NCBI GenBank assembly: GCA_902591755.1
Contig: CACJBX010000001.1
Coordinates: forward strand, 221,001 to 285,000
Direction: 5' to 3'
DNA: 64,000 nt
Origin: an uncultured Pelagibacteraceae bacterium
Lineage (GTDB): Bacteria; Pseudomonadota; Alphaproteobacteria; Pelagibacterales; Pelagibacteraceae
In this document: positions 1-64,000 of the stretch, piece after piece
Layout of the letters: each line of letters begins with the position of its first letter
How positions within the stretch are numbered: position 1 is the stretch's first letter
The notes under the pieces: model-generated
Databases searched by the model: none
What the model saw: only the letters and a program-made list of their open reading frames with translations
Told to the model about the DNA's origin: nothing
Translations under genes and position numbers: made by a program

Positions 1-1
1 T

Positions 2-406
2 TACCCCTTAAAAAAAGAAGAACTTCTTAAAATTATTTTTGAGAAAAAGCAAAATTTGAATGTTCTAGGCAAAATAATTCATCCAATAGTGAGAAAAAAA
101 ATGAAAAGTTTCTTAAAGGCAAATAAGAAAAAGAAGTTTGTGGTGTTAGATATACCGCTATTTTTAGAAAATAAATTGAATACAAAAAAAGATATTATTG
201 TTTTTGTTGAAGCTGATAAAAATAAGATTGATAAAAAATTAAATAAAAGAAAAAATATCAATCTTAAGTTGATTAAAATACTAAAGAAAAATCAATTACC
301 TACAAGATTAAAAAAAAAAAAATCAACCTATATTATAAAAAATAATTTTGTTAGAAACACAGCAAAGAAAAATATAAGATTGATATTTAAAAAAATAAAT
401 AAATGA
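2..406 (+). CDS. coaE: Dephospho-CoA kinase, C-terminal part (cut by window edge)
   Basis: CoaE phosphorylates the ribose 3'-hydroxyl of dephospho-CoA in the last step of coenzyme A synthesis, in the cytoplasm. The reading frame is open from base 2, so the gene continues to the left and the TTG at 56 is not its true start. About 134 residues are visible; the P-loop end of the roughly 200-residue protein is missing. The stretches LGKIIHPIVRKKM and VLDIPLFLENKL match the family's conserved HP..R and DIPLL.E motifs. The C-terminal half is extremely lysine-rich and carries a run of 13 A at 310-322. The stop overlaps the dnaQ start (ATGA), and the coaE-dnaQ order is common in alphaproteobacteria. 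The identification rests on those motifs plus the neighbour. Confidence 0.85.
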   Translation, partial: YPLKKEELLKIIFEKKQNLNVLGKIIHPIVRKKMKSFLKANKKKKFVVLDIPLFLENKLNTKKDIIVFVEADKNKIDKKLNKRKNINLKLIKILKKNQLPTRLKKKKSTYIIKNNFVRNTAKKNIRLIFKKINK

Positions 407-1068
407 ATGAAATTGTTCTAGACACAGAAACCACTGGTCTTTCAGTTGAGAATGGGCATAGAATTGTTGAGATAGGTTGCATAGAACTTAAAGATCAAAT
501 TTTAACTTCAAACCGCTTTCACTGTTATTTGAACCCACAAAGGAAAGTTTCAGAAGAAGCCTTTAAAGTACATGGATATTCAGATGAATTTCTATCTGAC
601 AAAAAAAAATTTTCAGAAGTAGTAGATGATTTTATCAAATTTATAGGTGATAAAAAATTAGTAATTCACAATGCGCAATTTGATTTATCACATTTAAATA
701 ATGAATTGAAAATATTAGGCAAAAATCTTATTCCAAAAGATCAAGTAATTGATACTTTAGATATTGCAAGAGAGAAATTTCCAGGTTCCCAAATTAGTCT
801 AGATGCACTATGTAAAAGATTTAGGATTGATAATTCGAAAAGAAAACTACATACCGCATTAATTGACTGTGAATTATTATCTAAAGTGTATGTAAACTTA
901 ATTGATCAAAAAGAGCCAAAATTAAATTTTTTGGAAAAAAAGGAAGATACCGATAGTGATAAAAATTCAACCGTTGATTTTTGTAAAAATATAATAAAAC
1001 CAACTTCTAATGAGCTTAAAGAACATCAAAATTTTCTTAAAAAATCACTTAAAAAAAACTACTTCTGA
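403..1068 (+). CDS. dnaQ: DNA polymerase III epsilon subunit (proofreading exonuclease)
   Basis: DnaQ is the 3'-5' proofreading exonuclease of the replicative polymerase. The three DEDDh exonuclease motifs are all visible: Exo I with D7 and E9 in VLDTETTGL, Exo II with D94 in HNAQFDLSHLN, and Exo III with H150 and D155 in HTALIDCELL. Residues 1-165 form the nuclease domain. The shorter, charged C-terminal tail would contact the polymerase and clamp. At 221 residues it is slightly short for the family. It is translationally coupled to coaE by a 4-nt overlap and its 3' end overlaps the convergent secB gene by 10 bp. Confidence 0.93.
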   Translation: MNEIVLDTETTGLSVENGHRIVEIGCIELKDQILTSNRFHCYLNPQRKVSEEAFKVHGYSDEFLSDKKKFSEVVDDFIKFIGDKKLVIHNAQFDLSHLNNELKILGKNLIPKDQVIDTLDIAREKFPGSQISLDALCKRFRIDNSKRKLHTALIDCELLSKVYVNLIDQKEPKLNFLEKKEDTDSDKNSTVDFCKNIIKPTSNELKEHQNFLKKSLKKNYF

Positions 1069-1481
1069 TTTTTTTCAAATAGCTCTTTAAAATTAATTTT
1101 TTTTTCTAATCTAATTTCTGGATAACCTATTGATTTGACTATCTCAAAAAATCTTTTTTCTATTTCGGGATACATTTCAGTGGGTACATCACTCAAGAAG
1201 ATTTTTTTTAATTCATCTTTATTTACAGCTGATTCCTCAACTCTTATTACCGTAGTATGCAACATTTCAAAATATGCCTTTTTATTTTTTTCAGACTTAT
1301 TATCAAAAGTTAATTTAATATTCACCTCCGCCATATTACTTTTTAAAGGTATTGAGTTTATGTCGATACCTAAAGAATATTTTGGAATATTATCTTTAAG
1401 ATAGATATAATTTTCTGTACCAGATATCTTTGATGAAATATCTTTAATATAAGAAGTAAGAATTTTATAATTTTTTGTCAT
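1059..1481 (-). CDS. secB: Protein-export chaperone SecB
   Basis: SecB is a tetrameric cytosolic chaperone that keeps precursors unfolded and hands them to SecA. The 140-residue product has the SecB layout: two strand-rich blocks (KYSLGIDINS, EVNIKLTFD), then the EMLHTTVIRVEE segment, then a C-terminal helical part with IVKSIGYPEIRLEKKINFKELF, which resembles the family's G.P.....INF.ALY. motif. It is a little shorter than usual (about 150-160). The start codon lies inside the 3' end of fxsA, so the two are co-transcribed. The secB-fxsA pair beside dnaQ is the normal alphaproteobacterial arrangement. Sequence divergence is high, so the call relies partly on context. Confidence 0.85.
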   Translation of the reverse strand: MTKNYKILTSYIKDISSKISGTENYIYLKDNIPKYSLGIDINSIPLKSNMAEVNIKLTFDNKSEKNKKAYFEMLHTTVIRVEESAVNKDELKKIFLSDVPTEMYPEIEKRFFEIVKSIGYPEIRLEKKINFKELFEKNQK

Positions 1482-1890
1482 TCTCGTTATCTTTATCTAC
1501 ATATTCCCCTTCAATCAAATCATCTTTGATATGCACTTCACTTTTTGTATTTTTGGCAAATAAATTAAAAATGATTTTTCTTGTAAACGGAAATATTATT
1601 AAAAAACCCAATAGGTCTGTTGCAAACCCAGGTAAAATTAATAATAGTGCTGCCACTGCCAAGGCAGCCCCGGACATCAATTCAAATAATGGCATTTGGT
1701 TTTTATAAAGCTGAGAAACACCAGATCTAAGAGTGTTTAAACCTTCGTATCTCGCGTAAAAAACACCTATAATAGCTGTAAAGAATATTAAGGAGATTGT
1801 TGTAAAAGCACCAATTTGGCTCCCAATTTTTATAAATAAATAAATTTCTAGAATTGGGATCAAAATTATCAATAAAAGTACTGTGTTCAT
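1465..1890 (-). CDS. fxsA: FxsA family inner-membrane protein
   Basis: FxsA-like proteins are small integral membrane proteins. Overexpression of E. coli FxsA relieves exclusion of phage T7 by the F plasmid, but the everyday function is unknown. The 141-residue product shows membrane segments at about residues 3-20 (IPILEIYLFIKIG, the family signature near the N-terminus), 28-45 and a long hydrophobic stretch at about 70-105 containing the conserved LLILPGFATDLLGF motif. A charged cytoplasmic tail follows. It overlaps secB by 17 nt at its 3' end and is divergent from the Tim44-like gene with only 58 bp between starts. Confidence 0.88.
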   Translation of the reverse strand: MNTVLLLIILIPILEIYLFIKIGSQIGAFTTISLIFFTAIIGVFYARYEGLNTLRSGVSQLYKNQMPLFELMSGAALAVAALLLILPGFATDLLGFLIIFPFTRKIIFNLFAKNTKSEVHIKDDLIEGEYVDKDNENDKKL

Positions 1891-1948
1891 TTGTCTTTAA
1901 TTTAAATTGCTTGTTGAAATTAAGCAATAGAGTAAATATTATTAAAAT

Positions 1949-2536
1949 ATGAATTACAGTTTTGAATATTTAGATATCATTTTATTAGCAATGATAGCTG
2001 GTTTTATTTTCCTTAGATTAAGGGGAATTTTAGGTAAAAGATCAGGTTATGAAGACGACATCTCAAATAGCTTTCCACATGAAATGCCAGAAATGAAGAC
2101 TACAGAAAAGCCAAATTATAAAGTTTTTGATGAAAGTGCTAAAAAAGATTTTATCGAAGGGGCAAAGGTAGCTTATGAAACAATCATTACAAATTTTTCA
2201 AAAGGATCTATTAAAGAGATTAAAAACTTATTAGATAAAAAGGTTTTAAATCAATTTCAGGAAGCTATTTCTAATAGAGAAAAAAACGGCATAAAGTCGG
2301 AGACAACTTTTATTGGAATAAATTCAGCAGAAATTAAAAACCACGAGCAAAAAAATAATGTACTCGAAGTTACCGTGGACTTTATAAGTGAAATTATATC
2401 ATGTAATAGGGACAAAAACTCAAAGATTTTAACAGGGGATCCTGAAAAAGTTAAAAAAGTTTACGATACTTGGAGATTTTCCAGAAACTTAAACTCCAAT
2501 GATCCAAACTGGATTTTAGTTGAGACTAATATTTAG
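1949..2536 (+). CDS. Tim44-like (TimA-type) membrane-anchored protein
   Basis: Bacterial Tim44-domain proteins are inner-membrane-attached relatives of the mitochondrial import motor component; in alphaproteobacteria the gene sits next to secB and fxsA, suggesting a link to protein export or membrane integrity. The 195-residue product has one N-terminal membrane anchor (about residues 8-24), a short linker with GKRSGYEDD, then the Tim44-like domain from about residue 60, including the segment ILTGDPEKVKKVYDTWRFSR near the C-terminus, which matches the family's W.F.R motif. Exact function is not established. The next gene (Smr) begins 3 nt after its stop, so they form an operon. Confidence 0.82.
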   Translation: MNYSFEYLDIILLAMIAGFIFLRLRGILGKRSGYEDDISNSFPHEMPEMKTTEKPNYKVFDESAKKDFIEGAKVAYETIITNFSKGSIKEIKNLLDKKVLNQFQEAISNREKNGIKSETTFIGINSAEIKNHEQKNNVLEVTVDFISEIISCNRDKNSKILTGDPEKVKKVYDTWRFSRNLNSNDPNWILVETNI

Positions 2537-2539
2537 TAT

Positions 2540-2962
2540 TTGAGTAAAAAATTATCAGATAAAGATATTAAAGATTGGAAAAAATTTGTTACAAGTAAGG
2601 ACAAAATCATCCCAAAAGATGATATTACAAGTCTTTCGGTAAATAAAAATAGATCTTCATTCGTAATAGATTTACATGGTCTTAGTCTTGATCAAGCCAA
2701 TAAATTTGTTGAAAGAACCATTAATGACTGTTTTGAAAAAAATATTTCAAGAATAAATGTAATTACTGGAAAAGGTATGAGATCTAAATCAGCTGAAGAT
2801 CCTTATAAATCGTCTGAATTAAGTATATTAAAACACTCAATACCTGAATTTATAAGTTCTAATTCAGATTTAATGAAACTAATAAAGAAAATTGATAATA
2901 AGGATGAAAAGAATTCCGGTTCTTTGGATATTTATTTAAAATCAAAGAATAAATTTAGATAA
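2540..2962 (+). CDS. Smr-domain protein (putative nuclease)
   Basis: The product (140 residues) carries an Smr domain, the MutS2 C-terminal fold that nicks or cuts nucleic acid. The DLHG motif is at residues 44-47, and the TGKG motif at 76-79 is the conserved loop of the fold. The N-terminal 35 residues are a charged linker. The start appears to be TTG at 2540, giving [16 protein letters not shown]; no in-frame ATG precedes the domain. In many alphaproteobacteria an MltA lytic transglycosylase gene lies between the Tim44-like and Smr genes; here the two are only 3 nt apart. The 3' end overlaps the convergent hslU gene by 21 bp. Confidence 0.87.
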
Positions 2963-4306
2963 ATCGTTATCTTTTACTAATTGCCCAAGATTTTCTTTCA
3001 CATACTTTGAGTCAATTACAATTTTTTCACCGGATCTGTCTGTTGCTGTGAAACTAATTTCATCCAAAACTCTTTCAATTATAGTGTGAAGTCTTCTCGC
3101 ACCAATATTTTCAACAGATGAGTTTACTTCGCTTGCTAGATTAGCAATAGTATCAATTCCGTCTTCCGAAAATTCTAAATCAACATTTTCAGTTTTTAAT
3201 AATGCCTTATACTGTTTAATTAAACTGTTATCTGGCTCTTTTAAAATTCTCTTAAAGTCAGAACTGTTTAATGCATCAAGCTCAACTCTTATTGGTAATC
3301 TTCCTTGTAACTCGGGAAGTAAATCTGATGGTTTAGCAAGTTGGAAAGCTCCTGAAGCTATAAATAATATATGATCAGTTTTTACTGGTCCATACTTTGT
3401 GCTCACAGTCGTCCCTTCTATCAAAGGCAATAAATCTCTCTGTACCCCTTCTCTTGATACATCTCCACCAACCCTATCAGTTCTTGCAGAAATTTTGTCA
3501 ATTTCGTCTAAGAAAACAATTCCGTTATTTTCAGTCACATTTTTTGCAGATTTAATAATTTTATCTTCTTCAATAAGTTTATCAGCCTCTTCATTTAATA
3601 AGATTTCATGAGACTCTTTTACAGTCATTTTTTTCTTTTTTGATTTATTACCCATTGATTTACCGAGCATGTCACCAATATTAATCATTCCAATATTTGC
3701 TCCAGGCATTCCTGGTATTTCAAAGCTTGGCATGTTTCCACTTTCATTAATTGGAACTTCAATTTCATTATCGTCCAAGTCTCCGTTTCTAAGTCTCTTT
3801 CTGAAACTTTCTCGTGTTGCTACACTTGCTTTGTTTCCTACCAGAGCATCTATAACTCTTTCTTCGGCAAGTTTTTGCGCTTTTGCATGAACTTCTTTTC
3901 TCTTTTTAACTTTTTCCATTGCGATAGCAATTTCAAGCAAGTCTCTTATGATTTGTTCTACATCTCTTCCTACATAACCAACCTCTGTAAATCTTGTGGC
4001 TTCAACTTTTACAAATGGGGCTTCTGCTAATTTAGATAGTCTTCTTGATATTTCAGTTTTACCAACACCTGTTGGTCCAATCATTAATATATTTTTAGGT
4101 AGAACCTCATCTCTCATTTCACCTTTTAAAGCTTGTCTTCTCCATCTATTTCTAAGAGCAATAGCAACAGCTCTCTTGGCTTTGTTTTGCCCTACGACGT
4201 ATCTATCTAATTCAGATACAATTTCTCTTGGCGAAAGAGAATCTATGTGATTCTTCTTTTCTTCAGAATTTTTTTTTGGAAATGATTTAATATTTGATTT
4301 TTCCAT
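2942..4306 (-). CDS. hslU: HslU, ATPase subunit of the HslUV protease
   Basis: HslU is the AAA+ unfoldase that feeds proteins into the HslV peptidase during protein quality control. The 454-residue product has the Walker A motif GPTGVGKT at residues 77-84, the family signature [14 protein letters not shown] soon after, an I-domain insertion of roughly 110-240, Walker B FLDEIDKI near residue 267, and the C-terminal ..DLSKFIL tail that inserts into HslV and activates it. It lies immediately downstream of hslV, whose stop shares a base with its start region, so the two are co-expressed. A heat-shock-like promoter precedes hslV. Confidence 0.97.
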
Positions 4307-4821
4307 TATATTTTCTCAATTCTAATATTATCATTTGTAAATACACAAATATCAGCTGCAACTTTAATTGCTTTTTTTGCCACTTCTTCAGCATTCAATT
4401 CTGTATCCATTAAAACCTTTGCAGCTGCAAGAGCGTAGTTTCCACCTGATCCAATTCCAATAACATCTCCTTCAGGTTCTAAAACGTCTCCGGTTCCTGA
4501 AATAATAAAACTTTTTTCTTTATCACCAATTGCCATTAATGCTTCAAGTCTCCTTAAATATTTATCGGTTCTCCAATCTTTAGCAAGTTCGACTGCGGCA
4601 CGGGTTAAATTTCCAGCATGTTTTTCAAGTTTAGCTTCTAGTCTCTCAAAAAGAGTTAACGCATCAGCTGTTGAGCCAGCAAAACCTGCAATCACGTTTC
4701 GTTTCTCAATTTTACGAACTTTGTTAGCATTGCTTTTAATTACCGTATTTCCCATACTGACTTGGCCATCACTTGCCACAACTACGTCATTTTTTTTTCT
4801 TACTAATATAATCGTTGTCAT
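4306..4821 (-). CDS. hslV: HslV, peptidase subunit of the HslUV protease
   Basis: HslV is the proteasome-beta-like threonine peptidase of HslUV. The product is 171 residues and begins [10 protein letters not shown]; removal of Met exposes the catalytic Thr, so the start codon is fixed by the chemistry. Also visible are [13 protein letters not shown] with the conserved Lys region and the [13 protein letters not shown] segment. It is the first gene of the hslVU operon, divergent from hisB with 89 bp between starts. The reverse strand just upstream carries a sigma-32-like promoter (CTTGAAG, 13 nt, ATCCATCT) so close to the ATG that the transcript would have almost no leader. Confidence 0.96.
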
Positions 4822-4828
4822 GAGGTAT

Positions 4829-4856
4829 AGATGGATATGAATTTCTATTCTTCAAG
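4829..4856 (-). promoter_or_regulatory. Sigma-32-like (heat-shock) promoter of hslVU
   Basis: Read on the minus strand, CTTGAAG (4856-4850) is followed after 13 nt by ATCCATCT (4836-4829). These resemble the RpoH consensus CTTGAAA and CCCCATnT, at a normal spacing. The downstream gene pair hslVU is a classical heat-shock operon. The -10 end lies only about 7 nt before the hslV ATG, so the predicted start of transcription is at or next to the start codon. This is a consensus match by eye, with no mapped transcript. Confidence 0.5.
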
Positions 4857-4872
4857 TGGCAAATTAGTTTTG

Positions 4873-4901
4873 TTGATATGACTAAATAATATAGATATAC
4901 G
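4873..4901 (+). promoter_or_regulatory. Housekeeping promoter candidate for the his operon
   Basis: TTGATA (4873-4878) and TATACG (4896-4901) are separated by 17 nt, a good sigma-70-type arrangement. The hisB ATG is at 4911, so the leader would be only a few nucleotides. The surrounding sequence is very AT-rich, which makes chance -10 matches common. Confidence 0.4.
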
Positions 4902-4910
4902 TAGGTATAT

Positions 4911-5501
4911 ATGAAGCGAAAAGCATCAATAACAAGAAAAACAAAAGAAACAAAAATTGACGTTGAATTAAATATTGACGGTAAAGGTCAATACAAAATC
5001 GATACTGGAATAGGTTTTCTTGATCATATGCTTGAACAACTTTCTAAACACTCATCCATTGATTTAAAGGTTAAAGCAAAAGGCGATACACACATAGATC
5101 TTCACCACACAACAGAAGATACTGGAATTGCAATAGGTGAATGTCTTAAAAAAGCATCAAAAAAATTCATTGGAATTAAAAGATATGCTCACGCAATGAT
5201 ACCAATGGATGAAACTTTAACTAGAGTTGCATTAGACGTTTCAAACCGACCGTATTTAATTTGGAAAGTGGATTTGAAAGTAGAAAAACTTGGAGAAATG
5301 GACACAGAACTTTTTAAGGAATGGTTTCAAGCTTTTTCACAATCTGCAGGAATTACATTACATATTGAGAATTTATATGGAGACAATAGTCACCACAAAG
5401 TAGAGTCGTGTTTTAAAGGTTTAGCAAGATCACTTAGAGCTGCGTTAGAAATAGATCCAAAAAATAAAAAAGTCGTGCCATCTACTAAGGGCTCTTTATA
5501 A
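4911..5501 (+). CDS. hisB: Imidazoleglycerol-phosphate dehydratase
   Basis: HisB removes water from imidazole glycerol phosphate in histidine synthesis. The 196-residue product is the stand-alone dehydratase without a phosphatase domain. Its metal-binding motifs are clear: [13 protein letters not shown] near residue 40, [14 protein letters not shown] near residue 65, and the second half pair [18 protein letters not shown] near residue 165. It is the first gene of a his cluster (hisB, hisH, an inserted gene, hisA, hisF, hisE) and hisH follows after 6 nt. Confidence 0.97.
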
Positions 5502-5507
5502 AAATTA

Positions 5508-6134
5508 ATGAACGTAACAATTGTTGATTACAAATCAGGGAACATAAGCTCTGTTATTAACTCATTTAAAGAAGTAGCCGAAAATAAAATTAAAATCGAG
5601 GTAACTTCTGATGTAGGTAAAATTAAATCTGCTGATAAAGTTGTTTTGCCGGGACAGGGGTCATTCAAAAGTTGTGTAAATGCATTGCAATCTATTAGTG
5701 GACTTGTGGATTGCCTAAATGATTTTGTAATGAATAAGAAAAAACCTCTTCTTGGAATATGTGTTGGATTACAAATGTTCGCTGATGTTGGATATGAAGA
5801 GTCAGAGACAAAGGGATTAGGCTGGATCCCAGGGAAAGTGACAAAAATAAATAATCGAGATGGTAAATACAAACTTCCCCACATTGGTTGGAACGAAATA
5901 AATATTGTTAAAGATAGTAAAATATTTAAAAATATAAAAGATAAGTCACACATGTACTTTGTTCATAGTTATGAGTTTGTACCAAACAATCAAAATTCTA
6001 TTTCAGCAACAACTGAATATTCATCAAAACATGTTTGTGCCATTGAAAAGGAAAACATCTTTGGTACCCAATTTCACCCTGAGAAAAGTGATAAATTAGG
6101 TTTACAAATAATAGATAATTTTATGAGATTATAG
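5508..6134 (+). CDS. hisH: Imidazole glycerol phosphate synthase, glutaminase subunit
   Basis: HisH hydrolyses glutamine and passes ammonia to HisF. It is a class I glutamine amidotransferase of 208 residues with the nucleophile C85 in LLGICVGLQM and the catalytic H190 and E192 in GTQFHPEKS near the end. The N-terminal DYKSGNISSV segment is typical of HisH. Its partner hisF is 1.4 kb downstream, separated by a secreted lyase-like gene and hisA. Confidence 0.97.
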   Translation: MNVTIVDYKSGNISSVINSFKEVAENKIKIEVTSDVGKIKSADKVVLPGQGSFKSCVNALQSISGLVDCLNDFVMNKKKPLLGICVGLQMFADVGYEESETKGLGWIPGKVTKINNRDGKYKLPHIGWNEINIVKDSKIFKNIKDKSHMYFVHSYEFVPNNQNSISATTEYSSKHVCAIEKENIFGTQFHPEKSDKLGLQIIDNFMRL

Positions 6135-6137
6135 TTT

Positions 6138-6878
6138 ATGAGACTTTTATTTACCTTCTTCTTTATTATTTTTATGTTTCAAAGTTTTTCATTTTCTCAG
6201 GAATGGATAATAAAAAATAAGTGGAAGATTTCGTGTGGATTAGTTAACAAAGAAGCACTTGTAATTAATGGTAAACCAAAAAAAACCTATAGCAAAAATG
6301 AATTTAAAGTAGATAGTGCAATATTTAAGTTAAATAAGGGTGATATTGGTAAATGTAAATCTGATAAAAAACCAACAGGGGGGTACAAATACTCTGGTAG
6401 ACAGGAAATTACGCATAAACTTTTACCTGGTAAAAATATCTTTGAGGCAGAGATTTTAACAGCAGGAGCACCTCAGTATAGATCGCATTTCTTTCAAATA
6501 CATGATGGTAGATCAAAAGGGAAACCTCCTTCCATGGTTTCAGTTAACAAAGATTGGATGATTAGAAATCAACATAGCATCGATTGTTTTAAACCAAATT
6601 GTAAGCAATTATCATACGATTCATACTTAAAACCAGGAGAAAGAAAAAATTTTAAAGCTGAAGTAGAATATATTAATAAAGAAAAAAAAATATCAGCAAA
6701 ATATTACTTAGATGGTGAATTAATCATTCAGCATTTAAATGTTCCATTGGACACGAAAAAAACGGATGGACCTTATGGACCTAATAGACCTTACATTAAG
6801 ATAGGTATGTACAGAATAGGTGACACTGGAACAACAACGTTTTCTTATAATAAAATTGTTCTTAAAAATAAAAGATAA
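6138..6878 (+). CDS. Secreted polysaccharide-lyase-like (heparin lyase I fold?) protein
   Basis: The 246-residue product begins with a clear signal peptide (about residues 1-20, hydrophobic run LLFTFFFIIFMFQSFSFS, probable cut before QEW), so it is exported. The mature part is strand-rich with FEAEILTAGAPQYRSHFFQI, HDGRSKGKPP and a closing IKIGMYRIGD...TFSYNKIVL. This pattern resembles concanavalin-like jelly-roll proteins of the heparin lyase I / PL20-like superfamily. Two cysteine pairs (near residues 33 and 73, and 150 and 155) may form disulfides. The fold assignment comes from pattern memory and is only moderately sure; a substrate cannot be named. It sits in frame with the his operon: 3 nt after hisH and one base overlapping hisA. 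Confidence 0.55.
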   Translation: MRLLFTFFFIIFMFQSFSFSQEWIIKNKWKISCGLVNKEALVINGKPKKTYSKNEFKVDSAIFKLNKGDIGKCKSDKKPTGGYKYSGRQEITHKLLPGKNIFEAEILTAGAPQYRSHFFQIHDGRSKGKPPSMVSVNKDWMIRNQHSIDCFKPNCKQLSYDSYLKPGERKNFKAEVEYINKEKKISAKYYLDGELIIQHLNVPLDTKKTDGPYGPNRPYIKIGMYRIGDTGTTTFSYNKIVLKNKR

Positions 6879-7594
6879 TGAAAATATTTCCTGCAATTGA
6901 TATTAAAGATAAAAAGTGTGTAAGATTAATTAAAGGTGATTTTAGTCAAAAGACAGAATACCAAATGTCACCAGTCAAACAGGCAACACAATTTATTGAT
7001 AAAGGGTTCAAAAACTTGCACATCGTTGATCTTGATGGAGCTTTAGCGGGAGAAACGGTTAATCTTGATATTATTAAGGAGATAGTGAGTAAATTTGATT
7101 TTAAAGTAGAGGTAGGAGGAGGCGTGAGAGATTTTGATAGTATTCAAGAATATGCTGATATAGGTGTAGATAAAATAATCTTAGGAAGCGCGGCTATTAA
7201 AGATAAAAATTTTTTGAAAAAGGCTTGTAAGAAATTTCCAAAAAAAATTGCATTAGGTTTGGATGCAAAAGATGGGAAACTCTCGTTATCAGGTTGGAAA
7301 GAAAGTTCAGGCATATCAACTTTAGATTTTTTAACTGAAGTAAATGACTACGGTATTAGTAGACTAATTTTTACTGATATTAATAGAGATGGTACAAAAG
7401 AAAGTCCAAATTTTGAGGAAACATTAAAGGTTGCTGAAATTTCGAATTGTCCTGTATTAATTTCTGGTGGTGTATCATCAATAGAGGATATCAAAAAAGC
7501 CAAGACATTAAAAAATATTGAAGGTGTTATAGTTGGCAAAGCAATATACGATGGTGATATTAAATTAGAGGAGCTGGCTAAAGAAGATGCTTAA
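6878..7594 (+). CDS. hisA: Phosphoribosylformimino-5-aminoimidazole carboxamide ribotide isomerase
   Basis: HisA performs the Amadori rearrangement of ProFAR in histidine synthesis. The 238-residue half-barrel-duplicated TIM barrel has the first catalytic Asp in [14 protein letters not shown] near residue 8, the [10 protein letters not shown] phosphate-binding loop near residue 80, the second catalytic Asp in FTDINRDGT near residue 165, and the C-terminal phosphate loops SGGVSS and GVIVGKAIY. Its end overlaps hisF by 8 nt, and the start shares one base with the stop of the preceding lyase-like gene. Confidence 0.97.
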
Positions 7595-8342
7595 AAATAG
7601 AATTATACCCTGCTTAGACGTTAAAAATGGTCGTGTAGTTAAGGGTATAAACTTTGTTGATCTGAAAGATGCTGGCGATCCAGTTGAACAAGCAAAAATT
7701 TATAGTGATGGTGGAGCAGATGAAATTTGTTTTTTAGATATTACTGCTTCAAATGAGAATAGGGATATTATTTATGAGGTTGTCGAGAAAACTTCAAAGA
7801 AATGTTTTGTGCCTCTAACAGTAGGTGGTGGAGTAAGAAGTATTGATGATATTAATAAATTATTGAACTGTGGTGCTGATAAAGTTTCAATTAATACTGC
7901 TGCAGTAGAAAATTCTAAAGTCGTGGTTGATAGTTCTAAAAAATTTGGTTCCCAATGTATTGTTGTTGCAATAGATGCAAAAAAAAACGGAGATAAGTGG
8001 GAAGTTTTCACTCATGGAGGAAGAAACAATAGCGGCATTGATGCATTGGAATATGCTAAAAAAATGGAAGATAGCGGAGCTGGTGAGTTGTTAGTTACTT
8101 CAATGGATAGAGATGGAACACAGGTTGGTTACGATATTGAGTTAATGTCTCAAATATCTTCCAAGGTAAATATTCCTTTAATTGCATCTGGTGGTGTTGG
8201 AAATCTTGATCACTTAGTAGAGGGTATTAAATCAGGTAAAGCTAGTGCAGTTCTTGCAGCATCAATATTTCATTATGGAAAATACTCAGTGAAAGAAGCA
8301 AAGCAATATTTGGAGTCTAAAGGAATTCCTGTTAGAACTTAA
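7587..8342 (+). CDS. hisF: Imidazole glycerol phosphate synthase, cyclase subunit
   Basis: HisF is the cyclase that uses ammonia from HisH to make imidazole glycerol phosphate and AICAR. The 251-residue TIM barrel has the catalytic Asp in [16 protein letters not shown] (D11) and the second in [10 protein letters not shown] near residue 130, plus phosphate loops [10 protein letters not shown] and [11 protein letters not shown]. It overlaps hisA by 8 nt. AICAR released here feeds purine synthesis through PurH, encoded 6 kb away in this window. Confidence 0.97.
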
Positions 8343-8343
8343 C

Positions 8344-8616
8344 ATGCTAAAAACTCTGGAAGATATAATTTTAATGGTAAGAGAAAGGAAGACTAAACCT
8401 CAAAGCGAATCTTATACAAATAAATTATTAGCTAACAAAGAATTGTCAGTAGAAAAGGTGAAAGAAGAAGTTAAAGAATTAATTGAGGCTGTGGAAAATA
8501 ATACAAATAAAGTTCATGAGACAGCCGATGTATTGTATCATCTAATAGTTTATCTCGAAGCAAATGAGGTTAAAATTGAAGATGTTATGAAAGAACTAGA
8601 TAAAAGAAAAAAATGA
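8344..8616 (+). CDS. hisE: Phosphoribosyl-ATP pyrophosphatase
   Basis: HisE hydrolyses phosphoribosyl-ATP to phosphoribosyl-AMP, the second step of histidine synthesis. The 90-residue all-helical product carries the MazG-like metal-binding pattern KVKEEVKELIEAVENN followed by HETADVLYHLIVYLE. It starts one base after the hisF stop and overlaps the HIT gene by 4 nt. The next enzyme, HisI, is not encoded in this cluster or anywhere in the window. Confidence 0.95.
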   Translation: MLKTLEDIILMVRERKTKPQSESYTNKLLANKELSVEKVKEEVKELIEAVENNTNKVHETADVLYHLIVYLEANEVKIEDVMKELDKRKK

Positions 8617-8978
8617 GCTACGACGACAATAACATTTTTGCAAAAATCCTTAGAGGCGAGATACCATGCAAAAAAATCTATGAGGACGAATTTGTTTTAT
8701 CTTTTCATGATATAAATCCACAAAAAAAAGTTCATGCTTTGGTAATTCCAAAAGGTAAATATGTTAATTTAGAGGATTTTACTTCTAAAGCCAGTTCAGA
8801 CGAAATAGTTGGACTTATGAAAGGTATTTCAACTGTTGCAAAAAAGATTGGTATATCGAGCATCGATAATGAAGGATTTAGAACTTTATCAAACGTAGGA
8901 GATAATGGTGGCCAAGAAGTGCCTCATTTACACTTTCATTTGTTTGGTGGTGAAAAAGTAGGAAGAATGGTTCAATGA
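8613..8978 (+). CDS. HIT family protein (nucleotide hydrolase/transferase, HinT type)
   Basis: HIT proteins of the HinT branch hydrolyse purine nucleoside phosphoramidates. The 121-residue product has the N-terminal pattern NIFAKILRGEIPCKKIYEDE and the C-terminal histidine triad PHLHFHLFGG, giving H-x-H-x-H. It overlaps hisE by 4 nt and the GNAT gene by 4 nt. Association of a HinT gene with hisE is common in alphaproteobacteria. The cellular substrate is unknown. Confidence 0.93.
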   Translation: MSYDDNNIFAKILRGEIPCKKIYEDEFVLSFHDINPQKKVHALVIPKGKYVNLEDFTSKASSDEIVGLMKGISTVAKKIGISSIDNEGFRTLSNVGDNGGQEVPHLHFHLFGGEKVGRMVQ

Positions 8979-9484
8979 TAATTAGTGTAAAAAGAAATTT
9001 TTTAGAATTAAAAAATATCAATGATCTAATTAAAAAAGATAAGCCAGAAGATAATTATTCCGTGGAAAAAACAAAACCAGATTTCCAACTGAATAAGTTT
9101 TTCTATAAACAAATTGGTAAAAAATATCGATGGACTGATAGATTGATTTGGACAGATCTTCAGTGGTCCAATTATGTCTCAAATAAAAATCTAGAAACAT
9201 ACGTAATAAAGAATGGTAAAGATTTAGTTGGATATTTTGAACTTATACATCATCCAGAAAAAAATGAGACAGAACTTGCATACCTAGGTTTGTTTGAAGA
9301 TTATTTTGGTAAAGGAGTTGGTGGTTATGCTTTAACAACTGCAATTTTAAAATCCTTTGAAAAAAAAATTAAGAGAATGTGGGTTCACACTTGTACACTA
9401 GATCATCCTAATGCGATAAAAAATTATTTAGCAAGAGGGATGAAAATTTTTAAAGAGGAAAATCTCAATATTAGAGCTAGCTAG
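8975..9484 (+). CDS. GNAT family N-acetyltransferase
   Basis: The 169-residue product shows the acetyl-CoA-binding GNAT core: GYFELIHHPEKNETELAYLGLFEDYFGKG across about residues 88-115, with motif A as FGKGVGGYALTTAI, followed by MWVHTCTLDHPNAIKNYLARGM, the standard N..A...Y...G motif. The N-terminal 60 residues are more variable and include RWTDRLIWTDLQW. The acetyl acceptor cannot be told from sequence. It is the last gene of the his operon; its TAG stop lies in the palindrome CTAG, which is also the stop of the convergent lolA gene. Confidence 0.88.
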   Translation: MIISVKRNFLELKNINDLIKKDKPEDNYSVEKTKPDFQLNKFFYKQIGKKYRWTDRLIWTDLQWSNYVSNKNLETYVIKNGKDLVGYFELIHHPEKNETELAYLGLFEDYFGKGVGGYALTTAILKSFEKKIKRMWVHTCTLDHPNAIKNYLARGMKIFKEENLNIRAS

Positions 9485-10026
9485 TTATAAAGATTGAGAT
9501 TAAAAATATTGTCAGATAATTCTTGATTAATATTTTTTACAATAATATTTGACCTTACCTTGTTGCCATATAAATCAATAGTCTCCCATCCTTTAATTAA
9601 ATAATTTCTCTTATTAAAAAAAATACTTAATTGATTACTTTGATCATTAATTAATAGGAGAAAATTTTGTTCTTTTTCGACTACATTCTCCGCGATTTTC
9701 GAGATTAAAAATTCTTTATTAAGAAGATATTTAAAGTAAGTATTTTCAGTTTTATAAGTATTCGCAAAATTTGAGCTTTTATTTTTAATTAAAAGTGTCT
9801 TTCCATTAGATACGATTAGCTTCCCAGTCTCATCGTATTTGCACATCATTTTATTATTGAATGAAATAATACAGTTACCAGTTTCTTTTTTATCGTTAAT
9901 TAGTTGTTCAAAATCAAATGTAAAATTTTCGATTTCAGAAATTTTTTTAATAATTCTAGTTTCCGTGTAAGCATGTTTTTGTACGAATATAAAAAAAAAG
10001 ATCAAAATCAGAAAAATTGTTCTCAT
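9481..10026 (-). CDS. lolA: Outer-membrane lipoprotein carrier LolA-like protein
   Basis: LolA shuttles lipoproteins across the periplasm. The 181-residue product has an N-terminal signal peptide (about 1-20, FLILIFFFIFVQKHAY) and a mature chain whose first part, IENFTFDFEQLINDKKETGNCII, and following strands GKLIVSNGKTLLIKNK match the LolA beta-sheet pattern. It is divergent at sequence level, so the name rests on pattern plus the common alphaproteobacterial ftsK-lolA order. The start abuts ftsK with one shared base; the stop uses the CTAG shared with the GNAT gene. Confidence 0.8.
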   Translation of the reverse strand: MRTIFLILIFFFIFVQKHAYTETRIIKKISEIENFTFDFEQLINDKKETGNCIISFNNKMMCKYDETGKLIVSNGKTLLIKNKSSNFANTYKTENTYFKYLLNKEFLISKIAENVVEKEQNFLLLINDQSNQLSIFFNKRNYLIKGWETIDLYGNKVRSNIIVKNINQELSDNIFNLNLYN

Positions 10027-12080
10027 TACAACAATTCTCTTTTGCCAACATGATTAGCTTTGCTGACAACGCCTCTACTTTCCATAATATCTATTATTCT
10101 TGCCGCCCTATTGTAACCTATTTGAAGTTTTCTTTGCAAAAATGAGGTTGATGCTTTTCCTTCAGATTTAACAATTTCCAAGGCTTTATTGTAAAGTTCG
10201 TCATCTTGATCTGAGTCATTAGAACTGTCATCAGATGGACTTTCAGAAGACAAATTTAAAATTTCATCAACATATTCTGGATCTCCTTGGGATTTTAGAA
10301 AAGAATTAATTTTTTCAATTTCATTATCCGAAACAAACGGCGCATGGATTCTTGTAATTCGATTAGCAGAAGACATAAAAAGCATATCCCCTTTCCCTAA
10401 TAGTTGTTCGGCACCTTGTTCTCCAAGAATTGTTCTACTGTCAATTTTTGAAGACACTTGAAAAGATATACGAGTTGGGAAATTTGCTTTGATAGTACCT
10501 GTTATAACATCAACACTAGGTCTTTGCGTTGCCATTATTATATGAATACCTGCGGCCCTTGCCATTTGAGAAAGTTTTTGAATACAATTTTCAATATCTT
10601 TACTGGCTACAAGCATAAGATCTGACATTTCATCCACAATAACTACAATGTATGGCATAGAAATTTTGTGTTTAGCGTTATAACTGTCAATATTTCTAAC
10701 ACCAACTTTTGTCATTAGTTTGTATCTATTTTCCATTTCTTTAACTACCCAACCTAAAACTGAAGCAGCTTTTTTTGCCTCAGTTATCACAGGACACAGT
10801 AGATGGGGTATTCTTTCATATGTCGAAAGCTCTAACATCTTAGGATCAATTAAGATGAACTTACAAATTTCTGGTTTGTGTCTATATAACAATGAAAGAA
10901 TAATTGTATTTATGCATACTGATTTTCCAGAGCCGGTGGTACCAGCAATTAGGAGATGAGGCATTGAAGTTAAATCTCCAATTAACGGTTGACCAGAAAT
11001 ACTTTTACCAAGGGCAATCGGTAATTTTAAATCCTTATTGTTAAATTTTGGGCTGGATATTATTTCTCTCAACATAACATTGTCTCTAAATGAATTTGGG
11101 AGTTCAATACCGATTGTACTAGATCCTGGAATTGTAGAAATCCTCGCAGACTCAGAACTTGTATTTCTCGCTATATCTTCAGAGAGGTTTACAATTTTTG
11201 AGACTTTAACTCCCGCAGCAGGTTCAAACTCATTGAGAGTAACAACTGGACCAGTACTTATTTTTGTTATTTTTCCCTGTACACCGAAATCCAACAATAC
11301 TTTTTCCAAAAAATCAGCATCAACTTTTTTTTCTTCTTTTGCATTTTTAACTTTCTTCTCTGGAGCCTTGAGGAAATCAAGTGACGGAAGTTTGAAAGTA
11401 CCAACTTTTTTGGGTTCAGAAATGGACTCATTGAGATTAAAAGTGTCTTGAATGGTTTCTTTTTCTTTATATTGTGAATCCTGACTTATGATTTGATCTT
11501 TAACTTGATCACCTTTTTTTTTTCTTATGAATATTTTAATCCAATAAGAATTTGGATTTAAACTCAATACAAATAAAAGAAGAAAAGTTATTAAAGAAAA
11601 ATAATAAGTAATTTTATTATTCAAGAACTCAAGTTTTAAAAAAACTGTCTCATTTAAAAAATTACCAACAAATCCACCATTTCCATTAATGTAAAGAAAG
11701 TAGGGCGATTTTAAAAAAACACTTAAAAAGAAAGTTCCGATTAAACTATAACAAACTACTAAAAAAATATTATTTACAATTATACTTGGCGTCTTTTTAA
11801 AAAAAATATTAATTGCTGAAAAGATAATTGTTATAGGAATGAAATAACTTATTAATCCAACCGATTGAAAAAAAAAGTCTGATATTATACTTCCATTAAT
11901 TCCGAGAAAATTTTTAACTTTTTGTCCCTCAGAAAATATAAAATTTGGGTCATCCGGTGTATAAGTTACCACTGCCAAAGACAGTAAAATTGCTAACAGA
12001 AACAGCCCAATTGCAAAAATTTCAATTAAGCGATTAAATATAAATGCTTTTAGATCGATATTCTTAATTTTTAAATTCAT
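10026..12080 (-). CDS. ftsK: DNA translocase FtsK
   Basis: FtsK pumps chromosome termini at the septum and activates XerCD recombination. The 684-residue product has four membrane helices in residues 15-180, a short charged linker, an alpha/beta motor with Walker A GTTGSGKSVCIN near residue 380 and Walker B-like YIVVIVDEMSDLM near residue 460, and a C-terminal winged-helix gamma domain from about 620 (LYNKALEIVKSEGKAST, RKLQIGYNRAARIID, MESRGVVS) that reads KOPS orientation sites. It is short for the family because the proline-rich linker is almost gone, consistent with genome streamlining. The gene is divergent from the UbiH-like gene. Confidence 0.96.
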   Translation of the reverse strand: MNLKIKNIDLKAFIFNRLIEIFAIGLFLLAILLSLAVVTYTPDDPNFIFSEGQKVKNFLGINGSIISDFFFQSVGLISYFIPITIIFSAINIFFKKTPSIIVNNIFLVVCYSLIGTFFLSVFLKSPYFLYINGNGGFVGNFLNETVFLKLEFLNNKITYYFSLITFLLLFVLSLNPNSYWIKIFIRKKKGDQVKDQIISQDSQYKEKETIQDTFNLNESISEPKKVGTFKLPSLDFLKAPEKKVKNAKEEKKVDADFLEKVLLDFGVQGKITKISTGPVVTLNEFEPAAGVKVSKIVNLSEDIARNTSSESARISTIPGSSTIGIELPNSFRDNVMLREIISSPKFNNKDLKLPIALGKSISGQPLIGDLTSMPHLLIAGTTGSGKSVCINTIILSLLYRHKPEICKFILIDPKMLELSTYERIPHLLCPVITEAKKAASVLGWVVKEMENRYKLMTKVGVRNIDSYNAKHKISMPYIVVIVDEMSDLMLVASKDIENCIQKLSQMARAAGIHIIMATQRPSVDVITGTIKANFPTRISFQVSSKIDSRTILGEQGAEQLLGKGDMLFMSSANRITRIHAPFVSDNEIEKINSFLKSQGDPEYVDEILNLSSESPSDDSSNDSDQDDELYNKALEIVKSEGKASTSFLQRKLQIGYNRAARIIDIMESRGVVSKANHVGKRELL

Positions 12081-12140
12081 AAAGAATCAAATTTATCACT
12101 TTGTATCATTTAATATTTATTGTTAAAATTAAAAATATTT

Positions 12141-13229
12141 ATGAAAATTTGCTTATTTGGAAAAAACTTAACGAACTTAATTTTATCTCAAGTTTTAATT
12201 AAAAAAGGGATATCAGTTCATCTGTACCATCAAAAAAAAAATAAGTTAGCAAAAATTAACTATAACAGGACTATTGGATTATCTTTTGAAAATATTAAGT
12301 TTTTGAAAAAGTACGACTTAGATGTTGAAAAAATTGGTCAAAAAATAAGTAAAATTTTTCTTTATAAAAACGACTCCAAAGAAACCTTTTTAAAGTTTGA
12401 TAATAAAAATTCGCTTTTCTTCATAGTGAAAAATCACCTTTTATTTGACAGTGTTTATAAAAAATTAAAGAGAAGAAAAGATTTCAAAGAAAGCAATATC
12501 AAAAAGGACTCTGATTACTTAAAATTATTAAAGAAAAAAGATTTTCAATTTTTTGTTAATTCAGAAACAAATAACATTATTAATAAAAAATTCTTTTTTC
12601 AAAACATAAAAAAAGATTACAAAAGCACATCCTATATTTCTGTGATTGATCATCAAAAATTAAAAAATAATACATCAGTTCAGATTTTTACAAAAAGGGG
12701 CCCCTTAGCTTTCTTACCAATTTCTAATTCGAAAACTTCCCTAGTTTATTCGGTAACCGATAAGCTAGATATAAATGAAAATGAATTTAAAGAGCTTGTT
12801 AAAAAATATAACAAATTTTATAAAATTAAAAAATTTTTTAATGTAGATAAGTTTAAGTTAAATTTCTTTTTATCAAAAAAATATACTCATAAAAATATTT
12901 TATCTTTTGGAGACACTCTTCATAAAGTCCATCCTTTAGCAGGGCAGGGATTTAACATGACAGTAAGAGATATAAAATCTTTAACTGATCAAATTCAAAA
13001 GAATATTGATCTAGGTTTAGAGCTATCAACTGTTATCCTATCCTTTGAAAAAGAAAGAAAACATAATAATTCCCTTTTTGCATACGGAATTGATTTTCTT
13101 CACATTTTTTTCGAAAAAGAAAATAGATTTAAAATATTAGATAACAAAAAAATTTCAGAGACTTTAGATAACAGTTTTTTCTTAAAGAAAATTTCAGAGA
13201 AATTTGCAAATAAGGGATTTAATTTTTAA
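12141..13229 (+). CDS. UbiH/COQ6-type FAD monooxygenase, divergent
   Basis: UbiH-family flavoproteins hydroxylate the ubiquinone ring precursor. The C-terminal half keeps the second FAD motif almost intact: SFGDTLHKVHPLAGQGFNMT near residue 260, followed by VRDIKSLTDQI. The N-terminus looks like a beta-alpha-beta unit (MKICLFGKNLTNLILSQVLIKKG), but the GxGxxG loop is not recognisable. The long lysine-rich middle is also poorly conserved. I place the start at the ATG at 12141 because the upstream TTG at 12120 adds an unlikely lysine-rich lead. The TAA ends directly beside the convergent LON-domain gene. A role in ubiquinone hydroxylation is inferred from family only. Confidence 0.7.
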   Translation: MKICLFGKNLTNLILSQVLIKKGISVHLYHQKKNKLAKINYNRTIGLSFENIKFLKKYDLDVEKIGQKISKIFLYKNDSKETFLKFDNKNSLFFIVKNHLLFDSVYKKLKRRKDFKESNIKKDSDYLKLLKKKDFQFFVNSETNNIINKKFFFQNIKKDYKSTSYISVIDHQKLKNNTSVQIFTKRGPLAFLPISNSKTSLVYSVTDKLDINENEFKELVKKYNKFYKIKKFFNVDKFKLNFFLSKKYTHKNILSFGDTLHKVHPLAGQGFNMTVRDIKSLTDQIQKNIDLGLELSTVILSFEKERKHNNSLFAYGIDFLHIFFEKENRFKILDNKKISETLDNSFFLKKISEKFANKGFNF

Positions 13230-13874
13230 TTACTGAATAGTTTTATTACTAAAGTTATCTTTAAGATATGTGTTAATAATTTGCTCTAATTTTTCTTTTC
13301 TATAATTAAGATTCTTTGTTTCCAACAGCATTTGCTTTTCCTCAAGTGTAAAAGGTGAGGCCATTGCTAGAGTGTTTATAGTTTGACTTAAATCTTGTTT
13401 TTCGAATTCTTTCCAATTAATCAAATAACCCTGCTTTTCAAATAATGATCTTAAATTATCAAAGATAAGTCTTAAATCTGAAAATTTAATAGGTTCTTTT
13501 TTTTCATTAAGGTCTTGTTCAAAATCTTTATGATCGACTTCACACATTCTATATGATTTATCACTTTCAATTTCGTTGATAATTTTAAATCTTATTAAAC
13601 CATTTAAGATTACTATATACCTTCCATCATCAGTCTCATTAAAACTTGTAATTTTTCCCATACATCCAATTTTAAATAGATCAGGTTTTTTTGTATCCCC
13701 AGATTTTTTTGGCTGTATCATTCCAATAATCCTGTCACTCTTCATGCTGTCGTCTATCATTTGAATATATCTTGGTTCAAAAATATTTAGAGGAGCGCTT
13801 GTATTTGGAAAAAATATAAAATTTGATAAAGGAAAAACTGGTATTTTTTTTGGTAATTTTGTTTCGTTATTCAT
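13230..13874 (-). CDS. LON N-terminal-domain (LON substrate-binding) protein
   Basis: This is a stand-alone LON substrate-binding domain protein of 214 residues without ATPase or protease domains. Residues 5-45 carry KKIPVFPLSNFIFFPNTSAPLNIFEPRY, the hallmark strand pair and Y of the PUA-like LON N domain, followed by GMIQP and GCMGKITSFNETDDGRYIVILNG. A helical C-terminal half ends LEEKQMLLETKNLNYRKEKLEQII. Such proteins are frequent beside thioredoxin-like genes in alphaproteobacteria, and their function is not known. It abuts the UbiH-like gene tail to tail with no spacer. Confidence 0.9.
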   Translation of the reverse strand: MNNETKLPKKIPVFPLSNFIFFPNTSAPLNIFEPRYIQMIDDSMKSDRIIGMIQPKKSGDTKKPDLFKIGCMGKITSFNETDDGRYIVILNGLIRFKIINEIESDKSYRMCEVDHKDFEQDLNEKKEPIKFSDLRLIFDNLRSLFEKQGYLINWKEFEKQDLSQTINTLAMASPFTLEEKQMLLETKNLNYRKEKLEQIINTYLKDNFSNKTIQ

Positions 13875-14000
13875 ATGTAAATTGTAGCAAAGAGTTTAAA
13901 TAATATCTATACCAAAGCCTAAAGAATTCTTAATTTAGACTAATCAATTTGTCGCTTGCTTAATTTTTAAAAAGCCTTTAACTTCAATTTAATTAAATAG

Positions 14001-14075
14001 GCGGGCATAGCTCAGTGGTAGAGCGTCTCGTTGCCAACGAGAAGGTCGTGGGTTCAAGTCCCATTGCCCGCTCCA
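14001..14075 (+). tRNA. tRNA-Gly (anticodon GCC)
   Basis: A complete cloverleaf can be drawn: acceptor GCGGGCA pairs with TGCCCGC (14065-14071), D arm GCTC...GAGC, anticodon stem TCTCG/CGAGA around the loop TTGCCAA with anticodon GCC, and T arm GTGGG/CCCAT with loop TTCAAGT (one G-T closing pair). The discriminator is T and the CCA end is encoded (14073-14075). A protein gene starts only 11 bases later, so the mRNA and tRNA may share a transcript. Confidence 0.98.
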
Positions 14076-14086
14076 TTTTAAGTATT

Positions 14087-14425
14087 ATGAGTGATTTAGC
14101 GGAAAAAAAATGTATTCCCTGCGAAGGTGGAATTCCAAGTTTTAAGATTGATGAGATACATAAATATCTTAAAAAAGTTGACGGTTGGGATGTTAAACCT
14201 GATGAAAGTAAAAACTATTATTTAATTAAAGAATTTAAATTTAAAAATTTTCTTGAAAGCCAAAAATTTGTCAACAAAGTTGGAGACATTGCTGAAAGCG
14301 AAGGTCATCATCCTGATATTTGGTTTGGTTGGGGATATGCAAAAATTAAAATTTTTACTCACGCCATAAACGGTCTTGCCGAAAGTGACTTCATTCTTGC
14401 AGCTAAAATAGATAAAATTTCTTAA
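14087..14425 (+). CDS. phhB: Pterin-4a-carbinolamine dehydratase
   Basis: PhhB/PCD recycles the pterin cofactor after aromatic amino-acid hydroxylation and also has moonlighting roles. Starting at the ATG at 14087 the product is 112 residues, the family's usual length. The catalytic histidine motif is visible as AESEGHHPDIWFGWG near residues 64-78, followed by VKIFTHAINGL-like KIKIFTHAINGLAESDFILA. An open frame extends upstream into the tRNA, but that portion is the well-known tRNA translation artefact and is not coding. The stop shares the palindrome TTAA with the convergent purH stop. Confidence 0.93.
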   Translation: MSDLAEKKCIPCEGGIPSFKIDEIHKYLKKVDGWDVKPDESKNYYLIKEFKFKNFLESQKFVNKVGDIAESEGHHPDIWFGWGYAKIKIFTHAINGLAESDFILAAKIDKIS

Positions 14426-15969
14426 TGTTTAAAATGTCTTGTCTTGGAAAAGACAAGAATAGTATTTGTTTTATTTGCAAAATTAATAATTTCTTTATCT
14501 CTAATAGATCCACTTGGTTGAATTATAGCCTCAACACCAGCTTGGACTAAAGTTTCAATTCCATCTACAAAAGGAAAAAAAGCGTCAGATGCAGCTACAA
14601 CTTTTTCTTTATTATCTATTTTTCTTATCTTTTTCATTTTACTAACAGCAATCTTGCAGCTATCTAGTCTACTTGGTTGTCCTGATCCTATCCCAATAGT
14701 TGCGTTATTTTGCGAGATTACAATTGCATTTGATTTTACAAATCTGCAAACATTAAACGTAAATAAAAGATTGTTAAGGATTTCATTTGAAGGTTTGACT
14801 TTTGAAACAATCTTAAAATCACTTCTATTAAACATCTTAGTATCAGAAGATTGTGAAAGAAAATTGTTCATAATTGATGTATTTTGTTCAAAATTAAGTT
14901 CTTTCAATGAACTAGAGTCAATCAACCTTAAATTTTTTTTCCTTTTTAATATTTTTAAAGCACCACTCTCAAAGCCGTTTGCAACAACTACTTCATAGAA
15001 TTTTTTTGAAATTTCTTTTGCAACAGTTTTATCAACTTTATAATTACATGAAATAATACCTCCAAAAGCACTTGTAGGGTCACATTCATATGCTTTAAGA
15101 TAGCTATTGATTTTTCTTTTATCTAATGCAACTCCACAAGGGTTTGCATGTTTGATAATTACTGTCGAATAATCTTTAGTAAATGATTTTGATAAGGATA
15201 TACCTGTAAATATATCGTTATAATTGTTGTAACTTAATTTTTTTCCATTTAGTTGTTTTATATTTATTTCTTTGTTTATAGAATAAACACTTGCGCATTG
15301 GTGAGGATTTTCCCCATACCTTAAATTTTCAATTAAATTTCCACCAATTAGTTTCTTTTTTGGTGGTGGAGAGTCATTGTTAGCTTTATTCAAATATTCA
15401 GTAATTTTTGTATCGTAATATCCAGTTTCAAGAAAAGCGTCTCTTGATAATATTTTTCTAAAATTAAGACTTGTTGATCCTCTATATTTGTTCATTTCAT
15501 TTTGAAGTGCAGTATATTGACTTATGTCTGTAATGACCGTTACATCCTCATAATTTTTTGCTGCTGCTCTAACCAAAGTTGGTCCACCAATATCGATATT
15601 TTCAATTATTTCTTTATCATTTCCTGTTTTAACTGCCTCTTCAAAAGGGTAGAAATTTACAATAACTAAATCTATCTTTTTGATATCAATTTTTTTAATT
15701 TGTTTTTGGTGCTTCTTATTGTTCCTTTTGAATAAGATTCCCCCATAAAGTTTTGGATGTAAAGTTTTTACTCTTCCATCTAATATTTCTGGAGAACTAG
15801 TAAAATCACTTATTTCAATACTCTTATAACCAAGTTTCTTAATCTTTTTATAAGTACCTCCAGAACTTAATATTTCAACTTTAAATTTTTTAAGAATTTT
15901 TAAAATTATTGTAAGCTCAGATTTGTCAGAAATTGAAATTAGGGCTCGATTAATTTTTTTTAAATTCAT
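14422..15969 (-). CDS. purH: Bifunctional AICAR transformylase / IMP cyclohydrolase
   Basis: PurH performs the last two steps of IMP synthesis. The 515-residue product has an N-terminal IMP cyclohydrolase (MGS-like) domain beginning INRALISISDKSELT with SSGGTYKKIKKLGY and the GRVKTLHPKLYGGIL motif near residue 66, then the AICAR transformylase domain with IIKHANPCGVA near residue 265 and FPFVDGIETLVQAGV near residue 470. Both active sites look complete. Its start overlaps the heparinase-like gene by 4 nt, forming an rpe, heparinase-like, purH operon. Confidence 0.97.
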   Translation of the reverse strand: MNLKKINRALISISDKSELTIILKILKKFKVEILSSGGTYKKIKKLGYKSIEISDFTSSPEILDGRVKTLHPKLYGGILFKRNNKKHQKQIKKIDIKKIDLVIVNFYPFEEAVKTGNDKEIIENIDIGGPTLVRAAAKNYEDVTVITDISQYTALQNEMNKYRGSTSLNFRKILSRDAFLETGYYDTKITEYLNKANNDSPPPKKKLIGGNLIENLRYGENPHQCASVYSINKEINIKQLNGKKLSYNNYNDIFTGISLSKSFTKDYSTVIIKHANPCGVALDKRKINSYLKAYECDPTSAFGGIISCNYKVDKTVAKEISKKFYEVVVANGFESGALKILKRKKNLRLIDSSSLKELNFEQNTSIMNNFLSQSSDTKMFNRSDFKIVSKVKPSNEILNNLLFTFNVCRFVKSNAIVISQNNATIGIGSGQPSRLDSCKIAVSKMKKIRKIDNKEKVVAASDAFFPFVDGIETLVQAGVEAIIQPSGSIRDKEIINFANKTNTILVFSKTRHFKH

Positions 15970-17591
15970 ATTTTTTCAATCGACCAATTTATTTCTTCCT
16001 CTTCATTCGAGATAAATCCATTAATAAAAATATTTAGATTTTCTGAAAAAGAGTTTTTTCTTCCAAAATAAAGACCTTTTTCGATATCAAATATTTCTTT
16101 ATCACAAGTAAATTTCCAACCAGATTTATTCAGCTGTATTAATATAGATTTTTGATCTTGTGTTTTAATTGCATTTGTTCCGGGCATAAGATGAAATCGA
16201 ATTTCATATTCTAAATTTTGAAAGCCTCTTTTGGATATAATCTTATCAGTTCCAACTAATTTGTTTTCATTTTTGAAAAAAAGTAGATCTCTTTGAATAT
16301 TAAGGCCATATTTTTTTTGGTAACCATCATGTCTAGCCGAGATATGCCATTTATCTTGATCGTCCTCTATTTTTTTATCGAATATTTTTAGGTTACTTTT
16401 GAGAAAATTTTGACCATTAGGATTTTTTGAAAAAGAACATGAAGAACTGTCATCAATTGAAATAGTTGAATGTGATGCCGTTGATTTTGAAATAATATTT
16501 AATTTATGTTTAAAATCTTGATAGTACCCACAATTAGTAATGAGTTTTTCATTGTCATAAAAAAATTCAAAAGATAATGCCCCAGATTGATACTCCGATG
16601 AATTTTTCTTTTCTGGGGATGAGCCAACATCCATTGCTAAACAATTTTTTTTATGTGAGAGAATTGCGTAACCACCTAAATTATTTAAGTTATTTTTAAA
16701 TTTATAATCATGGATTTTAAGAAAATTTTGAAAATCACGGTTATTTATTTCTTGATTACCATTAAATAATAATTTCTTTTCATTTTCTTTAAAGAAAAAT
16801 GCATAACATTTTCCTAAGTAATAGATAATTTCATTTAGATATTCAGGAATCTCATTCTGTGAGTCTCTAAGAAGTTCCCTTATAAATATCAAATACTTCA
16901 TGTAAAAAAGCAATTGCCTCGGACTTCTTGATTTTGGAAATCCATCTAATTCAAAAGATGAATTAATAATTTTCTTCAATAAATTTAATCCAAAGTCTAG
17001 ATATTTTGTTTGACCATTAAAAGATAAACTGGCAAGAATTATCGCAGCACACCCCAACATTTTGTCGTTTAAAGTTGAAGAGTTATCAATCTCATTAATT
17101 AAATGATTTACTTGTTTTTTAATGTTTCTAGAAAATAAAATTTTATAATTTTCTGTCGCGTTTTCATAAGTAATCTGGCTATTAGCAATCCATGAAATAA
17201 TTCTTTTTGCCAACGTATCAGTTTCCCAACTTTTAGGTGAATAGCTTTCAAAATTTCCAATCCAGTTTGATATTATATTTTGAGTAATTTTTTTTGATGA
17301 TTTTAAGTTAATTGTAAACAACCAATAAAAACTATGAATCTTTTTAAAATCTTTATCATTAAGATCAATTTTATTCCAAACATCTTCAAGACTAAAATCT
17401 TCAATCCTAAAATTTCTCTCTTTCGATTTAATAATACAATTTAGTAAACTCAAATTTGGAACATAATTCAAGCCTCCATCAAATACTCTAGATATCTTTC
17501 GGTTATAAATATTTGAGTTGAGATATACTTTTCTAATTTGTTTATAAAGATAAGAAAGAGAATTATTTAAAAATTTTTCTTTAGCTATCAT
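15966..17591 (-). CDS. Heparinase II/III-like protein
   Basis: The 541-residue product matches the heparinase II/III-like family: a helical (alpha/alpha toroid) N-terminal half of about 300 residues with WIGNFESYSPKSWETDTLAKRIISWI, then a beta-sandwich half with GGYAILSHKKNCLAMDVG, ATASHSTISIDDSS-type sequence (here KSTASHSTISIDD) carrying the conserved His, and SARHDGYQKKYGLNIQRDL. No signal peptide is obvious. In alphaproteobacteria this gene regularly sits between rpe and purH, which suggests a conserved but unexplained housekeeping role; the substrate is unknown. It overlaps purH by 4 nt. Confidence 0.87.
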   Translation of the reverse strand: MIAKEKFLNNSLSYLYKQIRKVYLNSNIYNRKISRVFDGGLNYVPNLSLLNCIIKSKERNFRIEDFSLEDVWNKIDLNDKDFKKIHSFYWLFTINLKSSKKITQNIISNWIGNFESYSPKSWETDTLAKRIISWIANSQITYENATENYKILFSRNIKKQVNHLINEIDNSSTLNDKMLGCAAIILASLSFNGQTKYLDFGLNLLKKIINSSFELDGFPKSRSPRQLLFYMKYLIFIRELLRDSQNEIPEYLNEIIYYLGKCYAFFFKENEKKLLFNGNQEINNRDFQNFLKIHDYKFKNNLNNLGGYAILSHKKNCLAMDVGSSPEKKNSSEYQSGALSFEFFYDNEKLITNCGYYQDFKHKLNIISKSTASHSTISIDDSSSCSFSKNPNGQNFLKSNLKIFDKKIEDDQDKWHISARHDGYQKKYGLNIQRDLLFFKNENKLVGTDKIISKRGFQNLEYEIRFHLMPGTNAIKTQDQKSILIQLNKSGWKFTCDKEIFDIEKGLYFGRKNSFSENLNIFINGFISNEEEEINWSIEKI

Positions 17592-17597
17592 GATAAA

Positions 17598-18257
17598 TCA
17601 AATCGATTTTAGAAAATCTATATTCTTTTTTATATCTCCATTGTTTTCTTTAAAAATTGTAGTCCCTGACACTAAGACATTTGCACCAGCATCAATTACT
17701 GATTTGAAATTTGAAAAATTAATTCCACCATCAACTTCAATATCAAAATTTAATTTTTTTTTATCTTTTAAATTTTTTAAGCTTTTAATTTTTTCTAAAA
17801 CATCAGATATAAATTTTTGACCACCAAAACCTGGATAAACACTCATGATAAGTATTAAATCTACTTTATCTAGATAATCTTCAACAATATCAATTTTAGT
17901 ATCTGGATTTAAAGATATGCCTACTTTTTTTTTAAAACTTCTTATTTCATCAATGGACTCTTGTAAATTAGGAGTAGCCTCTGGATGAATTGTAATAATA
18001 TCTGCTCCTGCATTTGCAAAATCCTTTATATATTTATGAACTGGACTAATCATTAAATGAACGTCAAATGGAAGTGAAGTTTTGCTTCTCAGCGCTTTAA
18101 TAACAGGTGGTCCAATAGTTATATTTGGTACAAAGTGACCATCCATCACATCTACATGAATCATGTCTGCTCCTGCCGTTTCAAGTTTCTTTATATCTTT
18201 TTCTAAATTACTGAAATCAGCTGAAAGAATTGATGGAGATATTTGAATTTTTTTCAT
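17598..18257 (-). CDS. rpe: Ribulose-phosphate 3-epimerase
   Basis: Rpe interconverts ribulose 5-phosphate and xylulose 5-phosphate in the pentose phosphate pathway. The 219-residue TIM barrel has the metal and catalytic motifs ILSADFSNLE, IHVDVMDGHFVPN with H and D ligands, FDVHLMI, LIMSVYPGFGGQKF, and the closing VDGGINFSNF and GTTIFK. The ATG lies at the foot of a 9-bp inverted repeat and no Shine-Dalgarno sequence is obvious. The heparinase-like gene follows after 6 nt. Confidence 0.97.
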   Translation of the reverse strand: MKKIQISPSILSADFSNLEKDIKKLETAGADMIHVDVMDGHFVPNITIGPPVIKALRSKTSLPFDVHLMISPVHKYIKDFANAGADIITIHPEATPNLQESIDEIRSFKKKVGISLNPDTKIDIVEDYLDKVDLILIMSVYPGFGGQKFISDVLEKIKSLKNLKDKKKLNFDIEVDGGINFSNFKSVIDAGANVLVSGTTIFKENNGDIKKNIDFLKSI

Positions 18258-18282
18258 TGATACTTAGAATACTAGTATCAAT
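18255..18282 (-). promoter_or_regulatory. Hairpin overlapping the rpe start codon
   Basis: On the minus strand, ATTGATACT (18282-18274) is perfectly complementary to AGTATCAAT (18264-18256), with a 9-nt loop. The 3' arm contains the first two bases of the rpe ATG. In mRNA this would hide the start codon. No ribosome-binding site is visible nearby, so the hairpin could modulate initiation, or the DNA palindrome could be an operator. The regulatory role is inferred. Confidence 0.4.
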
Positions 18283-18300
18283 TTTTGTTTTTTTTTTGAA

Positions 18301-18651
18301 TCAATTTTTACCGAAAATTTGGTATATCTGAATAGCAATTTCACTTTCTAATGGAAATGACAACATTCCCATTACAGAATAGCCTAATAGATAAGGCATT
18401 AAGTAAAATCTAAACATATAGAAGAACCAAGCAACATAAAGTGGTACCAAAGGCTTTATGATGAAGGATGGAGTGATAAATGCAAATATTCTTATAAATG
18501 GATCAGTCATCTTCACAAATATCTTCATAAAGAAGAAATTAGAGTCCTCTCTTTGAAATATGTTCATCGCAACTCTACCAATAAGCGTCCACATAATTAC
18601 GCCCATGACGTAATCGATTAAATAAACCATTGGATGAAAGTTTGCGTACAT
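18301..18651 (-). CDS. Small membrane protein, possibly YggT-like
   Basis: The 116-residue product has hydrophobic segments at about residues 5-28, 47-66 and 70-100 and a pattern MKIFVKMTDPFIRIFAFITPSFI followed by VPLYVAWFFYMF. This resembles the YggT repeat, in which a membrane helix is followed by DP.....R. It is shorter and more divergent than the clear YggT gene at 30041, so the family call is tentative. It lies between rpe and the symporter genes on the same strand, with a terminator-like hairpin separating it from the symporter. Confidence 0.5.
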   Translation of the reverse strand: MYANFHPMVYLIDYVMGVIMWTLIGRVAMNIFQREDSNFFFMKIFVKMTDPFIRIFAFITPSFIIKPLVPLYVAWFFYMFRFYLMPYLLGYSVMGMLSFPLESEIAIQIYQIFGKN

Positions 18652-18666
18652 GATTTTAAAAAGATT

Positions 18667-18690
18667 GAAGGGGCGAAAATTCGCCCCTTC
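18667..18690 (-). terminator. Rho-independent terminator after the sodium:solute symporter
   Basis: GAAGGGGCGAA (18667-18677) and TTCGCCCCTTC (18680-18690) are perfect inverted complements. On the minus strand the hairpin is followed by CAATCTTTTT, a U-rich tail. It begins 12 bases beyond the stop of the symporter gene, so it should end that transcript. It is one of only two convincing intrinsic terminators in the window. Part of the hairpin may also read through to the next gene. Confidence 0.75.
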
Positions 18691-18702
18691 GAAAGTAATT
18701 AT

Positions 18703-20523
18703 TTAGTGTTGTTTACCAAGTATCGCTTTACCGCTAGGTATTCGTACTTCGTCAACCATTCTTTGAGTAGCAGCATCAGGCGCTTTAGTCATCAAGCTGA
18801 CTACCACCATTAATACTAAGCTTACTAAAGATCCAACAATACCAAATGTTAATTGAGTAACTCCCCAGAATCCAGGGTAACCACTTCTTACAGCAATTAG
18901 ATATGCTGAACCAGCGATTAAACCACCTAACATTCCAGCGACTGCTCCTTGAGCGTTAGCTCTCTTCCACCATACTCCTAATACAAGTGGGAAGAACAAT
19001 CCTGACATTGCAAAGTCAAAAGCCCAGATGACTGAACCTAAGATACCTTGAATCTCAAGAGCTGCAATTGTTGCTCCTGCAAAACCAATTAATACAAGTA
19101 ATACCCTTGCAACGATAAGTCTTTTCGCTGTCTCTGCTTTAGGGTTAATCATCTTATAGTAAATGTCGTGCGATAGAGCATTTGATATCGCTAACACTAA
19201 TCCGTCAGCTGTTGACATGGCAGCAGCCATACCTCCAGCAGCAACTAGACCAGAAATTACATATGGTAATCCTGCTATCTCTGGAGTAGCCAATACAACG
19301 GCTTTACCACCCATGAAAAACTCGTTTAATTCAAGTGTTCCATTTCCGTTAAAGTCGCTTACAAACATTAAGTTTGCTTGGTTCCAGTTTTGATACCAGT
19401 CAATCGCTTGAACTTCAGTGATTGATTTACCAATAATTCCAGTAGCTAAGTTTGGATCCATTAGTGATAGTTTAGACAAAGTCGCTAACATTGGTGCTGA
19501 AGAGTAAAGTAGGAATATAAAGAATAGTGACCAACCTACTGATCTTCTTGCAGCTTTCACACTTGGAGTTGTGAAATATCTCATCATAACGTGTGGTAAT
19601 GAAGCTGTTCCAGCCATCATACAAACCGCTAATGAAATAAATTTCCAAGGTGTTGTGTTAACTTCTGCGTGCGCTTTAGTTATACCAGATAGTCCTTTTG
19701 GTACCTGTTTTAGGTCAGCTGCAGAGTTTTTAACTTCACCAAGACCGAATTGAGCTTCTAACTCAGCGATCCTTGCTACTTCATCTGCTAACATTAGGTG
19801 TGGAAATACTCCTGCACCCATTTTGTTACTGATCCAGAAAACTGGTAACAAGTATGCTATAATCAGTACAATGTACTGAGCAACTTGCGTCCAAGTAACT
19901 GCTCTCATTCCACCAAGCATTGAACACATCAATATACTTGCAAGACCAACGTACACAGCAATCTCGAAAGGAATATCAAGTGCAACTGATGCAATTGTTC
20001 CTGTCGCGTTTATCTGCGCAGTCACGTATGTGAATGATGCAACTGTTAAGACTATTACCGCAGATAGTCTAGCCATGTTTCCACCATATCTAGTTCCGAT
20101 AAAATCTGGAACTGTGTAGCAACCAAACTTTCTCAAGTACGGTGCTAATAGCGAAGCAACTAGAACGTATCCACCCGTCCAACCAACAAGCAATGCCATA
20201 TAGCCGTAACCTTTAAAGTAAATTCCTCCAGCCATCGCAACGAATGAAGCACCAGACATCCAGTCTGCTGCAGTAGCCATTCCGTTGAATACCGTTGGAA
20301 CCTGTCTTCCAGCTACGTAATATGCATCTGTTTGCATTGTACGTGATAGGTAACCAATTAACGCATAAATTAAAACTGTAAACGCAACAAAGAAAATACC
20401 AATTAACTTTGCTGACATTCCAGCTTGTTCAGCAATCGCCATCAAGATTATGAAAACGATAAACCCGCCGGTATATGTTCCATAAATCTTAGGAAGATTG
20501 TCTATAAATTTACCTTTAAACAT
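18703..20523 (-). CDS. Sodium:solute symporter (SSS family, ActP/VC_2705-like)
   Basis: The 606-residue product is a many-pass membrane protein of the sodium:solute symporter family, with the signature ADWMSGASFVAMAGGIYFKGYG near residue 90, LPHVMMRYFTTPSVKAAR near residue 310 and GGMAAAMSTADGLVLAISNAL near residue 435. This subtype (VC_2705-like, related to acetate permease ActP) is normally paired with a small DUF4212 subunit, which is encoded directly upstream and overlaps by one base. Its location beside acs makes acetate or another short carboxylate a reasonable substrate; this is inferred from context. Codon use is richer in G and C than in its neighbours, as expected for a highly expressed transporter. 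Confidence 0.92.
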   Translation of the reverse strand: MFKGKFIDNLPKIYGTYTGGFIVFIILMAIAEQAGMSAKLIGIFFVAFTVLIYALIGYLSRTMQTDAYYVAGRQVPTVFNGMATAADWMSGASFVAMAGGIYFKGYGYMALLVGWTGGYVLVASLLAPYLRKFGCYTVPDFIGTRYGGNMARLSAVIVLTVASFTYVTAQINATGTIASVALDIPFEIAVYVGLASILMCSMLGGMRAVTWTQVAQYIVLIIAYLLPVFWISNKMGAGVFPHLMLADEVARIAELEAQFGLGEVKNSAADLKQVPKGLSGITKAHAEVNTTPWKFISLAVCMMAGTASLPHVMMRYFTTPSVKAARRSVGWSLFFIFLLYSSAPMLATLSKLSLMDPNLATGIIGKSITEVQAIDWYQNWNQANLMFVSDFNGNGTLELNEFFMGGKAVVLATPEIAGLPYVISGLVAAGGMAAAMSTADGLVLAISNALSHDIYYKMINPKAETAKRLIVARVLLVLIGFAGATIAALEIQGILGSVIWAFDFAMSGLFFPLVLGVWWKRANAQGAVAGMLGGLIAGSAYLIAVRSGYPGFWGVTQLTFGIVGSLVSLVLMVVVSLMTKAPDAATQRMVDEVRIPSGKAILGKQH

Positions 20524-20786
20524 TAGTCATCCTCTCTTTCAGTGTAGCCGAACTCTTCGTCAATTTTTTCTTGTCTATTCGCAAACCAGAAAATCAGTAT
20601 TACGAAAATTCCAAGAGAACCTTGACATGTCATGTAATAAGACAACGGATATCCCAGTGGTCTTATTGATGACGCTTCCATCTCGGCGCCGAAGAAAAAG
20701 ATGCCAATAGAGAAAACAAACCAGATTGCTAATGTTATAAATAGCAACATTCTAGTTTTTTCCCAGTGTTGTTGTTGTTTTGACAT
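20523..20786 (-). CDS. DUF4212 small subunit of the sodium:solute symporter
   Basis: The 87-residue product begins MSKQQQHWEKTRMLL and has two membrane helices (about 13-33 and 52-73) with FAFGIFFFGAE-like sequence and GYPLSYYMTCQGSLGIFVILIFWFANRQ, the DUF4212 hallmark. I choose the ATG at 20786 over the longer open frame because a strong GGGAGGG ribosome-binding site lies 7-8 nt upstream of it on the minus strand. It precedes the symporter and overlaps it by one base. DUF4212 proteins are thought to be accessory subunits of VC_2705-type symporters. Confidence 0.9.
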   Translation of the reverse strand: MSKQQQHWEKTRMLLFITLAIWFVFSIGIFFFGAEMEASSIRPLGYPLSYYMTCQGSLGIFVILIFWFANRQEKIDEEFGYTEREDD

Positions 20787-20908
20787 TTTTTTTCCCTCCC
20801 TATAGGTTAAAAGACGAAACATTACCCAAAATGACATAGATTGGAACCCCTAAAAATGTTACAATTGAGTGTGTTTTTACATAATTAGACAACTTGTAGT
20901 AGAAAATA

Positions 20909-21532
20909 ATGCTAAAATACAAATTCAATCTAAAAGATATAAGTCTTGCTGATTTTAAAGTCTATTTAGGAGCAATGTTCAAAGCAGTGCTCCCTAAGAG
21001 CAAATTAAGGAATTTAGAAGACCTAAAAAAATTTATTCAAGAGAAATCAGCTTGGGTAACACAGGTTACTCTTTATAATTATTTAAAAACCAGAATGGGA
21101 ACAAGATACGTTTTGCATTTTGATAATGAAGAATTTTTATCTTCAATAAATAAAGCAAAATGGAATATTTATTATGTGGCCCTTCAAGATCTTACTTTCT
21201 ACAGCTTCTCGTATTTGAATTATTTCTTTAAATACGAAGACATAGCTAAATCCAAAATGATTTATGAAGAAATCTTGCACGATGAACTTAAGAATGGAAT
21301 GCCAGATGATATAATTGCAAAAGGAAAAGCCACTTTTGACAAAAGATTAGAAGAAATTGATTGGAAAAAATATTTTAGCTCTTTGCCATTTAACAAAAGT
21401 GCTTTGGCATTGTATGAATGGGCGCCAATTGCTGAAGAACTAAAAACTTTAGATAGAAAAATTGTTTTAAACTCTATGATACTGAAGTGGGATAATATTA
21501 AAGAAGAATTCGAAAAAAGAATTAATTTTTAA
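20909..21532 (+). CDS. Conserved hypothetical protein next to acs
   Basis: I do not recognise this 207-residue soluble protein. It is rich in aromatic residues and charged helices (for example [28 protein letters not shown] at about 75-102, quoted here only in outline) and has no signal peptide. It has a good ATG start and a TAA stop that uses the TTAA palindrome also used by the acs stop. It is divergent from the DUF4212/symporter pair with 122 bp between starts, so both promoters must lie there. A link to acetate use is suggested only by its position between the symporter and acs. Confidence 0.75.
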
Positions 21533-23634
21533 ATATTTTTTCTTTCATCAACAAGGCTTTTGACAACACTAGGATCTGCCAACGTTGTAGTGTCACCAAG
21601 TTGATCGTGTTCATTTGCTGCTATCTTACGCAATATCCTTCTCATTATTTTTCCAGACCTAGTTTTAGGAAGTCCTGGTGAAAAATGTATTATGTCCGGT
21701 GTAGCTATTGGTCCGATTTGTTTTCTTACCCAAAGCTTTAAATCTCTTTCTAAATCACCATCAGGAGTTTCACCCACATTAAGAGTTACATAACAATACA
21801 AACCATTTCCTTTAATGTCATGAGGATATCCTACAACCGCAGCTTCCGCTACTTTTGGATGAGCTACGAAAGCACTTTCTATTTCTGCAGTACCAAGATT
21901 GTGACCTGAAACGATAATAACATCGTCAACTCTTCCAGTGATCCAATAATAACCATCTTTATCTCTTCGACATCCATCACCAGTAAAATATTTTCCATCA
22001 AATTGAGAAAAATATGTTTCAATAAATCTATTGTGATCCCCGTAAACCGTTCTCATTTGCCCAGGCCATGATTGAGCAATACATAATCTACCTTGCGCTT
22101 CGCCTTTTAAAACATTTCCATCTTTATCAACTATTACAGGTTTTATTCCATAGAAAGGTTTAGTAGCTGAACCTGGTTTAAGATCTATTGCTCCAGTCTG
22201 TGGACTAATTAATATTCCACCAGTTTCTGTTTGCCACCAAGTATCGACAATTGGACACTTACTATCACCTACTGTTTTATAATACCATTCCCACGCCTCA
22301 GGATTTATTGGTTCCCCAACAGTACCCAAAAGTTTTAAGCTTTTTCTTGAAGTTTTTTTAACAGGCCCTTCTCCTTCTCTCATTAAAGCTCTTATTGCAG
22401 TAGGAGCTGTATAAAAAATGTTTACTTTATATTTATCGACAATTTGCCACCATCTTGAGCTGTCGGGATAAGTTGGAATTCCTTCAAACATAATTGTTGT
22501 TGCTCCGTTAGCTAAAGGTCCATAAATGATATAACTATGTCCTGTGATCCAACCGATGTCTGCGGTACACCAATAAATATCTTTTTGTTTATAATTGAAT
22601 ATATACTGATGAGTCATCGAGGCATACACCATATAACCACCTGTTGTATGAAGCACACCTTTAGGCTTACCTGTTGAACCAGATGTGTATAAAATAAAAA
22701 GAGGATCTTCCGCATTCATTTCCTCAGGTTCACACACAGTAGGAACATTTTTTGTTATGTCGTGGTACCAGACATCTCTGTCTTCATTCCAATTAATTCT
22801 ATTCCCTGTTCTTTTAACAACAACACATTTTTTTACGTTCGTGCAACTTAACAAGGCTTCATCTGTAATTTCTTTCAATGGAATCGTTTTTCCGCCTCTG
22901 ACCCCCTCATCAGCAGTTACAACATAATCTGAGTTACAGTCATTAATTCTACCCGCAATACTGTCGGGTGAAAACCCGCCAAAAATTATTGAGTGTATTG
23001 CACCAATCCTCGCACATGCTAGCATCGTGTATGCAAGTTCCGGAATCATAGTCAAATAAATTGTTACCCTGTCACCTTTTTTAACACCAATATTTTTAAG
23101 TCCGTTTGCAATTTTAGATACTTCCAAGTGGAGTTGTTTGTAACTTATTTTCTTTTGAACTTTTGGATCATCCCCAACCCAAATTATTGCGGTCTTATCC
23201 TTATTGTTTTTAAGATGTCTATCTATACAATTTGCTGAAGCATTAAGAGTTCCGTCGTAGAACCATTTAATATGCACATCAGATTTACTATACTTGACGT
23301 CCTTAATCTTAGAATATGGCTTAATCCAACTTATTCTCTTTCCTTCTTTTCTCCAAAAAGAATCATTTTCTTTTAAAGATTGATTGTATTTCTTTTCATA
23401 TAAATTTTTTGTAACTAATGCTTTTTTAATCCATTCAGATTTTGTCTTATAAATTTTTTCACCATCTTCTTTTGACTGACTAACAGATGTTTTTACTTTT
23501 CTCTTAATTTTTCTCTTTTTAGGTTTTAAAGACCTTCTCTTTTTTGTTTTACGAGAAACCTTTTTTTTCCTCTTTGTAGGTTTTCTTTTTTTAATTTTTT
23601 TACTTTTTTTCTTTTTTCTAGATTTTTTCGGCAT
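21529..23634 (-). CDS. acs: Acetyl-CoA synthetase with a lysine/arginine-rich N-terminal extension
   Basis: Acs activates acetate to acetyl-CoA through acetyl-AMP. From about residue 75 the protein follows the family closely: [14 protein letters not shown], the phosphate loop [13 protein letters not shown], the substrate-pocket WWQTETGG, the hinge [12 protein letters not shown] and the regulatory acetylation site [11 protein letters not shown]. The first roughly 50 residues are different: 33 of 50 are Lys or Arg, with no acidic residue, and there is no alternative ATG, GTG or TTG start between this tail and the enzyme. Total length is 701 against about 650 for the family. The tail may bind nucleic acid or membranes. 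The gene lies near the SSS symporter, consistent with acetate uptake and activation. Confidence 0.96.
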
Positions 23635-23635
23635 A

Positions 23636-24049
23636 CTAAATATTACCCATTTTATTTAATATTTTCCAGCTTTTAGAGTCAATTGGCATTACTGATAATC
23701 TGCTTTGTTTAATGAGGGGTATTTCAGTTAAAGAGCCGTTTTTTTTAATATCCTCTAATTTTATGGGTTTTTTTAATTTTTGTTTAAATCTTACCTTAAC
23801 GGCCACAAACATCTTTTTTTTATCTGTTGGATCTAGGAAAGCTTCTTTTATCACTTCTACTATACCAACAATTTCTTTTCCAATATTAGAATGGTAAAAA
23901 AAACAAAGATCACCGTTTTTCATTTTTTTTAAATTATTTCTTGCTTGATAATTTCTTACACCATCCCATATCGCTCCTTTGACACCTGCTTTTTCCTGTT
24001 GGGTGAGTGACCATACATCTGGCTCTGACTTTATTAACCAGTACTTCAT
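23636..24049 (-). CDS. EVE-domain protein
   Basis: The 137-residue product is a single EVE domain, a PUA-related fold. Visible signature: [15 protein letters not shown] at the start, [20 protein letters not shown] near residue 29, CFFYHSN and [18 protein letters not shown] domains bind modified bases in DNA or RNA, and stand-alone copies are widespread in alphaproteobacteria. It ends one base before the acs start. The adjacent upstream genes encode a restriction nuclease and a cytosine methyltransferase, although this EVE gene also occurs without them in other genomes. Confidence 0.93.
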
Positions 24050-24144
24050 CTAATTGTTTCTCCAATGATTTAGAAATTTTTGAATCATCGGTGTTTCATT
24101 TTCCTTGGTTTTTCAAATTCGTATTATGCAAAGCACTATACATT
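24050..24144. other. Short spacer between EVE gene and restriction cassette
   Basis: This 95-bp AT-rich spacer holds no coding frame I can support. It contains GATTTAGAAA and AATCATC, a weak inverted repeat, but no clear terminator or repeat that would mark the edge of a mobile insertion. Confidence 0.4.
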
Positions 24145-25152
24145 TTAAAATTCAAGATAATAAGTTTTATCTTTTATCTTTTTTAAAGATATGTAGTCAC
24201 GACCATAATTTCTTAAAGTATCTATTGTGATTGTTTCTAATCGCTCAAGATGTCCCTCACGTTCTAATTTTCCCTTAATGTATTCACCTAATATTTCTCT
24301 ATTATCTTTAGTAGTAATTGCCTTGAAACCAGCTGAAGCAGTAATCATATTTAATTTATAATATTTACTGTCGTCAACAAGGTAGGCAGTAAATTTCCCT
24401 TTTGGATAATCTTTTGTTCTTTCATCTTTTTCTGATGTAATTTCAACTTCATACCATGGCCTTGGGCTATATTTTCCAGTCTTAGGATTTTTTCTACCTT
24501 TTTCAAAATATAGATTTAGAGATGATCTTGGTTGCTCATCTACTCTAAGTTTAATTTTTGTTTCGCTTAATGATTTTAATTTAGGAAATAATGATTTTGA
24601 TATTTCATATTTAGATAATTTTTCTTTAATTCTTTTTTTCTTTCTTTTTTTTAAGGTAAGTTCAACATTATCAAGATTTTGACATACCTCTTTAGTGGCA
24701 AAAAGATAATTTAGAAATTTTGAAATTTTATTTTTGCTCTCTTTATCCAAAACAGAAGTATTACATTCTAAATTTCCATACATTCCAGTTCCTGAAAAAT
24801 TAGATGAACCTACAAAGATTAGATCTTGCTGATCTTTTTTAAACTTATAAATTTTACCATGATATTTTCTTAAGGTTATAAAAACTCCACTTTGTTTATT
24901 AATTTTTTTTAAATCTTTATTCAATTCCTCTAAAGTTTTCTTTTGAGTTTTACTAACACCTTCGTGATAAATCATACCTATCAAAATTTTTAGGTATCCT
25001 CTCTTCGCGATTTGAATAAGTTTTTCTCTATTTTTTTCAATTGTTTGAGGGTCAAAATATCCACTAGCTATTTCTAGTGAATTAAAATTATCTATATTTT
25101 TCAGTATTTCTTTACCAAATGCACCACCAAAGCTTTTTTCGTTAGTAAACAT
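24145..25152 (-). CDS. Type II restriction endonuclease, PLD-type (NgoFVII family)
   Basis: The 335-residue product has one phospholipase-D-type nuclease motif: H98 and K100 in KYHGK, then GSSNFSG with N118, the HxK...GSxN pattern used by BfiI and NgoFVII restriction enzymes. The N-terminal start FGKEILKNIDNFNSLEIASGYF also fits the NgoFVII family. Residues from about 215 (PWYEVEITSEKDE, YYKLNMITASAGFKAI) resemble the B3-like DNA-binding domain found at the C-terminus of that family. A cytosine methyltransferase gene begins just upstream (3 nt gap), which is the expected partner. One motif per chain implies a dimer. The recognition sequence cannot be read from the protein. Confidence 0.85.
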   Translation of the reverse strand: MFTNEKSFGGAFGKEILKNIDNFNSLEIASGYFDPQTIEKNREKLIQIAKRGYLKILIGMIYHEGVSKTQKKTLEELNKDLKKINKQSGVFITLRKYHGKIYKFKKDQQDLIFVGSSNFSGTGMYGNLECNTSVLDKESKNKISKFLNYLFATKEVCQNLDNVELTLKKRKKKRIKEKLSKYEISKSLFPKLKSLSETKIKLRVDEQPRSSLNLYFEKGRKNPKTGKYSPRPWYEVEITSEKDERTKDYPKGKFTAYLVDDSKYYKLNMITASAGFKAITTKDNREILGEYIKGKLEREGHLERLETITIDTLRNYGRDYISLKKIKDKTYYLEF

Positions 25153-25155
25153 AAA

Positions 25156-26199
25156 TTACATACTTGATTTTATATAATCATATTCAATTTTGGAGAAAGT
25201 TTTAAGTATTGAATCAAATATGATTTTAGCGCCTTTTACTGGTACAGCCATTCCAATTTGTTTACGAACGCTTTCTTTTGAGCCTTCAAAAATAAAATTA
25301 TCTGGAAAAGTTTGTAATCTTGCCCTTTCTCGATTTGTTAAAGCTCTATTTTCCTTCCAATGATAAACATGGGTTCCACCACCACCACTTCCAGTGACTG
25401 TGTAGGAAGGTTTATTAGGATCTAATCTTCTATAGATTTGACTTATCTTTGCTCCTTTTACATTTAGTCTTAATTTCTTTGGAATATTAGAATTAAAAGC
25501 ACTATTACCTGGTTTAATATACTTTAATCTCTCAATTACTTGTTTTGAGTTTTTAGTTAATTCATTGTTATGGGCATTTGCAGGAATGTTGCTTAAAGCT
25601 TCTTTAGCAGTCACTGTTTTGTAATTTGGTTTTGGAACTTTAAATATAAGATTTAGTTCTTTTTTAATTCCAACAATAATAATTCTATGTCGAGCTTGAG
25701 GAATTCCATATTCTTCGAATTTATATTTGTGAACAGTTAAATTGTATCCTTTTCCAGCTTTCTCTAAATCGGATAGTATTTTTGTAAACGCCTTTCCTTC
25801 GTTTGAACTACTTATTCCTCCGACATTTTCTGCAACAAACCACTTTGGATGGTATCTTTCAATTAATTCAACTCCATAAGAGTACAAAGGACCAAACTTA
25901 CCTTTAAAACCTAAGTGCTCACCAACATTACTAAAATCGTTGCAAGGAAATCCGTAGGCAAAGCAATCAAATTTTGGGAGAATAATTTTCTTCTTATCAA
26001 CTAGATTAAAAAAATTTTCTACTTTTTCACAATAAACAGCTTTTGTTTTAATGTTTCTTTTATAGGTATTACAGGAGTCCTGGTCATAATCTGATGCCCA
26101 AGCATGTTCTATTAAGCTTCCCTTTACCTTACTTAATCCTGCACCGTAGCCCATACCACCAGGCCCACTAAAAAATTCTGCAAGTTTGAATCGAAACAT
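25156..26199 (-). CDS. DNA (cytosine-5-)-methyltransferase
   Basis: This 347-residue enzyme would protect the host DNA from the adjacent nuclease. The C5-methyltransferase motifs appear in order: motif I FFSGPGGMGYGAG near residue 10 (AdoMet binding), motif IV FAYGFPCNDFSNVG with the catalytic C86, motif VI FVAENVGGI with E124, motif VIII QARHRIIIVG near residue 168, and motifs IX-X RERARLQTFPDNFIF and QIGMAVP near the end. The target-recognition region lies at about 180-280 and is unlike anything I can name. It is upstream of the nuclease gene by 3 nt, so methylase would be made first. A 37-bp spacer separates it from tsaD. Confidence 0.95.
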   Translation of the reverse strand: MFRFKLAEFFSGPGGMGYGAGLSKVKGSLIEHAWASDYDQDSCNTYKRNIKTKAVYCEKVENFFNLVDKKKIILPKFDCFAYGFPCNDFSNVGEHLGFKGKFGPLYSYGVELIERYHPKWFVAENVGGISSSNEGKAFTKILSDLEKAGKGYNLTVHKYKFEEYGIPQARHRIIIVGIKKELNLIFKVPKPNYKTVTAKEALSNIPANAHNNELTKNSKQVIERLKYIKPGNSAFNSNIPKKLRLNVKGAKISQIYRRLDPNKPSYTVTGSGGGGTHVYHWKENRALTNRERARLQTFPDNFIFEGSKESVRKQIGMAVPVKGAKIIFDSILKTFSKIEYDYIKSSM

Positions 26200-26236
26200 A
26201 AAGTATTTATTACACTAAACAAAAAAAATTTGCAGC

Positions 26237-27307
26237 TTAAATTTTCACTCCTGCGCCCTTTAGAAATTTTGCTTTGTTATCCAATGGCCATCTTGGATTT
26301 ACTTCAAAATTATGTTTGTTAAATTTTTTCTTTTTAAATCTTTCCAAACCTGCTAGCGCTATCATAGCTGCATTATCGGTACATAATTCTAAATCAGGAA
26401 AATAAACTTTAAATTTTTCTTCTTTGCATAACTTTTCTAAAGTAATTCTGATTTGTCTGTTAGCAGCAACACCACCCGCAACTACTAAAATTCTATTTTT
26501 CGGATAAAGCTCCAAATGTTGCTCAATAGCTTTTTTTGTCTTTTTATACAAAATATCAAGAACAGTTTTTTGAAAACTTGCAGCAAGATCGTTTTTATCT
26601 TTGTCTGTCTTTATGAGTTCTTTTAATCTTAAGATAGCTGTTTTCAGACCAGCAAAAGATAAATTTGATCCACCCCTATTCAAAATAGGTTTTGGTAGTA
26701 TGAATCTATTTTCCCTACCTTTCTTAGCCAACTCCTCAATCTTTGGCCCCCCTGGATAACCTAAGTTTAAAAGTTTTGCTGTTTTATCGAATGCTTCCCC
26801 AAGCGCATCATCTATTGTTGTACCAAGTCTTTTGTAATCACCTAGTTTTTTCACAGTTAAATATTGTGTATGTCCACCAGAAATTAAGAAAAGTAAATAT
26901 GGATACTTTATATTGAAATTTAATTTTGGACTTAAGGCGTGGCCTTCTAAGTGATTAACGGCAATAAAAGGTTTTTTTAATGACAAAGACAAAGCTTTTG
27001 CAAAATTTAAACCAACTGATAAACAAACAATCAAACCTGGTCCAGCAGTTGCCGCAACAGCATCTATATCTTTCAGATTTATTTTACTGATTCTCAAGGC
27101 TTTTTTTGTCATGATATCAATTTTATCAAGATGTGCTCTTGCTGCTAAATCTGGAACAACACCCCCAAATTTTTTATGAATTTTGAATTGACTTGAAACA
27201 ACATTTGATAAAATTTCAGGTCTATTTTTTCCATTATCCCTCAATATGGATACAGCCGTTTCATCGCAACTTGTTTCTATACCAATAATAATTGTTTTTT
27301 TTTTCAT
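26237..27307 (-). CDS. tsaD: tRNA N6-adenosine threonylcarbamoyltransferase
   Basis: TsaD transfers the threonylcarbamoyl group to A37 of ANN-decoding tRNAs. The 356-residue ASKHA-fold protein has the start IIGIETSCDETAVSIL, the metal-binding HLEGHALS (two histidines) near residue 117, the FLISGGHTQYL strand, DDALGEAFDKTAKLLNLGYPGGP near residue 168, and VAGGVAANRQIR and CTDNAAMIALAG near the C-terminus. It is divergent from hemC with 50 bp between starts, the usual alphaproteobacterial pairing. Confidence 0.97.
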   Translation of the reverse strand: MKKKTIIIGIETSCDETAVSILRDNGKNRPEILSNVVSSQFKIHKKFGGVVPDLAARAHLDKIDIMTKKALRISKINLKDIDAVAATAGPGLIVCLSVGLNFAKALSLSLKKPFIAVNHLEGHALSPKLNFNIKYPYLLFLISGGHTQYLTVKKLGDYKRLGTTIDDALGEAFDKTAKLLNLGYPGGPKIEELAKKGRENRFILPKPILNRGGSNLSFAGLKTAILRLKELIKTDKDKNDLAASFQKTVLDILYKKTKKAIEQHLELYPKNRILVVAGGVAANRQIRITLEKLCKEEKFKVYFPDLELCTDNAAMIALAGLERFKKKKFNKHNFEVNPRWPLDNKAKFLKGAGVKI

Positions 27308-27357
27308 AAAAGGTTTTTATTAATGTAATTTACTCTAAAAATAAAAAAATTAAATAA

Positions 27358-28254
27358 ATGGAAAAACTTATAATTGGTTCCCGAGGAAGTAAATTAGCAT
27401 TAAAATATGCTGAAATTGCAAAAAAAGCTTTACTTAAAGAACTTGATATTGAAATAGAAATAAAAAAAATTACCACAGAGGGAGATTTAATTTTAGATAG
27501 AAGGACCAGTGAAATTGGAGGCAAAGGAGAGTTCATTAAAAATATTGAAAAAGAACTTATAAGTAAAAAAATTGATGTAGCTGTTCACTCTTTAAAAGAC
27601 GTTCCATCCATTAAAACCAAGGGTCTCAAGATGGAATGTTTTCTTAAAAGAAATGATCCTGAAGAAGTATTAATAAATAAAGAAAACTTAACACTTGATA
27701 AAATTAAAAAAAATTCAGTGATTGGTACTTCTTCATTAAGAAGAGAATTTCAATTAAAACATTTAAGACCAGACTTAAAATTTAAATTAATAAGAGGAAA
27801 TATAGACACCAGAATTAAAAAATTAGATGAAGATCAATACGATTCGATTATTTTAGCAAAGGCTGGGCTAGTATCTTTATCTTTAGAAAATAGAATTTCA
27901 GAAGTTTTTGAATGTAGAAAAATAGTTCCTCCAGCTGGCCAAGGAACAATCGTTCTTCAGTCTAGAGAAGACGACGACAAAATAAATAGCATACTTTCAA
28001 AAATAAACCATTTTGAAACTTCAATTGAAGCAAAAGTTGAAAGGAAAATTTTAAGTGTTTTAGAGGGTGATTGTAATACAGCAGCAGGTATATATGCTAA
28101 TATAAAAGGCAAGAATGTAAACATTATGGCTGAATTATTTTCTGATAGTGGTGATAAAAAATTTACTTATAAAGATGAAAGTAAAATAGATGAGGCTTTA
28201 AAAATTGCTGAGAAAGCTGGCAATGATTTAAAAAAACAGTTTGAGATGGCTTAA
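27358..28254 (+). CDS. hemC: Porphobilinogen deaminase (hydroxymethylbilane synthase)
   Basis: HemC joins four porphobilinogens into hydroxymethylbilane in haem synthesis. The 298-residue product has IIGSRGSKLALKYAEIA at the start, AVHSLKDVPS near residue 79, VIGTSSLRREFQLKHLRPDL, RGNIDTRIKKLDE and the dipyrromethane-binding Cys at about 239 in VLEGDCNTAAG. The family pattern there is usually GGCxxP; here Asp replaces the second Gly and Thr-Ala-Ala follows, a mild variation. hemD starts 3 nt after its stop. Confidence 0.96.
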   Translation: MEKLIIGSRGSKLALKYAEIAKKALLKELDIEIEIKKITTEGDLILDRRTSEIGGKGEFIKNIEKELISKKIDVAVHSLKDVPSIKTKGLKMECFLKRNDPEEVLINKENLTLDKIKKNSVIGTSSLRREFQLKHLRPDLKFKLIRGNIDTRIKKLDEDQYDSIILAKAGLVSLSLENRISEVFECRKIVPPAGQGTIVLQSREDDDKINSILSKINHFETSIEAKVERKILSVLEGDCNTAAGIYANIKGKNVNIMAELFSDSGDKKFTYKDESKIDEALKIAEKAGNDLKKQFEMA

Positions 28255-28257
28255 TAA

Positions 28258-28956
28258 ATGCATGTTTTGTTAACTAGACCTTTAGAAGACTCAATAGATC
28301 TTATAAAGAGATTTAAAGACAAAGATATTACTGTATCCCATCTTCCGTTATTAAAAATAAATAAATTAGATTACCCAAAACTTAAAAGTTCAGAATATAA
28401 TGTAATTGTTTTTACTAGCTCAAATGCAATTAGAAATTTATATACAAAGGATTTTAATAAAAATATTCTATGTTTTTGTGTTGGTGACGCAACAGAAAAA
28501 ACTGCAAAACAAAAAGGTTTTCATAATACATTTTCTGCTGGTGGAAATGTGAGAAATCTACGAGAATTAATTTTACAAAATTTAGAAAAAAAAACTGAGA
28601 AAATTTTGTATGTAAGTGGTGAATTAGTTTCATATGATTTAGATAAAGATCTAATTAAAGAAGGGTTAAATGTTAAAAGATTAATTAACTATAGTGTTTC
28701 ACATGTCAAAGATTTAAGTTCTGATTTTTTAAGTGAATTAAAAAAAAAAATTCCCGATATTATCTATATCTATTCTCAAAATAGTGCAGTTAGTTTTTTA
28801 AATTTGATCAAAAAATATGAATTGGATGAATATTGGATGAAAACTAATTTGATGTGTATAGGTGAAAAAACTTCATCTGTATTAAATGAGCTAAAATGGA
28901 AGAAAATCTTCTTATTTAATCCTGGTGAAGAAGAATTTTTATTATATAAAATTTAG
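28258..28956 (+). CDS. hemD: Uroporphyrinogen-III synthase
   Basis: HemD closes and inverts ring D to give uroporphyrinogen III. HemD sequences diverge strongly, but the 232-residue product has the expected two-domain pattern: VLLTRPLEDSIDLIKRF at the start, VIVFTSSNAIRNLY near residue 50, ILYVSGELVSYDLDKDL in the second domain, IIYIYSQNSAVSFLNLI and CIGEKTSSVLNEL. Its position directly after hemC settles the call. mscS begins 2 nt downstream. Confidence 0.93.
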   Translation: MHVLLTRPLEDSIDLIKRFKDKDITVSHLPLLKINKLDYPKLKSSEYNVIVFTSSNAIRNLYTKDFNKNILCFCVGDATEKTAKQKGFHNTFSAGGNVRNLRELILQNLEKKTEKILYVSGELVSYDLDKDLIKEGLNVKRLINYSVSHVKDLSSDFLSELKKKIPDIIYIYSQNSAVSFLNLIKKYELDEYWMKTNLMCIGEKTSSVLNELKWKKIFLFNPGEEEFLLYKI

Positions 28957-28958
28957 AT

Positions 28959-30044
28959 ATGGAAGTTTTTATAAATTTTAAAGATCTATTTCTTTCTGTT
29001 TGGGACCAGGGAATTCTCGGTATTGATATTGGTCAAATTCTTATTGGGCTAGGAATTTTTTTAATATTTTTAATTTTCAGAGGTCTTATAAGCAAACTAA
29101 TTTTAAAAAAATTGGAAATGATTTCTAAAAAAACAACCAATAAATTAGATGATACATTCGTTAAATCTTTAGTTGGTCCAGCTAGATTTTTGCCAATAGT
29201 ATTAGGTTTCTTTTTTGCAAGTTATTATATGACATTCAGCGATGAAACCAGCTCGTTTGTTGATACTGTTAATAGAACATTAATCACAATACTATTGTTC
29301 TGGATTATTCATCAGATTATAGAACCAATTTCTTATATTTTAAGTGGACTAGATAGGATTTTAACACGCGAATTAATTGGCTGGATCATCAAATCTTTAA
29401 AAATACTTATTTTTATACTTGGAGCTGCAGCTGTTTTAGAGCTGTGGGGAATAAAGATTGGTCCAATTATTGCAGGATTAGGATTGTTTGGTGTTGCAGT
29501 AGCATTAGGTGCACAAGATTTATTTAAAAATTTAATTTCAGGAATTTTAGTTCTAGTTGAAAAAAGATTTAAAATGGGTGACTGGATTTTAGTTGAGGGA
29601 ATTATAGAAGGCATTGTTGAGAAAATTGGGTTTAGATCGACTACAATAAGAAAGTTTGATAAGTCACTAGCAATTATTCCAAATTTTCAGTTTGCTGAGA
29701 ATGCTGTAATAAACATAAGCCAAACTACAAACTGGCAAATAAGCTGGACAATTACACTTCAGTACGACACTACTATAGTACAATTAAAAAATGTGCGAGA
29801 TCAGATCGAAAACTTTATCAAAGAGAGTGAAGATTTCGATACAAAAGTTGGTTTAGCTGTAAGAGTAGATAAATTTTCAGATAGTTCCATAGATATGTAC
29901 GTACGGTGCTTTACCCAAACAGATAGCTGGAATGAGTGGCTCAAAGTAAAGGAAAGATTAGCAATTGGTATTAAAGAAATTGTGGAGAAAAATAAAGCAT
30001 CGTTCGCGTTTCCTAGTCAATCAATTTACGTAGAAAAAAAATGA
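28959..30044 (+). CDS. MscS-family mechanosensitive ion channel
   Basis: MscS channels release solutes on hypo-osmotic shock. The 361-residue product has several N-terminal membrane segments (about 22-43, 68-90, 105-125, 148-168) and the pore-lining TM3 with GLGLFGVAVALGAQDLFKNL near residue 172-191, followed by the beta domain GDWILVEGIIEGIVEKIGFRSTTIRKFD and an alpha-beta C-terminal domain. Its stop overlaps the YggT gene start (ATGA), so the hemC-hemD-mscS-yggT-folD run is probably one operon. Confidence 0.95.
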   Translation: MEVFINFKDLFLSVWDQGILGIDIGQILIGLGIFLIFLIFRGLISKLILKKLEMISKKTTNKLDDTFVKSLVGPARFLPIVLGFFFASYYMTFSDETSSFVDTVNRTLITILLFWIIHQIIEPISYILSGLDRILTRELIGWIIKSLKILIFILGAAAVLELWGIKIGPIIAGLGLFGVAVALGAQDLFKNLISGILVLVEKRFKMGDWILVEGIIEGIVEKIGFRSTTIRKFDKSLAIIPNFQFAENAVINISQTTNWQISWTITLQYDTTIVQLKNVRDQIENFIKESEDFDTKVGLAVRVDKFSDSSIDMYVRCFTQTDSWNEWLKVKERLAIGIKEIVEKNKASFAFPSQSIYVEKK

Positions 30045-30328
30045 TAATAGTTTACATAGTAACCATGACAATTCTTAAGTATTACTCTTATATAGTAATT
30101 GCTAATGTTGTTTTAAGTTGGTTGGTTGCTTTTAATATTATTAATACCGGAAATAGATTTGTTTATTCTGTTTTAGACTTTACATATCGAATGACAGAAC
30201 CTTTTCTCAATAGAATTAGAGCTTTTTTACCAAATCTTGGTGCATTTGATATCTCACCAATAATATTACTTATGTTGATATGGATTATGCAAATGTGTAT
30301 GGAGTATTATATCAGACCAATTTTATAA
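30041..30328 (+). CDS. YggT family membrane protein
   Basis: The 95-residue product has two membrane helices and the family hallmark TEPFLNRIRAFLPNLGAFDISPIILLMLI from about residue 53 (quoted as TEPFLNRIRAFLPNLG followed by FDISPII). YggT proteins are found widely, sometimes near cell-division or osmotic genes; the function is not established. It overlaps mscS by 4 nt and folD begins 1 nt after its stop. Confidence 0.93.
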   Translation: MIIVYIVTMTILKYYSYIVIANVVLSWLVAFNIINTGNRFVYSVLDFTYRMTEPFLNRIRAFLPNLGAFDISPIILLMLIWIMQMCMEYYIRPIL

Positions 30329-30329
30329 A

Positions 30330-31178
30330 ATGATTTTAATAGATGGAAAGAAAGAAGCAGCTTCACTTAGACTTTCACTTAAGGAAGAAGTTAAGGAGCT
30401 GAAGAAAAAATTTAATAATGTTCCTGGTTTAACTGTCATATTAATAGGTGAACTTGCACCAAGTCAAATCTACGTAAGAAATAAAGAAAAATCTGCTAAG
30501 GAAGTTGGATTAAATTCGGATGTAATTAAATATCCAGAGAATGTGGATGAGAAAACTGTCTTAAAAAAAATTAAGGATTTAAACGAAAATAAATTAATAT
30601 CTGGAATTCTTGTGCAATTACCCTTACCAAGACATATTGATAAAAAAAAAATAATAGAGTCTATTAGTCCCAGCAAAGATGTTGATGGATTTCACCCAAT
30701 GAATGTAGGAAATCTGTCCTCGGGTTATGATAGTTCAGTGCCTTGCACACCCCTTGGGTGTTATCTCCTACTAAAAAAAGTCGAACCTAATCTAAATGGT
30801 AAAAAAGCAGTAATTATAGGCAGATCTAACTTGAATGGAAAACCAATGGCGCAACTACTCCTAAAGGAAAATTGCACTGTTACAATTACTCATTCTAAAA
30901 CAAAAAATTTAAAATCAGAGTGTCTAGAGGCAGACATCATAATTGCAGCAGTAGGTATTCCTAGATTAGTAAAGGGGGATTGGGTTAAAAAGGGCTCAAT
31001 AGTTATCGATGTCGGTATTAATAAAACTGACAAAGGAATTGTTGGAGACGTAGATTTTGAGGAGGTTTCAAAAAAAGCTAAAGCATTAACGCCAGTTCCT
31101 GGAGGTGTTGGTCCAATGACAATTGCATGTCTGATCAAAAATACAATAGACTGCTTCAAAAGAATTAGGTCAAATTAA
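30330..31178 (+). CDS. folD: Bifunctional methylenetetrahydrofolate dehydrogenase/cyclohydrolase
   Basis: FolD interconverts 5,10-methylene- and 10-formyl-tetrahydrofolate. The 282-residue protein has the catalytic Lys region YVRNKEKSAKEVGLNS near residue 50, the substrate motif GILVQLPLPRHID, KDVDGFHPMNVG near residue 118, NADP site VIIGRSNLNGKPMAQLL near residue 160, and the closing LTPVPGGVGPMTIACLIKN. In a methylotrophy-capable SAR11-type cell this is central to oxidising C1 units. The 3' end overlaps the convergent glycosyltransferase by 14 bp. Confidence 0.97.
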   Translation: MILIDGKKEAASLRLSLKEEVKELKKKFNNVPGLTVILIGELAPSQIYVRNKEKSAKEVGLNSDVIKYPENVDEKTVLKKIKDLNENKLISGILVQLPLPRHIDKKKIIESISPSKDVDGFHPMNVGNLSSGYDSSVPCTPLGCYLLLKKVEPNLNGKKAVIIGRSNLNGKPMAQLLLKENCTVTITHSKTKNLKSECLEADIIIAAVGIPRLVKGDWVKKGSIVIDVGINKTDKGIVGDVDFEEVSKKAKALTPVPGGVGPMTIACLIKNTIDCFKRIRSN

Positions 31179-32850
31179 ATAAATTAGTTAAAATTTTATT
31201 AAATTCTTCGCCTGCTTTCTTAGTATTAAATAACTTTTTTTCAGCAGCATCTTTATAAGTATTTTTCAACTTTCTAATGTCGTCTCTATTTGCGTATTTA
31301 ACTGCTAGTTCGATATAATTCTCAATACTGGCGGCAATTGGAGGATACTTAATTTCCATTTGCTTATATGCGCCTAAAACTAATCTTGATTTGATGTGAT
31401 CGCTAGGAAATGTAATAGATGGTGTTCCAAAAAGCATAGATTCAAAAAAAGAATTTCCAGCACCGTAATATATTGGATCGAGCAAAACAGAGGATCTTCC
31501 GAGGTGCAGAAGATAGTCCTCATAATTCAAAGGATCCATAAAAATAATTTTTTTTGAATCGTATTTCTTATTTGTACTAAATCTCTTAATCAACTTTTTG
31601 TACAAAACCTTATTTGTATCTTTTATCAGATAAACAATACCATTCTTGTCTTTTTCAAGTATATCAAAAATTATCTGGTCAAAGTCAGGATGAATTTTAA
31701 ATAAAGTTTGTGGACAAGAATAAATATTTTTTTTACTAAGTTCATCGTCAGAGAGTTTTTTTTTAGTATGTGGTTTAGGATAAATCATTGGTAAATAGTC
31801 CATTAAAAGCAATTTTTCTGAATGGTGTTTTTGTGTATTATTGTTTACACAATTTTTTGAAATTAAATAAAAATCAATAGAGTCACTTCCGGTCGTTTCT
31901 GGATGACCAAAAGTGGTAATTTGATACTTTGCTAATCGCATTAACGCCAGATAATAAAATTCTATAGACAAACCTATGTCAGGATAAAAGATCACATCTA
32001 GTTTAAATTTTTTGATATTATCAATTTTTTCTGAAAGTTTAATCGGAAGGATTTCATTTTTTAAGATACCCTCTTTTTCTTTCTCATTAAATTCATTAAA
32101 TATATCTCCCGCATTAGTTTTTTTAGAGTGAAAAATGAAAGTTTCAAACTTATTTTTATCGAGACTAAAGATAAGATCTTTATAAAGTTTGCCAATTGTA
32201 TGATCTGTAAAAAACTCCGATATTATTCCAATTCTTATTTTATCTTTTATTTCTATTTTTAAATAAGATTCTTCATTTAAAATTTTAAACAATTTTTTAA
32301 ATGCCTGAACACTTTTTTTATTTAACTCGAGATTGTCCCAATCACTATACGAAAGATCAACGTGCGGTGGAACAATAATTTGATCATTATCATAATCCAA
32401 TTTTTTTTTAAAATTTTTATCTAATATTTTTTCAACTTCTTCTTCTATTTTTTTTCTATATTTTATTATATCTTTTCTGTCTGACGGAATTTTTGGGAAA
32501 AATAAATTTTTTTGTACTTCCCATTTTTCATTAATTATTCCTTTTTCTAAACCCTCTTCAACAATCAAGATTGCTTCCTCAACTTTATCCTGATCCTTTA
32601 AAATTGAAGCAAGAGATTGATATGCAAAAGGTTCATTAGGATTAATATTAATTACTTTTTTTATACAATCTTCTGCTTTTTCGAATTCTTTTATAAAAAC
32701 ATAACAGTGTGATAAGTTTTTCAATATCGATAGATTTTTTGGGTAGTCTTTTAAAAGCTTTTCAAAAAGTCCGGCAGATTTTCCGTAGTTCCTTTTTTGT
32801 AAGTGGTCATAAGCTATTTTAAATAGTTCATCTGCTGAATATTTGTTCAC
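31165..32850 (-). CDS. TPR-containing SPINDLY/OGT-type glycosyltransferase
   Basis: The 561-residue product combines about three TPR repeats (residues 1-105; for example FKIAYDHLQKRNYGKSAGLF, LKNLSHCYVFIKEFEKAEDC) with a GT41-like catalytic part. The latter shows RIGIISEFFTDHTIGKLY near residue 205, LDVIFYPDIGLSIEFYYL, TTFGHPETTGSDSIDFYL with the conserved GHP.T.G.D, and LLDPIYYGAGNSFFESMLFGTPSITFP near residue 465. Such enzymes transfer GlcNAc or related sugars to proteins or to cell-surface glycans. The acceptor here is unknown. It is the first of several glycan-related genes in the 31-38 kb stretch. Confidence 0.88.
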   Translation of the reverse strand: MNKYSADELFKIAYDHLQKRNYGKSAGLFEKLLKDYPKNLSILKNLSHCYVFIKEFEKAEDCIKKVININPNEPFAYQSLASILKDQDKVEEAILIVEEGLEKGIINEKWEVQKNLFFPKIPSDRKDIIKYRKKIEEEVEKILDKNFKKKLDYDNDQIIVPPHVDLSYSDWDNLELNKKSVQAFKKLFKILNEESYLKIEIKDKIRIGIISEFFTDHTIGKLYKDLIFSLDKNKFETFIFHSKKTNAGDIFNEFNEKEKEGILKNEILPIKLSEKIDNIKKFKLDVIFYPDIGLSIEFYYLALMRLAKYQITTFGHPETTGSDSIDFYLISKNCVNNNTQKHHSEKLLLMDYLPMIYPKPHTKKKLSDDELSKKNIYSCPQTLFKIHPDFDQIIFDILEKDKNGIVYLIKDTNKVLYKKLIKRFSTNKKYDSKKIIFMDPLNYEDYLLHLGRSSVLLDPIYYGAGNSFFESMLFGTPSITFPSDHIKSRLVLGAYKQMEIKYPPIAASIENYIELAVKYANRDDIRKLKNTYKDAAEKKLFNTKKAGEEFNKILTNLFNLT

Positions 32851-32903
32851 AATACTATGAAGAATATATTATTTTATCGAAAATGGTATTTTAATAATCT
32901 TAA

Positions 32904-33620
32904 TCAAGTTAGTTTTGATCTTCCACCATCCACACCAATAATTTGGCCAGTTATCCAAGAACTTTCATCAGTCAATAAAAACTTTGCCATTGCAGCAGCA
33001 TCTTTGCCCTCACCAATTCTTTTCATGGGATGAGCTTTTGCTATACCTTCTGCGATAAGTTTATTTTTCAGCATTGGTTCAGCAATTTTGGACTTAGTTA
33101 AACTTGGAGCAATACAATTTACTCTTATGTTTGGGGCAAATTCAGCAGCTAAAGATACAGTCAATCCCTCTAAAGCTCCTTTTACAGAAGCGATAATGCT
33201 ATGATTGGTAAATCCTCTTCTGACTGCTACAGTTGAAAAAATTACAACAGAACCTTTATTTTTTTTTAAACTTTCTTGGAAATTTTTAATTGTATCTACA
33301 ATTGGGTAAAAATTTAAATCGAAACACTTTTGAAAGTCCTCTTTTTTTACCATTCTTAGTGGTTTAAGGTCTATTGAACCTACACAATATGCAATTCCTT
33401 TTATTTCCTCATTTGCAAATTCATTTTTTAAACTTTCTATTTTTGCAGTGTCAAGAACATCTACGACAGTATATTTACAACCTGTTTCAGAGGAAATATT
33501 TTTTAAATTTTCTTCATCTCTTCCAATTAGTTGAACATCTTCATTATTTTCGGCCATCATTTTTGATAAATTTGAACCGATAGAACCTGTCGCACCAAAT
33601 ATTAAATATTTTCCTGACAT
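32904..33620 (-). CDS. SDR-family protein lacking the catalytic tyrosine
   Basis: The 238-residue Rossmann protein starts YLIFGATGSIGSNLSKMMAEN (GxxGxxG, residues 9-15), has GIAYCVGSIDL at the NAG-equivalent position, S129 in FSTVAVRRGFT, and ends with the SDR block ITGQIIGVDGGRS. The usual YxxxK is changed: K147 is present in IIASVKGALEG, but position 143 is Ile instead of Tyr. This may be a non-catalytic or atypical SDR. It is divergent from the photolyase with only 28 bp between starts, and SDRs of this type often lie next to photolyase/cryptochrome genes, which suggests a shared role. Confidence 0.85.
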   Translation of the reverse strand: MSGKYLIFGATGSIGSNLSKMMAENNEDVQLIGRDEENLKNISSETGCKYTVVDVLDTAKIESLKNEFANEEIKGIAYCVGSIDLKPLRMVKKEDFQKCFDLNFYPIVDTIKNFQESLKKNKGSVVIFSTVAVRRGFTNHSIIASVKGALEGLTVSLAAEFAPNIRVNCIAPSLTKSKIAEPMLKNKLIAEGIAKAHPMKRIGEGKDAAAMAKFLLTDESSWITGQIIGVDGGRSKLT

Positions 33621-33648
33621 ATCTTATAATAGTATTTATAAATAGATT

Positions 33649-35136
33649 ATGAAATTGTTTATTACACTTGGAAATCAACTATTTCCATTAAAATACTTAA
33701 GCCGCTTCAAAAATGACCATCTTTTTTTTATGGCAGAAGATTATGGCCTATGTACTTATGAAAAACATCATAAACTAAAAATATTACTATTTTTATCTTC
33801 GATGCGATCATATGCAGACAATTTAAAGAAAAATAGTTTTAAATTAATTTATTCAAAGATTGATAGCGCTGATTTTAAAAGTGATTATTTAACAAAATTA
33901 CAAAAGATTTTTAAAAAGAATAAAATTAAAGAAATTTCTTTTTTTGAAATAGAGGATAAACCGTTTGAGAAGAAAATTTTAGATTTTGTAAAAAAAAATA
34001 AAACAAAATTTAATATAATCAAAACACCAATGTTTTTAAATTCTAGAGATGATTTTAAAAAATATTTATCTAAATCAAAAAAACCCTTCATGGCGGTGTT
34101 TTATAAAGAAACAAGAAAAAAAATGAATATTTTAATGAATGGTGAAGATCCTGTTGGAGGAAAATGGAGTTTTGATGAAGATAATAGAAAAAAACTTCCT
34201 AAAGGAACTAAAATTCCAGCCTTCCCAAAAATAAATGAAACTTCTCATACAAAAAATTTAAAAGAGATTATAGAAAAAAATTTTTCAAAACATCCTGGTT
34301 CAACAAAAAGTTTCTGGTTTGCAACAGAATTTAAGGATGTAATAAAATTATTAGACTTTTTCATTAAAGAAAAATCAAATTTGTTTGGGGATTATGAAGA
34401 TGCCGTTGATCAGAGTAATAATATATTATTTCATAGTGCACTTAGTCCTTATTTAAACTTAGGGATAATTACACCTGAAATTATCTTAGATAGAATTTTA
34501 GCCAGTCATAAAAAGAGAAAAATAAGAATTAATTCTTTGGAAGGTTACATTAGACAGTTAATAGGTTGGCGTGAGTTTATGAGAGGAATTTATCAAAATT
34601 TTGATAATAAATTAGAAACCGGAAATTTTTTTAAACATAACCGTAAAATGAAACCTTCATGGTATGAAGGAAACACAGGTTTGCCCCCTTTAGATTATGC
34701 AATTAAAAACGCTAACGATCATGGCTGGTCTCACCATATAGAAAGACTAATGATTTTATCAAATATAATGAACCTTTGTGAGATCAAACCAATCTTTGTT
34801 TATAAATGGTTTATGGAAATGTTTGTTGACTCATCTGATTGGGTAATGTCACCGAATGTATATGGAATGGGATTGTTCAGTGATGGAGGAATATTTGCAA
34901 CTAAACCATATATTTGTGGTTCCAGTTACTTTATGAAGATGATGGATTTCAAAAAGGGTGAGTGGTGTAATATCATGGATGGTTTATACTGGAGATTTAT
35001 AAACAAAAATAGATCTTTCTTCACGAAAAATCCACGATTATCTATGATGGTAAGAATTTTTGATAAAATGAATAGTTCCAGAAAAAAAATTATTTTAAAA
35101 GAAGCTGATAAATTTATTAAACAAAATACTACTTAG
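33649..35136 (+). CDS. FeS-BCP/PhrB-type cryptochrome/photolyase
   Basis: This 495-residue flavoprotein belongs to the prokaryotic (6-4) photolyase / FeS-BCP group. Evidence: N-terminal antenna-like Rossmann domain starting KLFITLGNQLFPLKYL with FMAEDYGLCTYEKHHK, then the helical FAD domain with HSALSPYLNLGIITPEIILD near residue 265, GYIRQLIGWREFMRGIY near residue 303, GWSHHIERLMILSNIMNL near residue 363, and SDWVMSPNVYGMGLFSDGG near residue 400. The [4Fe-4S] ligands of this family are incomplete: the first Cys is present (NLCEIKP) and one near the end (GEWC), but the expected CxxC pair and its loop are missing. It probably repairs UV lesions in surface water. Confidence 0.9.
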   Translation: MKLFITLGNQLFPLKYLSRFKNDHLFFMAEDYGLCTYEKHHKLKILLFLSSMRSYADNLKKNSFKLIYSKIDSADFKSDYLTKLQKIFKKNKIKEISFFEIEDKPFEKKILDFVKKNKTKFNIIKTPMFLNSRDDFKKYLSKSKKPFMAVFYKETRKKMNILMNGEDPVGGKWSFDEDNRKKLPKGTKIPAFPKINETSHTKNLKEIIEKNFSKHPGSTKSFWFATEFKDVIKLLDFFIKEKSNLFGDYEDAVDQSNNILFHSALSPYLNLGIITPEIILDRILASHKKRKIRINSLEGYIRQLIGWREFMRGIYQNFDNKLETGNFFKHNRKMKPSWYEGNTGLPPLDYAIKNANDHGWSHHIERLMILSNIMNLCEIKPIFVYKWFMEMFVDSSDWVMSPNVYGMGLFSDGGIFATKPYICGSSYFMKMMDFKKGEWCNIMDGLYWRFINKNRSFFTKNPRLSMMVRIFDKMNSSRKKIILKEADKFIKQNTT

Positions 35137-35848
35137 AAAATCTTTTATTAAAAGATAAAAAAAATAAATTTTTTAAAGTTCTAAATATTTCTACTTTAGG
35201 TATTTTTGAAACACCTTTTTTTCGATCATAAAATGTGATGGGTATCTCTTTTATCTTAATATGATTTCTTTCTAGCTCAAATAATGTTCCCATCATAAAA
35301 CTATACCCCCTAGACTTTACATTATTTAGATTAAAATCTTTTAAATTTTTGACGTCAAAACCTCTAAAAGAAGTTGTGAATTCGCTAGATTTAATTCCAG
35401 ATACTATTTTAATTATTTGATTTCCAATTTTACTCATAATTAATCTTGTACCTTTCATTAAGCATTTTCCTCCATTTATATATCTTGAGCCTATTACAAA
35501 AGGAGAGTTTTCCAAATTTTTTACAAATTCTGGCAATTCTTTAGGATCATGGGATAAATCTGCATCCATAGTTATTAAGTAATCAAAATTATTTTCAATT
35601 GCATATTTAAAAGCAGCTTTATGTGCTGTGTCTAAACCTAGTTTTTTTTCTCTTTCTATGAGAAATAGATTTTTATTATTCTTCTTTAATTCTTTTAAAA
35701 CTTCTTGTGTCTTGTCTGGTGAATTATCATCGATAATAAGAATTGAACTATTAGGTAGATTTTTTTGTATGCCACTTATAAGCTCTCTGATATTCTCTAT
35801 TTCATTGTAAGTTGCTGAAAATACTAATATTCTTTTATCATTACTCAT
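35129..35848 (-). CDS. Family 2 glycosyltransferase (dolichol-phosphate mannosyltransferase-like)
   Basis: The 239-residue product is a GT-A fold glycosyltransferase of the DPM1/polyprenol-phosphate mannose synthase type. It has VFSATYNEIENIRELISGI at the start, the nucleotide-binding ILIIDDNSPDKTQ near residue 38, the metal-binding DXD-like ITMDADLSHDPKELP near residue 94 and FVIGSRYINGG, followed by FRGFDVKNL and RGYSFMMGTLFELER. No C-terminal membrane helices are present, so it resembles the short soluble form. It is divergent from the dehydratase-like gene with only 16 bp between starts and overlaps the photolyase 3' end by 8 bp. Confidence 0.92.
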   Translation of the reverse strand: MSNDKRILVFSATYNEIENIRELISGIQKNLPNSSILIIDDNSPDKTQEVLKELKKNNKNLFLIEREKKLGLDTAHKAAFKYAIENNFDYLITMDADLSHDPKELPEFVKNLENSPFVIGSRYINGGKCLMKGTRLIMSKIGNQIIKIVSGIKSSEFTTSFRGFDVKNLKDFNLNNVKSRGYSFMMGTLFELERNHIKIKEIPITFYDRKKGVSKIPKVEIFRTLKNLFFLSFNKRFSK

Positions 35849-35864
35849 TTAACAATTTATATCT

Positions 35865-36824
35865 ATGAAAGATAAAATTTCAATTATTGCTGGTGGTTCT
35901 GGCCAATTTGGTGTTTATCTATCACAGTTTTTGTTAAAAAAAGGATACAAAATAATAATAACTACTAGAAATGTAAAACTAGCAAAAAAAAAAATCAATT
36001 TTAAAGATAAAAATTTAGTTTTGACGAAATTGAATGTTTTAAAAAAAAAGGAAATCAAAAAACTTATTTTTAAATATAGTCCAAAGCTTGTTTTTTATTT
36101 CGCAAGTCAAAGTTCACCAAAAATATCTTTTAAAAAAAAAAAAATCACATTAAATAGTAATTATGAAGGTTGTAAAAATTTTTTGGAAGTCATTCAAAAA
36201 GAAGGAGTAGATTGTAAGTTTATAAATGCCACTTCTAGTGAAATATTTTCTGAGACTAAAAGAAAAATAAACCTAAAATCTAAAAAAAAACCTATAAGCC
36301 CTTATGGTAAAGCTAAATTAATGTCGTTTAATAAAACAAAATATTTTAGAGAAAAAAAAAACATTAAAGCTTACAACGCAATTATCTTTAATACTGAGTC
36401 TTTTTTAAGAAAAAGGGATTTCTTAATTCCCAAAATTTGTTTAGCTGCTATAAATGCCTACAACTTTAACACAAAAACTGCTTTTGGAAATTTAGGTATT
36501 TCAAGAGAGTGGAATTGGTGCGAAGAACAAGTTAAGTATTTAATACATTTTATTAGAAAAAAACCACAAGACTTTATTTTGTCTAATGGTAAGCCCTACA
36601 CTGCAAGAAAAATGCTTAATTTTGCTTTTGGATATTTTGATTTGGATTTTAAAAAATTTGTTTCATTCAAAAAAAATTTATTAAGAAAAAAAGACTTTAG
36701 GCTTAAACATTCCGATCATATTTCCTGTTTAAAAAGAAATAATATAATCAGAGAACCTAAGATTTATGGTAAAAGGCTTATACATACCTTAATAAAATAT
36801 TATTTAAATGAAAAAAGAAATTAA
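35865..36824 (+). CDS. GDP-mannose 4,6-dehydratase-like extended SDR
   Basis: GMD-type enzymes make GDP-4-keto-6-deoxymannose for fucose or rhamnose-type sugars. The 319-residue protein has GGSGQFGVYLSQFLL (NAD-binding GxxGxxG) at the start, NATSSEIFSE near residue 120, and SPYGKAKLMSF with the YxxxK pair near residue 146. It also has AYNAIIFNTESFLRKRDFL, EWNWCEEQVKYLIHFI and DFILSNGKPYTARKML, matching the GMD blocks FNHES.RRG..FV, DWG.A.DYV and VIATG...SVRE. It is much more lysine-rich than usual and contains a run of 13 A (36132-36144). The exact substrate is uncertain. It overlaps the next membrane-protein gene by 17 nt. Confidence 0.78.
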   Translation: MKDKISIIAGGSGQFGVYLSQFLLKKGYKIIITTRNVKLAKKKINFKDKNLVLTKLNVLKKKEIKKLIFKYSPKLVFYFASQSSPKISFKKKKITLNSNYEGCKNFLEVIQKEGVDCKFINATSSEIFSETKRKINLKSKKKPISPYGKAKLMSFNKTKYFREKKNIKAYNAIIFNTESFLRKRDFLIPKICLAAINAYNFNTKTAFGNLGISREWNWCEEQVKYLIHFIRKKPQDFILSNGKPYTARKMLNFAFGYFDLDFKKFVSFKKNLLRKKDFRLKHSDHISCLKRNNIIREPKIYGKRLIHTLIKYYLNEKRN

Positions 36825-38016
36825 CAATCAATATATCTTACTTTACCTGGCAATATTATTAGTTCTTTCATATTTTTTTTTATATTTTAAACATCAAGTT
36901 GGAAATGACTCAACTATCTCTGAATGGTTAATTAATTATGAGGGTGGCTTTACAAAAAGAGGCTTTATTGGTCAAGGAATAATTTTATTATCAAGGTTTT
37001 TTGATTTCGATTTGAGGTGGACAATTTTTTTGTCCCAGTCTTTTTTTTGCACATCCTATTCTCTTTTATTGTGGTATTTGCTTAAAAATTTAGAAACTAA
37101 TAAAATTATAAATCTATCTATATTTACCCCAATATTTATTCTATATCCAGTAGCAGAGATAGAAGTACTAGGAAGAAAAGAAATTATAGTTTTCACATTT
37201 TTTTTAATTTACTTAGTGATTCCCTCACACCATAAATTTAAGAATTTTTCTATAATTCTATTTTCCTTTTTTTCTGTTTTAGTTTGGGAACCAATAATAT
37301 TTTTTTTCCCTCTCATATTTTTATATTTTATAATTGAGAACAAAATCGAGAAACTTGATATTAATTTTGTTAAATTAATATTATTTGTAACTCCAGGAAT
37401 TTTACTATCATTTTATATAGCGACCAATCCTTTAAGTGCAAATGAATGGAAAGTTATGGCAATGGTTCTAAAAGATGAATTTGGCGAGACATGTTACATG
37501 TCCTGCGGATTACTAAAATCCAAATCTACTATACTTCAACAATTTCAAGGTAATGTAGGCAAATATTCTTTCGAAGTAATATTTAGATATTTATTGATAG
37601 TTCTAATTGGATTTTTTCCATTATGCTTACTGCTTAAAAATTGCACAACAAAGAGCAAAAAATTATTTTTTTTCCAAAATTTTAGAAATCTTTTAACACC
37701 TTTCTGTATTGCTATTTCTCCCGTAATTTTATTGTTTGCGATGGGTTATGATTGGGGAAGGTGGGTAAATATTTCTTATGTAATCTGTGCATTGATAGTA
37801 TTTAGTTTGTTAAAAAACAAAAAAATAAACCTTAATACAACGTCACTAAAACGAAATTTTTTATATAAAATCAAAGGAAAAATGTTTTTTATTCTATTCA
37901 TAATTTTTTGTTTTGGTTGGAATCCAAAAACAGTGATGACAGGTGATATAGCATCATTTCCTGGTTACAGAATTCCTGTAAAAGTGATAAACAAAGTGTT
38001 TACTGGGGAGTTTTAA
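36808..38016 (+). CDS. Multi-pass membrane protein of unknown function
   Basis: I do not recognise this 402-residue integral membrane protein. Hydropathy suggests about nine to ten membrane segments (for example near residues 9-27, 65-85, 100-116, 126-140, 145-175, 190-205, 255-275, 295-312, 318-335 and 352-370). Between the first two is a conserved-looking soluble loop SEWLINYEGGFTKRGFIGQ, and a cysteine-rich loop GETCYMSCGLL lies near residue 225. The EGGF..RG motif and its position after a nucleotide-sugar enzyme and next to a GT2 gene suggest a glycan polymerase or membrane glycosyltransferase, but this is inference only. It overlaps the GMD-like gene. Confidence 0.7.
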   Translation: MKKEINNQYILLYLAILLVLSYFFLYFKHQVGNDSTISEWLINYEGGFTKRGFIGQGIILLSRFFDFDLRWTIFLSQSFFCTSYSLLLWYLLKNLETNKIINLSIFTPIFILYPVAEIEVLGRKEIIVFTFFLIYLVIPSHHKFKNFSIILFSFFSVLVWEPIIFFFPLIFLYFIIENKIEKLDINFVKLILFVTPGILLSFYIATNPLSANEWKVMAMVLKDEFGETCYMSCGLLKSKSTILQQFQGNVGKYSFEVIFRYLLIVLIGFFPLCLLLKNCTTKSKKLFFFQNFRNLLTPFCIAISPVILLFAMGYDWGRWVNISYVICALIVFSLLKNKKINLNTTSLKRNFLYKIKGKMFFILFIIFCFGWNPKTVMTGDIASFPGYRIPVKVINKVFTGEF

Positions 38017-38018
38017 AA

Positions 38019-38390
38019 ATGAAAATTAAAGTTTTTTTCAACAATTCATGCAATATCTGCAAGATGGAAATCGACCATTATAAAAAAATTTCTGATGAAA
38101 ACTTAGAGTGGGTTGATATCACAAATAATCAGGAGGCAATTAATTTGACCTCAAAATCCCAAGCAGAACTTTTAAGAAGATTACACGTCATCGAAAATGG
38201 AGAAGTTATAGGTGGAGCAAAAGCATTTGTAATAATTTGGTCTAAAATTCCAAAATATAAATTTTTAGCTAAAATATTTAGTTTCAAACCTTTATTTATA
38301 ATTTTTCATTATCTTTATGAATTTGTTGCCTACTTTCTTTTTTTGAAAAACAAACATCAACTTAATGAAGAAACAAAACCTTCCAACTAA
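38019..38390 (+). CDS. DUF393 / DCC-family thiol-disulfide oxidoreductase-like protein
   Basis: The 123-residue product has the thioredoxin-like DCC pattern at the start: [20 protein letters not shown], with a CxxC pair near residues 11-14. LEWVDITNN and [23 protein letters not shown] follow, where the family has a conserved H.....G....G..A. A hydrophobic C-terminal helix pair lies around residues 85-112. DUF393 proteins are often encoded near photolyases and DUF2256 proteins; a redox role is inferred from CxxC. The gene overlaps the DUF2256 gene by 26 nt. Confidence 0.87.
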
Positions 38391-38490
38391 AATTTGTCCA
38401 GTTTGTCAAAGGCCATTTAAATGGAGAAAAAAATGGAGATTAAATTGGGATAAAGTTAAATACTGTTCAAAAAGATGTTCTTCTAAGTGA
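38365..38490 (+). CDS. DUF2256 small zinc-ribbon-like protein (41 residues)
   Basis: This short gene starts at the ATG at 38365 and encodes 41 residues with the exact DUF2256 layout: [16 protein letters not shown], then [15 protein letters not shown]. The four cysteines (C11, C14, C34, C38) form two metal-binding pairs, CxxC and CxxxC. It starts inside the DUF393 gene and its stop overlaps the end of the convergent photolyase-like gene by 8 bp. DUF2256 genes are commonly neighbours of cryptochrome/photolyase genes; the function is unknown. Confidence 0.92.
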
Positions 38491-39625
38491 ACATTGTAAT
38501 AATTTTTGGAATATAATTTTTAAAATTAAAAAAACCTTTATTGCAATACTGCCAGGAATACTGATCAAGCTTTCTGTGCAAGAAGTTAAGTTTAATATTA
38601 TTTGAATTTAAATAATCTAAGTTTTCACCAACTGTTGGATATAAACCAATAATATTTTCACTTATTTTTTTGACCTCACTTATATCTATTATCTCACACT
38701 CAATTGATTGATTCTTTATTCTTTGTTCTTGGTCTTTAATCAAAAGGGATTTAAATTTGATTACTTTATCACTTAATTTGATGGACCTGTTTTCATTTTT
38801 GTTTGATACTAAATAAATCTTTTTAAATTTAAAATTTTTAAAATCAGTGATTTCAAAAGATAGGTTATTTTCAAAAATTAATAAATTTTCAGAATGGATA
38901 TCTTGAGGATTAGCAAAATTTTGTTTTACAATTGAGTATGTCTTTTCAGAAACTTTTGGTGGCGCGTTTTGATTTAATTTAATATTGTTAAATCTATTAT
39001 TAGTAAATTTTTTGATATTCCATTCACTAGCTAGATAATGTTTTCCTTGTGTTTGTACTCCAGCAACCCATCTCCATCCAAGTGTATTTGATGCAGCATC
39101 ACCGTCATAAAGATGTTGCATAAAAAATTCTGCACCAAGCTGCCAAGGCAAATCCAATGTGAATATCCAGATACTTGCAAACCACATTCTTGTGTGATTA
39201 TGAAGATAATTGTTTTCTTTTAATTCTTTTACCCATTCATTAAAGCACTCGATGTTAGTATTTCCCTCTATCGCATTTAAGTATTCTTCATTATTTTTAA
39301 ATTTTTCTCTTATACTGTTTAAGCTTACCAAATAATCGGTCCATACGTTTGGTCTTAACTCAAGCCAACCTTTCCAATAAGTTCTCCAAAGAACCTCCTG
39401 TATAAACTTTTCATTTTTTGAAAATGAAAACTTCGCTAATGATTTTTTAATAATTTCAATTTCATTAAGAACCCCATGAGTAACATAGGGCGATAAGCAT
39501 GAGACGTTATCTCTTTTATCAGGCCCAAAATCGAAGTTTCTCAACTTTGAATAATCCGAAAGATTTTTTTCTACAAAATTATTTAATTTATCAATAGCTT
39601 TTTCTCTAGAAGCTTCAAAATTCAT
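38483..39625 (-). CDS. Photolyase-like FAD-binding protein with rearranged domain order
   Basis: The 380-residue product begins directly in the photolyase FAD-binding domain and lacks the N-terminal antenna domain. Conserved blocks: [17 protein letters not shown] near residue 43, [19 protein letters not shown] near residue 75, [20 protein letters not shown] near residue 142 and [22 protein letters not shown] near residue 173. These match the FAD- and lesion-contacting motifs. From about 240 there is a separate domain of alternating strands and helices ([27 protein letters not shown]) ending in a [10 protein letters not shown] motif. It could be a C-terminally placed alpha/beta domain. Repair activity is not certain. 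Confidence 0.85.
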
Positions 39626-39631
39626 AACTTT

Positions 39632-40816
39632 TTACTTTAATTTTTTTTTATGGAGATTTATAAATCTTTCAACAATATATCTGTTAAAAGTTTTATTTTC
39701 TTCAAAAGAAACTTTTTTCATTGAGTAAGCACTACTTTTTGTCATTCTCGATTGAATTGTAACATTCCCTTTGTAAAGTTTTAGCTTAACACTTCCATTT
39801 ACCTTATTTTTTTTTAGATCCACTATTTTTTGTAATCTAAATCTTTCTTTTGAGAACCAATAACCGTTATAAATTAATTCTGCATATTTTGGCATAATAG
39901 AATCTTTTTTATGCATTGTATCTTTATCTAGTGTCACAGACTCCATTGCTCTATGAGCGATTAAAAGTAATGTACCACCTGGCGTTTCATAAACGCCTCT
40001 TGATTTAATTCCGATAAATCTATTCTCAACTAGATCAACTCTTCCAACTCCATTTTTTCCACCGAACTGATTTAACTTTTCTAAAAGTTTTTCTGGGGTT
40101 AATTTTTTTCCATTAACACTAACTGGATCACTGTTTTTGAAACCAATGGAAACATATGTAGGTTTATTAGGTGCCTTTTCAGGTGAAGTTGTTCTTTGAA
40201 AAATAAATTCAGGAGCTGAAATTTTTGGATTTTCTAAAACTTTACCTTCAGTTGATGTGTGAAATAAATTGTCGTCTACTGAAAAAGGTGGTGCACCTTT
40301 TTTATCTTTTGGAATAGGAATATTATGTTTTTTAGCATAATTAATTAAATCAGTTCTTGATTTTAATTTCCAAATTCTCCAAGGAGCTATCACCTTTATT
40401 TTTGGACCAAAATAATGATATCCAAGTTCAAATCTAACTTGATCATTTCCTTTGCCTGTTGAACCATGCGAAACAGCGAAAGCTTTAAATTTTTTAGCAA
40501 CTTTAATTTGATCTTTTGCAATTAACGGTCTCGCAATTGAAGTGCCAAGAAGATAAACTCCTTCGTAAATCGCATGACCTCTAATCATTGGGAAAACGTA
40601 TTCTTTTACAAACTTATTTTTTAAATTGTTAATTATTATTTTTTTAACCCCAAGTTTTTTTGCATTTTTAATAATTTTTTTTCGGTCCATTTCTTGACCG
40701 ATGTCTGCAGTGTAAGCAATTACTTCGCTATCGTAATTTTCTTGTAACCACTTTAGAATTATAGATGTATCAAGTCCGCCTGAATAGGCTAAAACAATTT
40801 TTTTGTTTTTTTTCAT
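39632..40816 (-). CDS. argG: Argininosuccinate synthase
   Basis: ArgG joins citrulline and aspartate in arginine synthesis. The 394-residue product has the PP-loop IVLAYSGGLDTSIILKWL near residue 5, EVIAYTADIGQE near residue 33, GTSIARPLIAK, AVSHGSTGKGNDQVRFELGY near residue 115, APWRIW, and the C-terminal GYWFSKERFRLQ block, all typical. The 3' end is close to the photolyase-like gene (6 bp), and a 4-gene minus-strand run with the IalB and aldo-keto genes is possible. Confidence 0.97.
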   Translation of the reverse strand: MKKNKKIVLAYSGGLDTSIILKWLQENYDSEVIAYTADIGQEMDRKKIIKNAKKLGVKKIIINNLKNKFVKEYVFPMIRGHAIYEGVYLLGTSIARPLIAKDQIKVAKKFKAFAVSHGSTGKGNDQVRFELGYHYFGPKIKVIAPWRIWKLKSRTDLINYAKKHNIPIPKDKKGAPPFSVDDNLFHTSTEGKVLENPKISAPEFIFQRTTSPEKAPNKPTYVSIGFKNSDPVSVNGKKLTPEKLLEKLNQFGGKNGVGRVDLVENRFIGIKSRGVYETPGGTLLLIAHRAMESVTLDKDTMHKKDSIMPKYAELIYNGYWFSKERFRLQKIVDLKKNKVNGSVKLKLYKGNVTIQSRMTKSSAYSMKKVSFEENKTFNRYIVERFINLHKKKLK

Positions 40817-40824
40817 TTAAGATA

Positions 40825-41331
40825 TTAAGCGCAACTTTTTTTCGCAGTATTATAAGCCTTTGTGAAACCCATTAAAGAATAATGATCAATCGTTTGAGAT
40901 CCAGATTGATTATATCCTGTGATCATAATTCTTGATCCTTTTTTCATAACATTAACCATCTTTCTTTCTAAACCTGTGTCGCCTATCCAAGCAAAGTTTT
41001 CTTTTTTAATGTCGAACTTAATTTTATTTTTTCCGGATTTAGCTGTAATTGAATTTTGTGTGTTATATTGGTAACCAGAGGTAATACTTACTTCATCTTT
41101 AATTTTATCAGCTGGTCTGAAGCTAATAAATAATCTTGCCTCTCTTGGATTTTTTTTTGGTGATTGTAAAACTGGTTTTGATTGAGCAAAGCAAAGTTTT
41201 TTTGATCCATCAGTGACTACTATCGTTTCCCAGTCTTTGAATTTGCCAACTTTTTTAATTTCCTGAGCTGAGGCTTCAGAGACAATTAAAAGACAAAATA
41301 ATAATACTGTGATTTTATTTATTAAGGACAT
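40825..41331 (-). CDS. Invasion-associated locus B (IalB) family exported protein
   Basis: The 168-residue product has a signal peptide (about residues 1-22, ITVLLFCLLIVSEASAQ) and the IalB pattern: FKDWETIVVTDGSKKLCFAQSKP with the first conserved Cys near residue 47, ARLFISFRPAD, FAWIGDTGLERKMVNVMKKG, and TIDHYSLMGFTKAYNTAKKSC with the second Cys at the end. IalB-family proteins are periplasmic in alphaproteobacteria and of unclear function; the name comes from Bartonella. The ATG overlaps the aldo-keto reductase gene. Confidence 0.9.
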   Translation of the reverse strand: MSLINKITVLLFCLLIVSEASAQEIKKVGKFKDWETIVVTDGSKKLCFAQSKPVLQSPKKNPREARLFISFRPADKIKDEVSITSGYQYNTQNSITAKSGKNKIKFDIKKENFAWIGDTGLERKMVNVMKKGSRIMITGYNQSGSQTIDHYSLMGFTKAYNTAKKSCA

Positions 41332-42362
41332 GGATTTGGATATATTTTCTGAACTTCGTTAATTTCATTAATAATTTCATTATTTAAATTTACATTTACA
41401 CTTTCTACATTTGTTTTCAACTGTTGCATAGTCGTAGCACCAATTATTACACTCGTTACAAATGGCTGAATTTCACAAAATTTTATGGACATTTGAGCAA
41501 AATCCAAATTAAATTTTTGTGAAATTTTGTAATATTCCTCAATAGCTTTAATGCTATTTTCATTATTGTAGCGAGTGAAATCTTTAAAAAGATCTATTCT
41601 TGAACCTTTTGGCATATTATTGTTTCGATATTTTCCTGTGAGGTAACCAAAAGCTAATGGAGAATAAGCCAACAAACCACTTTGTTCTCTGACTGAGATT
41701 TCCGCAAGGCCAACTTCATAAGTCCTATTGAGTAAGTTGTAAGGATTTTGAACAGCCATCATCTTGGGTAAATTTTTTAATTTTGAGAGCTCAAGACATT
41801 TTGCCAAACCCCATGCAGTTTCATTTGAAAGACCTACATATCGAATTTTACCTGCATCCACAAATTTTTTTAAATTTTCTAAAATCTCCTCAAAAGCAAT
41901 CCAATTTTTTTCATTTGAGTCGTGTTCGTATCCTTGCTTACCAAAAAAATTAGTATTCCTTTCTGGCCAATGTAATTGATATAAATCGATATAATCGGTT
42001 TGCATTCTTTTTAAACTTTTCTCTAATGCCTCTGACATACTTTTTTTATCATAACTGCATCCACCACCTCTGATGTATTCTTTACTAGTAGGACCCGAAA
42101 CCTTGGTAGCTAAAATGATTTTGTCTCTCTTTTTTGTTTTTTTGAACCATTCACCTATGATGTTTTCTGTCTCACCATAGGTTTCTTCTCTCATTGGTAT
42201 TGCGTAAATTTCTGCTGTGTCCCAAAAATTTACCCCATTATCAATTGCATAATCCATTTGCTCAAAACCATCTGCCTTTGAGTTTTGCTCTCCCCAAGTC
42301 ATGGTTCCGAGACAAATTGTACTCACATCGACGTCTGTACTGCCTAGTTTCTTATAATTCAT
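41322..42362 (-). CDS. Aldo/keto reductase
   Basis: The 346-residue TIM-barrel NADPH-dependent reductase shows the catalytic tetrad context: D and Y in NFWDTAEIYA near residue 46, K in KIILATKVSG near residue 84 and H in LYQLHWPE near residue 130. The NADPH site is seen in SVIIGATTMQQL near residue 310. The start YKKLGSTDVDVSTICLGTMTWGEQN and the RIDLFKDFTRYN segment resemble the E. coli Tas protein subgroup. The substrate is unknown. It is divergent from the Bax inhibitor gene, with 65 bp between starts. Confidence 0.93.
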   Translation of the reverse strand: MNYKKLGSTDVDVSTICLGTMTWGEQNSKADGFEQMDYAIDNGVNFWDTAEIYAIPMREETYGETENIIGEWFKKTKKRDKIILATKVSGPTSKEYIRGGGCSYDKKSMSEALEKSLKRMQTDYIDLYQLHWPERNTNFFGKQGYEHDSNEKNWIAFEEILENLKKFVDAGKIRYVGLSNETAWGLAKCLELSKLKNLPKMMAVQNPYNLLNRTYEVGLAEISVREQSGLLAYSPLAFGYLTGKYRNNNMPKGSRIDLFKDFTRYNNENSIKAIEEYYKISQKFNLDFAQMSIKFCEIQPFVTSVIIGATTMQQLKTNVESVNVNLNNEIINEINEVQKIYPNPCP

Positions 42363-42393
42363 AAAAATATAATATTTTGGTACCTTTAGACCA

Positions 42394-42421
42394 TTGAAAA
42401 ATTTTGTAAAATTAATATATT
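42394..42421 (+). promoter_or_regulatory. Promoter candidate for the Bax inhibitor-1 gene
   Basis: TTGAAA (42394-42399) and TATATT (42416-42421) are spaced by 16 nt. The ATG follows six bases after the -10 box, so the predicted transcript would begin at or very near the start codon, and no ribosome-binding site lies upstream. Confidence 0.45.
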
Positions 42422-42427
42422 CGAATT

Positions 42428-43180
42428 ATGGATTTTAACAGACAAAATATTTTCCAAGCGACATCTGCAAAAACTGCAGTTTGGGATGCTGGTTTAAGAG
42501 CTTACATGTTGAAAGTGTATAACTATATGGCGACTGGAGTTCTTTTAACTGGAATCATTTCATTAATTTCATTTAAAATGTCTGTAGTAACAGATTCTGC
42601 AGGAACGATTGCTTCATTTACAAGTTTTGGTAATGCAATTTTCTTTTCAGGTTTAAAATGGGTAATAATGTTAGCACCTTTGGCAATAGTTTTTTATATG
42701 AGTTTTGGTATTAACAAAATGTCAGCAGCTAAAGCACAAACGGTTTTCTGGATATTTGCTTCTTTAATGGGATTATCATTATCATGGATACTTTTAGTTT
42801 ATACAGGAGTAAGTGTTGCGAGAGTATTTTTTATTACATCAGCAACTTTTGGAGCTATGAGTATTTACGGTTACACGACTAAAAGAGACTTAACTAAGTT
42901 TGGTTCATTTTTAATGATGGGCTTGATAGGAATTATAATTGCTTCACTAGTAAATATTTTTCTAAAATCTGCAATGATGTATTTTGTAATTTCAATCTTA
43001 GGTGTTTTAATTTTTGTTGGTCTAACTGCATATGACACACAAAAAATTAAAAATATGTATTCAGCATCAGATACAATCGAAATATCTGGCAAAAAAGCAA
43101 TAATGGGTGCATTAACACTTTACTTAGACTTTATAAATCTATTCATTATGCTTCTAAGACTTTTTGGTCAAAGAAGATAA
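42428..43180 (+). CDS. Bax inhibitor-1 / YccA family membrane protein
   Basis: The 250-residue product has seven hydrophobic segments and the family blocks LRAYMLKVYNYMATGVLLTG near residue 26, FFITSATFGAMSIYGYTTKRDLTKFGSFL near residue 138 (quoted in part) and LTAYDTQKIKNMY near residue 198, with the Asp that acts as pH or calcium sensor in bacterial BsYetJ-type homologues. It is thought to be a calcium leak channel or protease-modulating protein. It abuts the convergent DUF2794 gene with no spacer. Confidence 0.95.
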   Translation: MDFNRQNIFQATSAKTAVWDAGLRAYMLKVYNYMATGVLLTGIISLISFKMSVVTDSAGTIASFTSFGNAIFFSGLKWVIMLAPLAIVFYMSFGINKMSAAKAQTVFWIFASLMGLSLSWILLVYTGVSVARVFFITSATFGAMSIYGYTTKRDLTKFGSFLMMGLIGIIIASLVNIFLKSAMMYFVISILGVLIFVGLTAYDTQKIKNMYSASDTIEISGKKAIMGALTLYLDFINLFIMLLRLFGQRR

Positions 43181-43519
43181 TTAAAGTTTTTTCCAATTTA
43201 TTTTATTAATCAAATTTTCAAGGTCGTCTGAGTTTTTTAATATGCGGCCCCTACTATCAGTAATACAATACTTTAAGTTTTTGCTATTTGGTTTGAAATT
43301 TTTACAAATATTATAGATTGCGTTTTCAGCAGCATTTTTAAAAACACTAAAACTCACTTGTTTGTTTGAAATATTAAGACCATAATCTTTCCAAGAACCG
43401 TTTGAGACCATTTTTGCATATAAATTTAAAATAATCTTAAGCTCTTTTTTTTCAAAAAAAAATTTCTCTTCGTATTTTTTAATTGAGTTATTAATAACTA
43501 ATTTTAAATTTCTATTCAT
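43181..43519 (-). CDS. DUF2794 domain protein
   Basis: The 112-residue product matches the alphaproteobacterial DUF2794 pattern: FFEKKELKIILNLYAKMVSNGSWKDYG (F.R.EL..IL.LYG.MVA.GEWRDYA), VSFSVFKNAAENAIYNICKNF, and YCITDSRGRILKNSDDLENLI near the C-terminus. Its function is unknown. It overlaps the yciB gene by 8 nt and ends tail to tail with the Bax inhibitor gene. Confidence 0.85.
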   Translation of the reverse strand: MNRNLKLVINNSIKKYEEKFFFEKKELKIILNLYAKMVSNGSWKDYGLNISNKQVSFSVFKNAAENAIYNICKNFKPNSKNLKYCITDSRGRILKNSDDLENLINKINWKKL

Positions 43520-44063
43520 TTTGTGAATACTTCTTAATTAATGGAATTTGAAAAGCCGTAAAGATAAAAGTAATTGGTAGCATACCCCATACTTTAAAAT
43601 TTACCCAAAACTCCTCAGTTTGTGTTCGCCATATAAGTTCATTCAGAATAGCTAAGCCAAAGAAAAACCATATCCATCTAAAATTTAAAATACTCCATCC
43701 TTCATCATTTAAAGGCAATGATTTTCCCAAAATTAATTTTAAAAGAGGCTCTTTGGTAAAATATTTTCCAAAGAAAAGTGTCAAACCAAACAAAATATTA
43801 ATTATCGTTGGCTTCATGTAAATAAAAATTGGGTTGTTGAAATAGATTGTTAATCCCCCAAAAAGAGTTATGAGAACTCCTCCCGCAAGCGGAACCATAG
43901 GAATTTTTTTTTCAAAAAACCAAACAATCAAAATAGAAATTATTGTCGCAACTATAAGAGGCGGTATAGCTACTTGAAGATCTTTTCCAGAATTATAGTA
44001 AAAGTAAAAGAAAATTACTAATGGACCAAAGTCAGTTAAAAATTTTATTAGCGACTTATTCAC
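43512..44063 (-). CDS. yciB: Inner-membrane-spanning protein YciB (septation protein A family)
   Basis: The 183-residue product has about five membrane helices and the YciB/IspZ blocks: FLTDFGPLVIFFYFY at the start, FFEKKIPMVPLAGGVLITLFGG near residue 50, KPTIINILFG, GKSLPLNDEGWSILNFRWIWFF near residue 112 and FWVNFKVWGMLPITFIF. YciB contributes to cell-envelope maintenance and septation. It overlaps the DUF2794 gene and is divergent from hspQ (78 bp between starts). Confidence 0.92.
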   Translation of the reverse strand: MNKSLIKFLTDFGPLVIFFYFYYNSGKDLQVAIPPLIVATIISILIVWFFEKKIPMVPLAGGVLITLFGGLTIYFNNPIFIYMKPTIINILFGLTLFFGKYFTKEPLLKLILGKSLPLNDEGWSILNFRWIWFFFGLAILNELIWRTQTEEFWVNFKVWGMLPITFIFTAFQIPLIKKYSQNE

Positions 44064-44106
44064 AACTTTATATTATCAGATTTACAAACTTTTAATAATT
44101 TTTTTA

Positions 44107-44136
44107 TTGATTTTTTATTCTAAATACCCATATTAT
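44107..44136 (+). promoter_or_regulatory. Promoter candidate for hspQ
   Basis: TTGATT (44107-44112) and TATTAT (44131-44136) are separated by 18 nt. The GTG start of hspQ lies only five bases after the -10 box, so transcription would begin at the start codon. Confidence 0.4.
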
Positions 44137-44141
44137 TTAGT

Positions 44142-44462
44142 GTGAGTGTTCAAAAAGCAAAATTTTCGATTGGGGATGTAGTAAAACATAAACACTTTGA
44201 TTTTAGAGGTGTTATTTACGATGTAGACTTTGAGTTTAATAATTCTGAAGAATGGTATGAGTCTATACCTAAAAATGTAAGACCTAGAAAAGACCAACCA
44301 TTTTATCACTTGTTAGCAGAAAATGAGGATGTAACATACGAAGCTTATGTTTCTGAACAAAATCTTCTTAAAGATGATTCAAAAGAACCAATTAAGCATC
44401 CATTGATTAATGAGATATTTTCTGGAAAAAAAGGCTCTTCATACTTCAAACAGTCAAATTAA
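44142..44462 (+). CDS. hspQ: Heat shock protein HspQ (YccV-like, hemimethylated DNA-binding domain)
   Basis: HspQ is a small heat-induced protein that promotes degradation of certain proteins by Lon. The 106-residue product has the YccV domain: FSIGDVVKHKHFDFRGVIYDVD near residue 7, DQPFYHLLAENEDVTYEAYVSEQNL near residue 49 (conserved P.YH.L.E......YV.E.NL), and a tail GSSYFKQSN. The start is GTG at 44142, and no longer frame is supported. A promoter-like sequence lies directly upstream. The 3' side is a 162-bp spacer with two RNA hairpins before ccmC. Confidence 0.92.
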   Translation: MSVQKAKFSIGDVVKHKHFDFRGVIYDVDFEFNNSEEWYESIPKNVRPRKDQPFYHLLAENEDVTYEAYVSEQNLLKDDSKEPIKHPLINEIFSGKKGSSYFKQSN

Positions 44463-44501
44463 TTCGCAAGGTCATCATTTAAACACAATTCTCTCAAATC
44501 T

Positions 44502-44588
44502 TAGACATACCTTTGGTCTATATTACTTTTACTGATCAAGGATGTTAAATATTTCCCAACATTATCTCCCTCAACGTTCTTGATCAGT
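44502..44588 (+). ncRNA. Structured leader/terminator RNA between hspQ and ccmC
   Basis: Two hairpins occur in the 162-bp spacer. The first is TAGAC (44502-44506) with GTCTA (44516-44520). The second is a 16-bp helix: 44531-44546 (ACTGATCAAGGATGTT) with 44573-44588 (AACGTTCTTGATCAGT), with two G-U wobbles and a 26-nt loop. The wobbles work only in RNA of the plus strand. Inside the large loop region ATGTT (44542-44546) can instead pair with AACAT (44558-44562), a possible alternative fold. It could end the hspQ transcript or control the ccm operon. There is a TATAAT at 44598-44603 between the helix and ccmC. Confidence 0.5.
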
Positions 44589-44624
44589 TTATTTCTTTAT
44601 AATAAAATCCTTACAATTACATAA

Positions 44625-45332
44625 ATGTTTAACAAAATTTTTGAAATACTAAAAATAATTTCACTCTCAAAGTTAACGAGAGTAATTGTATTCTCACTTT
44701 TCGTTATTTTCCTTACCCTGGGTCTTTTAGAGTCTCTAATATTATCTCCAGAGGATTATCTTCAGAGCGATGCAGTGAGAATTATGTACGTTCATGTACC
44801 AGCAGCATGGATTTCTTTAGGAATATTTTCATTCATAGCTTTCCTATCTTTAGGTATTTATATTTTTAAAAATAAAAATTTTGTAATCATTGCAAAAAGC
44901 TTTGCGCCATCAGGTTTAGTTTTTAACCTTATTGCTTTAGTGACAGGTTCTATATGGGGCAAGCCGACATGGGGAACATGGTGGGCTTGGGATCCAAGAA
45001 TTACTTCAATGTTAGTGCTGTTTTTATTTTATATTCTTTATATCGCATCGTGGAGATTATTTGAAAATGATAAAGCTGAAAAAATTTCGAGTTTAGTCGC
45101 CATTGCTGGTTTTGTTAATGTGCCTATAATTAAATTTTCTGTAGATTGGTGGGCGAGTCTTCACCAACCGTCCTCAGTCAAAATCCTTTCCGAGACTACA
45201 ATTCATTCCTCGATGTTGACACCATTATTGCTCATGACTGCGGCATTTGCTCTATTCTCAGTATTAATTTTTTTAATGAAATATAATATAGAATTGATAA
45301 AAATTAAGACTAAAGGATTAGATAGATTGTGA
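44625..45332 (+). CDS. ccmC: Haem exporter protein CcmC
   Basis: CcmC delivers haem to CcmE on the periplasmic side in cytochrome c maturation. The 235-residue product has six membrane helices and the WWD tryptophan-rich motif in GTWWAWDPRITSMLVLF near residue 119, plus the conserved histidines in MYVHVPAAWISLG near residue 59 and the DWWASLHQPSSVK segment near residue 183. It is the first gene of a ccmCDEFGH run; ccmA and ccmB are not in this window. ccmD starts with a GTGA overlap. Confidence 0.96.
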   Translation: MFNKIFEILKIISLSKLTRVIVFSLFVIFLTLGLLESLILSPEDYLQSDAVRIMYVHVPAAWISLGIFSFIAFLSLGIYIFKNKNFVIIAKSFAPSGLVFNLIALVTGSIWGKPTWGTWWAWDPRITSMLVLFLFYILYIASWRLFENDKAEKISSLVAIAGFVNVPIIKFSVDWWASLHQPSSVKILSETTIHSSMLTPLLLMTAAFALFSVLIFLMKYNIELIKIKTKGLDRL

Positions 45333-45559
45333 TAGAATTATTATTAATGAATGGTTATGGATTGTTTGTATGGTCGGCGTTTGTATTCACGCTAATCAAC
45401 TTTTTTACACTATATATAATAATCAATCGACAACTAGTAAAAGAAAATAAAAAATTTGAATTAAAATTTAATAATCTAGAAAAAATTAAATACAAAGAAG
45501 CTTACAAACAGAGAACTAACCAGGTATTAGTTTCAAGTAACGCTGCACAAAAAATCTAA
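45329..45559 (+). CDS. ccmD: Haem exporter protein CcmD
   Basis: CcmD is a small membrane protein that helps release holo-CcmE from CcmABC. The 76-residue product has one N-terminal membrane helix with NGYGLFVWSAFVFTLINFF, where the G....VW.a... pattern is typical, then a basic cytoplasmic tail. The GTG start overlaps the ccmC stop by 4 nt. The family has little sequence identity, so position between ccmC and ccmE is the main support. Confidence 0.9.
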   Translation: MIELLLMNGYGLFVWSAFVFTLINFFTLYIIINRQLVKENKKFELKFNNLEKIKYKEAYKQRTNQVLVSSNAAQKI

Positions 45560-45568
45560 TTTAAATTA

Positions 45569-45985
45569 ATGTACAGCAAAAAAGTTAAGTTGAGATTTGT
45601 ATTCGTCATAGTATTTTTAATATTAATTGTTCTCACAACCTTTACAGTTCTTAAAGTTTTAAAAGATAATGTCGTATACTTTAAATCCCCAAGCGAAATC
45701 AATCTTTTGTCAGAGATTTCAAACAAAAAGATTAGAGTCGGAGGTATGGTAAAAAAGGACTCGGTTATGATGAATAATAATAAAATCAACTTTATAATTA
45801 CTGATTTTAAAAATGAGTTATATGTAACCTTTTCTGGGACAGTTCCAAATTTATTTGAGGAAGAAAAAGGAGTTGTTGCGGAAGGATTTCTTAATGATAA
45901 AAAATTTCTGGTAGCGGATAAAATTTTGGCCAAGCATGATGAAAATTATATGCCACCAGAAGTTAAAAAATCTTTAGGAGAATAA
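45569..45985 (+). CDS. ccmE: Cytochrome c-type biogenesis protein CcmE (haem chaperone)
   Basis: CcmE binds haem covalently and passes it to apocytochrome c. The 138-residue product has an N-terminal membrane anchor (about 6-25), a beta-barrel domain with [38 protein letters not shown], and the haem-binding His in [14 protein letters not shown] at about residue 126. It is immediately followed by ccmF after one base. Confidence 0.96.
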
Positions 45986-45986
45986 A

Positions 45987-47873
45987 TTGATTATTTCACA
46001 ATTAGGATACTATTCATTAATTTTCGGCCTGTTAACATCAATATTTATTTTTTTAAATTCCTCAATTCAATTAAAAAAAAACATCTTAGTTATTTCTGAT
46101 AAATCAATTGGTCTAATTGGTTTTCAGTTTTTTTTTGTTTTCATCTCTTTTATTTCTTTAATTTTTTCTTTTATAATTTCAGATTTTAGTAATGAGACAG
46201 TTTATAATAATTCTCACACAACAAAGCCGTTGTTTTATAAAATAACTGGAACCTGGGGAAATCATGAAGGGAGTTTACTTTTATGGTTGTTGGTTCTAAC
46301 TGGAGTGTTGTTAGGATTTGTTTTTAAATCTAGAAATGAACCAAACAATTACAGACTATTAACTATATTATTCCATCAAATTACTGTAATCGGTTTTTTT
46401 ATTTTTGTTTTAAAAACATCGAATCCTTTTAATGCAATTTTTCCAGTTCAAATGGAAGGACTTGGTCTTAACCCTATTTTACAAGATCCTGCATTAGGTA
46501 TTCATCCTCCAATTTTATATTTGGGTTATGTTGGAACATCGATAATTTTTTCAGCTGCATTAGCTTCAATGATTTCAAATTATGTAAATAAAAGTTGGGC
46601 TAAAAATATAAAGTTTTGGATTTTATTTTCTTGGATATTCCTAACAGGTGGAATTTTATTAGGTTCTATTTGGGCGTATTATGAACTTGGCTGGGGTGGA
46701 TTTTGGTTTTGGGACCCAGTTGAAAATGTATCTTTAATGCCATGGTTAAGTTTAACTGCATTGCTTCACTGTATTGTAACTTTAGAAAAAAGAGAACTAT
46801 TTAAAAAATGGACAATTGTTTTATGTATAATTACTTTTGCACTGAGTATGGTTGGAACTTTCTTAGTAAGATCCGGAATTTTAAATTCAGTTCACACTTT
46901 CGCGAATGATCCATCTAGAGGAATTTATATATTAACATTTATATTAGTCTTAGTTTTATTATCTTTTGTAATATTTGTAATTTATGAAAATAAAAACTTT
47001 ACTCAAAAAAGTGAAATTTTTACATTAAGTAAAGAAACTGCAGTTTTAATTAATAATTGGTTCATATTATATTTTTTAAGCGTTGTTTTAATTGGTACGA
47101 TTTACCCGATATTTCTTGACGTTATATTAGATGAACAAATTTCGGTAGGGCCACCATTTTATAATAAACTTATTTTACCTTTCCTGATTCCATTCGTTCT
47201 TTTTATGTCTATTGGCCCTAGCATGAAATGGATTAAAACAAACTTTAAGTTTGGAGCTAAAAGTTTTTTTGTAATCATTTTTACGCTAATTTTATCTTTC
47301 ATTACCGTTTATTACATCGGGGAAAAAAATATATTTATTCTTTTGTTGTTCATCGGGTTTTTTTATTTGCTTCTCAAAAGTTTAGATCAATTTAGAGAGA
47401 AAACAAAAAACTTTGCACAAATATTTTCACATACTGGATTTTCATTACTTTTAATATCAATATTATTAAATAGTTTTTCATCAAGAGAGATAGTTAAAAA
47501 TATTCAAGTCGGTGAGAGTTTTACTCTAAAAAATGAAAAGATAATTTTTAAAAAAATCGCAATAGAAAAAGAAAAAAATTATGAGTCTGTTGTTGGTTTT
47601 TTTGAAATACTTGATGACAAAAATACAATTATTAATCTTCAACCTGAGATTAGAATTTATAATGAACCAGAAATGGCTACTAGTGAAGCATCAATAAAAA
47701 CAACATTATTTAAAGACCGATTTATTACAATTAACATAATTAAAGATCAAAATTTTTTTAATGTAAGGTATCAACATAAGCCTTTTATGATTTGGATCTG
47801 GATTTCAACTTTAATAATCATGCTAGGAGGGATGTTTGCAATTTTTAGAAAAAATAAAGAAGTCAATATTTAG
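45987..47873 (+). CDS. ccmF: Cytochrome c haem lyase subunit CcmF
   Basis: CcmF, with CcmH, attaches haem from CcmE to apocytochromes. The 628-residue product has about 14 membrane segments, the WWD motif GGFWFWDPVENVSLMPWL near residue 232, the GTWGNHEGSLLLW segment near residue 88, LGIHPPILYLGYVG near residue 170 and the FLVRSGILNSVHTFA block near residue 296, which hold conserved haem-binding histidines. The start is TTG at 45987 (MIISQLGYYSL). The end overlaps ccmG by 38 nt. Confidence 0.96.
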   Translation: MIISQLGYYSLIFGLLTSIFIFLNSSIQLKKNILVISDKSIGLIGFQFFFVFISFISLIFSFIISDFSNETVYNNSHTTKPLFYKITGTWGNHEGSLLLWLLVLTGVLLGFVFKSRNEPNNYRLLTILFHQITVIGFFIFVLKTSNPFNAIFPVQMEGLGLNPILQDPALGIHPPILYLGYVGTSIIFSAALASMISNYVNKSWAKNIKFWILFSWIFLTGGILLGSIWAYYELGWGGFWFWDPVENVSLMPWLSLTALLHCIVTLEKRELFKKWTIVLCIITFALSMVGTFLVRSGILNSVHTFANDPSRGIYILTFILVLVLLSFVIFVIYENKNFTQKSEIFTLSKETAVLINNWFILYFLSVVLIGTIYPIFLDVILDEQISVGPPFYNKLILPFLIPFVLFMSIGPSMKWIKTNFKFGAKSFFVIIFTLILSFITVYYIGEKNIFILLLFIGFFYLLLKSLDQFREKTKNFAQIFSHTGFSLLLISILLNSFSSREIVKNIQVGESFTLKNEKIIFKKIAIEKEKNYESVVGFFEILDDKNTIINLQPEIRIYNEPEMATSEASIKTTLFKDRFITINIIKDQNFFNVRYQHKPFMIWIWISTLIIMLGGMFAIFRKNKEVNI

Positions 47874-48378
47874 TTTAATCATATTAATTTTTTTAATAAT
47901 ATCGTTTTTTGTTTTTAAATTTGCACTTCAAAAAGAAAAAATTTATTCTCCGAAAATAAGTGAAAATCAAATTTTTACTGATTTTGAAGTTGTAGGATTA
48001 ATTGAGGAAAAGCAAATAAATTTTTACGAAGTGCTTTCAGGAAAAAATTTTTATTTGATAAATATTTGGTCTTCGTGGTGTGAACCTTGTAAGGATGAAA
48101 GTGAATATCTTTTAGAATTGAAAAAAAATACTCCTGTTATGATGATTGGAATAAATTATAAAGATAATAAGAAAAATGCATTAAACTTTTTAAAATTATA
48201 TGGAAATCCATTTGACCAAATCTTTATTGATAAACAGGGAACAATATCAATTAATTTTGGTGCTTACGGAGTTCCAGAAACATTTTTAATTAATGAGGAA
48301 AATAAAGTGTTGAAAAAATATATAGGACCATTAAATGACGAGGATGTTTATGAAATCAAAAATATTACTAACAATTAA
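47836..48378 (+). CDS. ccmG: Thiol:disulfide interchange protein CcmG (DsbE)
   Basis: CcmG is a membrane-anchored thioredoxin-like protein that reduces cysteines of apocytochrome c. The 180-residue product has an N-terminal anchor (about 9-30), the active-site CxxC in NIWSSWCEPCKDES near residue 82, and the FGAYGVPETFLINEEN segment with the cis-Pro near residue 148. The TTG start at 47836 is tentative; a start slightly downstream cannot be excluded. It overlaps both ccmF and ccmH. Confidence 0.93.
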   Translation: MQFLEKIKKSIFSLIILIFLIISFFVFKFALQKEKIYSPKISENQIFTDFEVVGLIEEKQINFYEVLSGKNFYLINIWSSWCEPCKDESEYLLELKKNTPVMMIGINYKDNKKNALNFLKLYGNPFDQIFIDKQGTISINFGAYGVPETFLINEENKVLKKYIGPLNDEDVYEIKNITNN

Positions 48379-48739
48379 AATTTTAATAATTTTTATTTTA
48401 ATTTCTTTTAATTTAAAAAATATCACTATGGCATCAACTTTTTCTGAAGAGCAAACTATAAACATTACTAAAAATTTAAGATGTTTAATTTGCCAGGGTC
48501 AAACTATTCACGAGTCTAACTCAGATTTTGCCGAAAGTATGAAAAAATATATTAAAGGCGAACTACAGAATGGGAAAACCGATGAGGAAATATTTTCGTC
48601 TCTTGTCGAGAAATACGGTCAGTGGATAGTATATGATCCAGGTATATCAAGAAATACGCTTTTATTGTGGGCTTTGCCCTTATTGTTATTTTTAATTGGA
48701 GGTGCCATAATAGGTAAAAGAATTTTTAAAAAAATATGA
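48350..48739 (+). CDS. ccmH: Cytochrome c-type biogenesis protein CcmH (CycL)
   Basis: CcmH carries the redox-active LRCxxC motif that contacts the apocytochrome. Here it is NLRCLICQGQTIHESNSDFA near residue 43-62 of the 129-residue product, with DLR-like helices KYIKGELQNGKTDEEIFSSLVEKYGQWI after it and a C-terminal membrane helix (about 100-120). I start at the ATG at 48350, which gives a good signal-anchor (KSKILLTIKILIIFILI); an ATG five codons earlier is possible. It lacks the long C-terminal TPR extension, and no separate ccmI is present here. Confidence 0.93.
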   Translation: MKSKILLTIKILIIFILISFNLKNITMASTFSEEQTINITKNLRCLICQGQTIHESNSDFAESMKKYIKGELQNGKTDEEIFSSLVEKYGQWIVYDPGISRNTLLLWALPLLLFLIGGAIIGKRIFKKI

Positions 48740-49260
48740 ATAAAACAATAATTAGAATTTTAACGTTTATTATAATATGTATAATTATTGCATTCAGCAA
48801 TGGTAGTGATGCCGATGAATTAAAAACCAAAGATAATCATCAATTTAGTTTTTTTTCAGGAGTGTTTGACATGACCAACGAGGCAAAAAATTCAGAATTA
48901 TTTGGTGTGCAACATTCCAACGAAGATTTATTCAAGGATACCTTTTTAGGAAAGATTAGTCCAATTACTGGTTTTATGATCACTGATAACACAGACACGT
49001 ATTTCTATACTGGTGTTCAAGCTGAATATAAAATTGGTAAGTTAAACTTAACACCAAGTTTCTCACCTGGCATATACACTGTGGGTGATGGAAAAGATTT
49101 AGGTTCACCCTTAGAATTTAAATCTGAGGTCCAACTATCTATAGATCTTTTACCTGGCACTACTCTAGGCTATTCGCAAAGCCATATATCTAATGCTGAT
49201 TTAGGGGATACAAATCCTGGGGCAGATAGTTACATGTTTAATTTTATGAAAAGTTTCTAA
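48736..49260 (+). CDS. Acyloxyacyl hydrolase / PagL-like lipid A 3-O-deacylase
   Basis: PagL-family outer-membrane enzymes remove a 3-O-acyl chain from lipid A. The 174-residue product has a signal peptide (about 1-26), amphipathic beta strands (FSFFSGVFDM, FYTGVQAEYKIGKLNLTPSFSPGIY) and the catalytic region YSQSHISNADLGDTNPGADSY near residue 145. This keeps H and S of the H.SN....N.G.ES pattern, but the catalytic Glu position appears to be Asp. It overlaps ccmH by 4 nt at the end of the ccm run, and a 9-bp gap separates it from the hydroxyacid genes. The activity on lipid A is inferred. Confidence 0.78.
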   Translation: MNKTIIRILTFIIICIIIAFSNGSDADELKTKDNHQFSFFSGVFDMTNEAKNSELFGVQHSNEDLFKDTFLGKISPITGFMITDNTDTYFYTGVQAEYKIGKLNLTPSFSPGIYTVGDGKDLGSPLEFKSEVQLSIDLLPGTTLGYSQSHISNADLGDTNPGADSYMFNFMKSF

Positions 49261-49269
49261 TATAATCCT

Positions 49270-50421
49270 ATGAAACTTTCAAATTGTCATAATTTTCGAG
49301 ATTTTAGGAAACTAGCTAAGAAAAAACTTCCGTCACCGATATTCCATTACATTGATGGGGCGGCGGATGATGAAATTACTTACGCTAGAAATACAAGTGC
49401 ATTTGACGATGTGGATTTAGTTCCAAATGTCCTAAGAGGTGTAGAGAATGTTGATCTATCAACAACTATATTTGGAAAAAAACTTGATCTACCTTTTTAC
49501 TGTTCACCAACAGCTTTACAAAGACTTTTTCACTATGATGGAGAGAGAGCGGTTGGAAAAGCAGCCCAAAAATTTAATACAATGTTTGGAGTTTCTGCCT
49601 TAGCTACAGTCAGTGTAGAGGAAATATCATCAATGATAGATACTCCTAAGATGTTTCAATTTTATTTTCATAAAGATAGAGGATTAAATACCTCATGTTT
49701 GGAAAGAGCAAAAGCCGCAAAATTTGATGTTATGGCCTTAACAGTTGACACAATAACAGGTGGAAACCGTGAAAGGGATTTAAGAACTGGCTTTACATCT
49801 CCACCAAAATTAACTTTATCAAGTTTATTTAGTTTTGCTACTAAACCAATGTGGGGAATTAACTATTTAACAAAAGGCAAGTTTGAATTACCTCATCTTC
49901 AAGATTTTGTAAAGGAAGGGACAAGTACAAACTCTTCGATTGGAAATTATTTTTCTACCATGTTAGATCAATCTATGAATTGGAAAGATGCAGAAAAACT
50001 TTGCGCTCAATGGGGAGGTCATTTTGCATTAAAAGGTATTATGAGCGTTGAAGATGCTAAAAAGGCAGTTGATATTGGATGCACAGGGATAATGGTTTCA
50101 AATCATGGTGGAAGACAACTTGATGGTTCAAGATCCCCTTTTGACCAACTTTCAGAAATAGTAGATGCGGTTGGGGATAAATTAGATGTTATCTGTGAGG
50201 GTGGATTTCAAAGAGGAACACATATGTTAAAAGCTTTATCTCTTGGTGCTAAGGCCTGTGCAGGAGGGAGATTATATCTATACGCTTTAGCTGCAGCTGG
50301 GCAAGCGGGTGTGGAAAGAGCATTGGGACAGTATAAAGCTGAGTTACAAAGAAATATGAAATTGATGGGGTGTACAAAAATTTCGGACCTTAACAGAGGC
50401 AATTTAAGATTTAGAAGATAG
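49270..50421 (+). CDS. FMN-dependent alpha-hydroxy-acid oxidase (LldD-like), copy 1
   Basis: The 383-residue flavoenzyme belongs to the L-lactate dehydrogenase / glycolate oxidase TIM-barrel family. Key blocks: PSPIFHYIDGAADDEITY near residue 20, FYCSPTALQRLFHYDGE near residue 77, VMALTVDTITGGNRERDLRTG near residue 154 and the catalytic VSNHGGRQLDGSRSP near residue 277 with active-site His and Arg, then CEGGFQRGTHMLKALSLGA. Substrate (lactate, glycolate or another 2-hydroxy acid) is not fixed by sequence. A close paralogue follows with the stop base of this gene as part of its start. Confidence 0.93.
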   Translation: MKLSNCHNFRDFRKLAKKKLPSPIFHYIDGAADDEITYARNTSAFDDVDLVPNVLRGVENVDLSTTIFGKKLDLPFYCSPTALQRLFHYDGERAVGKAAQKFNTMFGVSALATVSVEEISSMIDTPKMFQFYFHKDRGLNTSCLERAKAAKFDVMALTVDTITGGNRERDLRTGFTSPPKLTLSSLFSFATKPMWGINYLTKGKFELPHLQDFVKEGTSTNSSIGNYFSTMLDQSMNWKDAEKLCAQWGGHFALKGIMSVEDAKKAVDIGCTGIMVSNHGGRQLDGSRSPFDQLSEIVDAVGDKLDVICEGGFQRGTHMLKALSLGAKACAGGRLYLYALAAAGQAGVERALGQYKAELQRNMKLMGCTKISDLNRGNLRFRR

Positions 50422-51578
50422 TGAGTCTTAAAAATTGTTATAACTTTGAAGATTTTAGAAAAATAGCAAAAAAAAAACTTCCTTCACCAATTTTTCATTA
50501 CATTGATGGTGGGGCAGATGATGAGACTACCCTAAAAAGAAATACAGACTCATTTAATGAATGTGATCTGGTTCCAAATATTTTAGCAAGTGTCGGAAAA
50601 CCAGATTTAACTACAACAATTTTTGGAAAAAAAATAGATATGCCAATTTTTTTATCTCCATGTGCGATGCAAAGACTTTATCATCATGATGGAGATAAAG
50701 CTTCTGCAAAAGCGGCAGACAAATTTGGAACTTTTTACAGCATGTCAACAATGGCTAACAACACAATTGAAGAAATTTCTAATATTTCTGGTGGTCCAAA
50801 ATTGTTTCAATTATATGTTCATAAAGACCAATCAATTACTGATGATTTAATTGATAGATGTAAAAGGTCTGGATTTGATGGGATGTGTTTAACAGTGGAC
50901 ACTCTGGTTGCTGGTAATAGAGAAAGAGACCACAGAACAGGCTTCACCACACCTCCTAAATTAACTTTTAAAAGTTTAATGAGTTTTGCAACACATCCAG
51001 CATGGGTATTTAATTATTTAACACACGGAAAATTTAAATTAGCGAATGTAGCAACGAAAACTGATAAAGGAACAAACATAGCTAAATCAGTTATAGAATA
51101 TATTAATGAACAATACGATCCAAAGATGGATTGGAAGGATGCTGCCTATTGTGTAAAAAAATGGAATGGTCCTTTTGCTCTCAAAGGAGTTATGTCGGTC
51201 GATGATGCCAAGAGGGCAATAGACATTGGGTGTTCTGCAATAATGATATCAAACCATGGCGGTCGTCAATTAGATGGTTCAAGATCTCCATTTGATCAGG
51301 TCAAAGCAATTTCAGATGCAGTAGGAGATAAATTAGAAATTATTCTTGATGGAGGAATTAGAAGAGGCACTCATGTTCTTAAAGCATTAGCAGCCGGAGC
51401 TAAAGCTTGCAGTTTTGGTAAGATGTTTTTATTCTCATTAGCCGCGGGTGGTCAAGATGGTGTTGAGAAATTATTGGAAAATATGCATAATGAAATTGAA
51501 AGAAATATGGTGCTTATGGGGTGTAAAAACTTAAAAGAGTTGAATAGTTCAAAATTAATTTATAGAAATAAGGTATAA
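50421..51578 (+). CDS. FMN-dependent alpha-hydroxy-acid oxidase (LldD-like), copy 2
   Basis: This 385-residue enzyme is a tandem paralogue of the preceding gene and shares the same blocks: PSPIFHYIDGGADDETTL, FLSPCAMQRLYHHDGD, CLTVDTLVAGNRERDHRTG, ISNHGGRQLDGSRSPFD with active-site residues, and LDGGIRRGTHVLKALAAGA. A GTG start at 50421 overlaps the previous stop. The two copies differ substantially in the middle region and in substrate-facing positions, so they probably handle different substrates or enantiomer sets rather than being recent duplicates. Confidence 0.93.
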   Translation: MSLKNCYNFEDFRKIAKKKLPSPIFHYIDGGADDETTLKRNTDSFNECDLVPNILASVGKPDLTTTIFGKKIDMPIFLSPCAMQRLYHHDGDKASAKAADKFGTFYSMSTMANNTIEEISNISGGPKLFQLYVHKDQSITDDLIDRCKRSGFDGMCLTVDTLVAGNRERDHRTGFTTPPKLTFKSLMSFATHPAWVFNYLTHGKFKLANVATKTDKGTNIAKSVIEYINEQYDPKMDWKDAAYCVKKWNGPFALKGVMSVDDAKRAIDIGCSAIMISNHGGRQLDGSRSPFDQVKAISDAVGDKLEIILDGGIRRGTHVLKALAAGAKACSFGKMFLFSLAAGGQDGVEKLLENMHNEIERNMVLMGCKNLKELNSSKLIYRNKV

Positions 51579-51589
51579 AGTAATTTTTT

Positions 51590-52753
51590 ATGAAACTGGC
51601 TAAGAGTTTAGATAGATTAGGAACTGAGTCTGCATTTAGCGTACTTGCTGAGGCAAAAAAATTAGAGGCTCAAGGTAAACCCATGATCCATTTAGGATTA
51701 GGTCAACCTGATTTTAAAACTCCAAAACATGTTGTTGATGCAGCCAAGAAAGCACTTGATGACGGACATCATGGATATGTAATGTCAAATGGTATTCCTG
51801 AATGTCGTCAGGCTGTTACTAGGTGGATTAAAAAGCGTTACAATGTTGATATAGATTTTGAAAGAATTCTCATCATGCCAGGTGGGAAACCTACAATGAG
51901 CTATGCTATCCAATGTTTTGGTGAACCTGGAGCAGAAATAATACATCCTACGCCAGCATTCCCAATATATGAGTCGATGATAAATTATACTGGCTCAACA
52001 TCTGTACCTTATGATTTAACAGAAGATAAAGATTTAAAATTTAACCCAGATAAAATATTATCTTTAATCACTGACAAAACTAGATTGTTAGTCTTAATTA
52101 ATCCAAACAATCCAACAGGAAGCTTTGTTGAAAAAAAAGATATTGATTTTTTAGCCGATGGTTTAAAAAAATATCCACATGTAACAATATTAAGTGACGA
52201 AATTTATAGTAGACAAATTTTTGACAATAAAGAAATGCCATCATTTTTTCATTATCCAGAATTAAGAGAAAGACTCATAGTCTTAGAGGGATGGAGTAAA
52301 GCTTATTCAATGACAGGTTGGAGGCTTGGTTGGAGTTTTTGGCCTCAACATTTAATTGAGCATGTTAATAAATTATTAATCAATAGCGTTTCATGTGTAA
52401 ATGCTGCAGCTCAGTTTGCAGGTATTGCCGCATTAGATGGACCAGATGACTCAATCAATGAGATGATGGAAAAATTTACTCAAAGAAGAGATTTAATTCA
52501 TAAAGGGTTAAATGATTTACCAGGTGTCGAATGTAGCTTACCAGGTGGAGCATTTTATGCATTTCCAAAAGTAATTGGAACTGGCATGAACGGTGCTGAA
52601 TTTGCGAGGAAGGCTATGCATGAAGCTGGAGTAGCAATTGTTCCCGGATCAGCTTTTGGCGAAACTTGCCAAAATTATGTTAGATTCAGTTTTGCTGCAT
52701 CAAGAGATAATATCTCTCAAGCATTAGAAAATATCAAAAAAATGCTTAAATAG
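51590..52753 (+). CDS. PLP-dependent class I/II aminotransferase
   Basis: The 387-residue enzyme has fold type I signatures: MIHLGLGQPDFKTPKHVVDA near residue 31, the cofactor-contacting NPNNPTGSF near residue 174, SDEIYSRQIF near residue 202, and the PLP lysine in GWSKAYSMTGWRLGW near residue 237. It ends FSFAASRDNISQAL. The subgroup is the broad AspC-like branch, and its exact substrate cannot be told. Its place in the hydroxyacid operon suggests conversion between a 2-oxo acid and an amino acid. Confidence 0.93.
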   Translation: MKLAKSLDRLGTESAFSVLAEAKKLEAQGKPMIHLGLGQPDFKTPKHVVDAAKKALDDGHHGYVMSNGIPECRQAVTRWIKKRYNVDIDFERILIMPGGKPTMSYAIQCFGEPGAEIIHPTPAFPIYESMINYTGSTSVPYDLTEDKDLKFNPDKILSLITDKTRLLVLINPNNPTGSFVEKKDIDFLADGLKKYPHVTILSDEIYSRQIFDNKEMPSFFHYPELRERLIVLEGWSKAYSMTGWRLGWSFWPQHLIEHVNKLLINSVSCVNAAAQFAGIAALDGPDDSINEMMEKFTQRRDLIHKGLNDLPGVECSLPGGAFYAFPKVIGTGMNGAEFARKAMHEAGVAIVPGSAFGETCQNYVRFSFAASRDNISQALENIKKMLK

Positions 52754-52796
52754 TTTTAATAGTATTTCCAAAAAATATTAGATAATATCAAATCTT

Positions 52797-54170
52797 ATGA
52801 ATACCATTCTTCAACAAGAATTAAAAAAAATTTTGAATGGCAGATTTTCTCAATCAGAGTCTACACGTTTAAATTATTCTAGAGGAGAAGATACTTATGA
52901 TCCAATCTTATCTAAAGCAGTTGTTTTCCCAGAAACAAACGAAGAGGTATCTAAAATACTAAAGCTTTGTAATGAATATAAAGTACCAGTCGTACCTTTT
53001 GGTACCGGCACATCACTTGAGGGAAATGTGGTTGGCAATGAGAAAGGAATTACAATTTCGCTTGAAAAAATGAATAAAATATTAACTGTTAACACCCAAG
53101 ATTTTGACTGTAGAGTTCAGGCATGCGTCACAAGAGAACAACTAAATGATTATCTAAGAGAGGATGGAGTTTTTTTTCCAATTGACCCTGGTGCCAACGC
53201 TGCAATAGGAGGTATGGCCTCGACATCTGCGTCTGGAACAATGGCAGTTAAATACGGTACAATGAAAACTGTTATAACCGGTTTGACTGTAGTTCTTCCT
53301 AATGGTGAAATAATGAATACAGGAGGAAGGACAAAAAAAACTTCAGCCGGATACAATTTAACAAATTTATTTGTTGGATCAGAAGGAACCTTAGGAATTA
53401 TAACTGAAATTCAATTAAGATTGTCTCCTATTCCAGAAAGTATTATGAGTGCTGTTTGTCATTTTTCGTCTTTAGAAGATGCAGTAAAAACTGCGCAAGA
53501 AGTTATTCAATATGGCATTCAAATTGCTCGAATTGAAATGCTTAACAAAGATCAAATGGAAATAAGTATAAATTACTCAAAATTAGAAAATGTAAAAGCA
53601 CTCCCAACATTATTCTTTGAGTTTCATGGTTCAGAAGCATCAAATAAAGAGTCTATTAAAATTGTAGAAGATCTATCAAAAAATAATAATGGAAGTTCAT
53701 TCAAGTGGGCAAAAAGTTTAGAGGAAAGGAACAAATTATGGAAAGCAAGATGGGATGTATACTATTCGGTCAAAGCTTTGATAGATAATGGTAGGGTTTA
53801 TTCAACAGATGTATGTCTTCCAATCTCAAAAATAACAGAATGTGTAAAATTTGCTGAAGAAGAGGTTAAAAAATTTGGATTAAGGGCCCCAATGGTAGGT
53901 CACTTAGGAGATGGAAATTTTCATGTTTTACTTCCTTATAATCCTGAAAAAAAAGAAACTTACGAAAAGATAAGAAAATTCAGCGACATTTTAATTGAGA
54001 AAACATTAGAACTTGAGGGAACAATTACTGGAGAACATGGAGTTGGGTTACATAAAAAAGAGTATCTTAAAAAAGAACACGCAGATAATCTTCCAACAAT
54101 GAAATTAATTAAAAGAACTATGGATCCAAATAACATAATGAATCCTGGTAAAATTTTTGACCTAAATTAG
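52797..54170 (+). CDS. FAD-linked 2-hydroxyacid dehydrogenase (GlcD/D-lactate dehydrogenase-like)
   Basis: The 457-residue flavoprotein belongs to the FAD_binding_4/oxidase C family. Blocks: VPVVPFGTGTSLEGNVVG near residue 62 (FAD pyrophosphate loop), PIDPGANAAIGGMASTSASG near residue 130, TKKTSAGYNLTNLFVGSEGTLGIITE near residue 178, and the C-terminal APMVGHLGDGNFHVLLPY near residue 365 and GEHGVGLHKKEYL near residue 415. It would oxidise D-lactate, glycolate or a similar acid and feed electrons to the quinone pool. No separate GlcE or GlcF subunit is present, so the D-lactate dehydrogenase-like form is likelier. Confidence 0.92.
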   Translation: MNTILQQELKKILNGRFSQSESTRLNYSRGEDTYDPILSKAVVFPETNEEVSKILKLCNEYKVPVVPFGTGTSLEGNVVGNEKGITISLEKMNKILTVNTQDFDCRVQACVTREQLNDYLREDGVFFPIDPGANAAIGGMASTSASGTMAVKYGTMKTVITGLTVVLPNGEIMNTGGRTKKTSAGYNLTNLFVGSEGTLGIITEIQLRLSPIPESIMSAVCHFSSLEDAVKTAQEVIQYGIQIARIEMLNKDQMEISINYSKLENVKALPTLFFEFHGSEASNKESIKIVEDLSKNNNGSSFKWAKSLEERNKLWKARWDVYYSVKALIDNGRVYSTDVCLPISKITECVKFAEEEVKKFGLRAPMVGHLGDGNFHVLLPYNPEKKETYEKIRKFSDILIEKTLELEGTITGEHGVGLHKKEYLKKEHADNLPTMKLIKRTMDPNNIMNPGKIFDLN

Positions 54171-54177
54171 TTAATTT

Positions 54178-55131
54178 ATGAAAAAAATATTAGTCACTAG
54201 AAAATTGTTAGACTCGAATGAGGAGAAATTAAAAAAACTTTATGATGTGAAACTAAATTCAAATGATGAATTATATTCTCAAAAAAAATTAATAGAAATG
54301 AGTCAAGGTTGCGATGGTATTCTTTCTGCACTGACTGATAAATTAGACAAAGAAACTATAAATTTGTTACCAGATAGTGTGAAAATTCTTTCCAACTTTG
54401 CAGTTGGATTTGGCAACATTGACCTTGATGCTGCAAAGAAAAGAAATATTACTGTTACAAATACACCAGAAGTCCTAACAGATGCTACAGCAGAAATAGG
54501 CATTCTTTTAATTCTTGGGGCATGTAGAAGAGCTTCAGAGGGAATAATGGGAGCGAGAGCTGGAGACTGGAAGTGGTCAGCAGATTATTTAATTGGAAAA
54601 CAACTGACAGGATCAAGATTAGGTATTTTGGGTATGGGAAGAATTGGTCAAAAAATTGCTAAAATTGCAAAATCTTTAGGAATGATTATTCATTATCACA
54701 ACAGATCAAAATTAAATTCTGAAAAAGAGCAAGGCGCAATCTATCATGAAAAATTAGAAAGTTTGTTGTCTGTTTCAGATGTCCTCTCAGTTTGTTGTCC
54801 TGCTTCAAAAGAAACAATCAACTTAATAAACAAAGATAGTTTAGAGCTTTTGCCAAAAGGTGCGGTTGTTACCAATGTTGCAAGGGGAGATATTGTAGAT
54901 GATGAAGCTTTAATCGATGCATTAAACAGACGAAAAGTTTATGCAGTTGGTTTAGATGTTTATAAAAATGAACCAAATTTAAATCCTGGTTATCTAAAAC
55001 ATAAAAGTGCTTTTATTCTTCCCCATTTAGGAAGTGCTACTAAAGAAACTAGAACCGCAATGGCAAATCTAGCGATTGATAACATTAGCGAATTTTTCCA
55101 AACAGGTTCATGTAAAAACAAAGTAAACTGA
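54178..55131 (+). CDS. NAD(P)-dependent D-2-hydroxyacid dehydrogenase (glyoxylate reductase-like)
   Basis: The 317-residue product has the D-2-hydroxyacid dehydrogenase fold. Blocks: NFAVGFGNIDLDAAKKRNI near residue 75, LGILGMGRIGQKIAKIAKSLGM near residue 147 with GxGxxG, VSVCCPASKETINLI near residue 203, VTNVARGDIVDDEALI with catalytic Arg near residue 232, and FILPHLGSATKETR with His near residue 281. It resembles glycerate/glyoxylate reductases. It could reduce glyoxylate or hydroxypyruvate formed by the oxidases upstream. No gene overlap: 7 nt after the previous stop. Confidence 0.93.
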   Translation: MKKILVTRKLLDSNEEKLKKLYDVKLNSNDELYSQKKLIEMSQGCDGILSALTDKLDKETINLLPDSVKILSNFAVGFGNIDLDAAKKRNITVTNTPEVLTDATAEIGILLILGACRRASEGIMGARAGDWKWSADYLIGKQLTGSRLGILGMGRIGQKIAKIAKSLGMIIHYHNRSKLNSEKEQGAIYHEKLESLLSVSDVLSVCCPASKETINLINKDSLELLPKGAVVTNVARGDIVDDEALIDALNRRKVYAVGLDVYKNEPNLNPGYLKHKSAFILPHLGSATKETRTAMANLAIDNISEFFQTGSCKNKVN

Positions 55132-55165
55132 TAAAGTAATACCACTCATAGTTGTAAATAAATTA

Positions 55166-55246
55166 CCTACGCGCGAATTAACAGTAGGACTCTTTTTCAT
55201 TATTGTGCTTAAATAGTCGCAAGTTAATTAACTTAACAAGAGGAGA
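55166..55246 (+). promoter_or_regulatory. TRAP operon leader: hairpin, palindrome and ribosome-binding site
   Basis: The 120-bp leader upstream of the binding-protein gene holds a CCTAC (55166-55170)/GTAGG (55184-55188) stem followed by ACTCTTTTT, which resembles a weak terminator, then a perfect 14-bp palindrome AAGTTAATTAACTT (55221-55234), then a strong AAGAGGAGA Shine-Dalgarno (55238-55246), 5 nt before the ATG. The palindrome is a candidate operator or weak hairpin next to the ribosome-binding site. No protein gene fits here. Regulatory function is inferred. Confidence 0.45.
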
Positions 55247-55251
55247 AAATA

Positions 55252-56406
55252 ATGATTAAAGAAAAAAAAGCGTTGAAGGGAAAAATTCCTTCAAGACGTA
55301 AGTTCTTTAAGGCAGCGGCGGCAACTGGTGCAGCAGCAACAGCAGCAGTAGCAATGCCAAATATTGCATTCGGAGCTCCACAAACTCTAAAAATGCAAGC
55401 TGCTTGGCCAAGTGGTGCTAACATCTTTTTTGAAATGGCAGGAGACTATTGCAAAATGGTTAGCGACATGTCTGGCGGTTCTTTAAAAATCGATCTTCAA
55501 CCAGTTGGAGCAGTTGTAAAAACTAGTGAGATCGGTCAAGCTGTAAGCTCAGGTGCTGTTGATATGGGACACTGGGTAACTGCTTATTGGTATGGTAAAA
55601 ATCCAGCCGCATCTTTATTCGGAACTGGACCATCATACGGAATGTCATCTCAAGAAGTTATGGGATGGATGGAGTACGGTGGAGGAAGAAAACTGTATGA
55701 AGAAACTTTAAAAAAAGTTGGTTTCGATTACACAGGTGTTTTCCATATGCCTATGCCAGCTCAACCTTTCGGTTGGTTTAAAAAGAACGTAACAAAAGTA
55801 TCTGACGTTAAAGGTATGAAGTACAGAACAGTTGGTCTTGCTACTAACGTTCTTACTGCAATGGGAATGGTCGTAAGACAGTTGCCAGGTGGTGAAATCC
55901 AGCCAGCTATGAAGACTGGTTTGATTGAAGCAGCTGAGTTTAACAACCCAACTTCAGACTCTCAGTTTGGTATGCAAGATGTTTCTAAGCATTATCACTT
56001 AGGAAGCTTCCACCAATCACAAGAGATGTTTGAAATACCAATTAACAATAGAACGTTTAATGGTCTGTCTCCAGCAAACAAAGCAATATTGAAAAATGCT
56101 GCTTATGCTGCGAACACAGATAACTACTTTAAAGCATTAGTAAGATATTCAGCAGATTTATCTAAACTAATGAATCAACATAAAGTAAACGTTTACCAAA
56201 CGTCTGATGAAATTTTAGCTCAACAATTAAAAGGTTGGGATAAAGTTATCGGTGATTTCAATAAGAAAGATGCTTTCTTTAAGAAAATCGTCGATTCTCA
56301 AAAAGCATACGCTAAGAGAGTAATGAAGTACTTGCTGATGAATCAGCCTAATTACAGATTAGCTTATGAAAATGAGTTCGGACCTTTAGGAAAAGTTAAA
56401 ATCTAA
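55252..56406 (+). CDS. TRAP transporter periplasmic substrate-binding protein (DctP family)
   Basis: The 384-residue product is a TRAP-type binding protein exported by a twin-arginine signal: SRRKFFKAAAATG with long hydrophobic run to about residue 42. Mature blocks are AAWPSGANIFFEMAGDYC, GQAVSSGAVDMGHWVTAYWYG near residue 103, the substrate-binding loop MKYRTVGLATNVLTAMG near residue 195, and the QLPGGEIQPAMKTGLIEAAEF segment near residue 213. The type is the alpha-keto/2-hydroxy acid-related group (the mannitol/chloroaromatic annotated branch). Its gene has richer codon use than its neighbours and its own terminator, as for highly expressed binding proteins. Confidence 0.94.
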   Translation: MIKEKKALKGKIPSRRKFFKAAAATGAAATAAVAMPNIAFGAPQTLKMQAAWPSGANIFFEMAGDYCKMVSDMSGGSLKIDLQPVGAVVKTSEIGQAVSSGAVDMGHWVTAYWYGKNPAASLFGTGPSYGMSSQEVMGWMEYGGGRKLYEETLKKVGFDYTGVFHMPMPAQPFGWFKKNVTKVSDVKGMKYRTVGLATNVLTAMGMVVRQLPGGEIQPAMKTGLIEAAEFNNPTSDSQFGMQDVSKHYHLGSFHQSQEMFEIPINNRTFNGLSPANKAILKNAAYAANTDNYFKALVRYSADLSKLMNQHKVNVYQTSDEILAQQLKGWDKVIGDFNKKDAFFKKIVDSQKAYAKRVMKYLLMNQPNYRLAYENEFGPLGKVKI

Positions 56407-56426
56407 AGATTTATCTTAATTAAATT

Positions 56427-56454
56427 AAGGGGGCCCTTTGGCCCCCTTTTTTTT
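56427..56454 (+). terminator. Intrinsic terminator/attenuator after the TRAP binding protein
   Basis: AAGGGGGCC (56427-56435) and GGCCCCCTT (56440-56448) form a 9-bp stem with a CTTT loop, followed by an unbroken run of T to 56454. It is the strongest terminator in the window. It lies between the binding-protein gene and the two membrane-subunit genes, so it would let only part of the transcripts continue, giving more binding protein than transporter. Confidence 0.92.
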
Positions 56455-56492
56455 GTTTGATTAATAGGTAGAATTTAACATAAAGTAGAATT

Positions 56493-57080
56493 ATGAAATC
56501 TTTCATAAAATTTGCAGACACTTTAAGTGCATCAATGGGTAAAGCTTTTTCATGGTGCATAGTAATTTTAATGGGTGGAACATGTTATGAAGTAATAATG
56601 GCCTATGCTTTTAACAGCCCAACTTTATGGAATTTTGATTTTAGCTTGCAAATGTATGGAGCAATTTTTATGATGGCAGGTGCTTACTGTTTATCCACTG
56701 AAGCGCATGTCAGAGGAGATGTTATTTACAGATTATTTCCAACAAGAGTTCAAGGCTGGATTGATTTAGTTTTATATTTCATTTTTTTCTTTCCAGGTAT
56801 TTTAGCTTTAGTATTTTACGGATATGAATACGCAGCTCTGGCTTGGAAAATAAAAGAAACTAGCTGGAATAGTCCAGCACAAATACAAATTTATATGGCA
56901 AAATCTATAATACCTTTGTCTGGATTGTTATTAGCAATTCAGGGTATTAGCGAAGTGTGTAGAGCAATTATATGTATTAAAACAGGTCACTGGCCAGAAA
57001 GATTATCAGCAGACGCTGAAGAAACAGAAAAAGTATTAATGAGAACTTCTCAAAAGGACGATCAAGCAGATGTTATTTGA
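56493..57080 (+). CDS. TRAP transporter small permease subunit (DctQ family)
   Basis: The 195-residue product has four membrane helices and the DctQ-type pattern: FADTLSASMGKAFSWCIV at the start, YGAIFMMAGAYCLSTEAHVRGDVIYR near residue 52 with the conserved HVR.D, and WNSPAQIQIYMAKSIIPLSGLLLAIQGI near residue 130 (quoted in part). It overlaps the large subunit gene by 11 nt. With the upstream binding protein it completes a three-part TRAP system. Confidence 0.93.
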   Translation: MKSFIKFADTLSASMGKAFSWCIVILMGGTCYEVIMAYAFNSPTLWNFDFSLQMYGAIFMMAGAYCLSTEAHVRGDVIYRLFPTRVQGWIDLVLYFIFFFPGILALVFYGYEYAALAWKIKETSWNSPAQIQIYMAKSIIPLSGLLLAIQGISEVCRAIICIKTGHWPERLSADAEETEKVLMRTSQKDDQADVI

Positions 57081-58431
57081 ACTTACAAATCCTGAGATAG
57101 CAATTTTAATGATGAGTTTATTTTTATTTGCTGTCTTATTAGGTTTTCCAATTGCATTCACTTTATTAGCGATGGGAGTCGGCTTTGGTTATTATGCTTA
57201 CTTTGATCCAAGTAGGATGGATCATTTACTCGATAATCGGATATTTTCTTTATTGGTGCAAAATACCTATACAATAATGGACAATACTGTTTTAACTGCA
57301 GTCCCCTTATTTCTTTTTATGGGCTATCTCGTAGAAAGGGCAGGAATTGTAGCAAAATTATTTTTTGCGATAAGATTAGCATCACATCGGTTACCGGCAT
57401 CAATGGCTGTCGCAGCACTTGTAACTTGTGCTTTATTTTCTACAGCCACGGGTATTATTGGTGCAGTTGTAACTTTAATGGGACTTCTAGCTTGGCCAGC
57501 TATGATAAGAGCTGGGTATGATAAAAAATTCGCATCAGGAGTAATTTGTTCAGGAGGTTGTTTAGGAATACTAATTCCACCAAGCATTATGTTAATTGTT
57601 TATGCTGTTATAGCTCAGCTGTCGCCTTTAAGACTTTTTGCAGCTGCAATATTTCCAGGCTTAATGTTAGCTGGATTGTATATTTTATATGTAATCATAA
57701 GAGCATATTTCAATCCATCTTTAGCACCTAGACCTGCCGCTGAGGAAATACCTCCTAGAGCGGAAATTTTAAAAGAGGTGTTAGTATCTTTTGTTCCATT
57801 ATTTTCTTTGATAATTTTAGTACTCGGTACAATTTTGGCAGGACTTGCTACTCCAGCTGAGGCTGCAGCAGTTGGTGCTTTTGGAGCACTAGTGCTTTCA
57901 TATTTTTATAAATCTTTAAAATGGAAAAACTTTAAAGAGTCAGTTTTTCTTACCGCAAAAACAAGTGCGATGATAATGTGGTTGTTTGTAGGTTCATGGA
58001 CCTTTGCTTCTGTATTTTCATATCTTGGTGGACATGAGGTTTTTGAAACTTTCTTTAAGTCAATGGATATTCAACCATGGCAATTTTTAGTAATTACCCA
58101 AATAATAATCTTCTTGTTAGGATGGCCTCTTGAGTGGACAGAAATTTTAATCATCTTTGTTCCAATATTTTTACCACTTGTTGAGTTTTTTGGAGTAAAC
58201 CCTTACTTCTTTGCAATGCTTATTGCTTTGAATTTACAAACTTCTTTTTTAACACCACCCATGGCAATGTCTGCTTACTACTTAAAAGGTGTTCAGAGTA
58301 GAAATGTAGAGCTTATGCAAATATTCACTGGAATTATGCCTTTCTTAGCAATAGTAATTCTTGCAATGGTTTTGATGTACATATTTCCTGGTATAGCTTT
58401 ATGGCTACCTGATGCGTTATTTGCAGAGTAA
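57070..58431 (+). CDS. TRAP transporter large permease subunit (DctM family)
   Basis: The 453-residue membrane protein has about twelve helices and the DctM blocks GFPIAFTLLAMGVGFGYY near residue 25, MDNTVLTAVPLFLFMGYLVERAG near residue 73, FSTATGIIGAVVTLMG near residue 125, FASGVICSGGCLGILIPPSIMLIVYAV near residue 154 and LATPAEAAAVGAFGALVLS near residue 260. Two repeated halves of the transport fold can be seen. The uptake would be driven by sodium. Starts with TTG or ATG at 57070 (MLFELTNPEIA), overlapping the small subunit. Confidence 0.95.
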   Translation: MLFELTNPEIAILMMSLFLFAVLLGFPIAFTLLAMGVGFGYYAYFDPSRMDHLLDNRIFSLLVQNTYTIMDNTVLTAVPLFLFMGYLVERAGIVAKLFFAIRLASHRLPASMAVAALVTCALFSTATGIIGAVVTLMGLLAWPAMIRAGYDKKFASGVICSGGCLGILIPPSIMLIVYAVIAQLSPLRLFAAAIFPGLMLAGLYILYVIIRAYFNPSLAPRPAAEEIPPRAEILKEVLVSFVPLFSLIILVLGTILAGLATPAEAAAVGAFGALVLSYFYKSLKWKNFKESVFLTAKTSAMIMWLFVGSWTFASVFSYLGGHEVFETFFKSMDIQPWQFLVITQIIIFLLGWPLEWTEILIIFVPIFLPLVEFFGVNPYFFAMLIALNLQTSFLTPPMAMSAYYLKGVQSRNVELMQIFTGIMPFLAIVILAMVLMYIFPGIALWLPDALFAE

Positions 58432-58436
58432 ATTTA

Positions 58437-59774
58437 ATGTCCAATATCTTTTCATTATCAGTTTCCGAAATTGCGGAAAAAATTAGAAAATCAGATTTGA
58501 ATTCGGTTGATTTGTGTAAATCATATATTGAGCAAATAAATAAATTCGAAAAAGATGTAAAGGCATGGGCACATTTTGACAAAAAACTTCTTTTAGAAAA
58601 AGCTGAAGAGGCGGATGAGCACAGAAGATCCGGAAAGTCGGTTGGACCTCTTCATGGTATTCCAGTGGCTCTTAAAGATATAATAGGAACCTACGACATG
58701 CCTACCGAATGTGGTACTGTTTTAAGAAAGGGTAAAACGGAGTCCCAGAATGCTGAAATAGTAGACTTATTAAAATCTGCCGGAGCACTTATAATGGGTA
58801 AAACAAATACATCGGAACTAGCATTTCTTGCTCCTCCAGAAACTAGAAACCCTCATGATTATTCTAGAACACCAGGTGGATCTTCAAGTGGTTCTGCTGC
58901 TGTTATAGCATCTCACATGGCACCACTATCAATTGGATCACAAACTGGAGGTTCAGTAATAAGACCTGCATCTTACTGTGGAGTAGTTGGTTATAAACCA
59001 AGTTATGGTTTAATTTCACGAAATGGAGTTTTAAGAACATCTTATCATTTGGACCATATTGGAGTATTTGGAAAAACTGTAGAAGATGTTGCGTTATTAG
59101 CTAAAGTTTTAATTAAAAAAGACTCATACGATAAAGCAACCATTCATTATTCATCAGAATTTATGTTGGAGGAGTGTAAAAAAGGCCCAATGTTTGATCC
59201 AAAATTTATATTTTATAAAACTGAAAGTTGGAAAAAAATTGATAAAAAATCGAGAGAGTCTTTTGAATTTTTTATAAAATCTTTTAAAAAAAATATAGAA
59301 GTATTTGATACACCCTCTTATTTTAAAGATATTGATAAATATCACCGGATTGTTCACGAAACTGATTTAGCAAATAATTTTCAAGTTTATTACAAGAAAT
59401 CTAAAAATAAACTTTCAAAAGAAATGCAAACAGCAATTTCTCGAGGAATGAAACATTCTGCAAAAGAATACTTGGATGCAGTTGATTTTATGAGCAGAAG
59501 TTATGAGTCATATAAAGAAGTTTTTGAGGACTATCATGGAGTATTAAGTCCTTGCAGCACGGGTGTGGCTGATAAGGGTTTGAAAAGCACTGGAAGTGCT
59601 GATTTCAACAGAGTTTGGTCCTTTATGCACACACCTGCAATTTCTCTTCCTTTACTTCAGGGAGAAAATAATTTACCATTAGGACTTCAGTTAATTGGTG
59701 ACAAATATGATGATCAAAGATTTTTAGGTGTTGCTAATTGGTTAGAAAAAGAAAGTAAAAAATTTAATGAATAA
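58437..59774 (+). CDS. Amidase (amidase signature family)
   Basis: The 445-residue enzyme carries the amidase signature: catalytic Lys in GIPVALKDIIGTYDMPTECG near residue 78, then the Gly/Ser-rich block TPGGSSSGSAAVIASHMAPLSIGSQTGGSVIRPASYCGVVG near residue 143-183 (quoted in short pieces), with the cis-Ser and nucleophile Ser. It has the C-terminal HTPAISLPL and LGLQLIGDKYDDQRFLGVA. It lacks the GatA-specific neighbours, so it is probably a stand-alone amide hydrolase. It starts 5 nt after the TRAP genes and overlaps the next small gene by 8 nt, so it may hydrolyse an imported amide; this is inference. Confidence 0.9.
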   Translation: MSNIFSLSVSEIAEKIRKSDLNSVDLCKSYIEQINKFEKDVKAWAHFDKKLLLEKAEEADEHRRSGKSVGPLHGIPVALKDIIGTYDMPTECGTVLRKGKTESQNAEIVDLLKSAGALIMGKTNTSELAFLAPPETRNPHDYSRTPGGSSSGSAAVIASHMAPLSIGSQTGGSVIRPASYCGVVGYKPSYGLISRNGVLRTSYHLDHIGVFGKTVEDVALLAKVLIKKDSYDKATIHYSSEFMLEECKKGPMFDPKFIFYKTESWKKIDKKSRESFEFFIKSFKKNIEVFDTPSYFKDIDKYHRIVHETDLANNFQVYYKKSKNKLSKEMQTAISRGMKHSAKEYLDAVDFMSRSYESYKEVFEDYHGVLSPCSTGVADKGLKSTGSADFNRVWSFMHTPAISLPLLQGENNLPLGLQLIGDKYDDQRFLGVANWLEKESKKFNE

Positions 59775-59946
59775 AATTACTACACTAGTTGGACTATCTT
59801 TTGCGATCTTCTTTTTAATAGGACTAGCTACCACATTAACAAGATCAATGATGATTGGTTTTCTTGATGTATTGCCTGTTTACATATTAATGGGCTGTGC
59901 AATTGTCATGATGATTTACGAAGCTTTTTTTGACAAATCTAAGTAA
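59767..59946 (+). CDS. Small membrane protein (59 residues)
   Basis: A 59-residue frame starts at the ATG at 59767, overlapping the amidase end by 8 nt, and ends 3 nt before the next gene, so it fills the space exactly and is operonic. It has two predicted membrane segments (about residues 5-22 and 33-51; VGLSFAIFFLIGLATTL and VYILMGCAIVMMIYEAFF). I do not recognise the family. The tight fit and hydrophobic composition support it as a real gene. Confidence 0.6.
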   Translation: MNKITTLVGLSFAIFFLIGLATTLTRSMMIGFLDVLPVYILMGCAIVMMIYEAFFDKSK

Positions 59947-59949
59947 TAA

Positions 59950-60834
59950 GTGAGAAAAAAGGATTTTTTACCTTACACCTTACTTTTCATACACCCTATT
60001 TTCATGGCCAGTAATCTTATTGTTGCAAGAGGGGGTGTAGAACATGTTCCACCAATATCTTTAGCTTTTTGGAGATGGTTTTTTGTTTTTTTATTATTAG
60101 CTTTATTTAATTACAAAATTTTTAGTAAAAAAATAATTTTATTTAAAGAATACAAAAAACTACTTTTTTTAGGAATTATGGGTTGTGGGGTATGTGGTGC
60201 CTTTCCATTCATTGCAGGACAAACAACAACGGTAATAAATATGGGTATTATATATACCTCTTCACCAATTTTTATTATTTTGATCTCATATTTTTTCTTC
60301 AAAGAAAAAATGAGCTTTTTCAAATTTATTGGTCTTTTGTCATGTTTCATAGGAGTTTTAATAATTATCATTAAGGGTGAATATTCAACTTTGATATCCT
60401 TAAAATTTACTAATGGAGATTTATGGATGCTAGGGGCGTCAATTGGTTGGGCATTATATTCAATATTTTTATTTAATTGGAATTCATCTTTAAATGTTTT
60501 TGAAAGATTAACAGCTGTATCTTTTTTTGGAGCCTTGAGCTTATTACCATTTTATCTTTTTGAGCAAAACTTTATAGCCAACACATTATTTGATGCAAAA
60601 TTTTTATTCTGGGTTTTATTTGCAGCAATATCACCAGGAATTATTGCTTTCATATTGTATACTTACACTCAAAAGTATCTTGGGGCTACTACAACAGGAT
60701 TTACTTTATATTTATATACGGTGTATGGTGCATTTTATGGGATTTTGTTTTTTGGTGAAACCCTTGAAATTTTTCACATTTATGGAACACTCTTAGTTTT
60801 TCTTGGAGTTTATCTGGTAAGAAAAAAGGCTTAG
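59950..60834 (+). CDS. DMT superfamily (EamA) transporter
   Basis: The 294-residue product has about ten membrane helices in two EamA repeats (residues about 10-135 and 150-290). Conserved pieces include FMASNLIVARGG and SLAFWRWFFVFLLLALF near the start and YTSSPIFIILISYFFFKEKM and IGVLIIIIKG in the first repeat. In the second are GWALYSIFLFNWN and the closing FFGETLEIFHIYGTLLVFLGVYL. EamA proteins are metabolite exporters or importers; the substrate is unknown. The start is GTG at 59950, and the hydrolase gene follows after 1 nt. Confidence 0.93.
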   Translation: MRKKDFLPYTLLFIHPIFMASNLIVARGGVEHVPPISLAFWRWFFVFLLLALFNYKIFSKKIILFKEYKKLLFLGIMGCGVCGAFPFIAGQTTTVINMGIIYTSSPIFIILISYFFFKEKMSFFKFIGLLSCFIGVLIIIIKGEYSTLISLKFTNGDLWMLGASIGWALYSIFLFNWNSSLNVFERLTAVSFFGALSLLPFYLFEQNFIANTLFDAKFLFWVLFAAISPGIIAFILYTYTQKYLGATTTGFTLYLYTVYGAFYGILFFGETLEIFHIYGTLLVFLGVYLVRKKA

Positions 60835-60835
60835 A

Positions 60836-61648
60836 ATGTTTAATAAAAAATTTATGTTAATTTTCAATACTCTAATTGGTTTAATCACTATTTATGTAAT
60901 TATTTGTTTGGTAATTTTTCTGTCGCAGAGAAAATTATTATATCATCCTAACGAAAATAATTATTTAGACGAGAACAAACTGACACATAAGATTGAAAAG
61001 GTGTTCGTTGAGTCAGATAATAAATTAATTGGTTGGCACCATTTTAAAGACAGGAAATATAAGACATTATTATTTTTTCATGGGAATGCAGGAAATCTAC
61101 AAAATAGAATTTACAAATTAAACGAGATAGCCGAACTAGATGTAAATTATCTAATTATCGCTTACAGAGGTTTTAGTGGAAATGAGGGAAAACCCACAGA
61201 GGAAGGTTTGTACAATGATTCAATGGCAGCGAAAAAGTGGTTAAATTCAAACAACATTGGTGATAACAATATCATTCTTTATGGAGAATCTCTAGGAACA
61301 GCTGTTGCAGTGGACCTTGGTTCTAAATTTCCATTTGCTGGAATAATCTTAGAGTCTCCTTTTACTTCAATGGTAGAACTTTCAAAAATTTATTATCCTT
61401 ATTTACCAGTGAACTTACTGTTGAAAGATAAATATGATTCCATTAATAAAATTACCAAAATAGCTTTTCCCAAACTGGTTATGCACGGAGATAAAGACAA
61501 CATTGTTCCATTTAGAATGGGAAAAAGAATGTTTGAAAGTTTTTCAGAACCAAAATTTAGTTATTTTAAGTCAGGCGATGATCATATGATGGATTTTGAC
61601 CAAGAACTTTTAGGGAATATAAAAAATTTTATTAATGAATTAAATTGA
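60836..61648 (+). CDS. Alpha/beta hydrolase (BEM46-like)
   Basis: The 270-residue serine hydrolase has an N-terminal membrane anchor (about 8-27), the oxyanion-loop LFFHGNAGNLQNR near residue 77, the nucleophile elbow ILYGESLGTAVAVDLG near residue 140 (G-E-S-L-G), LESPFTSM near residue 168, the catalytic Asp in VMHGDKDNIVPFRMG near residue 212 and His in GDDHMMDFD near residue 250. BEM46-like hydrolases are membrane-anchored and of unknown substrate. It overlaps the convergent ftsY by 9 bp. Confidence 0.92.
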   Translation: MFNKKFMLIFNTLIGLITIYVIICLVIFLSQRKLLYHPNENNYLDENKLTHKIEKVFVESDNKLIGWHHFKDRKYKTLLFFHGNAGNLQNRIYKLNEIAELDVNYLIIAYRGFSGNEGKPTEEGLYNDSMAAKKWLNSNNIGDNNIILYGESLGTAVAVDLGSKFPFAGIILESPFTSMVELSKIYYPYLPVNLLLKDKYDSINKITKIAFPKLVMHGDKDNIVPFRMGKRMFESFSEPKFSYFKSGDDHMMDFDQELLGNIKNFINELN

Positions 61649-62569
61649 TTTTTCTAAACTTAAAAAATTTTCTGCAAAAGTTTCAGCATCAAAAGATTGT
61701 AAATCGTCCTCTTTTTCGCCAAGACCAATTGCAATTATTGGAAGTTTAAATTTTTTTGCAGCAGCAATTAGTATTCCTCCTTTTGCGGTTCCATCAAGTT
61801 TTGTCATGACAAGGCCAGTTAAAGGGATAATATTATTAAATTCTGTTACTTGATTTATTACATTTTGTCCTGAGGTTGCATCCAAAATTAGAACAACATC
61901 ATGAGGCGCATTGTTATCAACTTTTTTAACTACATTTGCAATTTTTTTATACTCATCCATCAAGTTTTTCTTGTTCTGCAATCTACCAGCGGTATCTATC
62001 AAAACTGTATGAATTTTATTTTTTTTTGAATATTCCATTGCTTTAAAAGCGACAGACGCAGGATCACTTCCTGCCTCTGATTTTATTATTTCACTTCCAA
62101 CTTTTTTTGACCAGTTTTCTAATTGATCTATTGCTGCAGCTCTAAATGTGTCACAAGCAGCTAGCACTGTTTTATTATTATTATTTTGAAATATTTTAGA
62201 CATTTTCCCAATTGTGGTTGTTTTTCCTACTCCATTGACACCTGAAACTAAAATTGTTCTATTATCATTGGATTGATGAAAAAAATTTTTATTTTCTAAA
62301 GGTTTCATTAATGAGAGAATATATTCTTTAAGAATTTTGTTAATCTCATCCAATTTATTTTTACTTGGATCAATTCTGCTATTAGCTATTTGCTGTCTAA
62401 TCTCTGATGAAGCCTCAATCCCAACGTCTGATTGAATTAAAAATTCCTCAATTTCTTCTAAAGTTTTATCGTCAATTTCTTTGTTAACTACAATATCTTT
62501 TATACCTTTTGAAAAATTTGACGTAGTTTTTTTTAAGCCATCCTTAAATTTTTGAAAAATATTAATCAT
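61640..62569 (-). CDS. ftsY: Signal recognition particle receptor FtsY
   Basis: FtsY is the GTPase docking partner of Ffh at the membrane. The 309-residue product is the compact NG-domain form without a long acidic A domain: N domain with IEEFLIQSDVGIEAS, then G motifs VSGVNGVGKTTTIGKM (G1, near residue 112), CDTFRAAAIDQL (I-box), LIDTAGRLQNKKNLMDE (G3), MTKLDGTAKGG (G4) and GLGEKEDDLQSF near the end. It shares 4 bp with dapF at its start, and the Ffh partner gene lies just beyond dapF on the other strand, so both SRP proteins are in one locus. Confidence 0.97.
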   Translation of the reverse strand: MINIFQKFKDGLKKTTSNFSKGIKDIVVNKEIDDKTLEEIEEFLIQSDVGIEASSEIRQQIANSRIDPSKNKLDEINKILKEYILSLMKPLENKNFFHQSNDNRTILVSGVNGVGKTTTIGKMSKIFQNNNNKTVLAACDTFRAAAIDQLENWSKKVGSEIIKSEAGSDPASVAFKAMEYSKKNKIHTVLIDTAGRLQNKKNLMDEYKKIANVVKKVDNNAPHDVVLILDATSGQNVINQVTEFNNIIPLTGLVMTKLDGTAKGGILIAAAKKFKLPIIAIGLGEKEDDLQSFDAETFAENFLSLEKSI

Positions 62570-63378
62570 ATATTTATTTTAATATGTTCAATTTCTGAGA
62601 CTGAACCTTCCATAATAATGTTTCCTTGTTCATCTTTATTGATTTTAATTTTTCCTAATTTAAATTCTATTTCAGTTGGAAATTTTGAAATACCATTAAT
62701 TTCACCAGCTACAGCAGTTGCACATGCTGCAGTTCCACATGCTTTTGTAAGACCAGCTCCTCTTTCCCAGTGCAATACTTTAAAATGATTTTTACTTTTC
62801 TCTTTTGCAAAAGTAACATTAACTTTTTCAGGAAATAGTTCATGATTTTCTAAGATCGGTCCAACTTTTTTAATTTCGATCTTTTCTAGTTCGTTTATAA
62901 AAAAAATAATGTGAGGATTTCCAACATTAATTGCTGTCCCTAAAAACTCAATATCACCAACCATAACTTTTATTTTTTTTGTATCAATTTTCTTGTTAAG
63001 AGGTATTTGATCCCAATTAGTTTTTGGTTTTCCAATATTTGTTTGAATCAAATTATTTTTTAATATTTTCGACTCTAGTTTTCCTGAAGAAGTTTCAACA
63101 GTAATAAAGTTTTTTGAACTTTCTTTTGATAACAAGCTAGCTACACATCTAGTTCCATTTCCACATGCTGAGGAATCCGAGCCATCTGAATTTTTAAAAG
63201 TTAAAAATGCATCAAATTTATCACTTTTATTTATAAGAATTAGTTGATCACAACCAATATTGCCTCTGTCACAAATTTTTTTTATTTGAGAATTGTTTAG
63301 ATCATATTTTTTTTCACGTTGATCAATTATGACGAAGTCATTTCCAAGACCATCCATTTTATAAGCTTTAAAATCCAT
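62566..63378 (-). CDS. dapF: Diaminopimelate epimerase
   Basis: DapF converts LL- to meso-diaminopimelate for lysine and peptidoglycan. The 270-residue enzyme has two catalytic cysteines: SSACGNGTRCVASLL near residue 73 and TKACGTAACATAVAGE near residue 216, plus YKMDGLGNDFVIID at the start and DQLILINKS. It overlaps ftsY by 4 bp. Its start faces the ffh gene, with a 157-bp spacer that carries a structured RNA on the opposite strand. Confidence 0.97.
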   Translation of the reverse strand: MDFKAYKMDGLGNDFVIIDQREKKYDLNNSQIKKICDRGNIGCDQLILINKSDKFDAFLTFKNSDGSDSSACGNGTRCVASLLSKESSKNFITVETSSGKLESKILKNNLIQTNIGKPKTNWDQIPLNKKIDTKKIKVMVGDIEFLGTAINVGNPHIIFFINELEKIEIKKVGPILENHELFPEKVNVTFAKEKSKNHFKVLHWERGAGLTKACGTAACATAVAGEINGISKFPTEIEFKLGKIKINKDEQGNIIMEGSVSEIEHIKINI

Positions 63379-63400
63379 ATAATAATACTTAACTTATTTA

Positions 63401-63426
63401 TTGACTTTTTGAACCTCTATTATAGT
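63401..63426 (+). promoter_or_regulatory. Weak promoter candidate for ffh
   Basis: TTGACT (63401-63406) and TATAGT (63421-63426) lie in the right order before the structured leader, but the 14-nt spacer is short of the usual 17. Transcription starting near 63432 would include the whole leader element. Other -10-like AT stretches are present, so this is tentative. Confidence 0.35.
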
Positions 63427-63434
63427 TTCTCACA

Positions 63435-63531
63435 TCTTCCGCAAAAACAGCATTTTGCGGTGTCTTTGGAAACAAAGAGATCGACACCAGTCAGCGAGGG
63501 TTCGCCCACTGGTGCGATTGCTGCTGGAAGA
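63435..63531 (+). ncRNA. Compact structured leader RNA of ffh (candidate cis-regulatory RNA)
   Basis: The 97-nt sequence folds by eye into a closed multi-helix element. P1: TCTTCC (63435-63440) with GGAAGA (63526-63531). P2: GCAAAA (63441-63446) with TTTTGC (63453-63458). P3: TCTTTG (63463-63468) with CAAAGA (63473-63478), capped by GAAA. P4: ATCG-A-CACCAGT (63480-63491) with ACTGGTGCGAT (63508-63518), with one bulged A and an inner GGG-TTCG-CCC cap. The P2 loop bases CAGCA (63448-63452) can pair with TGCTG (63519-63523), a pseudoknot. P1 contains the GGAAG Shine-Dalgarno of ffh (ATG at 63536). P1 competes with an extended P2 (C39-C40 with G59-G60), suggesting a switch. A Pelagibacter RNA motif named after ffh exists as far as I recall; I could not check identity. 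Confidence 0.75.
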
Positions 63532-63535
63532 AATT

Positions 63536-64000
63536 ATGTTTGAAAATTTGACAAATAAATTCGAGGGAATACTCGATACATTTAAAAAGGCGCCATCTCT
63601 AAATGAAAAACAGGTTGATGAGGGTCTTAAGCTAATTAGACAAGCTTTATTAGAGGCAGATGTATCGCTAGAGGTAGTAAAAGACTTCGTAACAAAAGTT
63701 AAACCAAAATTATTAGGAAAAGAAATAATAAGATCCACAGCTCCAGGACAAATGGTTGTTAAAATTGTTCACGATGAGCTTGTCTCATTTTTAGGTGATA
63801 GCAATCAAGAAATTAATTTAAAGTCTAATCCACCGGTAACAATAATGATGGTTGGTTTACAAGGTTCAGGAAAAACAACCACAACTGCAAAACTCTCAAA
63901 ATTTTTAGAAAAAAATAATAAGAAAAAAATTATGATGGTAAGTTTAGATATTTATAGACCAGCTGCTCAGGAACAACTAAAAATTTTGGGTGAACAAAAT
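63536..64000 (+). CDS. ffh: Signal recognition particle protein Ffh, N-terminal part (cut by window edge)
   Basis: Ffh binds SRP RNA and signal sequences and is the GTPase partner of FtsY. The frame from the ATG at 63536 runs to the window edge (155 residues). It shows the N domain MFENLTNKFEGILDTFKK, LIRQALLEADVSLEVVKDFV near residue 35, and the G domain start IMMVGLQGSGKTTTTAKL near residue 104 with the P-loop, then VSLDIYRPAAQEQL (I-box). The GGAAG Shine-Dalgarno is in the closing helix of the upstream structured RNA. The C-terminal M domain is outside the window. Confidence 0.97.
   Translation, partial: MFENLTNKFEGILDTFKKAPSLNEKQVDEGLKLIRQALLEADVSLEVVKDFVTKVKPKLLGKEIIRSTAPGQMVVKIVHDELVSFLGDSNQEINLKSNPPVTIMMVGLQGSGKTTTTAKLSKFLEKNNKKKIMMVSLDIYRPAAQEQLKILGEQN

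Follow-up and report, generated by a model that had tools for sequence, protein, structure and literature searches.

The ffh leader and its known motif

The window (the whole stretch of 64,000 nucleotides that was analyzed, from an uncultured Pelagibacteraceae bacterium) ends within ffh, the gene for the protein of the signal recognition particle (SRP). Upstream of ffh is a leader for which a preliminary description, made from the sequence alone, had proposed four helices (P1 to P4), and on the other side of this leader lie the divergent dapF gene and, adjoining dapF, the SRP receptor gene ftsY. The genes and features are listed by window position.

61640..62569, minus strand: ftsY, SRP receptor gene, adjoining dapF (TIGR00064, 320 bits)
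62566..63378, minus strand: dapF, divergent neighbor of the leader (TIGR00652)
63435..63531, plus strand: whole structured leader, its extent that of the preliminary description, its 3' end at the Shine-Dalgarno sequence (fold z -3.6)
63435..63440, plus strand: 5' strand of P1, pairing with 63526-63531 (64.2% of alignment cells paired)
63439..63460, plus strand: P2 hairpin, CCGCAAAA/UUUUGCGG, 63439-63446 with 63453-63460
63458..63483, plus strand: P3 hairpin, 63458-63468 with 63473-63483, with one G·G mismatch and a GAAA loop; unpaired in the Rfam model
63470..63522, plus strand: match to RF01793 (ffh) in an Rfam scan, 58.3 bits (gathering score 35)
63485..63514, plus strand: P4 hairpin, made up of 7 bp, C•C (63492/63507), A·C (63493/63506) and 4 bp
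63523..63527, plus strand: GYUGG-type box, 9-13 nt past P4, overlapping the Shine-Dalgarno sequence in the window
63526..63531, plus strand: 3' strand of P1, carrying the Shine-Dalgarno-like GGAAG
63536..64000, plus strand: 5' part of ffh, with its ATG at 63536, running off the window (Pfam SRP54_N and SRP54; TIGR00959)

Beyond the end of the window the gene row of this genome continues, reading ffh-rpsP-trmD-rplS-leuC (locus L388), with no rimM found between its rpsP and trmD genes. The SRP RNA of the same genome (G000:C1:53415-53513, locus L002) scores 38.6 bits, just under the Rfam cut-off of 40, so that annotation at the cut-off would miss it.

The 97-nt leader folds at -39.0 kcal/mol, compared with a mean of -26.2 kcal/mol for dinucleotide shuffles (z -3.6; 1 of 200 shuffles was as good), and its 3' end lies just ahead of the ATG, at the ffh ribosome-binding site, as had been described. 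Note that the minus strand of the leader folds at least as well (z -5.6). From the sequence one might guess that the 5' end at 63435 lies near a transcription start; a simple promoter scan gave a single plus-strand promoter-like site, at 63358-63386, which is no more than chance would give.

The element is not new. It is Rfam family RF01793, the "ffh" motif of Meyer et al. 2009 (PMC2704228): it scores over the curated cut-off, has the bulged, covarying hairpin with two conserved cytosines, and lies upstream of ffh. The preliminary description had allowed that such a motif may already be described, and it is indeed present both in Rfam and in print. As Meyer et al. portray it in their account of the motif, it is one bulged hairpin upstream of ffh, with two bulge cytosines in nearly every example, found in all then fully sequenced Rhodobacterales, Sphingomonadales and Rhizobiales and absent from Rhodospirillales and Caulobacterales; its function was left open, with regulation of ffh considered possible (PMC2704228). 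The bulged hairpin of RF01793 corresponds to P4, and its two conserved cytosines form the C•C mismatch. Where the Rfam model pairs P4 alone, the model presented here adds P3 and, in Pelagibacterales, P2.

Comparative support for the helices

Pairing was assessed in 65 distinct Pelagibacterales leaders and in a class-wide alignment of 80 diverse sequences. The latter came from 88 sequences selected by clustering, eight of which, mostly shortened matches (L136, L153, L162, L177, L184, L187, L201 and L202), were dropped by hand before aligning, so the 80-sequence alignment leans towards good matches.

P4 is the best supported helix, with 100% of cells paired in the Pelagibacterales leaders and 99.7% class-wide, where 10 of its 11 pairs show two-sided changes. 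The class-wide count of two-sided cells was 128, compared with 36 in shuffles (none of 500 shuffles was as high, in a control that makes no correction for relatedness), and sliding the partner strand out of register brought pairing under 50%. The preliminary description had drawn P4 as 11 bp with a single bulged A; comparison replaces this with 7 bp, the C•C mismatch, an A·C and 4 bp. In the 80-row alignment the 3' C of the mismatch is invariant (80/80) and the 5' C is present in at least 90% of rows; among 248 sequences there were 238 C•C and 10 U•C, as counted with a locating script that favored C. The conserved cap is GCGA-loop-UCGC, in which GCG/CGC is nearly invariant class-wide.

In the Pelagibacterales leaders P3 is 97.4% paired, and six of its nine counted pairs have two-sided changes (the outermost pair, 63458/63483, was uncounted). 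Its 3' end is 1 nt before P4 in the window. In a simple hairpin test against shuffles, P3 was significant at 5% in 15 of 41 Pelagibacterales sequences, 7 of 12 from the PS1 clade and 50 of 195 others; outside the aligned Pelagibacterales, its basis is inspection. Of the tetraloop caps proposed earlier, GAAA does close P3 in the window and recurs as GNAA among close relatives, and the UUCG type gives way to the P4 cap described above. P2 is paired in 83.8-86.5% of cells in the 65 leaders, with two-sided changes at two pairs, and the bases of its outer pairs can form P1 or P3 instead.

P1 had been proposed to sequester the Shine-Dalgarno sequence. In the Shine-Dalgarno register just 64.2% of its cells are paired in the 65 leaders, the register is not conserved, and two of its pairs form in just 22 and 27 of the 65 leaders (the latter being the C-G pair at columns 11/101). 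The two ends of the leader are more complementary within sequences than across them (mean -6.44 compared with -5.53 +/- 0.25 kcal/mol for 69 distinct end pairs; 0 of 5000 permutations), in a test that has no relatedness correction and in which the register shifts between sequences. We therefore retained P1 over the Shine-Dalgarno sequence for a subset of Pelagibacterales and rejected it as a general switch; P2, P3 and P4 are the members of the four-helix proposal that comparison backs. The exclusive states that had been suggested are possible in the comparative model, in which C39-C40 belong both to P1 and to a longer form of P2, and C58-G60 can pair in either P2 or P3. The claim that the leader of ffh holds a conserved, structured RNA is borne out.

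Neither P2 nor P3 is constant in sequence or length, as would suit a general 5' stabilizer or a ribosome stand-by structure that has no specific ligand. We regard this as the least probable of the readings considered, given that the near-invariant C•C, the nearly invariant GCG/CGC and the box, for which each of the three lineage groups gave a majority consensus (GCTGG, GTTGG and GTTTGG), point to specific recognition across the class.

Transcription attenuation, or the production of a small RNA, would ask something else of P4, namely that together with a U-rich stretch it end or pause transcription, with a switch in the nascent RNA setting read-through into the row. Rfam classes RF01793 as an sRNA, transcripts of the motif were seen in small-RNA metatranscriptomes according to its original account (PMC2704228), and in Mesorhizobium a feature bearing RF01793's Rfam name was predicted and mapped by RNA-seq (PMC5596092). 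Outside SAR11 and PS1, 84 of 195 sequences have TTTT within 10 nt past P4, and attenuation could operate in those lineages; among Pelagibacterales sequences just 3 of 41 have it and among PS1 sequences 3 of 12, so that the stable hairpin with a direct U-run of an intrinsic terminator is not what characterizes the lineage of the window. The stem, moreover, has mismatches, and the sole plus-strand terminator-like site in 63300-63700 is P2. As an account of the element, attenuation appears improbable.

Distribution and gene context of the element

RF01793 was found in 97 of 121 genomes of the window's genus, 175 of 197 of its order and 106 of 385 of its class, and in none of the 14 control genomes. 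A broader covariance model, R1, built from the 80 aligned sequences, matches the window at 63452-63531 with 68.4 bits and, at E <=0.001, finds the element in 223 of the 385 Alphaproteobacteria genomes. In 398 genomes of the phylum (the split of which into class and non-class members is not stated) R1 gave 98 matches, all in the window's class or nearer. Among 80 named loci of the gene for ribosomal protein S16 (rpsP), R1 matches 76 at E <=1, of which 71 are at E <=0.001; those with a match include Sphingomonas, Microvirga, Rhodovulum, Roseibium, Parvibaculum, Rhodothalassium and one of three Robiginitomaculum loci. In the 39 genomes found by R1 and missed by RF01793, together with a second match in genome G304, ffh follows the element in 40 of 40 cases.

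We asked which of the sought genes comes first past the element at 329 loci. It is ffh at 308 and rpsP at 19, with a contig end at the other 2 and no other gene among those sought. (Note that the 329 loci include some genomes twice. Outside them are L002, L204-L214, L295, L301, L305, L307, L308 and L310-L340, the named loci with partial or weak R1 matches, L236, L245, L253, L266, L271 and L279, and the named loci with no match, L229, L240, L247 and L267.) At 270 of the 308 ffh-first loci rpsP follows as well; 37 of the other 38 have <=1.5 kb of downstream sequence, and one (L177) has more. Outside the PS1 clade, where the sequence reaches, the order downstream of the element is ffh, then rpsP, trmD and rplS, with ffh first at 308 of 310 loci and a contig end at the remaining 2.

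These counts bear on the strand of the element. A minus-strand leader of dapF was considered and rejected: dapF was found within 1.5 kb at just 31 of 203 "other" loci, whereas 327 of 329 loci have ffh or rpsP next. Moreover, wobbles at the ten counted P4 pairs favor the plus strand, with 94 G·U compared with 7 A·C. The pair beside the C•C mismatch (63493/63506 in the window) behaves in the opposite way, with 116 A·C and 13 G·U among 248 sequences (C-G, G-C and U-A also occur), and would thus read as minus-strand wobbles, unlike the rest of P4.

Two R1 matches each were present in G304, G533 and G648; the second copy in G304 (L380) also precedes ffh-rpsP and is perhaps contamination. Contigs of Pelagibacterales often start or stop ~1.65-1.85 kb downstream of the element, just past ffh (L090, L091, L100, L108, L118, L120, L121 and L122 are examples), and such an edge occurs even in the single-contig genomes G012 and G123.

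An order that keeps the element and lacks a detectable ffh

All 19 rpsP-first loci belong to a single family, the only representative in the sample of its order, the PS1/OCS116 clade (genomes G346, G470, G565, G641 and G678-G691; loci L143 and L215-L219). They comprise all 14 numbered genomes of the order that have the element and five named records, at least two of which duplicate numbered genomes; the named members are from the PS1 clade and the OCS116 cluster, with one labeled Hyphomicrobiales. The element is thus present in 14 of 18 genomes of the order, directly upstream of rpsP in all 14, and is missing from four, one of which (G678) is 96% complete. At L216, dapF, the element and rpsP-rimM-trmD-rplS-leuC are contiguous and ffh is absent; because the row is contiguous in the named records, the missing ffh there is no accident of assembly. 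Beyond dapF at L216 there follow genes for an MtaB-type radical-SAM protein, a thioredoxin-type protein and aconitase B, and in the named PS1 records ftsY is not adjacent to dapF. In Parvibaculum (L220) and Tepidicaulis (L225), ftsY lies ~1.5 kb beyond dapF, and among the flanks of eight named loci outside PS1 it was present in three.

A search for SRP54-type GTPase genes gave none over the cut-off in the 18 PS1-order genomes, six of which are at least 90% complete; it detected such a gene in each of the 14 control genomes and in all three of the other Alphaproteobacteria genomes tried. (The sole weak SRP54 row, in G680, at 20.5 bits, is an adenylylsulphate kinase, Pfam APS_kinase, 219.5 bits.) SRP RNA was found by an RF00169 search in 0 of 4 PS1 genomes; since the same search missed it in one of three other alphaproteobacteria, its absence from PS1 is weak evidence on its own. 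These findings point to an apparent loss of the whole SRP from the PS1/OCS116 order. A limited literature search gave no published report of such a loss, and one account describes the SRP as a system conserved across all of life (PMC7844537).

In 12 distinct PS1 sequences all 132 of 132 P4 cells are paired and two pairs have changed on both sides. Note that the pattern used to locate most PS1 copies prescribes the P4 tip and the two mismatch cytosines, so the outer helix alone is an independent test of pairing there. P3 is re-formed with other letters. Between divergent PS1 pairs, identity is 0.77 in the element and 0.74 in the upstream flank, and with so small a difference the argument from PS1 rests on pairing rather than on identity. 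Given these values and the four genomes that have no element, the element could persist in PS1 merely as a promoter-proximal leader.

Feedback on ffh by its own product or by SRP RNA, suggested in the preliminary description and earlier in print, would have free Ffh or SRP RNA bind the leader and repress ffh; on this reading the PS1 element would be a relic or have changed its partner. The position of the element ahead of ffh at nearly every locus outside PS1 (308/310) is what such feedback predicts, and there are known cases of RNA-binding proteins whose genes carry cis elements, as the account of the ffh motif points out (PMC2704228). Against it, the PS1 order keeps the element, with P4 fully paired and with neither an Ffh nor an FtsY gene found, and the placing of PS1 copies before rpsP argues against Ffh as the ligand. 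Nor was a mimic of the 4.5S binding site found: the same account sees no resemblance between the motif and the bound part of 4.5S RNA (PMC2704228), R1 gives <=8.4 bits on three SRP-RNA loci and no listed match on L002, and the Rfam scan of 63300-63700 gave no SRP family at E <=10, on which grounds mimicry of SRP RNA was rejected. With SRP54-type genes in 0 of 18 PS1-order genomes and the element in 14 of 18, feedback by Ffh or SRP RNA is unsupported as a general function, and we consider it quite unlikely.

A candidate ribosomal-protein leader of the rpsP row

The constant partner of the element is the rpsP row, not ffh. Because PS1 keeps a paired element before rpsP where no ffh was found, we read the element as a ribosomal-protein leader of the rpsP-rplS row, with S16 (RpsP) the most likely ligand and its binding a prediction; we put the probability of this reading at about one half. 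The element has the conserved, covarying structure expected in the 5' leader of a row that encodes ribosomal proteins, and its tie to a ribosomal-protein gene is independent of ffh, as seen in PS1, and partly of rimM. Specifically, no rimM turned up between rpsP and trmD in one PS1 subgroup, at L219 (where 95 nt separate the open frames) and at L296-L299; together with its absence from this place in the window's genome, this argues that RimM is not needed.

S16 was chosen because in PS1 it is rpsP that comes straight after the leader. A protein encoded in the row, most likely S16, would bind the P3 and P4 hairpins together with the near-invariant C•C mismatch, and the bound protein would reduce translation of the row that encodes it, acting by way of the GYUGG box, which in the window overlaps the Shine-Dalgarno sequence. 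An exchange between P1 and P2 that frees or masks the box would be a feature of Pelagibacterales at most. We infer the binding of a protein, the choice of S16 over L19 or TrmD, and the effect on translation. No convincing look-alike was found in E. coli rRNA: R1 gave at best 9.9 bits, on the minus strand, against E. coli 16S and 23S rRNA, and a scan of E. coli rRNA for the C•C helix gave scattered partners only. Some ribosomal-protein leaders resemble the rRNA site of their protein, but such a likeness is no requirement.

The ligand might instead be L19 or TrmD of the same row. The trmD gene, and rplS where the sequence reaches, are kept with the element in PS1 rows, as this would require; both genes are farther from the leader than the S16 gene, to which the leader is directly joined in PS1. 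We think either unlikely, and note that the argument from proximity is limited, the nearest gene being a poor guide to the ligand according to the discussion of such leaders by Eckert et al. 2020, who also point out that the ligands of all known cases are products of regulated genes (PMC7247131). The same authors proposed an S16 leader before rpsP-rimM in Flavobacteria (PMC7247131). That candidate and the PS1 element are both structured leaders directly before rpsP(-rimM); the Flavobacteria are a different phylum, and the likeness is one of description, as given in that paper, rather than of alignment. An L19 leader motif is mentioned there too (PMC7247131).

The Rfam scan of the region (63300-63700) gave no ribosomal-leader family. 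That includes the leader of an rplS gene from another phylum, the L19 leader of Firmicutes, which we take to be RF00556.

Implications

RF01793 carries the name of a gene that, by present evidence, need not be its partner. We propose, tentatively and at somewhat less than even odds, that the "ffh" RNA is misnamed and is an Alphaproteobacteria-wide S16 leader that ties the gene for the SRP protein to ribosome production, as unmasked by the PS1/OCS116 order, which would have discarded Ffh, FtsY and SRP RNA and retained the leader, with rpsP directly behind it. The name of the motif and the feedback supposed for it are likely wrong, and a ribosomal-protein leader serves better as a working model; what the element controls is likely the production of ribosomal components, not secretion. 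The PS1 loci turn a function left open into a direct test, that of S16, L19, TrmD or Ffh on one short RNA. A bacterial order that has no detectable SRP would, moreover, be an exception to a system that has been called universal (PMC7844537). If the leader answers to a ribosomal protein, then many alphaproteobacteria would set the output of their SRP protein by ribosome supply.
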